DNA of 37,104 bases. It comes from an uncultured bacterium (GTDB taxonomy: Bacteria > Cyanobacteriota > Vampirovibrionia > Gastranaerophilales > Gastranaerophilaceae). Position numbers and translations under genes: made by a program. The notes below the pieces were generated by a model, which saw only the letters and a list, made by a program, of their open reading frames with translations, was not told the DNA's origin and searched no databases. The stretch lies in assembly GCA_900319365.1 (NCBI GenBank), contig ONOE01000017.1, forward strand, positions 3,358 to 40,461, written 5' to 3'. Positions 1 through 37,104 of this stretch are shown in pieces; the first letter of the stretch is position 1, and the number at the start of each line of letters is the position of its first letter.

Positions 1-143
1 AGAGTGCCAACAGGCCCGTGGCGTTAAAATCTTATTTAATTGTCAATCATATTTACGGGCTGCGGCTTGCGACAGCTACGCTACCTTCCTCTCGAAAAAT
101 GATACTCAATCGTTTTTCTCGGCAGAGTGCCAACAGACCCATG
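1..143. repeat. Direct repeat pair, 123-base period, with internal hairpin
   Basis: AGAGTGCCAACAG occurs at 1-13 and again at 124-136, and similarity continues for about ten more bases with a few substitutions (GCCCGTG against ACCCATG). Between the copies, 94-103 pairs with 109-118 in a 10-bp stem with one G-U pair and a 5-base loop. No ORF covers this stretch. The first copy begins at the window edge, so the array may continue upstream. Its function is unknown; an intergenic repeat family is possible. Confidence 0.5.
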
Positions 144-165
144 CCATTTGAATATGGCATTTTGC
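141..165 (+). terminator. Hairpin with short T-run, possible terminator
   Basis: ATGCCAT (141-147) and ATGGCAT (154-160) form a 7-bp stem with a 6-base loop, followed by a broken T-run. A second inverted repeat, ATTGCGG (222-228) with CCGCAAT (243-249), lies nearer the 3' end of the minus-strand gene that ends at 266 and could help end that transcript. Neither has an ideal U-tract. Confidence 0.3.
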
Positions 166-265
166 TATTTTTAAATTATCATCAAAACATTTAAAAATCA
201 AGACTGCTTTTTGGCATATCAATTGCGGATTTTGTACAAGCGCCGCAATCTGCGCCGTTTTTAAC

Positions 266-1771
266 CTATTCCGCAAAAATCGAATATCCGTTCGGTTTTA
301 AATCAGGAGACTTGATATCATCAAGCGGCATCAGTTCTACCCCGTTAAATTTTTCCGTCTTAGGTTTTGTTTGAACTGCGTGCTGCAAAGGTTTGAGTTC
401 CGTTTTTGATGCTTGGGTATTTACGGATTGTTCGGCTTCTTTGCGGGCTTTTCTGCCTCGTTTTTGTTTCTTTGTTTCTTGAGAAGCGTTATCATCTGAA
501 TTTGTTACCTTAGAAGAAGTCCCGCTATCTTGATAGTTTGCCGCATCAGGCTGATTATCATGGACAAAAATCAATCCTTTTAAATCATGCGGATCTTTTT
601 TTTCTTTTTTCTCTTTTTCTTTCTTGCCATTCTCCTCGGCTGCCATTGTATCATCACTTGATGCGTTTGTATTTGTCGCAAGCATATTTTCATCATTCTG
701 CCCGTCAGCCGAATTTGCCATAGCATCTTCATTCTGAGCCGTTTTATTATTTAAATTATTTGTATAATTTTCAACACCTTTTATTGTTTTGTTATAATCA
801 TCATTTTGCGCCGCAACTGTTTTAGCCGTAGAAGAAACGGACGAAGTTGTACCCTCTTTTTCTGAAGCTTCACGTTTTACAAGTTCTTCTTCAAATTGAT
901 GGAATGTTTCATTCCCGACAAATTGTTCAAGAGCCGCACGTTTTGCAAGAAATTCAGCTCTTGCTGCTCTCTGTCTGTCAACAGCCGTTCTGTAGTATGA
1001 ATCCGTTATAACAAGAATTTCTCTTGCAACGTTATTTTTTTGTGCAAGCTCAAATCTTTCTCGTCGTTCTTGCGCCATTTTTGTCGTAAGTTCAAGCTGT
1101 TTTTTGGCGTTCATATAATCATAATAAAGATTGACCGTATTTTGCTGCAAATCTTCAACCTTGCGGATAAGTATAATCATATCGGCATCAGTTACCTTTG
1201 AATATTTATAATTCAAAGCCTTGGTATCTTGAGTCATAATCCCGAATACATTTCCGCCGATTAATGATGCCCCTGCAAGTACGGGGTTGCCTGCGCCGAC
1301 TCCAACCAAAGTAGACATACTTGCAATTGTTTTTAACATATTTTTGACCGTGCTTTTGTCGGGTTTATCGGCATCCGGATTAGCAAGTTTATACAAAGCA
1401 AAATTTATCGTATCGCTTTGAGTTGCTGCGCCTTGCCAAAGCAGAGATAAGTCAGATACCATATCTTGCTCATCGTATTGCAAATCCTGCGAAATCTCTT
1501 TAGAAATTCTTTTTATACTCAATTCCGAATAATTCACGTCATTATTATCGGTTTGATTTGCCTGAACCTGTTTTTCAATATTTTTCTCAATAAGATTGGC
1601 TTTATCCTGTTGAACTTCTACATAGCGATTTTCGGGAACATCGGATATCCCGACTCTGTAAGCAGGAGCTTTCGGTGCGGTTAAATCGGTCAAAGCCAAG
1701 TTCGCATTTGCCTGACACATTCCAAAAGCGCTTATCAATAAAATTAGTGATATGAATTTCTTATTTCGCAT
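266..1771 (-). CDS. Exported coiled-coil protein, TolC-hairpin-like core, acidic/Asn-rich tail
   Basis: The protein has about 501 residues. I start it at ATG 1771 because GGGAGGAAATA sits just upstream; an upstream start at 1804 has no such site. Residues 1-24 look like a Sec signal peptide (basic start, hydrophobic stretch, ANA end). Residues about 85-300 are mostly helical. A Gly/Ala-rich segment (155-175) is followed by two long helices (about 195-250 and 255-290) whose pattern (NLYYDYMNAKKQL, then RQRAARAEFLAKRAALEQFVG) recalls the periplasmic helices of TolC/OEP proteins, but no beta-barrel strands are evident. The remainder is low-complexity, Asn/Asp/Lys-rich. It overlaps the upstream gene by 11 bases, so the two are probably translationally coupled. 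The LW.G...FAL.KL core is shared with that neighbour. It acts outside the inner membrane; its role is unknown. Confidence 0.75.
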   Translation of the reverse strand: MRNKKFISLILLISAFGMCQANANLALTDLTAPKAPAYRVGISDVPENRYVEVQQDKANLIEKNIEKQVQANQTDNNDVNYSELSIKRISKEISQDLQYDEQDMVSDLSLLWQGAATQSDTINFALYKLANPDADKPDKSTVKNMLKTIASMSTLVGVGAGNPVLAGASLIGGNVFGIMTQDTKALNYKYSKVTDADMIILIRKVEDLQQNTVNLYYDYMNAKKQLELTTKMAQERRERFELAQKNNVAREILVITDSYYRTAVDRQRAARAEFLAKRAALEQFVGNETFHQFEEELVKREASEKEGTTSSVSSTAKTVAAQNDDYNKTIKGVENYTNNLNNKTAQNEDAMANSADGQNDENMLATNTNASSDDTMAAEENGKKEKEKKEKKDPHDLKGLIFVHDNQPDAANYQDSGTSSKVTNSDDNASQETKKQKRGRKARKEAEQSVNTQASKTELKPLQHAVQTKPKTEKFNGVELMPLDDIKSPDLKPNGYSIFAE

Positions 1772-2585
1772 TATTTCCTCCCAACAAAGCAGAATCATAG
1801 TCATACTGGTATAAATTTAAACCGTCAACGACTTTCTTTCCTGCAAGTCTTTGTAATTCAAGATGATACTTTTTGCACAATTCCACATATTTTTCTTCTT
1901 CAAGCTGCATATCCTGATAGTGTGCCGATTGAATGGCAACCTCAAGAAAATCTTCTTCGTCCATGGCTTTTGCATAATTCTTATTATACAAAAGAACTCT
2001 TGAACGAATATCTTTTAACTGCATTAAGCAGCTTTTATAATTATAATATGCGCTGATAATTTTATCCTGCAAATTTTCTATAAGTCCCGCAAGTTCAATA
2101 AGTTCGGTATCGGTTAACGGTATTTCCTGCGGAATATTTTTACGATTTAAAAGATTTTGAGCAATACGTCCCGCACCATAAGTTGCCGTTTGCAGGGTGT
2201 AATCGGCTCCAAGCAATGTCGGCGCAAGAGATGCTCCTGATATTATGGCAGATAAGGTTTTTGACATCAGGGAAGAATGGATTCTGCGTTGACTTTCGGG
2301 AGTTGACAATTTTTTGAGTGCAAACCCGATAACCTGATTATTTGAAACCGTTCCTTTCCACAAATTATCTATATCTTCCATATCTTTTTCTCTTTGAAGT
2401 TTAACTATTTGTTCCATAGTTTGTTCATCATCAAGAAGCAGGGAATCTGATTTTTTATAATCATTTTTGGGTATTTCGATTTTGGGTTTATCTACTCCTC
2501 TAAGCTGCACCTCATCTGCAATTACAGGCGCAAAAGAGCCTGACAAAAAACATGCTATCCCCAGTATAATCAACATCTTTTTCAT
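1761..2585 (-). CDS. Exported helical protein, paralogue of the gene at 266-1771
   Basis: This is a 274-residue protein with a signal peptide (1-23, ending VIA-D). Residues 71-93 (DIDNLWKGTV...IGFALKKL) match residues 107-129 of the downstream protein, and both follow with a small-residue segment and a long helical pair ending in a Leu-rich 'LQRLAG/LEQFVG' motif. That order suggests an ancient tandem duplication. This copy lacks the long disordered tail. The ATG at 2585 has no Shine-Dalgarno; instead TGA-TATTAT ends 6 bases upstream, pointing to a leaderless transcript. The family is not recognised by name; a helical-hairpin envelope component is my inference. Confidence 0.7.
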   Translation of the reverse strand: MKKMLIILGIACFLSGSFAPVIADEVQLRGVDKPKIEIPKNDYKKSDSLLLDDEQTMEQIVKLQREKDMEDIDNLWKGTVSNNQVIGFALKKLSTPESQRRIHSSLMSKTLSAIISGASLAPTLLGADYTLQTATYGAGRIAQNLLNRKNIPQEIPLTDTELIELAGLIENLQDKIISAYYNYKSCLMQLKDIRSRVLLYNKNYAKAMDEEDFLEVAIQSAHYQDMQLEEEKYVELCKKYHLELQRLAGKKVVDGLNLYQYDYDSALLGGNNAK

Positions 2586-2591
2586 AACTAA

Positions 2592-2600
2592 ATAATATCA
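2592..2600 (-). promoter_or_regulatory. Extended -10 promoter (TGA-TATTAT) abutting the start codon
   Basis: On the minus strand TGA (2600-2598) and TATTAT (2597-2592) form an extended -10 element. Six bases separate it from ATG 2585, so transcription would begin at or next to the A of the start codon. A weak TTGGAT lies 18 bases further upstream. Confidence 0.5.
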
Positions 2601-2738
2601 CGACAAACATAATAAATCCAACGGTTGATTAATCTTTACATCAAACGGAGGTTCCCCCTTTTTAAAATAATTTATAAAATTGAAAATGATAAAAGAGAGA
2701 TTAAAGAGTTGAGCGAAATTAATAAAAAATCCGATTAT

Positions 2739-3476
2739 ATGAGCGTACCTTTTAAAGGGCTTAAACAGCAGCAAAAGCTTCAGGATAAAGCTTACAATTT
2801 AAGGCTGAAAAACTCCTTTAAAGAGGCTATCGGGGTATATTTAAATTCATTATTAATAGACAGAAACAACCCTGAAACTTATTTCGGGCTCGGAATTTGC
2901 TACAAAAATTCGGGCAAAATTAAAAAAGCCATAAAAACTCTTGAAAAGTCTGCTCTTTTGGATAACAGCAATTATGAAACGTTTTATGAACTCGGGTTGT
3001 GCCATCTGATAGACGAAACTCCTTGCAAAGCGATAAAATGTTTTATCCATACAATAGAACTGGAACCGGATAATCCCGATGCTATTTATAATCTCGGACT
3101 TGCGCATGAACAATGCGACGAAGAAGATATGGCATTAATGATTTATCAAAAATTGATAGAGCATTCTCCCTCATATTTGAATGCATATTTAAGAAAGTCT
3201 TATCTTCTTAACAAAATGGAAATGTATAAGCCCGCATTGGATTTGTATAAGCAGGTTTTAAAAATTAACCCCAACTATAAAGAAGTATATTATGATATCG
3301 CTCATTGCTTTGACAAACTCGGCAAATGTCGTGAGGCAAAAAGATTTTATCATAAGTTTCTTGAAAGTTTTCCGCAGGATGAAAAAAACGAATCGATTAT
3401 GAAGCGTGTCGAGCAATTGAAAAAACACACTACAAACAAAACTTGCGTAAAATTATCATTGGTTCATCAGGGCTAA
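2739..3476 (+). CDS. Tetratricopeptide-repeat protein
   Basis: The 245-residue product is almost entirely TPR helices: consecutive 34-residue units with the A8/G/Y pattern (for example YFGLGICYKNSGKIKKAIK, then YNLGLAHEQCDEEDMALM). It has no signal peptide or membrane segment, so it is a predicted cytosolic protein-protein interaction scaffold. The start is uncertain: ATG 2739 has no clear ribosome site; TTG 2709 has GAGAGA 8 bases upstream; the frame is open back to TTG 2625. The longest form leaves only 40 bases to the divergent gene, so I favour a shorter one. The 3' end overlaps the convergent neighbour by 21 bases. Confidence 0.75.
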   Translation: MSVPFKGLKQQQKLQDKAYNLRLKNSFKEAIGVYLNSLLIDRNNPETYFGLGICYKNSGKIKKAIKTLEKSALLDNSNYETFYELGLCHLIDETPCKAIKCFIHTIELEPDNPDAIYNLGLAHEQCDEEDMALMIYQKLIEHSPSYLNAYLRKSYLLNKMEMYKPALDLYKQVLKINPNYKEVYYDIAHCFDKLGKCREAKRFYHKFLESFPQDEKNESIMKRVEQLKKHTTNKTCVKLSLVHQG

Positions 3477-4058
3477 TTTTTCTTTCAATTTAACGGCAGG
3501 CGAATACAAGGGCAGAATTTCTAAGCATGTATCAACTTCTTTTGCGCAGTTTTTAATATCTTTACTTGTATAATATATATAAGCAAGCAGATAATGAAGT
3601 TCGGGATCATTGTATAATTTGTCTTTAGCTCTTTCTAAGAAAAACATTGCAACAGGCATGAAACCGTGCGCCCAGAAAGCTCTGCCGATAAATTTGTAGC
3701 ATTCGGGATTATAAAAAGCCATATAATCCGAATAATTAACTATCTGCTGAACGATATCGCCTTTGAAATAGGTCATAAATATATCAAGATCGGTTTCAAG
3801 AAAATTTCTTATTTCAAAATATGACGGAGGAGAAGAAATATTCTGCTCTATCATTTGAATTAAAATAAGCCCCCAATGAGCCCTTATATCAAAATCTTTT
3901 GCACTTTCAAATATTTCTTTGGCTTTTACGAAATTATCCAATACCAGATAGCAGTATGCGGTTTCAATATAGTAATTATTTTTTTCAAAAAATTCCTTAC
4001 AGCCTTTTAGTCTGCCTGATAAAAAATCATTCTTAACTTGTTGGTATTTTGAAATCAT
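3456..4058 (-). CDS. TPR-like repeat protein
   Basis: This 200-residue, soluble, all-helical protein has TPR-like units (YCYLVLDNFVKAKEIFE near the start, LHYLLAYIYYTSKDIKNCAKEV near the end) and no signal peptide. It begins 11 bases after the stop of the gene at 4070-5410 and has little of its own ribosome site, so it is probably the distal gene of that operon. Its 3' end overlaps the convergent TPR gene. The clustering of three TPR-type genes hints at one assembly, but no partner can be named. Confidence 0.7.
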   Translation of the reverse strand: MISKYQQVKNDFLSGRLKGCKEFFEKNNYYIETAYCYLVLDNFVKAKEIFESAKDFDIRAHWGLILIQMIEQNISSPPSYFEIRNFLETDLDIFMTYFKGDIVQQIVNYSDYMAFYNPECYKFIGRAFWAHGFMPVAMFFLERAKDKLYNDPELHYLLAYIYYTSKDIKNCAKEVDTCLEILPLYSPAVKLKEKLALMNQ

Positions 4059-4069
4059 AAATTATGTAT

Positions 4070-5410
4070 TTAAAAACCGTTTTTAGAATCAACATCTATA
4101 ATATTTGGCATTACAGCCTGCATCATCATAGCTTGAATTACCTGCGGGGAAATGTTCCCGCCGTCTTTTGCAATTTCAGGCAACATGGTTGTAATATCTG
4201 ATGTTGAATCTGATGTGCCGAGCATCATTTTTAATTCATCAAGTTCTTTTTTATTTTTTACGTATTCGGGATTTTTTAATAGAGAATCTACGTCCAAATC
4301 CTGCGCAAGAGCAAGTTTTACGGGTACAAAATCTGATGCATCGGATTTTTCCTTATCAAATCTCTTGAGATTTCTTATGTTTTGGAAATATCTGCCCGGA
4401 GCATCGTTTTCGTCGCTGTTGATTTGTTCTTGAAGATTTTTCAACTGTGTTTGCTTATACTGTTTTTCAAGTTCAGGCGATAAACCCGAGCCGTAAGGAG
4501 CTCTGATGAATTTATCCAACTGCTCGTCCTGATTTTCAAACGGCATTTTAGGTCTGTTATTATTAGCATTTGCATTTCCGTCATTATTGCCGTTGTTGTT
4601 ATTATTATTTTGATTCTTGTTTTGAGTTTGCGGAGGATTCAATTTATTCTGCAATTGAGTTATATTTCTGTCAATAAGTTTTTGAGGATCAACAGGGGTC
4701 ATGTCCATATTCTTTGCAATATCACGATAAGGGTATAAGTATTCGGGCTCGTTAACATTCTGGAAACATTTAGCTTCGTCCTCTTTACCCATTACGCAGT
4801 TTCTTCCGTTGGTTGCATATTTTACAATCATGGGATTTGCATTAAGTGAAATTACACGCTCATAAGCTCTTATTGCATTGTCTTTATCCCCGCATTTTGC
4901 ATAGCTCATTGCAAGGTAATAGTAGCCCAATGTGTCTGAGGGATATTTTTGAACGTAAGCTTCGCATTCTTGCATGCATCCTGCGAAATTACTTATGTGA
5001 TATTTCCATCTGATACTTTTCATTGTCGGATTAGGGTAAAAATAAGGTCCTTGCGACCAATTCCCCGAACCCGAGCCGTAAACTTTTTTAGAAGATTGCC
5101 TTAGATAATCATTTCTTCTTTGCGGAGCAGCGGGAGCAGCATTGTTTACATCTCCGTCAGCCGTAGTCGGCGCAATTTTAGGAGGTGCACTTTGTGCGGG
5201 AGCAGGATTGGCATTAGTATTTGTATTACTGTTATTATCATTTACATGATAAAACTCCTGACTCATGACATTATCTCTGTTTGAACCTTTGGGGTGAGTA
5301 TCTTCATACAGGTTGTATGACTTTAACGGATTTACAAACCCGAAAGCCGTTTGAGGTAAAGTTCCCAATACCAGTATTGCCGCTAATATAAGATTTATTC
5401 TGCCTCGCAT
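4070..5410 (-). CDS. Exported TPR protein with Asn/Gln-rich linkers
   Basis: The product has 446 residues with a Sec signal peptide (about 1-24, ending AFG-F). A Pro/Ala/Asn-rich stretch (about 55-105) is followed by a TPR region around 130-195 (GYYYLAMSYAKCGDKDNAIRAYE). An Asn-rich run at about 260-285 follows, then a charged helical C-terminus. AAAGGAT precedes the ATG. A periplasmic or envelope-bound scaffold is likely. The upstream non-coding gap holds a long inverted repeat (5462-5537). It is probably cotranscribed with the TPR gene ending at 3456. The family is not recognised. Confidence 0.7.
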   Translation of the reverse strand: MRGRINLILAAILVLGTLPQTAFGFVNPLKSYNLYEDTHPKGSNRDNVMSQEFYHVNDNNSNTNTNANPAPAQSAPPKIAPTTADGDVNNAAPAAPQRRNDYLRQSSKKVYGSGSGNWSQGPYFYPNPTMKSIRWKYHISNFAGCMQECEAYVQKYPSDTLGYYYLAMSYAKCGDKDNAIRAYERVISLNANPMIVKYATNGRNCVMGKEDEAKCFQNVNEPEYLYPYRDIAKNMDMTPVDPQKLIDRNITQLQNKLNPPQTQNKNQNNNNNNGNNDGNANANNNRPKMPFENQDEQLDKFIRAPYGSGLSPELEKQYKQTQLKNLQEQINSDENDAPGRYFQNIRNLKRFDKEKSDASDFVPVKLALAQDLDVDSLLKNPEYVKNKKELDELKMMLGTSDSTSDITTMLPEIAKDGGNISPQVIQAMMMQAVMPNIIDVDSKNGF

Positions 5411-5461
5411 ATTTTATCCTTTTTCTTTAAAATATGTACTATTTATCAAGGTTATTATATG

Positions 5462-5537
5462 ATATATGAATATTCCCGTCATAATCCGAATGAATGAGAT
5501 TTGGCAAATAAATCATTCAATAAGGATATTCATATAT
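5462..5537. repeat. Nested inverted repeat between two minus-strand genes
   Basis: ATATATGAATAT (5462-5473) is exactly complementary to ATATTCATATAT (5526-5537). Inside, CC/GG (5475-5476 with 5524-5525) and TGAATGA (5491-5497) with TCATTCA (5513-5519) can form a second stem. The element lies downstream of the 80-residue gene and upstream of the exported TPR gene on the minus strand. There is no T-run, so it is not a classical terminator. A structured leader or an RNA-processing site is possible. Confidence 0.5.
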
Positions 5538-5560
5538 TTACAAATAATAACGGGGTATGA

Positions 5561-5803
5561 TTATAATTTTGACGAAATTTCGGCAACAATTCTTGATATA
5601 TCGATTCCGCCGACAGAAACCTCAAGTATCAAATGAGATGCGATGAACATGGTTTCCTGATACGACATGGTGTCAACATCAATTATATCAAACTCAACAT
5701 AATCTTCACCAACGTATTTAATTTTTCCGTACTCTCCGCCTAATGCCCATTTCATATACACATATTGGTTTTCGAAAGCTTTTAATTTATTAATTAATTT
5801 CAT
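5561..5803 (-). CDS. Small conserved-looking protein, Sm-like strand pattern
   Basis: This is an 80-residue cytosolic protein with an AGGT ribosome site 6 bases before its ATG. After an N-terminal helix it has a run of predicted strands (GKIKYVGEDYVEFDIIDVD, then ETMFIASHLILEVSVGG). That spacing resembles LSm/Hfq-like small barrels that ask 'G.I..VGEDYVEF', but key Hfq motifs are absent. I cannot name the family. RNA or protein binding is only a fold-level guess. Confidence 0.6.
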   Translation of the reverse strand: MKLINKLKAFENQYVYMKWALGGEYGKIKYVGEDYVEFDIIDVDTMSYQETMFIASHLILEVSVGGIDISRIVAEISSKL

Positions 5804-5869
5804 TATTACCTGCTACCTTATATAATTAATATAGTAATTATATTTTTTTATAAGTCAACTTCTTAAATA

Positions 5870-6511
5870 TTAAACGGTAAATGTTCTCGGTAAGCCCTCT
5901 TTGTGGTATCTGTTAGAACCGCAAACATTTTCAACAACCTTTAACACAACCTCTCTCGGGGCATCAGTTTGATTGAGAACAAATTCCTGCCCCGTAAATT
6001 TTATTTTAAATATACATTTTTGGGTTTCATCGGGAGGAACAAATAATGATGCCACTTCGTTTTCCAGAAGTCTTGTCATTTCCTCATCATGATCTTTTAC
6101 CCCTTTCATAAGTTCGTTATAATTGCCTTTAAGGGCAACTATTCTGTTTGACGGGATATTTCGTCCGTCCTCTCTTGATAATACAAGAGGTTCAAAATTG
6201 CATCTTGTTGTAAAGCTGATTGTATTCCAGAGCATATTAATTACGGCAACAGATTTTACAGCATCCGTTTCAACATAAATATTCTGGGTCGTAACACCAC
6301 GGGACGAGAAAGATTGTTTCATGTTCTCAGACACAATATTTAAACATTCAATCATTCTTTTGAATATTTCATTAGTGTTGACGGTAGAATGCTGATAATT
6401 TAAAAATTGCTTATACATGTGTGTTGATAAAAGTTCAACCCGCTCTTGTATAACTATATCTTTTTTAGCCGCCGTTTCGGAATTATCAAAACTTTCAAAA
6501 TTATTAAGCAA
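5870..6511 (-). CDS. Unrecognised 213-residue soluble protein
   Basis: The start is TTG 6511, supported by AAGGAAAAGAAA immediately upstream; no ATG near the N-terminus is better. The N-terminal half is helical (residues 20-75) and the C-terminal half mixed alpha/beta, with a Cys near each end. There is no signal peptide, membrane helix or known catalytic motif. It lies 66 bases upstream of the 80-residue gene on the same strand and could share its transcript. The function is unknown. Confidence 0.6.
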   Translation of the reverse strand: MLNNFESFDNSETAAKKDIVIQERVELLSTHMYKQFLNYQHSTVNTNEIFKRMIECLNIVSENMKQSFSSRGVTTQNIYVETDAVKSVAVINMLWNTISFTTRCNFEPLVLSREDGRNIPSNRIVALKGNYNELMKGVKDHDEEMTRLLENEVASLFVPPDETQKCIFKIKFTGQEFVLNQTDAPREVVLKVVENVCGSNRYHKEGLPRTFTV

Positions 6512-6637
6512 TTTCTTTTCCTTTTTATATGATATTTGTAAAATAAAAATACACTTTTGTAAAGAATTTTACATTTTTTCGTAACAAAAATGAATACTTA
6601 AAAAAGGTTATTTATAAATCTTCGTATTTGAATTTTG

Positions 6638-6646
6638 TGTTAAAAT
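6638..6646 (+). promoter_or_regulatory. Extended -10 promoter of the dehydrogenase gene
   Basis: TGT (6638-6640) followed by TAAAAT (6641-6646) lies 18 bases before ATG 6665, with an AAGGAGAG ribosome site between. No good -35 hexamer is visible. Confidence 0.45.
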
Positions 6647-6664
6647 TAAAAACAAGGAGAGATT

Positions 6665-7648
6665 ATGAAAGCGGCTCAGGTAGAAAATAATATTTTGGTT
6701 GTTCAAGAAAGAGAAGATGAAAAGCTAAACGGCAGAAAAGGAGCTCTTGTAAAAGTTCTCGGCTGCGGATTGTGCGGTTCGGATATCGTAAAATTAAAAG
6801 AACATCTGTCTAAGAACGGAACGGTTTTAGGACATGAAATAGTCGGTAAAATTGTTGGTATCAATACCGATACGAATTTTAAAATCGGAGATACAATTGT
6901 TACCTCCCACCATATCCCATGCGGTAAATGCGAATATTGCAAAAACGGAAACGTTTCCATGTGTAGACATTTTAAAGAAACTAATCTGCGCCCCGGGGGA
7001 TTTAGCGAGCTTGTTTTTGTATCGGAAGAACATTTGCAAAATGTTGCTTATCTCAAACCTCAAAATTTAACCGATGAAGAAGCAGCTTTTTATGAACCTT
7101 TAGGCTGCTGTATAAGGGCCGTAAAAAGAGGAATGCTTAAACAAAATTCAACTGCACTTGTTATAGGGCTCGGATCAATAGGAATACTTATGGCACAAGC
7201 CCTGAAAGCTTTCGGAATGAACGCAATCGGCTGTGATTTGATAACATCAAGAGTTGAACTTTTAAAAAGTTTCGGAATAGAAGCTTTTAACGTAAACGAA
7301 ATGTGCGAAAGCATTAAAGCTGATGCGGTATTTATGACGTCAGGCTCAGACAATGCAATATCTACGGCATTGAAATACGTTCGTGATGGCGGAAAAATCG
7401 TTGTATTTTCAAGCACTCCTAAAAATACGGGATATGCAAATAATGAAATTTATTATAGAGAATTGACGGTTCTTGGCAGTTATTCGCCTTCTCCTGCGGA
7501 TTTAAAAGACTCTCTTGATTTATTAAAAAATAAAGAAGTTAAGGTTAAAAATCTTTCAACCGATTATCCGCTTGACTCTATTCAAAAAGCCGTAAATGAT
7601 ACAATTGAAAATAAAATTCTGAAAGCATATATAAAAATTTCACAATAG
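6665..7648 (+). CDS. Zinc-dependent medium-chain alcohol/polyol dehydrogenase
   Basis: This 327-residue MDR-superfamily enzyme oxidises an alcohol or polyol with NAD(P). Catalytic zinc ligands are present: C37 (CGLCGSD), H57-E58 (GHE) and E144. The structural zinc site is complete (C86, C89, C92, C100). The Rossmann loop is GLGSIG (168-173), and D191 at the end of the second strand suggests NAD rather than NADP. AAGGAGAG precedes the ATG. It is a single-gene unit. The closest relatives are sorbitol/threonine dehydrogenase-like proteins, but the substrate cannot be read from the sequence. A second, divergent MDR enzyme lies at 25562-26527. Confidence 0.88.
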   Translation: MKAAQVENNILVVQEREDEKLNGRKGALVKVLGCGLCGSDIVKLKEHLSKNGTVLGHEIVGKIVGINTDTNFKIGDTIVTSHHIPCGKCEYCKNGNVSMCRHFKETNLRPGGFSELVFVSEEHLQNVAYLKPQNLTDEEAAFYEPLGCCIRAVKRGMLKQNSTALVIGLGSIGILMAQALKAFGMNAIGCDLITSRVELLKSFGIEAFNVNEMCESIKADAVFMTSGSDNAISTALKYVRDGGKIVVFSSTPKNTGYANNEIYYRELTVLGSYSPSPADLKDSLDLLKNKEVKVKNLSTDYPLDSIQKAVNDTIENKILKAYIKISQ

Positions 7649-7703
7649 TATGAGTGTATTCATTGATAAACTTTATTTACAGGTAAATGTACTATTTTAG
7701 TGC

Positions 7704-7730
7704 AAAAAAAAAGTCACAATTTTTGCGACT
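7704..7730 (-). terminator. Intrinsic terminator reading on the minus strand, no minus gene upstream
   Basis: Read on the minus strand, 7730-7712 folds into an 8-bp stem (one G-U pair, 3-base loop) followed by eight or nine Ts (7711-7704). On the plus strand the G-U becomes an A-C mismatch and there is no T-run. The nearest annotated genes on both sides are on the plus strand, so it would stop antisense or unannotated transcripts. Confidence 0.5.
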
Positions 7731-7755
7731 TGAACAATAATCTTGGGAGGAGATT

Positions 7756-7785
7756 TTGGGATAGTTTGTACTTGCATGATATAAT
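7756..7785 (+). promoter_or_regulatory. Candidate distal promoter upstream of aroQ
   Basis: TTGGGA (7756-7761), an 18-base spacer and TATAAT (7780-7785) form a plausible sigma-70 promoter. It would give a leader of about 110 bases ahead of aroQ. Confidence 0.4.
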
Positions 7786-7863
7786 AACATGTCAAGTTTG
7801 TAACATTATTAAAGCAAATTTTTTACAATTCTTTACAATGTAAGTTTGTAATTCACAAATACT

Positions 7864-7892
7864 TTGATTTTACCCGAAAGATGTGGTATAAT
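7864..7892 (+). promoter_or_regulatory. Proximal aroQ promoter, leaderless configuration
   Basis: TTGATT (7864-7869), a 17-base spacer, TGG and TATAAT (7887-7892) make a near-ideal extended -10 promoter. Only seven bases separate it from ATG 7900, so the predicted start of transcription coincides with the start codon. The 12-mer ATGTGGTATAAT recurs in the promoter of the thioredoxin/CcdA pair (minus strand, 25493-25482). Confidence 0.65.
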
Positions 7893-7899
7893 ATAAACT

Positions 7900-8355
7900 A
7901 TGGAAAAAGATTTAAACATACTAATTATTAATGGTCCCAATATTAATATGCTCGGGGTCAGAGAGCCTGAACAATACGGCTCAAAGTCATATAAAGATGT
8001 TGAAATGGAATTGCACGAATATTCGTTTGAATTGGGTGTAAATATTGAGATATTCCAGAGCAACTGCGAGGGTGAAATCGTTGACAAAATTCAATATGCC
8101 CTCGGCAATTTTGACGGAATAGTAATCAATGCGGGGGCTTATACACATACAAGTGTAGCCATAAGAGATGCTTTGCTTGCAGTAAAAATTCCGACGGTTG
8201 AAATTCACATTTCAAACATATACAGGCGTGAAGAATTTCGTCATGAATCAATGTTTGCCGATATCTGCATCGGGCAAATATGCGGATTTAAAATTGACAG
8301 CTACAAACTCGGTTTACAGGGGCTTGTAAACTTCTTAACAAGTGCAAACGACTAA
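7900..8355 (+). CDS. aroQ: Type II 3-dehydroquinate dehydratase
   Basis: This 151-residue enzyme converts 3-dehydroquinate to 3-dehydroshikimate in the shikimate pathway (aromatic amino acids); the family forms dodecamers in the cytosol. Hallmarks are the NGPNINMLG loop at 11-19, R21, catalytic Y26 (REPEQYG), N78 and the catalytic-site HISN with H103 (VEIHISN). Length and termini are typical. There is no Shine-Dalgarno upstream; a strong extended -10 promoter ends 7 bases before the ATG, suggesting a leaderless mRNA. LemA starts 15 bases after its stop, so it heads a three-gene unit with lemA and the DUF2207 gene, which have no metabolic link to it. Confidence 0.95.
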   Translation: MEKDLNILIINGPNINMLGVREPEQYGSKSYKDVEMELHEYSFELGVNIEIFQSNCEGEIVDKIQYALGNFDGIVINAGAYTHTSVAIRDALLAVKIPTVEIHISNIYRREEFRHESMFADICIGQICGFKIDSYKLGLQGLVNFLTSAND

Positions 8356-8370
8356 TATAAGGAACATATT

Positions 8371-8910
8371 TTGGTTTTATTAATTGCTGTTATAGTGCTG
8401 CTGATTTTTGCGATTATAACGTACAACCGCCTAGTCAGCCTGAGAAATTATGTAAAAGAAGCGTTTTCTACAATGGATGTTTATCTTAAAAAAAGATGGG
8501 ATTTGGTTCCGAATTTGGCAGCTATTGTTCAAGCTTACACAAAACATGAAAAGGGAGTCTTTTCTGAAATTGCAGCGATGAGGGCAAGAAGCTATTCAGA
8601 TTTTTCTGACAGCGAAAAGTTGGATGCAAATAAAAAAATCGGCAAATGCCTTGCAGGTATAATTGCCGTTGCGGAAAATTATCCCGAATTGAAAGCTGAC
8701 GAACATTATTCAAAAATGATGGAAGAATTGTACTCAATAGAAGAAGATATTGCTAATTCCCGCAAATATTACAACGGATGCGTAAGAATGCTCAATAATA
8801 ATATTGAGATATTCCCGTTCAATATTGTTGCGGGAATTTTTGGCTTTAAGAGTGCCAAAATGTTTGAAATATCGGATGAAGAAAGACAAAATATAAAGGT
8901 TGAATTTTAG
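8371..8910 (+). CDS. lemA: LemA family membrane protein
   Basis: The 179-residue protein has one N-terminal membrane helix (about 2-18), then the LemA helical bundle, with the family signature NRLVSLRNYVKEAFSTMD and KKRWDLVPNLAAIV. LemA proteins are inner-membrane anchored with the bundle outside or inside depending on species; their biochemical role is still poorly defined. The start is TTG 8371, chosen because AAGGA lies 7 bases upstream and the family N-terminus fits. The stop TAG is directly followed by the ATG of the DUF2207 gene. This LemA-DUF2207 pairing is common in bacteria and implies a joint envelope function. Confidence 0.9.
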   Translation: MVLLIAVIVLLIFAIITYNRLVSLRNYVKEAFSTMDVYLKKRWDLVPNLAAIVQAYTKHEKGVFSEIAAMRARSYSDFSDSEKLDANKKIGKCLAGIIAVAENYPELKADEHYSKMMEELYSIEEDIANSRKYYNGCVRMLNNNIEIFPFNIVAGIFGFKSAKMFEISDEERQNIKVEF

Positions 8911-10680
8911 ATGAAAAAGATTTTATGTTTTTTCGTATGGATTTTTATGAGTTTAATCCTATGTACTCCGGTTATGGCGGAAAATTTTTACATTGAAAAT
9001 TACGATGTAAATATAAGTGTCGATAAGGATAAAACAGCTCATGTAACAGAAAAAATTGATACAAATTTTACTGCAAGTTCACACGGTATATATAGAACCA
9101 TCCCTTTAAAAGGTAATAGCATTACTAATGTTCATGTATCCGAACATTATATGCAAAACAGAGCAAACGGGAATTTAGAGCTTAAAATTGGTGATGCATC
9201 AGAATATGTTTACGGCAGGCACAGTTATACGATTTCTTATGATTACAATTTCTATGACAATAAAAACGAATTTTATTTCAATATAATCGGAACGCAATGG
9301 CCCGTTGAAATAAATCATGTCGATTTTACGGTCAACATGCCCGAAGCTTTCAACCCTGATAAAGCGGGGCTGTCTATAGGTGCTCAAGGAACGGCAGGGT
9401 TTACTTCGGGCGCAGAATTCAATATTAATAACCAAACAATAACAGGCAGCACTTCAAGAACACTTGCCCCTTATGAGGGGGTAACGCTTAGAGTAGAAGT
9501 GCCCAAAGGCTACTTTGTTAAACGTACTAGCGGAACAACCGTATTTGTTATTTTGTTAATGCTTTTATTGTGCGGCGTTACGGCATTGATTTGGTATGTT
9601 CATGGCAAAGATAAAATTGTAGTGCCGGTTGTAAACTTCTATCCGCCTAAAAATTATAACAGCGCAGAAGTTGAAATGTTATACAAAGGAGCTGCAACTA
9701 CAGACGGGCTCGTTTCATTAATAATTTATCTTGCAAATAAAGGCTATTTAAAAATACGTGAAGATGATTTCGGTTATAATATCGAACAGGTAAAGTCTTA
9801 TGACGGAATGAACCATACAGAAAAGGCTTTTATCTCTGCACTTGTACCCGGCGGACAGTCTGTCAGTCAAATGCAGCTTGAATCATCTCCTTATTTCTAT
9901 AAATCTTGCAAGTCAATTGTAGAAAGGCTAAACAAAGCCAGAGATAAGGTTTTTGAACCCGAATCAATCGGATTAAAATTGCTGATTCCTATGATATTAT
10001 GCTTGTTAGGCTTATTGGGACTTACCATATTTTCTTTACTCGGTTTTGATATATTCCCGATTTTATCACAAGGGTCATTTTTGATAATTCCCATAATTGC
10101 AGTATTGCTTTTTGCTAGGGAAATGCAAAATCAAAATTCTTCTTTAGTCGAAAAATTAAAAACAATCTCAATAGTATTTCTAATATTTGCTTTTACGCTT
10201 ATTCCGATTGTAAATTTCCTTACGTTTAACAGCTCAACGGTTCCCGCAATTATAACCGGCTTAATATGTATGACAATTGCCGGTATATGCACAAACAACC
10301 TGCCCAAACGCAGCGAGTTCGGTAATAAAATGCTCGGGCAGCTTTTAGGGTTGAAGAAATTTATAGAAGTTGCGCAAAAAGATAAATTAGAAAAACTTGT
10401 AAAAGAAAATCCGTCTTATGTATATGATGTATTGCCTTATGCGTATATTCTCGGGGTTTCGGATGTATGGATAAAACAATTTGAAAGCATAATGACCTTA
10501 AAACCCGACTGGTACTCGGGGCAAAGATTTAATAATAATACGTTCCGCCATTTTACTTCAAGTGTTCATTCGGCGTCATTCCCATCAACTGCCAACGGCG
10601 GGATTTCAAGAACTTCATCTTCCGGCGGCGGAGGATTTTCCGGCGGCGGGGGAGGCGGCGGGGGCGGAGGCTCCTGGTAA
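8911..10680 (+). CDS. DUF2207 membrane protein with Gly-rich C-terminus
   Basis: The 589-residue protein has a signal peptide (1-23, VMA-E), then an extracytoplasmic beta-rich DUF2207 domain (about 24-200, including HGIYRTIPL). A membrane helix (about 210-230) is followed by a cytosolic segment, then four more hydrophobic helices around 355-470. The tail is Ser/Gly-rich, ending in a run of ten glycines plus SW, as is usual for this family. It directly abuts lemA (TAG then ATG) and is followed by a strong terminator. The role is unknown; the family travels with LemA and is often linked to envelope stress or secretion. Confidence 0.88.
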   Translation: MKKILCFFVWIFMSLILCTPVMAENFYIENYDVNISVDKDKTAHVTEKIDTNFTASSHGIYRTIPLKGNSITNVHVSEHYMQNRANGNLELKIGDASEYVYGRHSYTISYDYNFYDNKNEFYFNIIGTQWPVEINHVDFTVNMPEAFNPDKAGLSIGAQGTAGFTSGAEFNINNQTITGSTSRTLAPYEGVTLRVEVPKGYFVKRTSGTTVFVILLMLLLCGVTALIWYVHGKDKIVVPVVNFYPPKNYNSAEVEMLYKGAATTDGLVSLIIYLANKGYLKIREDDFGYNIEQVKSYDGMNHTEKAFISALVPGGQSVSQMQLESSPYFYKSCKSIVERLNKARDKVFEPESIGLKLLIPMILCLLGLLGLTIFSLLGFDIFPILSQGSFLIIPIIAVLLFAREMQNQNSSLVEKLKTISIVFLIFAFTLIPIVNFLTFNSSTVPAIITGLICMTIAGICTNNLPKRSEFGNKMLGQLLGLKKFIEVAQKDKLEKLVKENPSYVYDVLPYAYILGVSDVWIKQFESIMTLKPDWYSGQRFNNNTFRHFTSSVHSASFPSTANGGISRTSSSGGGGFSGGGGGGGGGGSW

Positions 10681-10700
10681 GCTTTCCATTCATAAAAAGA

Positions 10701-10732
10701 AAAGACAGGATTTTAGAAGTCCTGTCTTTTTT
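10701..10732 (+). terminator. Strong bidirectional intrinsic terminator
   Basis: AAAGACAGGA (10701-10710) pairs perfectly with TCCTGTCTTT (10720-10729) around a 9-base loop, followed by more Ts. A-rich sequence on the left allows it to serve the convergent minus-strand gene ending at 10755 as well. Confidence 0.9.
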
Positions 10733-10754
10733 ATACTCTGTATTAGGTTATTAG

Positions 10755-11495
10755 TTATTTAATGTTATTGTGTTTATATTGTTCTATTAAATTTGTATCA
10801 CCGTTGTCAGATGTGCTTACGATATCTAATTTCTTACCGTCAACTTCAGGTTTAGTCTCTGCAGCTTTGGGAGCATCTTCAACTTTAGCACCTTTTTTAT
10901 CTTTTTTGTCCATCCAGTTTTCAACGTGTTTTGCAAGCGGTGTTGCGATTAAAGGAACGATAACACGTTTACCGATGATTGTAGCTGCTGCGATATCTGC
11001 AACAAATTTGAATAATGATTTTGCACCGTCTTTTACTTTTTCGTAATCTTTATCGATTGTGCCTTTTTTAGGTGCAACTTTGCCGTATAATTTTCTTGCA
11101 AATTCATCACCTCTGTCAACCAACATACGGATTCTTGAAAATGAATTTTCTTTAGCTATTTTATTGAATGATTTTTTAAACAGTTTGTTGAAGATAGGTC
11201 CTGAGTATTTTCTCATTGCAAAGAACATACCGATTTGAGCCAAAATCATCAAAATACCGTTTGTGAGGTCTAATGAAGCAACGAATTTACGTTTTTCATC
11301 GGGGATTCTTTTGTTGTTCAAACTTTGAGCTACATACATTACGCAACCGATACCGTCTTTTAATACGATTGAAGTAACTGTTGCCAAACCCAATGCAGCT
11401 TCTGCATTTTTCTGGAACTTCTTATCAAGAAGTTTCGGAGCTTTTAAGTTGGTAGCCGCACCGTGTACTCTTGCTATTCCGTCTACTAAACCCAT
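10755..11495 (-). CDS. Unrecognised membrane protein, second gene of a coupled pair
   Basis: The 246-residue product has hydrophobic segments near 35-57, 78-95 and 165-188 and a charged Lys/Asp-rich C-terminus. Its start overlaps the stop of the upstream gene (TAATG), and a GGGAGGTGA ribosome site lies in that gene's end, so translation is coupled. The motif VIVPLIATPLAKHVENWMDKK looks like a conserved membrane-exit segment. No enzyme or transporter family is recognised. From memory, proteins of this style are frequent in gut Gastranaerophilales, which is an impression rather than a search result. Confidence 0.65.
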   Translation of the reverse strand: MGLVDGIARVHGAATNLKAPKLLDKKFQKNAEAALGLATVTSIVLKDGIGCVMYVAQSLNNKRIPDEKRKFVASLDLTNGILMILAQIGMFFAMRKYSGPIFNKLFKKSFNKIAKENSFSRIRMLVDRGDEFARKLYGKVAPKKGTIDKDYEKVKDGAKSLFKFVADIAAATIIGKRVIVPLIATPLAKHVENWMDKKDKKGAKVEDAPKAAETKPEVDGKKLDIVSTSDNGDTNLIEQYKHNNIK

Positions 11496-13117
11496 TACTT
11501 ATCACCTCCCACTTTCTGATCTTGAGGAGTTTTCTTTACCCCTGCAAGTTTCGGGAAGAATATTTCCATAAATCTCGGATATACCCAGTTAAGAGCCGTG
11601 CAGGTAATCGGTAATGTGATGAATACGCCGACTGCGATTTTTATGAATTGGCTCCAGCTTGTGTGGCTGTTTTTCATTACTTTCTTACAACCTTTAGCCA
11701 TATCCTTATAGACTTTTTTGATTAAACCTTTTACATCTGTTCCGAAAGTATCGGTACCTTTGAGGATTGATTCTCTGATACTGCCGTCTTCTTTGAATCT
11801 GCATTCATCTGCAACCTTTTTGATAGCTTCAGAAATTTCATCTTTTGTTGTATTTTTTATATCTTTAATTTTCAAGGCTTCCAATCTTGTATCAATCTTT
11901 GAAAGGATTGAATTTCTTTCAAGAATGGCATCCATATATTTGTCTTGATTGAATTTACCGCCGCACATTTTCTTGATGTCGTCTATACGTTCCAGGGTTC
12001 TTTCAACTCTGTGTGCACGCAAATCATCGGGACGGTCTTTGATTTCCTGTAAAATAGTTTTTACATCGGGATTTTTCTCTTTTGCAAGAAGATCGTCTAT
12101 GGTATTTTCTGTTTCTTTGTATAATTTTTTGATTTCGTCAGATCCGTAAGGAGCTTTTCTTGTTTCTTCAATTTTGATGTCTTTGAAAATGTCTCTTAAA
12201 TGAGCTTCATTATCAATAAGAATTTTTGCCCTTTTAACTTTGCCATTGATTTCTTCGGGTTTCTTCATCATATTTCTGGCATCTTTTCTGTATGAATCGA
12301 TTTGTTTGTTCAAAATTTCGGCAACAACATTGTTATCCCAATATTTGCCGCTTGCAAGAGGAATTAAGCCTTCAGCATCGCTTGCGGCATTCTTGCTCAT
12401 AAGTTCTGCAAGATCATCAATCTGTTTATCTCTGATTGCATCAACTCTGTCGTTGAACATTGTATCGTATTTGGTTCTTTTTCTGACCATTTCGCCGTTA
12501 TATTCTTCTTTCGGTCCACGGAAGTAATAAAGCATTGACGGTTTTTTGATATTGTCTTTTTTAAATTCTTTACGAACCATATCTTTAATATATGTGTCTG
12601 TATTAAGGATTGTATGATCCTCATCAAATCTTGCATATTTAGCATATTTAGGATTATTTAAGAATGCATCAAGACCTTTATCGATGTATTTCTGGACACT
12701 CGCCTGGAATAAGATTGCCAAAGCTGCGGAAATCGGTTGACGCATTGCGGTATATTCTTTAGTTTCGGTATTTTTCTTTTTCTCCTCGGGAGTTGCATTC
12801 TTCGGAGCTCTTGCAAACGGGTTGAATGCAATAAATATCGGAGCAACGGTACCGGTACCGATTGCCGTAATGATGATACCGCCGATTTCACCTTTAAGCC
12901 ATTCAAGCTTTTTCATCATGTTTAATACACCTGCTTGAGGCAAACCCTGTGTAATTTTTTTAGTTACCAGATTTGCTCTTGCCGTGTCCGATAAAATTTC
13001 GGTTGCTGCTGATGCTGCGCCTGTAAAATTAGGTTTCCTGCGGTTATTTTTTACCCCGAAACCGTTTGGCATACTATTTTGGTTTACAATGTTTAAATCT
13101 ACTTTCATGCTACCCAT
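11495..13117 (-). CDS. Unrecognised membrane protein with N-terminal NFTG motif and long helical centre
   Basis: This protein has 540 residues. The N-terminus is polar and Asn-rich, with NFTG at 30-33. Hydrophobic segments lie near 78-98, 126-142 and 495-525. In between is a long, highly charged helical region (about 160-480; Lys/Asp/Glu-rich), predicted to form coiled coils. There is no signal peptide. Two in-frame ATGs (13117 and 13108) are possible; neither has a clear ribosome site, and a TATATA element lies 8 bases upstream of the first. It is coupled to the 246-residue membrane protein. A membrane-anchored scaffold is plausible, but the function is unknown. Confidence 0.65.
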   Translation of the reverse strand: MGSMKVDLNIVNQNSMPNGFGVKNNRRKPNFTGAASAATEILSDTARANLVTKKITQGLPQAGVLNMMKKLEWLKGEIGGIIITAIGTGTVAPIFIAFNPFARAPKNATPEEKKKNTETKEYTAMRQPISAALAILFQASVQKYIDKGLDAFLNNPKYAKYARFDEDHTILNTDTYIKDMVRKEFKKDNIKKPSMLYYFRGPKEEYNGEMVRKRTKYDTMFNDRVDAIRDKQIDDLAELMSKNAASDAEGLIPLASGKYWDNNVVAEILNKQIDSYRKDARNMMKKPEEINGKVKRAKILIDNEAHLRDIFKDIKIEETRKAPYGSDEIKKLYKETENTIDDLLAKEKNPDVKTILQEIKDRPDDLRAHRVERTLERIDDIKKMCGGKFNQDKYMDAILERNSILSKIDTRLEALKIKDIKNTTKDEISEAIKKVADECRFKEDGSIRESILKGTDTFGTDVKGLIKKVYKDMAKGCKKVMKNSHTSWSQFIKIAVGVFITLPITCTALNWVYPRFMEIFFPKLAGVKKTPQDQKVGGDK

Positions 13118-13301
13118 ACACTTTCTATATATATAGAACCGAAAATCTTAAAAAAATTGCCTAAAATTAACAAATTTATTACGAAATGTTAAGCAAATTT
13201 AAATTTTTATATCCCTGTCGTTCTCTTAACTCTTATATTTCAGACTTTTTATTCTACAAAATATGCAAAAAACTATTTTTAAACTCTAAATTTATTTGAA
13301 G

Positions 13302-13334
13302 AAAGAGCCTCCGTTTTGATTGGAGGCTCTTTTT
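13302..13334 (-). terminator. Strong intrinsic terminator after the thioredoxin gene
   Basis: AAAGAGCCTCC (13302-13312) and GGAGGCTCTTT (13322-13332) form an 11-bp perfect stem with a 9-base loop. It lies 10 bases beyond the stop of the minus-strand thioredoxin gene. On the minus strand the tail reads TTTCTTC, on the plus strand an unbroken T-run, so it can work both ways. Confidence 0.85.
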
Positions 13335-13343
13335 TACAACTAC

Positions 13344-13880
13344 CTACTTATTGTTTTCATAAAAAGTATTCATAAGTTCATCTAACTTATTCATATCACC
13401 GAAGTTTTCATTTTTAAGCTGTTCGTGAGTATCTTTTCTCGGGTTAACCATGAAAACTGTCGGGAAAGCTGAAATTTCATATTTTTTAACTGCATCAGCA
13501 TATTTTGCATTTTCTACGTTAACTTTTACGAAATTAAATTGTCTTTTGTGATTTTTGTACAATTGTTCGTAAATCGGCATAAACCCTACGCAGAAATGGC
13601 ACCAATCAGCATAGAATAAAACTATCATGGGTTTTTTCGCTTTAACGGCTTTTTCATAAGGAATGCCGAATTTATATTCTGACGGTTTCTTGGTCGGTTC
13701 ATCAGCACTCGGAGCAGCAGGTGCCTGAGCGGCGGGTGCACTTGAATCAGGAGTTGCGCCGTTTGATAATAAAGTTCTTACCTGAGTTGTTTCATAAGCG
13801 CCGATACCTGTAGTAACCAATAACATTGCAAGTAATGCGGTTGTTATTGTAAATTTTTTGTCGATATTCTTTAATCCCAT
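13344..13880 (-). CDS. Membrane-anchored thioredoxin-fold protein
   Basis: The 178-residue protein has an N-terminal hydrophobic helix (about 11-29), an Ala/Pro/Ser linker (41-66), and a thioredoxin fold with the active site WCHFC (C94, C97) and cis-proline P140 (FPT). It is anchored to, or exported through, the inner membrane and probably reduces or isomerises envelope disulphides. WCHFC is unlike the classical WCGPC, which would shift the redox potential. GGAGG lies 10 bases before ATG. It is a single-gene unit with its own terminator. It may receive electrons from the CcdA protein encoded at 24378-25073, but that gene has its own thioredoxin partner. Confidence 0.88.
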   Translation of the reverse strand: MGLKNIDKKFTITTALLAMLLVTTGIGAYETTQVRTLLSNGATPDSSAPAAQAPAAPSADEPTKKPSEYKFGIPYEKAVKAKKPMIVLFYADWCHFCVGFMPIYEQLYKNHKRQFNFVKVNVENAKYADAVKKYEISAFPTVFMVNPRKDTHEQLKNENFGDMNKLDELMNTFYENNK

Positions 13881-14000
13881 TTATTACATACCTCCATATA
13901 AATGTTTAAATAAGACTAATATAATCATATTACAAAAACAATTTTACAACGAAATTAAGAATAATTTTGTAATTTATTTTAATATTTCGTAATAAATGGC

Positions 14001-14029
14001 TTGAAAAAATATATACAATAGTATATACT
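14001..14029 (+). promoter_or_regulatory. Promoter of the sigma factor gene
   Basis: TTGAAA (14001-14006), 17-base spacer, TATACT (14024-14029). The core AATAGTATATAC (14017-14028) is repeated exactly in the LysM-gene promoter (15171-15182). The leader of about 90 bases contains a small hairpin, CGACA (14074-14078) with TGTCG (14082-14086). Confidence 0.6.
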
Positions 14030-14124
14030 GAATATATACAGAAAAAGTTTACTCGTGTTTACCCTGAAAAAATCGACAAAATGTCGTGTATGCTGTGCTG
14101 TTTAAAAAAGAGGAGTTTAATGTT

Positions 14125-15027
14125 ATGAAAAATTTTGACAGAGTTGTTAAAATGAAAACATTCTACCACGGAGCCGAAAGAAGAAGTACCCCCAGAGATG
14201 AAAATGATGAATTAAATACCTACATCAGAGAAATTTCATCATATCCCCAATTATCACCCGAACAGGAAAAAGAACTTGCAAAAAGAATTGAAAACGGCGA
14301 CAAAGAAGCCAAGCAGGAACTTATTCGTGCGAATTTAAAACTTGTCGTAACAATTGCCAGAAAAACAATTCACATGTCAGGTTTGCCGTTTGTTGATTTG
14401 ATTCAAGAAGGTAATCTGGGGTTAATGGTTGCCGTTGAAAAATTTAATTATAAATTAGGCTACAAATTTGCAACTTATGCGGGCTGGTGGATTAAACAGG
14501 CTATGTTTAAAGCAATATCAGAACAATCTCATTGCATGAAAATCCCCGTATACATTCAAGAAACCTTGTCCAAATACTCAAAAATCAAATACAGAATGGA
14601 ACAGATTTCAAACAAATCGGTCAAAACGGAAGACATTGCAAAAAAAATGAATATTGCACCCGAAAAAATCGAAATGTTTTTATCCGCATATACAAAAACC
14701 GTATCAATCGAAAACGGAATTGAAAAAGATAACGGCAAAGAATTAAATGTAGCAGATATTTTGGCTGACGAAAAAAGTTCAATCAGCGAAAACGCCGAAT
14801 ATAACAGCTTGAAAAAAGATATTAATAACGTAATTTCAACCTTAAAAGACAGAGAGCAGAAAGTTGTAAAAATGCGCTACGGACTTGGGGATTGCGAAAA
14901 GCACACCCTTGAAGAAATCGGGAACATTTACGGTGTTACAAAAGAATGCATCAGACAAACCGAAATCAGGGCTTTGAAAAAAATGAAATCAACAGGCAGC
15001 GAATTATTGTCATGCTATATTTGTTGA
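14125..15027 (+). CDS. Alternative (group 2-like) sigma-70 family factor
   Basis: About 300 residues from ATG 14125, chosen because GAGGAG lies 9 bases upstream; a GTG at 14086 lacks such a site. It contains region 1.2 (about 27-60), region 2 ([10 protein letters not shown], then [13 protein letters not shown]), region 3 and region 4 with the helix-turn-helix [20 protein letters not shown]. There is no long region 1.1, so it is not the housekeeping factor. At the -10-reading positions Q125 matches E. coli RpoD Q437, but F128 replaces T440, suggesting changed -10 preference. The -35-reading residues are largely kept (K273, E274, R277, Q278). It directs RNA polymerase to a subset of promoters, perhaps including its own and the LysM gene's. 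Confidence 0.9.
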
Positions 15028-15105
15028 TATTTTAAAATTAATCATTAAATAAATGATGTAACAAGTTTAATTACAAATTTCTCGTGTTTATTGTAATCCT
15101 TTCGC

Positions 15106-15140
15106 TGCCGCAATTTCAGAAGAAAAATTGCGGCATTTTT
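15106..15140 (+). terminator. Intrinsic terminator after the sigma gene
   Basis: TGCCGCAATTT (15106-15116) pairs perfectly with AAATTGCGGCA (15125-15135), loop 8 bases, followed by TTTTT (15136-15140). Confidence 0.9.
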
Positions 15141-15153
15141 GTATCTTTTTAAA

Positions 15154-15181
15154 TTGTAAACAAATGTTAAAATAGTATATA
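15154..15181 (+). promoter_or_regulatory. Promoter of the LysM-protein gene
   Basis: TTGTAA (15154-15159), 16-base spacer, TATATA (15176-15181). The 12 bases AATAGTATATAC at 15171-15182 are identical to the core of the sigma-gene promoter. Confidence 0.5.
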
Positions 15182-15255
15182 CGATTTATCAATTTTGCAA
15201 ACAAAAAATACTTTATAAAAGCATAGGGGATAAAAAGAGAACAAGGGGAATTAAA

Positions 15256-16842
15256 ATGGGTATCGGAGCAATTCAAGGGAAAGATTATCGCAAGAAGAAC
15301 AGAAGTGCTCAAAAATCGAGAAGAACAAGTTCAAGAACATTGGCTGATGTAAGAAAAGAACATGAACTTGCAAAGAAAGGAAAAACAGGTGCAGCCGCAG
15401 GTAAAACCGCAACACCTAACCTCCCTGCAGTCATAGAACAGCCAAAATATAATTTTAACTTTATGGATATGGTTAAAAAACAATTCGGCATATCAGATAA
15501 TAATTACAACATTCCCGCAACAGGAAAGAAACCTTTAGGGCTTCCCGCACCGAAAGCGGCAACTAATCTTCCTGCAGTCGTAGAAAAGCCGAAATATAAT
15601 TTTAACTTTATGGATATGGTAAAAAATCAATTCGGCATATCAGATAATAATTACAATATTCCGACATCATCAGGGAAGAAAACCTTAGGACTTCCCGCAC
15701 CGTTATCAACAACAGCAGGTTCTGCAACTCAAGGAGCCTCAGGCTCAGTTGCCGGCTCTGCAGCAGGAGCAGGCGCAAGTGCAGGTACAGCAGGTACCCC
15801 GTCAGTATTAAACCCGTTCTCTCATTCGGGTAACAGGGCAGGCGGTGCACAACCGAACGGCGGAGTAAAAGTAATTTCAATACATACAAACGGAGTTAAT
15901 CCTAACGGTGCAACAGGACAGGCTGCATCACATACTCTCGGACTTCCCGCATCGGTATCAGGCGCATCAGGGGCAACAGGTGCAGGCGCAGGAGCAGCCG
16001 GCGGAGCTGCAGAAGCAGCCGAAGCAGCAGGTTCAACTAAACCGTCAGGTTTATGGAAACATATTAAAAGTGCTTTTGCAAAAGGTAAAAGTTTTCTTAA
16101 AACAGGCAAAGGGAAACTTGCTATAGCAGGATTGGCTCTTGCCGCATTAGCAGGCGGTACAATCGCATACTTAAATGACAGATTCGCAGACAGAGGAAAC
16201 GTTCCTCATACAGGCGGCGCATCTTATGTTCCGTTACCCGATGATGAAAATAATGACAGTACGGAAACCGTAGATGACAGCCAAGATTCAACACAAACTC
16301 AAGAAACTGATGAAACTCAGGAAACGGAAACCGCTCCTGCTGACGAAACCCAAGAAACAGATTCAACATCAGATGATACAACAGATACACAAACAGCAGC
16401 CGCAGCAACGGCAACAGGCGTAGCAGCACCCGCTGATTCAAGTGCTCAGGATAATGAAACGGCAGTAGCTTCAGCAGATGCTCAAACTACAACTCCTGCC
16501 GACTCAACAAGCACAGCTCCCGCTGACTCAACAGCTACAGCTCCCGCCGATTCAACAACAACGGCACCCGCTGACTCAACAGGCGTAGCACAAGCACACA
16601 CTCCCGATCCCGATAAATTAAACGGTGATACTTACGATGTAGTTAAAGGAGACTGCGTTTGGAACATTGCAAAAGCTCATTTAAAAGCATTACACAAAGA
16701 CAAAACAGGTTATGAACCGACTGATATTGAAATTTTGAACCATACAAAAGAACTTATGGATAAAAATAATCTCCACTATGAAAATGATAACTGCCACGTT
16801 CTTATCAAACCTGGAGATAAATTAGATATCAAAGCAGCATAA
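15256..16842 (+). CDS. Single-pass membrane protein with duplicated N-terminal unit and C-terminal LysM domain
   Basis: The product has 528 residues. A basic N-terminus (1-45, Arg/Lys-rich) is followed by two near-identical units, 54-99 and 103-149 (NLPAV, PKYNFNFMDMVK, QFGISDNNYNIP, LGLPAP), with a third partial copy at about 226-232. Gly/Ala-rich linkers lead to one membrane helix (about 287-305). An acidic Thr/Asp/Glu/Ser-rich stem with four APADST-type repeats follows, then a LysM-like domain (about 457-528; CVWNIAK, KPGDKLDI). By positive-inside logic the N-terminus is cytosolic and the LysM domain reaches peptidoglycan, so the protein may tether a cytosolic or DNA-bound partner to the wall. 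AAGGGGAA precedes the ATG. Confidence 0.78.
   Translation: MGIGAIQGKDYRKKNRSAQKSRRTSSRTLADVRKEHELAKKGKTGAAAGKTATPNLPAVIEQPKYNFNFMDMVKKQFGISDNNYNIPATGKKPLGLPAPKAATNLPAVVEKPKYNFNFMDMVKNQFGISDNNYNIPTSSGKKTLGLPAPLSTTAGSATQGASGSVAGSAAGAGASAGTAGTPSVLNPFSHSGNRAGGAQPNGGVKVISIHTNGVNPNGATGQAASHTLGLPASVSGASGATGAGAGAAGGAAEAAEAAGSTKPSGLWKHIKSAFAKGKSFLKTGKGKLAIAGLALAALAGGTIAYLNDRFADRGNVPHTGGASYVPLPDDENNDSTETVDDSQDSTQTQETDETQETETAPADETQETDSTSDDTTDTQTAAAATATGVAAPADSSAQDNETAVASADAQTTTPADSTSTAPADSTATAPADSTTTAPADSTGVAQAHTPDPDKLNGDTYDVVKGDCVWNIAKAHLKALHKDKTGYEPTDIEILNHTKELMDKNNLHYENDNCHVLIKPGDKLDIKAA
15418..15702 (+). repeat. Tandem in-gene duplication (two copies of about 140 bases)
   Basis: 15418-15552 and 15565-15702 encode the same approximately 46-residue unit with few substitutions, and long stretches are identical at DNA level. 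The copies are separated by about 12 bases, indicating a fairly recent unequal duplication or selection for identity. Confidence 0.75.
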
Positions 16843-16879
16843 AATTGAGTGAAGTTCGGATTATATATAAGAACAAAAA

Positions 16880-16911
16880 CGCTTTTTCTTAAAACAGAAA
16901 AAGCGCTTTTT
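16880..16911 (+). terminator. Intrinsic terminator between convergent genes
   Basis: CGCTTTTTCT (16880-16889) pairs with AGAAAAAGCG (16896-16905), loop 6 bases, then CTTTTT. It ends the LysM transcript; A-rich sequence on the left may let it also serve the minus-strand gene ending at 16931. Confidence 0.8.
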
Positions 16912-16930
16912 GTGTATGCAGATATTTAAA

Positions 16931-17368
16931 CTATTTTGTTTGTGCATTTTCGGCAGGTTCAACAATCGTTTCTTTTACGGGAACCGATTCGACCGTTTCA
17001 ACCGTTGTTACCTGAGAGGGAACATCTTGTGTCTTTTCTATGACAACTTCTGTTCCGTCTTTAATTTTTTGAGCTGACCAATTTGTAGCTTTCTTTGCGC
17101 CTTTTTTAGCGGCTTTACCTGCTTTAATTGCTTCTTTTTTAGCTGCCTTTCCTGCTTTGCAAGCACCCTTTTTTGTTGCGTTGCCTGCTTTTTGAGCATT
17201 TTCTTTCATAAAAGAGCCTGTTTTTTGGGCTGCATCTTTTGTTTTAACTTCAATATTATCAATGATTGATGCGGCATTTGAATCAGTTTGAATCATATAT
17301 ATCTGATCAGCATAACAAGCCGTGCATGCGGCAGCGCATAAACCCATAACCAATAAGAATTTTTTCAT
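16931..17368 (-). CDS. Exported Lys/Ala-rich 11-mer-repeat protein (LEA-like)
   Basis: The 145-residue protein has a signal peptide (about 1-20, CYA-D). Residues 43-108 are six successive 11-residue units, the clearest being TKKGACKAGKA, AKKEAIKAGKA and AKKGAKKATNW. An 11-residue period makes a slightly right-handed amphipathic helix, as in late-embryogenesis-abundant (LEA group 3) proteins and some lipid-binding helices. The C-terminus (109-145) is Thr/Val/Glu-rich and probably disordered. AAAGGAATA precedes the ATG. A desiccation-, membrane- or polyanion-binding role is a guess from the repeat alone; histone H1-like tails are an alternative reading of the Lys/Ala content. Confidence 0.7.
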   Translation of the reverse strand: MKKFLLVMGLCAAACTACYADQIYMIQTDSNAASIIDNIEVKTKDAAQKTGSFMKENAQKAGNATKKGACKAGKAAKKEAIKAGKAAKKGAKKATNWSAQKIKDGTEVVIEKTQDVPSQVTTVETVESVPVKETIVEPAENAQTK

Positions 17369-17493
17369 TTTTATTCCTTTCGTGTTTTGTACTCTCAGCT
17401 CCTACATGTTAGTTATTTTGGCGTTCATTGTCAAATTTTTTACGCAAAATTATTTATTCCCTAATTTTATATATTACAAAACTTAAAAAAATC

Positions 17494-17522
17494 TTGTGAT
17501 TATTTTTTATGAAGTTTATAAT
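17494..17522 (+). promoter_or_regulatory. prs promoter
   Basis: TTGTGA (17494-17499), exactly 17 bases, TATAAT (17517-17522). The expected start lies about 27 bases before ATG 17556, leaving room for the GGAAAGGG ribosome site. Confidence 0.65.
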
Positions 17523-17555
17523 AACACATGCTGTAAGTGCGGAAAGGGTTTATAA

Positions 17556-18575
17556 ATGGTAGCAATTGAAGAAAAGACTTATCCCGAATTGGAAAGAGCA
17601 ATAAGTCCCAATCATGACATTAAATTATTCGCAGGTCGTTCAAATCCCGAGTTGGCGCAGGAAATCGCTAATGAACTCGGTACAACAATCGGACCGATGA
17701 TTGTTAAAAATTTTGCCGACGGAGAAATATACGTACAGGTAAAAGAAAGTGTCAGAGGAGATGACGTTTTCATAATTCAACCTGTTTGCAATCCCGTTAA
17801 CGAAAATTTAATGGAATTATTAATTATTATAGATGCTTTTAAAAGAGCAAGTGCAAAATCAATTACCGCCGTTATTCCGTATTACGGTTATGCAAGACAG
17901 GACAGAAAAACTTCAGGCAGAGAAGCAATAACAGCTAAACTTGTTGCCGACTTATTAACTACTGCAGGCGCAGACAGAGTTCTTGCAATGGATTTACACA
18001 CGGGACAAATTCAAGGATTCTTCAATATTCTTGTAGACCATATTTATGCAGCTCCGATTATCACTTCATATATCAAGAGTTTGCATATTGACCCTGATGA
18101 AATGGTTGCCGTTTCTCCCGATATGGGCGGGGCAAACAGAACAAGATATTTTGCAAAAAGATTAAATTGCCCGATTGCTTTGATTGATAAACGTCGTGAT
18201 AAACATAACGAAGCAATTGCAACAAACGTAATCGGCGATGTTGAGGGCAAAGTTTGCTTGATGTTTGATGATATAATTGATACTGCGGGCACAATTTGTG
18301 AAGCTTCAAAACTTTTAAAAAGAAAAGGTGCCAAAGAAATATATGTAGGTGCTACGCACCCGGTATTTTCCGGTCCTGCAATCGAAAGACTTGCATCTTC
18401 ACCCATAACCGAATGTATCGTAACAAATACAATACCTTTAGATAAGAGCAAATTACCTGCCAATATCAAACAAATTTCGGTTGCACCTCTTTTAGCTCAA
18501 GCTATTTCTAGAATCCATGATGATGAATCCGTAAGCTCATTGTTCGGATTTGAAAAAGAAATGCAGGTTTCATAA
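17556..18575 (+). CDS. prs: Ribose-phosphate pyrophosphokinase (PRPP synthetase)
   Basis: This 339-residue class I enzyme makes 5-phosphoribosyl diphosphate from ribose 5-phosphate and ATP, feeding purine, pyrimidine, NAD, His and Trp synthesis. Signatures include the N-terminal IKLFAGRSNPELA, NFADGEIYVQ, YYGYARQDRK, DLHTGQIQGFF, the catalytic flexible loop KRRDKHNEA (212-220) and the PRPP-binding DDIIDTAGT (238-246), then ATHPVFSGPA. It is about 20 residues longer at the N-terminus than the E. coli enzyme, as seen in some cyanobacterial homologues. GGAAAGGG lies upstream of ATG. It is a monocistronic unit. Confidence 0.96.
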   Translation: MVAIEEKTYPELERAISPNHDIKLFAGRSNPELAQEIANELGTTIGPMIVKNFADGEIYVQVKESVRGDDVFIIQPVCNPVNENLMELLIIIDAFKRASAKSITAVIPYYGYARQDRKTSGREAITAKLVADLLTTAGADRVLAMDLHTGQIQGFFNILVDHIYAAPIITSYIKSLHIDPDEMVAVSPDMGGANRTRYFAKRLNCPIALIDKRRDKHNEAIATNVIGDVEGKVCLMFDDIIDTAGTICEASKLLKRKGAKEIYVGATHPVFSGPAIERLASSPITECIVTNTIPLDKSKLPANIKQISVAPLLAQAISRIHDDESVSSLFGFEKEMQVS

Positions 18576-18582
18576 AAAAGCT

Positions 18583-18608
18583 AAAAAAAAAGAGGACATA
18601 ATGTCCTC
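18583..18608 (-). terminator. Minus-strand intrinsic terminator downstream of prs
   Basis: GAGGACAT (18592-18599) and ATGTCCTC (18601-18608) form a stem (6 bp with a 5-base loop in practice). Nine As lie to the left and no Ts to the right, so a proper U-tract exists only on the minus strand. No minus-strand gene lies closer than the pseudopilin (20066-20731), beyond the intervening plus-strand antiporter gene. Confidence 0.5.
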
Positions 18609-18738
18609 GTGAATTAAGAATAGCTGGAAGTATGAAAAAGATTAATTATATTTAACCGCATAAAAGAGTTTTGCATATTAGACCGGTCGATAATCCGTAT
18701 ATAGTCCGATTGAGTATTTTTGTGTTACCATATTGGAT

Positions 18739-20049
18739 ATGTTATCACTTTTAATAAATCCGATAATAGTATCAGTAATATTGCTTTGCGTGCTTTGTTT
18801 ATGCAGGGTTAACGTGTTGCTTGCCTTAATGATTTCCGCACTTGCGGGAGGATTGATAGGGCATATCGGAGTTTCAGATGTTATGAATATTTTTATTAAC
18901 GGAATGGGTGATAACTCTGAAACGGCATTGAGTTATATTTTACTCGGGGCATTTGCAGCATCAATGACCCACACGGGACTTGCGCAAATTTTGTCTAAAA
19001 AAATCGCAAATACCATAAAATCACGAAAATACATGCTGATTTTTATTTTAACGGGTATTGCAATTTTATCTCAAAACCTTATCCCGGTACACATTGCATT
19101 CATTCCTATTTTAATCCCGCCGTTGTTATCGGTTATGAATAAATTGCAAATTGACAGACGTTCTGTTGCATGCGCATTGGCTTTCGGCTTGAAAGCTCCA
19201 TATATTGTAATTCCTGCAGGGTTCGGGTTAATCTTTCAAAGTTTAATCGCAGATAATATGATTCAAAACGGGGTAAAGATTTTAAGAAGCGATATTTGGA
19301 AATACACTTGGATAATCGGGCTTGGAATGCTTGTCGGGTATCTTATAGCGATATTTATTACTTATGCGAAGCCAAGAATTTATAAAGATATAAAAGTCGC
19401 TGAAATAAAAGAAGATACCGACTTAACTTTGCGCAGAAGCCACTATATTACACTTGTTGCGGCATTTTTAACTCTGGCAATCCAATTATGGACGGGCTCA
19501 TTGCCTTTAGGTGCTCTGGTCGGATTATCGGTAATATTTGGTTGCAGGGCAATTGATCATGACAAAATGGACAAACTGATAAATGAAGGGGTTGGTTTGA
19601 TGGGATATGTCGCATTTGTAATGCTTGTTGCTGCGGGGTTTGCCGCAGTAATGAAAGCTACGGGCGGAATTGACGGTTTGATAAACACAATCACTCCGTT
19701 TATGATGTCAAGCAAGTTACTGGCGGCATTTTTAATGCTGCTTGTCGGATTGTTTATAACAATGGGTATAGGAACGTCATTCGGTACAATCCCGATACTT
19801 GCCGTTTTGTATATCCCGATATTTATAAAATTAGGTTTTAGTGTTCCGTCAATGATTATAGTTTTATCAAGTGCCGCAGCATTAGGCGATGCAGGGTCGC
19901 CTGCATCGGATACAACGCTTGGTCCGACAGCCGGATTGAATGCTGACGGTCAGCATAACCATATCTGGGATACGTGCGTTCCGACATTTTTGCATTATAA
20001 CATTCCGATATTTTTAACGGCATTGATTTCAGTATTAATATTTAAATAA
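18739..20049 (+). CDS. YuiF-type Na+/H+ antiporter or amino-acid transporter family protein
   Basis: The product has about 436 residues and 10-12 membrane helices. The C-terminal signature GDAGSPASDTTLGPTAGLN followed by ADGQHNHIWDTCVPTFLHYN is characteristic of the YuiF/HI1586 group within the NhaC-like ion transporters. Members are annotated variously as Na+/H+ antiporters or amino-acid transporters, so the substrate is open. ATG 18739 is preferred; TTG 18733 is two codons upstream. No ribosome site is visible, and TGT-TACCAT ends 7 bases before the ATG, so the mRNA may be leaderless, though this -10 is weaker than that of aroQ. It is convergent with the pseudopilin 16 bases away. Confidence 0.85.
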   Translation: MLSLLINPIIVSVILLCVLCLCRVNVLLALMISALAGGLIGHIGVSDVMNIFINGMGDNSETALSYILLGAFAASMTHTGLAQILSKKIANTIKSRKYMLIFILTGIAILSQNLIPVHIAFIPILIPPLLSVMNKLQIDRRSVACALAFGLKAPYIVIPAGFGLIFQSLIADNMIQNGVKILRSDIWKYTWIIGLGMLVGYLIAIFITYAKPRIYKDIKVAEIKEDTDLTLRRSHYITLVAAFLTLAIQLWTGSLPLGALVGLSVIFGCRAIDHDKMDKLINEGVGLMGYVAFVMLVAAGFAAVMKATGGIDGLINTITPFMMSSKLLAAFLMLLVGLFITMGIGTSFGTIPILAVLYIPIFIKLGFSVPSMIIVLSSAAALGDAGSPASDTTLGPTAGLNADGQHNHIWDTCVPTFLHYNIPIFLTALISVLIFK

Positions 20050-20065
20050 GATAAGTTATCATTGT

Positions 20066-20731
20066 TTAAGGTTTGTATGGATAATCTTTCTTAAATTCCC
20101 AACCGTCCATTTCCAATAATTTCGCACATTTTACGTTACCTTCTTCGGCATATTTCCAAGATTTTTTGCTGCATTCTTTAATAGCTTGGGCTCTTGTTGT
20201 TATTCCGTCGCAACGTGCACCAAAATATTGACGACTATTTCCAAAATACCAGTGATTAGATCTTTCATTATTACATAACAGGAAACAAAATTTATCTTTT
20301 CCGTACTCATTGGGTTTATCTTTTCCATTCACATCATACCTGAAATCTATACAAGCGCCTTGAAATACCTGAAACGAAGAACCATCCGGCAAAATATACT
20401 CGTATCTTCCTTTAGGTCCACCGATTAAAATTTTTTTCTTAGACGAATATTTCAAATACGGGGCAAGATAAGTCATAAAGAATCTATCTCCATCATCAGC
20501 AGTATTTTTACTATTCGGGTTCATATCCCAATTTGCAACTCTTCCGTTTTTAATTTCTGATATTTGAATAGCAGTACGCATATTCGAATAAAACTTTTTC
20601 AATCTTGCAGATGCCACATGCGCACGATAATTAGATATCATCGCAGGTATTGTTATAACAGATAATACTCCGATTATTGCAAGTGCAATCAATAATTCGG
20701 CAAGTGTAAACGCTTTTGCAGACCATTTCAT
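20066..20731 (-). CDS. Type IV pilin-like / type II secretion pseudopilin
   Basis: The 221-residue protein has a class III signal: a short basic leader, then KA-FTLAELLIALAIIGVLSV, with Ala rather than the usual Gly before the cleaved Phe and Glu at +5. The hydrophobic N-terminal helix is followed by a globular domain with several Cys (near CIDFRYDVNG, CFLLC, CDGIT, ECSKK, CAKLL) that may form disulphides. The end of the chain, MDGWEFKKDYPYKP, matches my memory of the large pseudopilin family of gut Melainabacteria. GGAGG lies upstream of ATG. It stands alone without other pilus genes, so prepilin peptidase and assembly ATPase must be encoded elsewhere. Confidence 0.85.
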   Translation of the reverse strand: MKWSAKAFTLAELLIALAIIGVLSVITIPAMISNYRAHVASARLKKFYSNMRTAIQISEIKNGRVANWDMNPNSKNTADDGDRFFMTYLAPYLKYSSKKKILIGGPKGRYEYILPDGSSFQVFQGACIDFRYDVNGKDKPNEYGKDKFCFLLCNNERSNHWYFGNSRQYFGARCDGITTRAQAIKECSKKSWKYAEEGNVKCAKLLEMDGWEFKKDYPYKP

Positions 20732-20847
20732 TTTAATAAACCTCCATTATTTTGAGTACTAATATAAAGATTTGTGAATTATAATGTTTCATTGTTGATA
20801 CAATATATATCATAGCTGATAGATAATATCAAGCACTACAGATAAAA

Positions 20848-20856
20848 TGGTATGAT
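20848..20856 (+). promoter_or_regulatory. Extended -10 promoter of the XRE gene, leaderless configuration
   Basis: TGG (20848-20850) and TATGAT (20851-20856) end 6 bases before ATG 20863. No -35 hexamer or ribosome site is evident. Confidence 0.5.
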
Positions 20857-20862
20857 TTTTAT

Positions 20863-21060
20863 ATGATAAGAAACAAATTATCTGCCATTATGGGAGCTAA
20901 AAGAATAAAAATATACGAGCTGCAAAAATTATCAGGTTTGAGCCGTAGTACAATTACTCGCCTGTATTATGAACAGACTAACACAGTCAGTTTAAATACG
21001 CTTGAACGCTTATGCAAAGCTCTGAATTGCACATTAGATGATTTATTTGAAATTACCTAA
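20863..21060 (+). CDS. Small XRE/Cro-family helix-turn-helix regulator
   Basis: This is a 65-residue single-domain DNA-binding protein. Five helices fit the XRE fold, with the HTH at about 19-40 (IYELQKLSGLSRSTITRLYYE) and the family's C-terminal LERLCKALNCTLDDLFEI. No effector domain is attached. There is no Shine-Dalgarno; a TGG-TATGAT element sits 6 bases before the ATG. It lies 80 bases upstream of deoC, which has its own promoter, and may regulate it or the divergent pseudopilin; this is context only. Confidence 0.85.
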   Translation: MIRNKLSAIMGAKRIKIYELQKLSGLSRSTITRLYYEQTNTVSLNTLERLCKALNCTLDDLFEIT

Positions 21061-21081
21061 ATTGAATGTTGTTTTTACATT

Positions 21082-21111
21082 TTGGAATAATATACTTCTA
21101 TATGCTACAAT
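21082..21111 (+). promoter_or_regulatory. deoC promoter
   Basis: TTGGAA (21082-21087), 18-base spacer ending in TGC, TACAAT (21106-21111). The leader is about 23 bases and includes the TTAGGAGAAAGG ribosome site. Confidence 0.65.
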
Positions 21112-21140
21112 AGCAATGTAGAGAATTTAGGAGAAAGGTT

Positions 21141-21791
21141 ATGGAGAAGTTAAACAAATATATTGAACATACATTATTAAAACAGGATGCAAGTAAAGCT
21201 GATTTATTAAGGATTTTTGACGAGGCAAAAAAATATGATTTTCTCGGCGTTTGCATAAATCCATGCTATGTAAAACTCGCAAAAGAAAATTTGAAAGATG
21301 CAAATGTTAAAGTCGTAACCGTTATCGGGTTCCCTTTAGGCGCAAACAAAACGGAAACAAAAGTTTTTGAAACAAAAGAAGCCGTAAAAGACGGAGCTGA
21401 TGAAATCGATATGGTTATCAACGTAACAAAATTGAAAGACGACGAAAAAGATTTTGTCGTAAATGAAATTAAAGAAATCAAATCCGCTTGCAACGGTCAT
21501 AATTTAAAAGTCATAATCGAAACAGATTTATTAACAAAAGATGAAATTGTAAGAGCTTGCAAATACGCTATTGAGGGCGGTGCGGATTTTGTTAAAACTT
21601 CAACGGGCTTTGTAAAAGGAGGTGTCGGCGCAAAAGCTGAAGATGTAAAACTTATGTATGACACCGTTAAAGATGCGGGATTAAAAGTCAAAGCATCAGG
21701 CGGAATAAGAGATAAAGAAGCAGCTTTAGCAATGATTAATGCAGGAGCATCAAGACTCGGTACAAGTTCAGGGGTTAAAATAGTTTCTTAA
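21141..21791 (+). CDS. deoC: Deoxyribose-phosphate aldolase
   Basis: This 216-residue TIM-barrel class I aldolase cleaves 2-deoxyribose 5-phosphate to glyceraldehyde 3-phosphate and acetaldehyde in deoxynucleoside salvage. The Schiff-base lysine is K152 (DFVKTSTGF); the proton-relay residues are D90 (DEIDMVIN) and K184 (VKASGGIR). Length and motifs are complete. AGGAGAAAGG precedes the ATG. It is monocistronic here, with no deoA/deoB neighbours. The acetaldehyde product could be handled by an alcohol dehydrogenase such as those in this window, but no linkage shows this. Confidence 0.96.
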
Positions 21792-21797
21792 AAATTG

Positions 21798-21875
21798 ATT
21801 AGGATTGGTTCCCTTATCTGTTTTTGTCGGCACTTTCCCATAAATAGGCAGATAGACTTTCTTTAATTTCCTAAT
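21798..21875. terminator. Nested inverted repeats between convergent genes, possible terminator
   Basis: ATTAGGA (21798-21804) pairs with TCCTAAT (21869-21875), and TATCTG (21815-21820) with CAGATA (21849-21854) inside it. A T-run follows on the plus strand, overlapping the end of the convergent gene (stop at 21871). The large loop makes it a weak terminator by standard rules. Confidence 0.35.
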
Positions 21876-22815
21876 TTTTGTCAGGGAAAGTCTTTGCTCT
21901 CAATGCGTTTAATTCTTCCTGAATTTCACGGGATTTATGTTCAAGTCTGTTATAAACTCTTGAATTAATTTCCCCGCCGATTAAAAGAACAATTGAGGTA
22001 TAGTAGAGCCAAACCATTAAAATGAAAAACGCACCGATTGTACCGTAAACGATGTTATAGGTACTTAAATTGTTAACGTAAAGCGAAAACCCCCACGATC
22101 CGACTAACCAGAAAACCGTGAAAAATGCAGTTCCGGGGAGTGCGCTGCGCCTTTTAAAGCATTCTTTGCCTTTTAAATCGGGCAAAATATAGTAAATTAA
22201 AAATGCCAGCAAATACAATGCCAGAAACGCTACGGGCCATCTTAAAGTTAAAATTAAGTACGCCAAAGGTTTTGACATGTGAAAATGCGCTATTAGAAAC
22301 ATTATGATAACTTTACCGAAAATGATAATGTTGATTGTCAAAAACATAACAAGAATACTTACAAATACCATTAAAGTCGACAGGATCCTTGTATAAATAA
22401 AGCTCCTTGTTTCTTCAACCTTATATGCTCTGTTCAGCCCTTTCAAAATAACAGCGACACCGTTTATGGACAGTACAAGAGAAGTTATAATACCAATCCA
22501 TGCAATTAATTTTCCGTGGTCAAATATCATAGTTTGATTTAAAACCGACAAAACAAGTTCAAGCGCCTGATGCGGCATAATATTTGATAAAGCTTTCAAA
22601 ATCGGGTCCATATATGATTTGTTGCCCATCCACCCGAATACAGCCATCAAAAACAGCATAAACGGGAAAAATCCCAAAATAAGCATATACCCCATTTCCG
22701 ATGCCATTCCGAAAAAATCTTTTTTTATAACGGATCTTATCAGATTGATAAGAAAGCGCATATACTTATTCTTCATAAGATTTTTTAAAGTATTTTTTAT
22801 GAAATCTTTAATCAT
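21871..22815 (-). CDS. YihY/BrkB family inner-membrane protein
   Basis: The 314-residue protein has six or more membrane helices and the family hallmarks FFGMASEMGYMLILGFFPFML near 35-55 and GGEINSRVYN near the C-terminus. The family was once mislabelled RNase BN; its present role is unclear, with transport or envelope functions proposed. Its ATG overlaps the TGA of the nrnA-like gene (ATGA), so the two are translated together. No ribosome site outside the upstream gene is needed. Confidence 0.88.
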   Translation of the reverse strand: MIKDFIKNTLKNLMKNKYMRFLINLIRSVIKKDFFGMASEMGYMLILGFFPFMLFLMAVFGWMGNKSYMDPILKALSNIMPHQALELVLSVLNQTMIFDHGKLIAWIGIITSLVLSINGVAVILKGLNRAYKVEETRSFIYTRILSTLMVFVSILVMFLTINIIIFGKVIIMFLIAHFHMSKPLAYLILTLRWPVAFLALYLLAFLIYYILPDLKGKECFKRRSALPGTAFFTVFWLVGSWGFSLYVNNLSTYNIVYGTIGAFFILMVWLYYTSIVLLIGGEINSRVYNRLEHKSREIQEELNALRAKTFPDKN

Positions 22816-23771
22816 ATACTCAATTCTTTTAAAATAATTTTTACCGCATTAGCGGCATTTGATTTGATTACGGCACCGGCTGCCAATTTATGACCTCCGC
22901 CGCCTAATCTTGCACAAACTTTAGCAATATCTTTGCTTTTGCTGCGCATTGAAACTTTTGAGGTATTAGAATTTAATTCTTTTACAACAAACGCCACTTC
23001 CGTGGTTTTTATCGCCCTCAATTTTTCCGTTAAACCATCAGTAAAATCTTCACCGTTACTGTTAAATTTCTCTAAATCTTTTTTATAAACAACGGTATAT
23101 GCGATTCTGTCATTGTCTAGAAACTCTGCTTTACTTACGCAATAGCATTGGAACAGAACCATATCTTTTGATTGGGTTTCATAACATTTTTGATAAATGT
23201 CTGGCGGATTTATTCCGTATGTTAACAATTCCCCCGCTATTTGCATAGTTTTGGGAGTTGTATTTGAGAATTTAAATCCGCCCGTATCCGTTAAAATTGC
23301 CGTATACAAACATATTGCGGCATCTTTTGTAATTTTCCATTTTAATTCTTTAGCTATATCAAATATAACCTCTCCCGTTGCGGAAGCTTCGGGATTTATA
23401 ATATTTATCTTTGCATAAGCATTATTGGTTTCGTGATGATCAATATTTGCTGTATTTTTTGATTTGTTAAAAAGGACCTGAGCATCGGCGCATCTGTCTG
23501 ATGCTGCGACATCAAGATTTATGCACAGGTCGTATTCTCTTGATAAATCCATATCTTCAATATGATGTGCCGTTTTTATATCGGGCAGAAATTCATAAGT
23601 TGAGGGAAGTTTAGATACTATAACCATATCGCACTTCTTTTTATAATTTTCATTTATCAAACAATACATTCCGCACATTGACCCGAGCGTATCGCCGTCA
23701 GGATTTATGTGAGAAACAAGCAATATGTTTTTGGAATTTTTTATGCTAGTATCTAATTGTTCGGTTATCAT
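22812..23771 (-). CDS. nrnA: DHH-family phosphoesterase, NrnA-like oligoribonuclease/PAP phosphatase
   Basis: The 319-residue cytosolic protein has the DHH motifs SHINPDGDTLGS (20-31), NLDVAASDR, NIDHHETN and LYTAILTDTGGF, then the DHHA1 motif GGGGHKLAAGA. NrnA enzymes degrade nano-RNA and dephosphorylate 3'-phosphoadenosine 5'-phosphate or pGpG with Mn. The ATG is preceded not by a Shine-Dalgarno but by TGC-TAAAAT ending 6 bases upstream, a leaderless arrangement. It is divergent from the DciA-like gene with only 36 bases between ATGs, and cotranscribed with the YihY gene. Confidence 0.93.
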   Translation of the reverse strand: MITEQLDTSIKNSKNILLVSHINPDGDTLGSMCGMYCLINENYKKKCDMVIVSKLPSTYEFLPDIKTAHHIEDMDLSREYDLCINLDVAASDRCADAQVLFNKSKNTANIDHHETNNAYAKINIINPEASATGEVIFDIAKELKWKITKDAAICLYTAILTDTGGFKFSNTTPKTMQIAGELLTYGINPPDIYQKCYETQSKDMVLFQCYCVSKAEFLDNDRIAYTVVYKKDLEKFNSNGEDFTDGLTEKLRAIKTTEVAFVVKELNSNTSKVSMRSKSKDIAKVCARLGGGGHKLAAGAVIKSNAANAVKIILKELSI

Positions 23772-23777
23772 TCCAAA

Positions 23778-23786
23778 ATTTTAGCA
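23778..23786 (-). promoter_or_regulatory. Extended -10 promoter of nrnA, leaderless configuration
   Basis: On the minus strand TGC (23786-23784) and TAAAAT (23783-23778) end 6 bases before ATG 23771; no ribosome site lies between. Confidence 0.5.
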
Positions 23787-23807
23787 CAAAAACCGATTAA
23801 AAAAAAT

Positions 23808-24143
23808 ATGAGAAAAATCCTATATACCAAATTTAAAAATATTGATGATTTAATATCCAAGCTATCGGAAACCAAAGAATTTAAAAAAGCCATAAAGCGC
23901 AGCAACCTGTATAAATTCTGGGCAAAAGCAGCAGGAGAAAAGTTTGCCAAAAATTCTAAACCGTATTCGATGCTTAGAGGAAATATTATGGTTATAGCGT
24001 GCCGAACTCCCGTCGTTGCACAGGAACTTATGCTTAGAAAAACACAAATACTTTTAAAACTCCAACCCTACACGGAATCTCTTAAAATGAAAGTTACGGA
24101 TTTGAAGTTTGATTCAAAAAAATGGGTTGAAGAAAAAGAATAA
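23808..24143 (+). CDS. DciA-like (DUF721) replicative-helicase-loader homologue
   Basis: About 111 residues from ATG 23808; a TTG at 23757 would lie inside the divergent gene and is rejected. The DUF721 pattern is clear: LYKFWAKAAGEKFAKNSKP, then GNIMVIACRTPVVAQELMLRK and QILLKLQ. DciA is the ancestral bacterial loader or activator of DnaB, known from established work in bacteria lacking DnaC. There is no ribosome site, and the upstream is A-rich. It overlaps nothing on its 3' side; the next gene, on the minus strand, ends 5 bases away. Confidence 0.8.
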   Translation: MRKILYTKFKNIDDLISKLSETKEFKKAIKRSNLYKFWAKAAGEKFAKNSKPYSMLRGNIMVIACRTPVVAQELMLRKTQILLKLQPYTESLKMKVTDLKFDSKKWVEEKE

Positions 24144-24147
24144 AAAC

Positions 24148-24357
24148 TTATTCAACCGTAAAACTCAAACCGTCAGATGCAAATTCAGCCTTTTGATTTA
24201 ATTTTGAAAGATAATCATTTACGACATCCTGTATACCGTCGATTTTTTCATCAAAATCAAAATACTGTCCGCCACACGTATCATGTACGTGCATTGTTTG
24301 ATTGTATTTATCTTTAATAATTTTCCTTAGTTCAATAATATCGTCTAAATTCAACAT
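24148..24357 (-). CDS. Small RDAC-family-like protein
   Basis: The 69-residue protein's central VHDTCGGQYFDFD resembles the RDAC signature (RDACGGQ-F) of small uncharacterised proteins common in gut anaerobes; flanking hydrophobic helices also fit. AAGGAGCAG lies before the ATG. It is followed at 4 bases by the convergent DciA-like gene and preceded by ccdA on the same strand, so it is probably the last gene of the trx-ccdA operon. The single Cys could be functional. Its function is unknown. Confidence 0.6.
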   Translation of the reverse strand: MLNLDDIIELRKIIKDKYNQTMHVHDTCGGQYFDFDEKIDGIQDVVNDYLSKLNQKAEFASDGLSFTVE

Positions 24358-24377
24358 TTATTCTGCTCCTTGAAACT

Positions 24378-25073
24378 TTATAAAACGGAACTGAAAACCC
24401 TATAATAAATAAACAGCGAAACTAAAATCAACAAAAATCCGCTGATTTTCAGTATTATTTCGGAAATCTTATAATATTTTTCGCTTGACGTTTTGATTTC
24501 GGAAGTAATTACCCCCGCAAGAATAAATATAATTCCCTGACCTAATGCGAATAAAAACAGCATCGTAACAGATTGGATAATATTTGCCGAAATTGAAGAA
24601 AATGCCATTATACTGGCTAAAATCGGGGTTGAACAGGGACTTCCGATAATCGCAAACACCGCACCCAAAAGCAAAGGGTATAAAAAATCGTTGTTAAAAT
24701 TATTTTTGGGGATTTCTTTAATTAATACAGGAAGCTGAATGTCTAATAATCCGACCAAATTCAAACCCATAATCAAAATAACAGATGCGATGATTAAGGC
24801 AAAATAAGGATTTCCGACAAATATCTTGCCTGTCAATGCGCAGAATAGACCGATAAGAGAAAATACAAGCCCCGAACCTATTACAAAAAATATCATTTGT
24901 ACAAAGGTTTTTAAAGGCTTTTGCTCCGAATATCCGCCGACATACCCGATGATTAAAGGCAGTATAGATAATGAACACGGGGAAATTGAGGCAACCACCC
25001 CGCCGATAAATGAGGCTAAAAACATTAAATAAATGTTTGTTTGAACGGTAAAAATTTGAACAAGTTCTTCCAT
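24378..25073 (-). CDS. CcdA/DsbD-like thiol-disulphide membrane transporter
   Basis: The 231-residue, six-helix inner-membrane protein moves electrons from cytosolic thioredoxin to envelope thiol proteins. The two redox Cys lie in the helix-1 and helix-4 motifs SPCSLSILPL (C33) and GSPCSTPIL (C147), the second unusually preceded by Gly-Ser. It starts within the stop of the thioredoxin gene (TAATG overlap) with AAAGGAC as ribosome site. The pair is a self-contained reducing module; cytochrome c maturation is one possible client, but no cytochrome gene is near. Confidence 0.9.
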   Translation of the reverse strand: MEELVQIFTVQTNIYLMFLASFIGGVVASISPCSLSILPLIIGYVGGYSEQKPLKTFVQMIFFVIGSGLVFSLIGLFCALTGKIFVGNPYFALIIASVILIMGLNLVGLLDIQLPVLIKEIPKNNFNNDFLYPLLLGAVFAIIGSPCSTPILASIMAFSSISANIIQSVTMLFLFALGQGIIFILAGVITSEIKTSSEKYYKISEIILKISGFLLILVSLFIYYRVFSSVL

Positions 25074-25459
25074 TATTTAAGTCCTTTTATATATTCCTCA
25101 TATTCGTCTTTTGATATTGCACCTTCAATTCTTTTAATCTGTTTGCCGTTAGAATCAAGCATTACAACCGTCGGAACAAGTTGGACGTTGTATTTTTTTA
25201 TCAATTTGTTATCCATATCTTTGCGGCTGTCAACAACAATTGTGGTATATGAAATTTTGTCCTTATATTTGGGCATAATTTCATTAAATATTTTTTCAAC
25301 CTCTTTGCATTCAAGACACATTGAAGAAGAAAATTTTATTATTTGCGGTTTGTTTGTATCGGCAATCGCACTTGAATTTTTATTAAATGAAAGCGCCATA
25401 AAAGCCAATATAGGCAAAATCAATATCGCAAGAATTGTAAAAATCGTTTTTTTATCCAT
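25073..25459 (-). CDS. Membrane-anchored thioredoxin partner of CcdA
   Basis: The 128-residue protein has an N-terminal membrane anchor (about 5-24), then a thioredoxin fold with active site CLEC (C48, C51) and cis-Pro P96 (VPT). The acidic-flanked CLEC differs from WCxxC thioredoxins and from the WCHFC protein at 13344-13880, so it probably has a distinct partner range. AAGGAG precedes the ATG, and an extended -10 promoter (ATGTGGTATAAT) lies 22 bases upstream. It is translationally coupled to ccdA. Confidence 0.88.
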   Translation of the reverse strand: MDKKTIFTILAILILPILAFMALSFNKNSSAIADTNKPQIIKFSSSMCLECKEVEKIFNEIMPKYKDKISYTTIVVDSRKDMDNKLIKKYNVQLVPTVVMLDSNGKQIKRIEGAISKDEYEEYIKGLK

Positions 25460-25481
25460 ATCAAATATCTCCTTACAAGTA

Positions 25482-25490
25482 ATTATACCA
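25482..25490 (-). promoter_or_regulatory. Extended -10 promoter of the trx-ccdA operon
   Basis: On the minus strand TGG (25490-25488) plus TATAAT (25487-25482). The surrounding ATGTGGTATAAT is identical to that of the aroQ promoter, but here a 16-base leader with a ribosome site follows. Confidence 0.55.
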
Positions 25491-25561
25491 CATTATTACT
25501 TTGTAAAATCACTTTTTCAATAAGTCAATCAGACAAATTTCTTTACCCGAAACAATTTCGA

Positions 25562-26527
25562 TTAAAATTTTAAAAGAACTTTCAACGTATCTTTTTGTTT
25601 GTTCTTTTCAAAAGCTTTAAGCGCATCATCAAAATCGTACATACCGGAAATAAGCGGGGAAAAATCAACTTTCCCTGATTTTAGCAATCTTAATGCTGGC
25701 GGGAATTTACCGCAGCGAGAACCCAACACCGTAATTTCATCAATTACAATCGGGGCTAAATTAAACTCTTTACTTGCGGCAACCGTACTTTTCAAAACAA
25801 GAGTTCCTCGGGGTTTTGTTAAAGCAAGAGAGGTTTCAAATCCTGAAACAGAACCCGTTGCTTCGACTACAACATCATAAATTTTTTCAACTCTAAATTC
25901 ATTTAATAAAGCGGTTTTTATCCCTTGAGCTTTTGCAATGTCAAGTTTATTTTGGTGCTTACCGACCAATGTAACGTCAAAATTTTGAGCATTCAATGCA
26001 AGAGCCGTGATGAGTCCCAATTTCCCGTCCCCTAAAACGATAACCTTGTCCATAGGTTTAATGTGATACTGTTCGTTTATTTCTAATGCGGCTGCAAGCG
26101 GCTCTACAAAAACAGCCTGAGTGTCTGGAACATTATCGGGCACTTCAAAAAGAACTTCTGCGGGCATCGTAAAATACTGCGCAAAAACGCCATCTTTATG
26201 GAAAATTCCGAGAGTATGACGATTCGGGCAATGACGGTAATTATGAACGGCGCACCATTCGCAATTCGGGTCTTTGCAGCCGTAGCTGATTTCGGGAACA
26301 ACTCTTTTGCCGATTAAAGATTTATCGTCAGAATTTACATCTTCCACTATTCCGACAGCTTCATGTCCTAAAATTCCGACATAACCCATATAGCCTTTTG
26401 TTATTTCAAAATCGGTATTACAAATCCCCGCCATGGTAACACGCACAAGCGCTTCTCCTTTTTGCGGAACGGGCTTTTTATAATCATTTATGAGTTTTAA
26501 TTCTTTATCAAATACCAATGCTTTCAT
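25562..26527 (-). CDS. Zinc-dependent medium-chain dehydrogenase (MDR), cd08242-like
   Basis: This 321-residue enzyme has catalytic zinc ligands C36 (AGICNTD), H55-E56 (GHE) and E142. The structural site is C84, C89, C92 and C100, with unusual spacing (CKDPNCEWC, five residues between the first two rather than three). The nucleotide loop is GDGKLG (166-171). GICNTDFEITKGY is typical of the MDR subgroup that my memory places with cd08242. AAGGAGAG is its ribosome site. It follows the solute-binding gene by 21 bases, so an operon is likely, suggesting oxidation of an imported sugar or polyol. The substrate is unknown. Confidence 0.88.
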   Translation of the reverse strand: MKALVFDKELKLINDYKKPVPQKGEALVRVTMAGICNTDFEITKGYMGYVGILGHEAVGIVEDVNSDDKSLIGKRVVPEISYGCKDPNCEWCAVHNYRHCPNRHTLGIFHKDGVFAQYFTMPAEVLFEVPDNVPDTQAVFVEPLAAALEINEQYHIKPMDKVIVLGDGKLGLITALALNAQNFDVTLVGKHQNKLDIAKAQGIKTALLNEFRVEKIYDVVVEATGSVSGFETSLALTKPRGTLVLKSTVAASKEFNLAPIVIDEITVLGSRCGKFPPALRLLKSGKVDFSPLISGMYDFDDALKAFEKNKQKDTLKVLLKF

Positions 26528-26548
26528 GTTTTCTCTCCTTATTTGGTT

Positions 26549-27772
26549 CTAACGTGATAATGCGTTCATATTTTCGGATAACTTCTTTATTATGTTTTTT
26601 GAAGTGCTTTTATTCAACAAGATATCCTGAACCGCATAATTTACGTAATTATTTATATCTTTTTGGTTTTTGCGGGTCTTAAATGACGGTTCGATTTGAC
26701 TTAACTGGGCGGCACTTATTACTCTTGCTTTACCCTGCAAATCGCCGTTTGAATATTTTTTATAAAAATCATTATCTAAAGTTTTATCGTTTACCGCAAG
26801 AATATTTGTAAGCTTTGCAAGTTCTAACTGGTTTTCATAATTTGTCAGGAACAGTACAAATTTCAAGGCTTTTTCTTTGTGTTTAGCCCTCAACGGGATT
26901 ACGAAATTCATCAAAGAAAAATCATTTTGTCCGAGTTCTCCTTTGATTTGCGGAGCAACGTCTGTTACTTTATAAGTGGAGGGGGCATTTTCTTTTATCA
27001 TATTTAAATAATTTGCGCCCGCATTTATAAGGGCAATATTTTCTGACATATATTTTTCAAGCGCTTCCTGCAAGGTCATTGTTATGGTTTCTTTCGGAAT
27101 TAAACCGCTTGTATATAGGTTTTTAAAAAGATCAAAAACTTCAACACAGCTATCTGAAGATATTACATCTGACCCGCTGCAGCCGTATTTGTTCAGGATT
27201 TTGAGCATCGTATCGTTTTCTGTTATATTTGGCAGCGTAATAAATGCGCCTGTCTTATCCTTTATGATTTTTGCATCAGATGCAAGTTGCGAATACTTCT
27301 TTGGAACGGCAATTCCTGTTTTGTTAAACAGTTCTTTATTATAAATCGTAACGGCACTTGTTGCATACCACGGGATAAGAAAATGCTTGCCGTTTATTTT
27401 TGTCGAGTTTAAGATCTCTTTATTAAATTGGGTAAGCTTATTTTGCGGGATTTCATACAAAGTTCCTTTATGTGCAAGGGTTGACGAAAAATCGGGATTT
27501 AAATTTACAAGATCGGGCGGATTATCACTCATAACCGATGCAAGAGTCCTTTTTTCGCCCTCAGAAAACGGAACATCTATCCATTTTATTTTGATATCGG
27601 GGTTTTTAGCCTCAAAATTACTTATAACGCCATTTATGTATTCAGAAAAATCGCTCATTTGCAGAGTCCAAAATACAACAGACTCATCTTTTTTAGCCGG
27701 CTTAAAAATAAAATATACAGCCGTTATTAAAATAAATATTGAAACTATAAGAGTTAAAAACTTTTTATTCAT
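26549..27772 (-). CDS. Extracellular solute-binding protein (sugar-type, family 1)
   Basis: About 407 residues from ATG 27772; the frame is open to 27847, but the extra N-terminus is hydrophobic and inconsistent with a signal. Residues 5-22 form a membrane anchor; no lipobox Cys is present, so it is probably held by an uncleaved signal-anchor. The rest is an MBP-like periplasmic binding fold (VVFWTLQMS, DIKIKWIDVPF, PPDLVNLNPDF, ALINAGANY). It would capture a sugar or oligosaccharide for an ABC importer. No permease or ATPase gene is adjacent, only the dehydrogenase, so the importer must be elsewhere. Confidence 0.85.
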   Translation of the reverse strand: MNKKFLTLIVSIFILITAVYFIFKPAKKDESVVFWTLQMSDFSEYINGVISNFEAKNPDIKIKWIDVPFSEGEKRTLASVMSDNPPDLVNLNPDFSSTLAHKGTLYEIPQNKLTQFNKEILNSTKINGKHFLIPWYATSAVTIYNKELFNKTGIAVPKKYSQLASDAKIIKDKTGAFITLPNITENDTMLKILNKYGCSGSDVISSDSCVEVFDLFKNLYTSGLIPKETITMTLQEALEKYMSENIALINAGANYLNMIKENAPSTYKVTDVAPQIKGELGQNDFSLMNFVIPLRAKHKEKALKFVLFLTNYENQLELAKLTNILAVNDKTLDNDFYKKYSNGDLQGKARVISAAQLSQIEPSFKTRKNQKDINNYVNYAVQDILLNKSTSKNIIKKLSENMNALSR

Positions 27773-27849
27773 ATCCCATAACCTTGCATGTATATATATT
27801 ATACTATGAATACCACAAATACAAAATATAACAATCCGTTTTACCATTT

Positions 27850-27878
27850 TTGCAATTTTATTTTGCGCATGATAAAAT
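27850..27878 (+). promoter_or_regulatory. Promoter of the DXS-like gene
   Basis: TTGCAA (27850-27855), 17-base spacer ending in TGA, TAAAAT (27873-27878). The leader of about 35 bases carries AAGGAGAG. Confidence 0.6.
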
Positions 27879-27919
27879 TTTTCCCATAAAAGAGGCAGTA
27901 CAAAATAAGGAGAGAATAA

Positions 27920-29764
27920 ATGAAAAAGAAATTACTTTCAATGTTTATTGCTGCAAGCATGAGCTACACGGCAGCCTTTGCAAACGCAGAATATCTCAAT
28001 CCGAACTACAAAGTAAAAGTTTTAAACAGCATTAATTCCTCCAAAGATGTTAAAAAACTTTCCAAATCCCAATTAAATGATTTGGCGGATGATTTAAGAT
28101 ACGGTATTTTGAACAGAGCAAATACCGTAGGCGGACACTTAGGACCAGATTTAGGCTTTGTTGAACCGACTATCGCCATGCATTATGTATTCAATTCACC
28201 GCAGGACAGAATAATATTTGATGTTTCACACCAAATTTATCCTCACAAAATGTTAACGGGCAGAAAAGACGGATTTTTAAACCCGATTAATAAAAATATT
28301 TCAGGCTATTCAAATCAGGACGAAAGCGAACATGATTTCTTTAAAGTCGGTCATACTTCAACTTCTTTAAGCCTTGCAACGGGTGTTGCTAAAGCAAGAG
28401 ACCTCAAAGGCGAAAAATATAATGTTATCGCTGTAATCGGCGACGGCTCATTATCGGGCGGCGAAGCATTGGAGGGTTTAAGTAACGGCGCTGTTTTAGG
28501 TTCAAACTTTATAGCAATAGTTAATGATAACGAAATGGCAATCGCCGAAGATCACGGCGGATTATACAACGCATTAAAAGAACTTCGTGAATCAAACGGC
28601 AAATCATCAAACAATATTTTCAAAGCTTTGGGCTATGATTATTACTATTTAGATGACGGAAACAATATAGAAGAATTAATTAAATTATTCCAAAAAGTAA
28701 AAGATACTCAAAAGCCGACAGTTGTTCATTTACACACCTTAAAAGGTATGGGCTATGAACCTGCCGTTGAACATAAAGAACAATACCATTGGCAGATGCC
28801 GGGATTCTTAAACCAAAAAGACTCCTCACCAGCTCAGAGCGGCGAAAATTACAACACTATTACAACAAATTATTTATTGAATAAATTAAAAACCAATAAA
28901 AATCTGCTTGTAGTTAGTGCTGCAACTCCCTCAGCTACAGGCTTGACACCTGATGTCAGACCGTTATTCGGTAAAAACTACGTTGATGTAGGTATTGCAG
29001 AACAACAGGCTGCAGGATTTGTTTCAGGTGCGGCAGAAAACGGCGCAACTCCTGTTTGGGAAGTTATGAGTTCATTTGTACAAAGAACTTATGACCAGTT
29101 ATCTCAAGATATCGCATTGAATAACAACCCTGCAACAATTCTTGTATTTGCAGGAGGTATTTATTCTGCCGATATGACGCACTTAGGAATTTTTGATATT
29201 CCGTTAATCAGCAATATCCCTAATATTGTTTATCTTTCACCTACAACAAAAGAAGAATACCTGCACATGCTTGATTGGGCGACTACTCAAAAACAACACC
29301 CCGTTGCAATAAGAGTTCCCGCAGGTGCGGTTGTTTCAACAGGCGAAAAAGATACAACTGATTATTCTAAGCTCAACAAATTCAAAGTTGAAGCAACAGG
29401 ACAAGATGTTGCCATCATTGCTGCAGGTGATTTCTATCAACTCGGCAAACAGGTTAAAGATAAACTTGCGCAGCAAGGCATCACAGCAACCCTTATCAAC
29501 CCTGTTTATTTAACGGGTCTTGATGAAGAATTGCTAAACAACCTTAAAGCTGATCATAAAGTTGTTGTAACACTTGAAAGCGGTGTTTTAGATGGCGGTT
29601 TCGGAGAAAAAATCGCAAGATTTTACGGTAATTCCGATATGAAAGTCCTCAATTACGGAGCTAAAAAAGAATTTACCGACAGAGTTTCAACAGATGAACT
29701 TTATACAAGATATCGTTTAAAACCCGAACTTATTGTAGAAGATATCAACAAAGTCTTGAAATAA
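27920..29764 (+). CDS. DXS-like thiamine-diphosphate synthase with a Sec signal peptide
   Basis: The product has 614 residues. Residues 1-23 are a Sec signal (KKK, hydrophobic 5-19, ANA-E). The start is firm: AAGGAGAGAATAA precedes the ATG. The remainder is a full DXS/transketolase-type protein: GGHLG with H73, DVSHQ with H104, the ThDP motif GDGS (174-177) to N202, catalytic Glu E361 (GIAEQQ), then the pyrimidine-binding and C-terminal domains (LNPVYLTG, ESGVLDGGFG). It resembles the subgroup with ESEHDFF and GHTSTS rather than canonical Dxs, so it may make 1-deoxyxylulose 5-phosphate or a related acyloin. An exported ThDP enzyme is unexpected, because the cofactor and substrates are cytosolic. 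It is divergent from the solute-binding gene and ends at a terminator. Confidence 0.88.
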   Translation: MKKKLLSMFIAASMSYTAAFANAEYLNPNYKVKVLNSINSSKDVKKLSKSQLNDLADDLRYGILNRANTVGGHLGPDLGFVEPTIAMHYVFNSPQDRIIFDVSHQIYPHKMLTGRKDGFLNPINKNISGYSNQDESEHDFFKVGHTSTSLSLATGVAKARDLKGEKYNVIAVIGDGSLSGGEALEGLSNGAVLGSNFIAIVNDNEMAIAEDHGGLYNALKELRESNGKSSNNIFKALGYDYYYLDDGNNIEELIKLFQKVKDTQKPTVVHLHTLKGMGYEPAVEHKEQYHWQMPGFLNQKDSSPAQSGENYNTITTNYLLNKLKTNKNLLVVSAATPSATGLTPDVRPLFGKNYVDVGIAEQQAAGFVSGAAENGATPVWEVMSSFVQRTYDQLSQDIALNNNPATILVFAGGIYSADMTHLGIFDIPLISNIPNIVYLSPTTKEEYLHMLDWATTQKQHPVAIRVPAGAVVSTGEKDTTDYSKLNKFKVEATGQDVAIIAAGDFYQLGKQVKDKLAQQGITATLINPVYLTGLDEELLNNLKADHKVVVTLESGVLDGGFGEKIARFYGNSDMKVLNYGAKKEFTDRVSTDELYTRYRLKPELIVEDINKVLK

Positions 29765-29785
29765 GTGATATTAACAAAAGCAATT

Positions 29786-29818
29786 AAAAAGCACCCGCAT
29801 AAAGCAGGTGCTTTTTTG
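29786..29818. terminator. Bidirectional terminator between convergent genes
   Basis: AAAAAGCACC (29786-29795) and GGTGCTTTTTT (from 29807) enclose an inner GC-ATAAA-GC stem with one mismatch. A-rich and T-rich flanks serve the DXS-like gene (+) and the nucleotidase gene (-). Confidence 0.85.
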
Positions 29819-29828
29819 TTGTGTTCTT

Positions 29829-31307
29829 TTATTCTATCGAAATTCTCCCGTCATCTTTTATGTCAACGGGAGCGCTTGATTTTTGCAAAACATTTTCAAC
29901 ACAAACGCCCGAATCAATTCCGCATTTTTCAACTATTTGTTCGGGCTTTTTCAACATCGTAAAATTATCATTTCCCTGAACGCAATAATCATTTATTGCC
30001 GTAAGATAAAATTTATCGGTTCTGGGGTGGTTTATATCAATCGGGGTATCTTTGCCCGTTTTATCCGTGTAAGTCAAGGATTTGAGATGTCCCGTTTTAT
30101 CAAGAGAATATTTTAAACCTGATGCATAAAATATTCCTGGTTTGTGCGCAGCGCTGTTAAAAGACCTTTCGGCAGCCGATTTGATTGCATCTACAATATC
30201 TTTTTCGCTGTAATTTACTTTATAAAGTTCGTTTTTAAACGGCATAATATCGTTTACCGTACGTTCATCGACTTTTCCCGCTTCAAAATAACCTCGAATA
30301 TTTGCGCTTTGAATCAATGCAATATCCGTATTTAAATCTTTTTTCATACAGTCCGCAATAAAATATCCGTGCGGATTAGGCGAAATCAAAAGATTTTGCG
30401 GCTCGGGCGGAGCAGATTTAATTACGCCGAAAACCTTTTTATTATTAAAAATCTTCTCAAAGACATATTTTAGCGGCATACTTCTTTCAAAATCTTTTGT
30501 GTAGCCGATATTATTTTGGACTTTTTTAATATTTCCGTCTTTGTCAAATTCCAGATTTAAGACCCCGAAAGTTTTTCCGTCTTTGCCTGCCTGAGTAATT
30601 ACAACGGGCTTGCCGTCCAAACCGTAGAACAGATTTTCGCCCTCTTTAACACCTTTTATCAATTCGTGAGAATGCCCGCCAAGAATTACATCAATGCCCG
30701 AGGTATTTTGCGCAATGATTTTGTCAAACATATTGCCAAGATGTGATAACAGAATTATTTTATTTACGCCCTGTTTTCTTAAAGTATCGACTTCTTTTTG
30801 AATGTCATAAACTGTTTCTTGCGCATTATCTACACTTATATCTTTTTGCAGCGGTCCGAGTTTTGTTCGAATAAATAAATCAACGGGTGTTGAACCGATT
30901 ATGCCGTATTTGTTGCCGTTAACTTCTTCTATGACCGAGGATTTTATAACCCCGTACCATGGACTTCCGGGGTTAATTTTAACGTTATTTGCAAGCATAT
31001 TAAATTTTAGCAAAGGTAAAACCTTGCCGGCATCGCCTTGAATATCGTGTTCATGATTTCCGACAGCAGAATCTTTAATCCCGATAAAATTTTCAAACAT
31101 CACGGCAGCTCTATTAATATTAATATCTGTTCCGAGCATAATGTCGCCTGATGATAATTTCAGCACATCACAATTTTTATTTGATGATTTGTAATCAAAA
31201 TCCTGCGAGGCTGTCATGGTTCGTTCCATATTAATGGTTTTCCCGTGATAGTCGTTTATATAAAATATGCTTGTATTTACGTTCCCTGAACCGATAGGAT
31301 TTATCAT
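29829..31307 (-). CDS. UshA-like 5'-nucleotidase/metallophosphoesterase without signal peptide
   Basis: About 492 residues from ATG 31307 (GGCGGAG upstream); a GTG at 31313 is two codons earlier. The N-terminal calcineurin-like domain has INDYHG (17-22), SSGD (52-55), GNHEHD (83-88), LLSHLG and GGHSHE, together a two-metal centre. The C-terminal 5'-nucleotidase domain is seen in SANIRGYFEAG and NDIMPF, with YCVQGNDNFTML near the end. The family hydrolyses nucleotides or UDP-sugars and is normally exported, yet the N-terminus (MINPIGSGNV) is not a signal peptide. It may be cytosolic or secreted another way. A terminator lies beyond its stop. Confidence 0.85.
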   Translation of the reverse strand: MINPIGSGNVNTSIFYINDYHGKTINMERTMTASQDFDYKSSNKNCDVLKLSSGDIMLGTDININRAAVMFENFIGIKDSAVGNHEHDIQGDAGKVLPLLKFNMLANNVKINPGSPWYGVIKSSVIEEVNGNKYGIIGSTPVDLFIRTKLGPLQKDISVDNAQETVYDIQKEVDTLRKQGVNKIILLSHLGNMFDKIIAQNTSGIDVILGGHSHELIKGVKEGENLFYGLDGKPVVITQAGKDGKTFGVLNLEFDKDGNIKKVQNNIGYTKDFERSMPLKYVFEKIFNNKKVFGVIKSAPPEPQNLLISPNPHGYFIADCMKKDLNTDIALIQSANIRGYFEAGKVDERTVNDIMPFKNELYKVNYSEKDIVDAIKSAAERSFNSAAHKPGIFYASGLKYSLDKTGHLKSLTYTDKTGKDTPIDINHPRTDKFYLTAINDYCVQGNDNFTMLKKPEQIVEKCGIDSGVCVENVLQKSSAPVDIKDDGRISIE

Positions 31308-31396
31308 ACACACTCCGCCTTTATATTTATAAAATCACATAATAAAATTTTTGAACCTTTTGAATAAAATAAATTTACAAATATTTAATACAAGGC

Positions 31397-31425
31397 AAAA
31401 AAAATAATACCCTCATCAGGTATTA
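31397..31425 (-). terminator. Terminator after the 117-residue hypothetical gene
   Basis: TAATACC (31405-31411) pairs with GGTATTA (31419-31425), loop 7 bases. On the minus strand it is followed by eight Ts (31404-31397), downstream of the small gene ending at 31463; on the plus strand CTTTTTG also follows. Confidence 0.7.
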
Positions 31426-31462
31426 CTTTTTGTTTTTGTAATCTTTATATTATAACTATTCA

Positions 31463-31783
31463 TTATTCAATATCGAGATTACTTTCGTCGGCTTGAAGCT
31501 GTTTTTTCATGATGTTGTTTACTACAGCATCTACTAATAACTCATAGGATTTTTTATTCTCGATTCCGGGAAATTCTTCCTTGAGTTGGGCTCTGACCAT
31601 CGCTTCCAGCTCACCGTTGTCAGAAAACGTTCCAAGACTATCAACACCGCTGACTTTTTCTAAATAATCAGTTGTGCTTTTGTCTAATTTTGACTTTGCA
31701 GAATATGTTTGCCATCTTGATTCAGGGCTGACAGTTTCTTTTAATTTTTTAACTATCTTTAAATTTTTCAATCTGTCAAACAT
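31463..31783 (-). CDS. Small unrecognised protein
   Basis: About 106 residues from ATG 31783, supported by GGTGGAG 3-7 bases upstream; the open frame extends to 31816. It has a basic N-terminus, then two helical segments (about 38-50 and 60-98; ELEAMVRAQLKEEFPGI, LLVDAVVNNIMKKQL). It is soluble with no signal or known motif. It lies between glyS and the nucleotidase gene on the same strand but has its own terminator. The function is unknown. Confidence 0.6.
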   Translation of the reverse strand: MFDRLKNLKIVKKLKETVSPESRWQTYSAKSKLDKSTTDYLEKVSGVDSLGTFSDNGELEAMVRAQLKEEFPGIENKKSYELLVDAVVNNIMKKQLQADESNLDIE

Positions 31784-31883
31784 GACTCCACCTACTTTCA
31801 CTACTTGTATTATCATTAAGTATGATAAAAATAATAATTGACCTCTTTATTATATTATCTTTACAATTTTTTACAAATAAATC

Positions 31884-33875
31884 CTACAAATTGCCGAAAT
31901 CTGCCAAATAATCATATTTTCCCTTTAATAAACCAAGCAGCGAAATTCTGTTATTCTTAATATTTTCATCTTTATCCATAACAAGAACATCGTTAAAGAA
32001 TTTTTCAACCGCAGGATTTAAGCTGTCTAATTTTTCAAGGTAAGCTTTATAATCTTTTAACGGCTGAACGGCTTTAACCGCTTTGTACAAGTCTTTTTCG
32101 GCATCTTCTACAAAGTATTTTTCGTCAACCTGACCGATTGTTTTATCTTTAATTATACGAATTACCCTGTTTGCATTTTCTAAAAGCTGAGGTTTATTCA
32201 TGCCTGAAACCGTTTCAACTCTTTTTACATAATCCGTAATATCAGCAAGCGGATTGTTAAGTGCGCATGCTTCTAATATGTTTTTATTGTATTTATCTGA
32301 TAAGAATATAATCAATCTTTGAATGAAAAATTCATTGATTTCGTCTGCGCAATCACGTTGAACAGGCAATGCTTTCAAGGCAATTTTTATATATTTGGTT
32401 ATATCCATAACCAATGCCCCGTCAAGAATAGTTCTGATAACACCGAGTGCAGCACGTCTTACACCGAGAGGATCAGATGAACCCGTAGGCTTTTTACCTG
32501 CCGCAAATACTGCGCATACCGTATCAATTTTATCGGCAATTCCGACAACCTGTCCTTCTATGCCTTTTGCTGTTTCACTTTCGGCATTAATCGGGAAGTA
32601 GTGCTCTTTAATGCCCTCACAAACCTTTTCATCTTCGCCCGATACTTTTGCATAATCGGCACCGATAAATCCTTGAAGTTCGGTAAATTCAAATACAAGG
32701 TTCGTTGTCAAATCAGCCTTGCAAAGTTTTGCCGTTCTCAAAATATCTTTATCTTCAACGTTTAAGTCGTGAGCGATAACTTTTGAAAGGTCAATTAATC
32801 TTTGGGTCTTATCATACATTGAGCCCATACCCTTTTGGAAAGTTACGCCTTTTAAAGCTTCAACATAATCTTCCAAAGGCTTTTTGGTATCTTCATTGAA
32901 GAAGAATACCGCATCATCAAGTCTTGCCTTGATTACTCTTACGTTGCCTTCTTTTATGTTTTCAAAATTATGGCCGATATAATTTGTCATTGTAATAAAT
33001 TTATTTATTAATTTGCCGTCTTTATGAAGTGCAAAATATCTCTGGTGAACCGCCATTACCGTTACAACCAATTCTTCTGGCAGTTTCAAAAATTCGGGTG
33101 AAAATTCGCAAACAACAGCAATCGGATATTCAGTGATGAATGTAACTTCTTCAAGCAAATCTTCCGTGTAGTAAGGAACGGCGCCGAGTTTTTCAGCCTC
33201 GTCATGCGCTTTTTTGATAATAATTTGTTTTCTTTCGTTCTGGTCAACAATAACATAATTTTTGCGCATCAATTCGACATAATCTTCAGGCTTTGTGATT
33301 ACGACATCTTTATTCGGCGCAAATCTGTGCCCATGCGAAACATTAGAACTTTCTTTATCAATAATTTTGATTTTAACTTCTTCTCCGTCAAGTATAGATA
33401 CATTCCATTTTATTGGACGGGAAAATTTTTCATCGTTATAACCCCATCTCATAAAGTGGGCACCTTGAAGTTTCATAAATAAAGACGGAACATTTTCTGC
33501 AAGCAAGGTTTTTATATCCTGTCCTTTTATGATAATTTTTGCGTGCAGATAATTATTTTCAACATACAAATCATCGGAAGTTACGCCGTTTTTCTTTGCA
33601 AAGCCTTCCCCTGCTTTAGTCAAATTCCCGTTTTCGTCATAGGCAATCTTTGCAATCGGACCTTTGATAATTTTTTCTTCATCTTTAGTTTTTGAATCTA
33701 ATCCGTAAACCAAAACCGCCAATCTTCTGGGGGTTGCATAAACTTTTATATCATCGAATTTTACTTTGTTTGAAATTAAAAAAGCTTTAAATCCTTGATT
33801 TAACTGACTGATAGCCTGCGGAATAAATTTATAAGGTAATTCTTCGGTTCCGACTTCCAATAAATATGTACTCAT
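31884..33875 (-). CDS. glyS: Glycine--tRNA ligase beta subunit
   Basis: The 663-residue beta subunit of the bacterial alpha2beta2 glycyl-tRNA synthetase binds tRNA-Gly and supports the alpha subunit's aminoacylation. It begins with the family start YLLEVGTEELP, followed by GPIAKIAYD, AVHQRYFAL, then the HD-like and DALR-type C-terminal domain (FFNDVLVMDKDENIKNNRISLL). Length is near the usual 680-700. GAGGACGAGAA precedes the ATG. No glyQ gene is in this window, so it must be elsewhere. A TATAAT about 35 bases upstream on the minus strand (33916-33911) is a candidate -10. Confidence 0.96.
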   Translation of the reverse strand: MSTYLLEVGTEELPYKFIPQAISQLNQGFKAFLISNKVKFDDIKVYATPRRLAVLVYGLDSKTKDEEKIIKGPIAKIAYDENGNLTKAGEGFAKKNGVTSDDLYVENNYLHAKIIIKGQDIKTLLAENVPSLFMKLQGAHFMRWGYNDEKFSRPIKWNVSILDGEEVKIKIIDKESSNVSHGHRFAPNKDVVITKPEDYVELMRKNYVIVDQNERKQIIIKKAHDEAEKLGAVPYYTEDLLEEVTFITEYPIAVVCEFSPEFLKLPEELVVTVMAVHQRYFALHKDGKLINKFITMTNYIGHNFENIKEGNVRVIKARLDDAVFFFNEDTKKPLEDYVEALKGVTFQKGMGSMYDKTQRLIDLSKVIAHDLNVEDKDILRTAKLCKADLTTNLVFEFTELQGFIGADYAKVSGEDEKVCEGIKEHYFPINAESETAKGIEGQVVGIADKIDTVCAVFAAGKKPTGSSDPLGVRRAALGVIRTILDGALVMDITKYIKIALKALPVQRDCADEINEFFIQRLIIFLSDKYNKNILEACALNNPLADITDYVKRVETVSGMNKPQLLENANRVIRIIKDKTIGQVDEKYFVEDAEKDLYKAVKAVQPLKDYKAYLEKLDSLNPAVEKFFNDVLVMDKDENIKNNRISLLGLLKGKYDYLADFGNL

Positions 33876-33960
33876 TTCTCGTCCTCTAATACAATAATAA
33901 CCTTGCTAAGATTATAGTAAAAATAATATTGAAAGTAAAGTTATGAAAGATTTGTGTTTG

Positions 33961-33969
33961 TGATATGAT
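33961..33969 (+). promoter_or_regulatory. Extended -10 promoter of the FeoA-FeoB gene
   Basis: TGA (33961-33963) and TATGAT (33964-33969); a weak TTATGA (33941-33946) lies 17 bases upstream. The leader is about 24 bases with no obvious ribosome site. No Fur-box-like palindrome was recognised by eye. Confidence 0.4.
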
Positions 33970-33999
33970 GTCTTATATATTTTAAGAATTACACGAATT

Positions 34000-36369
34000 A
34001 TGAAAAAGACTAAAGATACAACACTTGACAGTTTAAAAGTCGGGGAAGATGCGATAGTTACGGCTATCAAATGCGAGGACCCCGCTTTAAGAAAGCATAT
34101 TCTTGACATGGGTTTAACACCCAATGTCGAAGTTACTTTAGTAAAAACAGCCCCGATGGGCGACCCCTTAGAAATCCGACTCAGAGGATATGAATTAACC
34201 ATAAGAAAATCTGATGCTCAAAATATTATTATTGCAGATATCCACGATACAGATATTTTGCCCAGAGCAAACAAGCAGTTTAAGGATATCGAGCATTCTC
34301 AAATCGGTGAAACCAAAAACTATCCGACAAGAAAATTAAAGAATTTTAATAAAAAAACTGTATTAAAACTTGCTCTTGCGGGAAACCAGAACAGCGGCAA
34401 GACGACCTTATTCAATAAATTAACAGGTTCAAATCAGCATGTAGGGAATTTCCCCGGAGTAACGGTTGACCGAACAGACGGAGTTATAAAAGGTCATAAA
34501 AACGTTACGATTACGGATTTGCCCGGGATTTATTCGCTTTCGCCGTACAGCAATGAAGAAGTTGTTACAAGAAATTTTATTTTAAGCGAAATGCCTGACG
34601 GTATCATAAATATTATTGATGCAACAAATATCGAAAGAAATCTTTTTCTTACTATGCAGTTAATTGAACTTGATATCCCTATGGTAATTGCTCTTAATAT
34701 GATGGACGAAGTAGAAGAAGCAGGCGGCTCAATTGATGTAAACGGACTTGAAGCAACGCTCGGAGTTCCAGTAATTCCTATTTCTGCATCAAAGAAGCAG
34801 GGTATAGATGAACTTGTAGAACATATTATAAACGTTGCTCAATACAATGAACACCCGGGACGATTGGATTTTTGCAACCCGAATATTGAAGATGAAAAAA
34901 GTGTTCACAAATGCATTCACTCAATCATTCCGTTAATTGAAGATAATGCAAAATCCGCAAATATTCCGTTGCGATTTGCCGCAACAAAAATAACAGAGGG
35001 CGACCATTTAATAATTGATGCGCTTAACCTTGATAAAAGCGACGAAAAAACCATCAAACAAATCATTAACGATATGGAAAAAGATATGGGAATGGACAGG
35101 CAGGCAGCGCTTGCGAATGCCAGATTTTCGTTTATCGAAAGGTTATGCAACAATTTTGTTCAAAAAAATGAAGAATCTCCCGCTGGAAAATTTTCTCTGA
35201 AACTGGATAAAATTTTGACGGGTAAATACACGGCATTTATCGCATTCTTTTTAATAATGGGACTGATATTTTATTTGACGTTCGGACCTGTCGGAGATTT
35301 CTTATCCGATTTAATGGGCGATATAATCGATTACATTACAAATGTTGTTGACGTCGGATTAACACATTACGGATTGAATAAAGTTGTCCATTCATTGATT
35401 ATAGACGGTGTATTTGCAGGGGTTGGAAGCGTTTTAAGCTTTTTGCCAATAATCGTAGTTTTGTTTTTCTTCTTATCGATACTTGAAGATACTGGCTATA
35501 TGGCAAGAGTAGCGTTTGTAATGGATAAAATTTTGAGAAAAATCGGGTTGTCGGGAAGAAGTTTTGTTCCGATGTTGATTGGTTTCGGGTGCTCCGTACC
35601 CGCAATTATGGCAACAAGAACTCTGCCTTCAGAACGTGATCGTAAAATGACGATATTTTTAACTCCTTTTATGAGCTGTTCTGCAAAATTGCCTATTTAT
35701 GTATTATTTACGGTAGCATTTTTCAAACGCAATCAGCTTGAAGTAATAGTCGGATTGTATTTAATCGGGATAATTGTAGGGATAATCTTTGCGTTTATTT
35801 TGAAACTTTTTGTATTCAAAGGCGAACCCGTGCCGTTTGTTATGGAACTTCCGAACTACAGATTCCCGAGTGCCGCAAACGTATGGCGTTTGATAGTTTC
35901 CCGTTCAAAAGACTTTATAACAAAAGCATTTACGATAATTTTCTGGGCAACAATCATAGTTTGGTTCTTGGGCAATTTTGATATCAGATTGAACCTAGTA
36001 ACAAACCCTGCAAACAGTATGCTTGCAATGCTCGGAAGTTTTATTGTTCCGTTATTTAAACCATTGGGAATTACGGACTGGCGTATAACGACGGCATTTT
36101 TGACGGGATTTATGGCAAAAGAAAGCGTAGTCAGCACGCTTACAATATTGCTCGGCGATGTAAGCAAATTACCCGCAGTATTTACTCAATTGACGGCGTT
36201 TGTATTTTTGGTATTTTCACTTTTATACACACCGTGCGTTGCGGCTATTGCAATGGTAAAAAGAGAACTCGGCAAAGGGTATGCAATGCTTGTTGTACTT
36301 ACTCAATGTACAATTGCATGGATTGTAGCGTTCCTCGTTTACCAAATAGGAAAATGTTTAGGTTCTTAA
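34000..36369 (+). CDS. feoB: Ferrous iron transporter FeoB with fused N-terminal FeoA domain
   Basis: The 789-residue protein has a FeoA SH3-like domain (about 8-80; LRKHILDMGLTPNVEV), then a linker and the G-protein domain (from about 120: G1 GNQNSGKT 128-135, G3 DLPG 173-176, G4 NMMD 233-236, G5 SAS 262-264). A helical GDI region follows, then about 8-11 membrane helices with the two Gate motifs (FGCSVPAIMATRTL and TPCVAAIAMVKRELG). It imports Fe2+ across the inner membrane, energised by nucleotide hydrolysis. Fusion of FeoA to FeoB makes regulation intramolecular. The 3' end overlaps the convergent metal-sensor gene by 4 bases. Confidence 0.96.
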   Translation: MKKTKDTTLDSLKVGEDAIVTAIKCEDPALRKHILDMGLTPNVEVTLVKTAPMGDPLEIRLRGYELTIRKSDAQNIIIADIHDTDILPRANKQFKDIEHSQIGETKNYPTRKLKNFNKKTVLKLALAGNQNSGKTTLFNKLTGSNQHVGNFPGVTVDRTDGVIKGHKNVTITDLPGIYSLSPYSNEEVVTRNFILSEMPDGIINIIDATNIERNLFLTMQLIELDIPMVIALNMMDEVEEAGGSIDVNGLEATLGVPVIPISASKKQGIDELVEHIINVAQYNEHPGRLDFCNPNIEDEKSVHKCIHSIIPLIEDNAKSANIPLRFAATKITEGDHLIIDALNLDKSDEKTIKQIINDMEKDMGMDRQAALANARFSFIERLCNNFVQKNEESPAGKFSLKLDKILTGKYTAFIAFFLIMGLIFYLTFGPVGDFLSDLMGDIIDYITNVVDVGLTHYGLNKVVHSLIIDGVFAGVGSVLSFLPIIVVLFFFLSILEDTGYMARVAFVMDKILRKIGLSGRSFVPMLIGFGCSVPAIMATRTLPSERDRKMTIFLTPFMSCSAKLPIYVLFTVAFFKRNQLEVIVGLYLIGIIVGIIFAFILKLFVFKGEPVPFVMELPNYRFPSAANVWRLIVSRSKDFITKAFTIIFWATIIVWFLGNFDIRLNLVTNPANSMLAMLGSFIVPLFKPLGITDWRITTAFLTGFMAKESVVSTLTILLGDVSKLPAVFTQLTAFVFLVFSLLYTPCVAAIAMVKRELGKGYAMLVVLTQCTIAWIVAFLVYQIGKCLGS

Positions 36370-36665
36370 TTTTGTAATTTATCCAAAAGATTTTTAATTT
36401 CGTTAATTTTTTCTTTTGCGGCTTCCGGGTCGGAAAACGAGCTTTTAACACATTCTTCAAGATGTGTTTTTAAAATATTAGTTTCAATATGCTTGATTGC
36501 AGATTGAACCGCTTTGAGCTGAATAATAATATCAGGACAATAGCGACGTTCTTCAATCATTTTTTTTATGCCCTCAAGCTGTCCGATAGCCCTGTTCAAA
36601 CGTGGAATTTCATGTTTGTGACTCGGATGTTGAGAATGATTATGAGTTTTATTATCTGATTCCAT
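36366..36665 (-). CDS. CsoR/RcnR/InrS-family metal-sensing repressor
   Basis: About 99 residues from ATG 36665 (a GTG at 36680 is five codons upstream). The all-helical DUF156 fold has RLNRAIGQLEGIKKMIEE and RYCPDIIIQLKAV. Metal ligand positions C43, H68 and C72 match the Cys-His-Cys core, and a His-rich N-terminus (HNHSQHPSHKH) may add a fourth ligand as in the cyanobacterial nickel sensor InrS (H-C-H-C) rather than the copper sensor CsoR. It represses a metal efflux or uptake gene until metal binds. It is convergent with and overlapping feoB. TATAAT ends 7 bases before ATG, so the mRNA may be leaderless. Confidence 0.88.
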   Translation of the reverse strand: MESDNKTHNHSQHPSHKHEIPRLNRAIGQLEGIKKMIEERRYCPDIIIQLKAVQSAIKHIETNILKTHLEECVKSSFSDPEAAKEKINEIKNLLDKLQN

Positions 36666-36671
36666 AATTTT

Positions 36672-36711
36672 ATTATACACAAAAAAGGAACAGTCAATGC
36701 CGTTCCTTTTT
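36672..36711 (-). promoter_or_regulatory. Sensor-gene promoter with an adjoining terminator-type hairpin
   Basis: On the minus strand TATAAT (36677-36672) is followed after 6 bases by ATG 36665. Immediately upstream a 10-bp perfect stem, 36682-36691 with 36702-36711 (AAAAAGGAAC/GTTCCTTTTT), with T-runs on both strands, could end transcripts arriving from either side. It also covers the -35 position, so it could double as an operator. Confidence 0.5.
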
Positions 36712-36772
36712 AATGTTGTATTAAATTAAGTAACTATATACAAAAATACAGTAAATTTTTGCAAATCATGAC

Positions 36773-36809
36773 ATTGCTAGGAGCCAAGAGGACTTGGCGA
36801 CGTGGCAAT
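36773..36809. repeat. Interspersed palindromic repeat (REP-like)
   Basis: Outer arms ATTGC (36773-36777) and GCAAT (36805-36809); inner arms GCCAAG (36783-36788) and CTTGGC (36793-36798) around AGGA. The phrase GACGTGGCAATCC resembles a palindromic intergenic repeat that I recall from many genomes (CATTGC ... GACGTGGCAATCC). Confidence 0.6.
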
Positions 36810-36910
36810 CCGGCCTTTGAAATCAATACCGAATAAAAGTAAGTATTTTATTGTTATTGTCTTACGCAGACGGCGAGCCGAGCAGAGGCAGACACGAAGT
36901 GTCAGACCGA

Positions 36911-36942
36911 CAATTAGTAAAAATGAATATTTTTACTAATTG
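36911..36942. repeat. Perfect 14-bp inverted repeat
   Basis: CAATTAGTAAAAAT (36911-36924) and ATTTTTACTAATTG (36929-36942) around GAAT. It would fold as a stable hairpin on either strand. No T-run follows. Confidence 0.7.
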
Positions 36943-37039
36943 GAGGCGTTGCCGTTTAATGCGAGGCGATAACTTTTTAAAAAGTTTCACAAAAGTCCCC
37001 GCACACAAAATTCTCTTATAACTTCTAAGCTCAATTTTG

Positions 37040-37085
37040 AAAACGGTCAAACTCACTATCGTTCAAACAATGACCGTTTTTGTTG
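37040..37085 (+). terminator. Intrinsic terminator at the window end
   Basis: AAAACGGTCA (37040-37049) pairs perfectly with TGACCGTTTT (37071-37080), loop 21 bases, then TTGTT. The transcript it ends is not visible as a protein gene, which suits a small RNA from this gene-free stretch or a gene outside the window. Confidence 0.6.
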
Positions 37086-37104
37086 TTATTTCGCTAACAA
37101 GTTA

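Follow-up and report, generated by a model that had tools for sequence, protein, structure and literature searches.

MapZ and FtsN each combine a cytosolic tail, one transmembrane helix and a wall-binding ectodomain, which is a MapZ extracellular domain or SPOR. For YpbE of B. subtilis, the parts of the published accounts on which we draw describe a cytoplasmic mini-domain, a transmembrane helix, a disordered linker and one C-terminal LysM domain (PMC6335420, PMC12457691). Its cytosolic part of 56 residues docks onto hexameric GpsB, and its LysM part binds peptidoglycan more strongly upon dimerisation (PMC6335420). The polar landmark proteins HubP/FimV are characterised by an N-terminal signal peptide ahead of the LysM domain and by a C-terminal TPR/FimV domain. 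As described in the portion of the source used here, they possess a periplasmic LysM domain, one transmembrane helix and a long cytosolic region. The acidic cytosolic repeats of HubP are imperfect, with differences in number, length and composition among closely related species; the LysM domain of FimV is required for sacculus binding (PMC12918733).

The window analysed here, a stretch of 37,104 nucleotides that forms part of contig 16 of a gastranaerophilacean genome (1.95 Mb, 37 contigs, 99.89% complete), encodes a protein that an earlier note had considered unlike anything familiar. In the portions of the sources considered, however, the layout of YpbE is the same (PMC6335420), and HubP/FimV comprise similar domains in reverse order (PMC12918733). 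Like YpbE, the window protein is predicted to contain a single N-in transmembrane helix, a disordered linker and one C-terminal LysM domain, which makes YpbE the closest architecture, the likeness being one of layout. Its cytosolic part is longer, however (287 versus 56 residues), and contains tandem units, and its host is a diderm. HubP and the window family both vary in repeat number and sequence between close species. The window protein could be described as HubP/FimV turned round, with a C-terminal LysM domain, no signal peptide, a first hydrophobic stretch only at residue 286 and a basic cytosolic region (36 K/R, 12 D/E), whereas theirs is acidic. The GpsB-docking motif [ST]RxxR[RK] (SRxxR(R/K)), which YpbE carries close to the membrane, is present in none of the 35 N-domains of the family, and the genome gave no match to DivIVA/GpsB (PF05103) at E<=1e-3 in a search that rang for 7 of 14 controls and could miss a diverged copy; no TPR/FimV model matched the window protein at E<=0.1 (Pfam). 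Thus, the protein may work like YpbE and HubP/FimV, but it is a member of neither system on the tests made. Its predicted membrane topology and logic are also those of MapZ and FtsN, with LysM in place of their ectodomains, and Pfam returned no MapZ extracellular or SPOR model for it at E 0.1. The layout is therefore already known from other bacteria; what is new is the fast turnover of the cytosolic part.

The gene is solitary, with a sigma-70 factor gene (14086-15027) on one side and an oppositely directed gene for a 145-aa protein on the other. Inspection by eye revealed a Shine-Dalgarno-like AAGGGG directly 5' of its ATG and hairpins with T runs on both sides. An Omp85, BamA-like gene is present in the genome, which fits a diderm cell. 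Matches to CFAP77, BAF1 and SipW-type families fell below the cut-off and are taken as composition matches. Elsewhere in the window, two adjacent proteins of 246 and 540 aa with hydrophobic stretches are encoded on the reverse strand (10755-13117), the first beginning MGLVDGIARVHG, and neither has a Pfam match at 0.1. The gene and its parts are as follows:

15256..16842, forward strand: whole gene of the putative signal-anchored LysM protein (P0001), 528 codons (528 aa) without internal stop, from the translation
15337..15357, forward strand: TLADVRK motif, residues 28-34, inside a predicted helix (29-43); mean pLDDT of block 31-40 is 76
15418..15552, forward strand: repeat unit 1, residues 55-99, NLPAVIEQPKYNFNFMDMVKKQFGISDNNYNIP...GLPAP, from self-comparison and codon alignment
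15565..15702, forward strand: repeat unit 2, residues 104-149, from self-comparison and codon alignment
15934..15951, forward strand: TLGLPA, residues 227-232, the sole remnant of a "third unit", from the sequence
16048..16101, forward strand: juxtamembrane basic amphipathic stretch GLWKHIKSAFAKGKSFLK, residues 265-282, with 5 K/R and 0 D/E
16117..16185, forward strand: predicted transmembrane helix (signal anchor), residues 288-310, from hydropathy and the full-length model
16186..16626, forward strand: acidic Thr/Asp/Ser/Ala-rich stem, residues 311-457, predicted to be disordered
16627..16839, forward strand: LysM domain interrupted by a helical insertion, residues 458-528, from fold prediction, alignment and profile search

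The order of parts proposed in the earlier note, with a basic N-side, one helix, an acidic stem and a C-terminal LysM domain containing an inserted helical stretch, is borne out, and its unit boundaries (54-99 and 103-149) are off by one residue at most. Of the partial third unit that it listed, TLGLPA alone recurs. The TLADVRK motif reappears as LADVRK/LADVKK in two relatives (L055 and L020).

Residues 288-310 form the only strong hydrophobic stretch of the 528-aa protein, in agreement with the single membrane helix suggested before. The charges around it are asymmetric: the 25 residues ahead of the helix contain 7 K/R and no D/E, the 60 residues behind it 2 K/R and 17 D/E; the stem shows 3 K/R versus 32 D/E in 150 residues. 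Among the 33 family members whose hydropathy peaks at 1.5 or higher (11 further LysM proteins with lower peaks were left out of this count), K+R exceed D+E on the N-side in 29, the exceptions being L074 and one L079 gene, which are tied, as well as L090 and L018. The N-domain is net basic in all 35 rows of the family table, three of which (L064, L062 and one L058 gene) lie outside the 33-member membrane group. By the positive-inside rule, the N-terminus would reside in the cytosol, as previously assumed for the basic N-side, and the C-terminus in the periplasm; nothing indicates an export of the N-terminus of the window protein. The full-length model (16 rows) has a pLDDT of 50.7 and is confident mainly in the LysM part, with the N-domain mostly predicted to be disordered. 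For the juxtamembrane stretch, we obtained a hydrophobic moment of 0.53, a value reached in 0 of 200 shuffles. An amphipathic helix at this position was dismissed as a family hallmark, given that p<=0.05 was reached in just 8 of 30 members.

The C-terminal domain scores 15.0 bits with Pfam PF01476, under the cut-off of 20.9, and is thus called LysM-like by its fold rather than by its Pfam score, whereas a paralogue from the same genome (L003/L005) scores 21.2 bits and passes. The family alignment retains the G-D-x-x-W-x-I-A signature, in which G, D, W, I and A are the same throughout its 27 rows. An AlphaFold model of the LysM part based on these 27 rows (pLDDT 87.9) shows the beta-alpha-alpha-beta arrangement of LysM domains, and the predicted fold matches solved LysM structures, in line with the earlier assignment. 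The best rows of a VIA-align comparison are LysM domains, with a Z of 6.9 to 4uz2 over 48 residues at 1.9 A; these represent 48 of the 76 model residues, the remainder being the inserted stretch and the ends. None of 111 Foldseek matches reached E<=0.001. A profile search of PDB sequences returned LytE as the best match (2.3e-7), followed by 4uz2 (3.5e-4). The extra length stems from two helices (model residues 16-27 and 38-51) with a loop in between. The domain would bind the GlcNAc-containing glycan of peptidoglycan.

The two units of the N-domain, 45-46 residues in length, are identical at 39 of 45 aligned residues and, at the DNA level, at 89% over 110 nt. The best off-diagonal self-match of the N-domain scores 176 (z 26), whereas the highest of 60 shuffles reached 55, so that the repeat is not due to chance. 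The codon alignment contains 31 identical codons, 8 synonymous differences, 6 amino-acid differences and one 1-codon indel. Because of the 8 synonymous differences, the duplication is not fresh, which speaks against the first half of the earlier proposal of "recent duplication or strong selection". Its second half is favoured, since the core NFNFMDMVKxQFGISDNNYNIP differs at only 1 of 22 positions and 6 of the 14 changed codons alter the residue, compared with about 10-11 expected without constraint (one-sided binomial test, p 0.010 for <=6/14 at 0.75, a rough model with few sites). Thus, the unit core seems to be under constraint, as far as these few sites can tell. The full-length model places a short helix at each FMDMVK core and at residues 29-43, with low confidence at the units (mean pLDDT of 44-54 in 10-residue blocks around residues 61-80 and 111-130), consistent with the suggestion that the units represent repeated docking motifs. 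The DNA pattern for [LF]G[LF]PAP occurs twice in the whole genome, in both cases within units 1 and 2, and was discarded as a genome-wide shared motif.

Across the lineage, the repeats vary in number and kind. The window unit has one single counterpart, in genome G063 (NLPAIIDKPKYNY, L036). Strong self-repeats (z >=9.8) of several unrelated kinds were detected in 11 of the 28 N-domains tested, namely those of at least 80 residues from the 33 membrane members, with four shorter ones and one low-complexity case dropped. The best spacings are 49 in the window protein, 54 in its own paralogue, 40 in L008 and L046, 81 in L055 and L009, 37 in L060, 52 in L057, 46 in L061, 49 in L066 and 21 in L035, although these 11 cases are not independent, with L008/L009/L055 and likewise L057/L060/L061 being near relatives. 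At one orthologous UvrD-thioredoxin locus of genomes G063 and G002, UvrD is 94% and thioredoxin 86% identical. Here, identity amounts to 72.5% in the LysM domain and 66.7% in the transmembrane helix and the following residues, compared with 28.7% in the N-domain, where one genome has NLPAIID-type motifs and the other KSAQES repeats of 40 aa. Even so, aligning both N-domains gives a score of 52 (shuffles: mean 14.4, sd 7.8), suggesting that the replacement was partial or left a remnant. Between G016 and G002, the LysM domains are 100% and the shared N-domain 92% identical, and the N-domains (222 versus 306 residues) differ by about two 40-aa units. Thus, the cytosolic part turns over fast: related species have exchanged it and duplicated it anew, and the LysM end stays. 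Separately, the N-domain at the start of the L014 frame (G009) contains a Gly/Ala/Thr tandem array (GAGAGAATG repeated), with masked bases upstream.

The full-length protein matches 21 of 59 relatives' genomes, its own included, at E<=1e-3, all within the genus. The LysM profile, some of whose matches are without a membrane helix, extends further, to 32 of 46 genus genomes at 1e-6 and to 53 of 146 genomes of the order, in 16 of 40 genera, at 1e-8. LysM relatives that possess neither a signal peptide nor a membrane helix occur in L021, L062, L072 and L073, and the L072 protein is also found on contig 7 of G007, a member of the window's genus. A second family member in the window genome is a 374-codon frame at a locus that is shared with L068-L071, based on homologous neighbours. 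A search of the genome_contigs and viral_contigs collections, which may omit the window's own or very near genomes, identified no close full-length relative, neither among 18 stretches retrieved by pattern nor in a second search. A search with the LysM alignment (A1) returned 74 loci (L055-L128), the best of which derive, by record title, mostly from Gastranaerophilales/Melainabacteria or gut bacteria. L055-L074, L079 and L090 were analysed; L094 and L096 (ordinary LysM by eye) were left out of the family, and the analysis runs without L075-L078, L080-L089, L091-L093, L095 and L097-L128. The remaining matches, mostly short, ordinary LysM signatures in Clostridia and others, were dropped. Across 22 and four further loci, we did not see the window's neighbour genes beside other family genes; neighbourhoods that do recur contain a pheT-like/106-aa gene, an aldolase-like gene, a DtxR-type regulator or UvrD-thioredoxin, with the aldolase and pheT labels reflecting our own reading of N-termini, without a family search. 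Literature searches for Melainabacteria/Gastranaerophilales yielded no relevant LysM protein, the single match dealing, by its title, with a mouse antimicrobial peptide.

We propose, with roughly even confidence for and against, that the protein is a signal-anchored scaffold with a peptidoglycan clamp outside and multivalent docking motifs inside. The parts, repeats, LysM fold, charge asymmetry, family and N-domain turnover are read from sequence or prediction; the topology, glycan binding, unit binding and nature of the partner are what we infer. The single, uncleaved helix would insert the protein into the inner membrane with its N-terminus in the cytosol and its C-terminus in the periplasm, the LysM domain would hold glycan containing N-acetylglucosamine in the peptidoglycan, and the disordered acidic stem would span the gap from membrane to wall. 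The disordered basic cytosolic part would offer several short helical motifs, here two FMDMVKxQFGISDNNYNIP units, to a cytosolic partner, and a multivalent partner would thereby be pinned to the wall. Since dimerisation of the YpbE LysM part improves its binding to peptidoglycan, multivalency inside could strengthen binding outside. Over evolution, the wall clamp would be retained, and the docking part would be copied, change in unit number and be exchanged from species to species, much like the cytoplasmic repeats described for HubP. Several observations count against this scaffold: the helices at the units are of low confidence, Foldseek gave no match at E<=0.001 for the LysM part, the juxtamembrane amphipathic helix is significant in few members, four of 33 members have no N-side charge excess, and the scaffold does not explain the LysM relatives that lack both signal peptide and membrane helix.

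As a rival explanation, the protein could be a passive anchor that just fixes the inner membrane to the wall, with a disordered, basic tail at the membrane surface that has little function and whose repeats grow and decay by slippage. The N-domain is mostly predicted to be disordered, orthologues differ in it almost wholly, its length ranges from 26 to 366 residues in the family, and some members, such as that of L065 with 26 residues, nearly lack it; the rapid change might thus reflect drift in a disordered spacer. However, the two units differ at fewer amino acids than expected and keep 21 of 22 core residues, and the motifs KSA[QE]ES and SGVV.AD are common to some N-domains that differ elsewhere; we regard this explanation as rather unlikely. 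Distinctly less probable in our view is a wall-synthesis adaptor of the YpbE type, whose cytosolic part would dock onto a divisome or elongasome hub and whose LysM domain would place synthases or hydrolases on the wall. It shares its layout with the GpsB-binding protein YpbE, at least as the cited part of that study describes it (PMC6335420), but the GpsB motif is missing from all 35 N-domains, the genome yields no DivIVA/GpsB match at E<=1e-3, and none of the ten proteins from around the gene that were compared with Pfam matched a family of wall synthesis.

The genus also keeps a flagellar-type export apparatus, through which the LysM family, its members without signal peptide or membrane helix included, might leave the cytosol, its variable N-domain lying outside and changing in response to exposure. 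In a related version, membrane LysM members would anchor or plug the apparatus at the wall, helix-less members would be its cargo, and the swapped N-domains would be cargo- or exposure-specific. FHIPEP (FlhA-type) matches are present in all 46 genus genomes. The window genome contains FlhA, FliE, FliF and two rod-type genes, and no flagellin was found in it, the only genome in which we tested for flagellin. Complete flagellar sets were described in just 3 of 9 Gastranaerophilales genomes, according to the part of the study on which we draw (Soo et al. 2014; PMC4040986). Moreover, in both L079 and L090, LysM-TM genes are arranged tail to tail with genes resembling FlgE/F/G, FliK and FliJ (Pfam: L079 only), and helix-less relatives and some membrane members have similar N-termini (MVDGI/MGIDGV), with [DN]G[IVLTYF] matched by 10 of 37 family N-termini and 5 of 311 other ORFs. 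However, this motif was picked after looking at the sequences, several matches are orthologues, two of the five background matches are one gene counted twice, and the window protein does not have it. The start pattern MVDG[IVM] has one match in the window genome, so that nothing here points to such an N-terminal signal being used across the genome. In addition, a Sec signal-anchor fully explains the membrane members, and a disordered region of the cytosol can change fast without being exposed, as HubP illustrates. Export of the family thus appears very improbable, and we give the anchor-and-cargo version the same slight credence.

Several features of the lineage are recorded here in their own right. 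Locus L138 (G000:C11:36000-55999) harbours a FliE, FliF and FlhA cluster in a genome without a flagellin match, and the gene adjoining FliF (L138:9028-10059), where FliG might be expected, gave no FliG match (Pfam). All 46 genus genomes encode, besides FlhA, a protein of ~495 aa whose similarity to FlhA is confined to the C-terminal, cytosolic part (FHIPEP about 309-655). Its representative in the window genome (G000:C20:165053-166069; L132:14622-16100) has a weak match to DUF4177 at the N-terminus. In G027 (73% complete) and G035, the matches do not include the N-terminal sequence of FlhA. A 1680-aa protein (L135:9126-14165, G000:C9) with EF-hand-like, LysM and FHA matches starts with MAVDGIGN and has no signal peptide by eye. 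In L073:2301-4400 (forward strand), L025 and L053, a C-terminal LysM domain is joined to proteins with MORN-type repeats and a stretch that, in our own reading, resembles calpain-like proteases; for L073, Pfam gave no families other than MORN_2 and LysM. Finally, many unrelated proteins of the lineage seem to start with a similar stretch ending in F-x-G/FG (MQVNSVDNTHFGAK, MKILSITN...NISFKG, ...KPNFTG), among them window 11495-13117 (reverse strand), L138:6275-6703, L059:7844-8434, L063:7862-8431, L068:1388-2275, L056:5109-6248 and others.

Collectively, our analysis draws attention to an export apparatus kept across a whole genus and uncovers, in a diderm lineage that neighbours the cyanobacteria, a natural set of proteins that join one wall clamp to a wide variety of cytosolic docking parts. 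If the units bind one hub, the family would represent a ready set of docking motifs, whereas, if they do not, it would neatly illustrate how disordered tails drift while the anchor is conserved.
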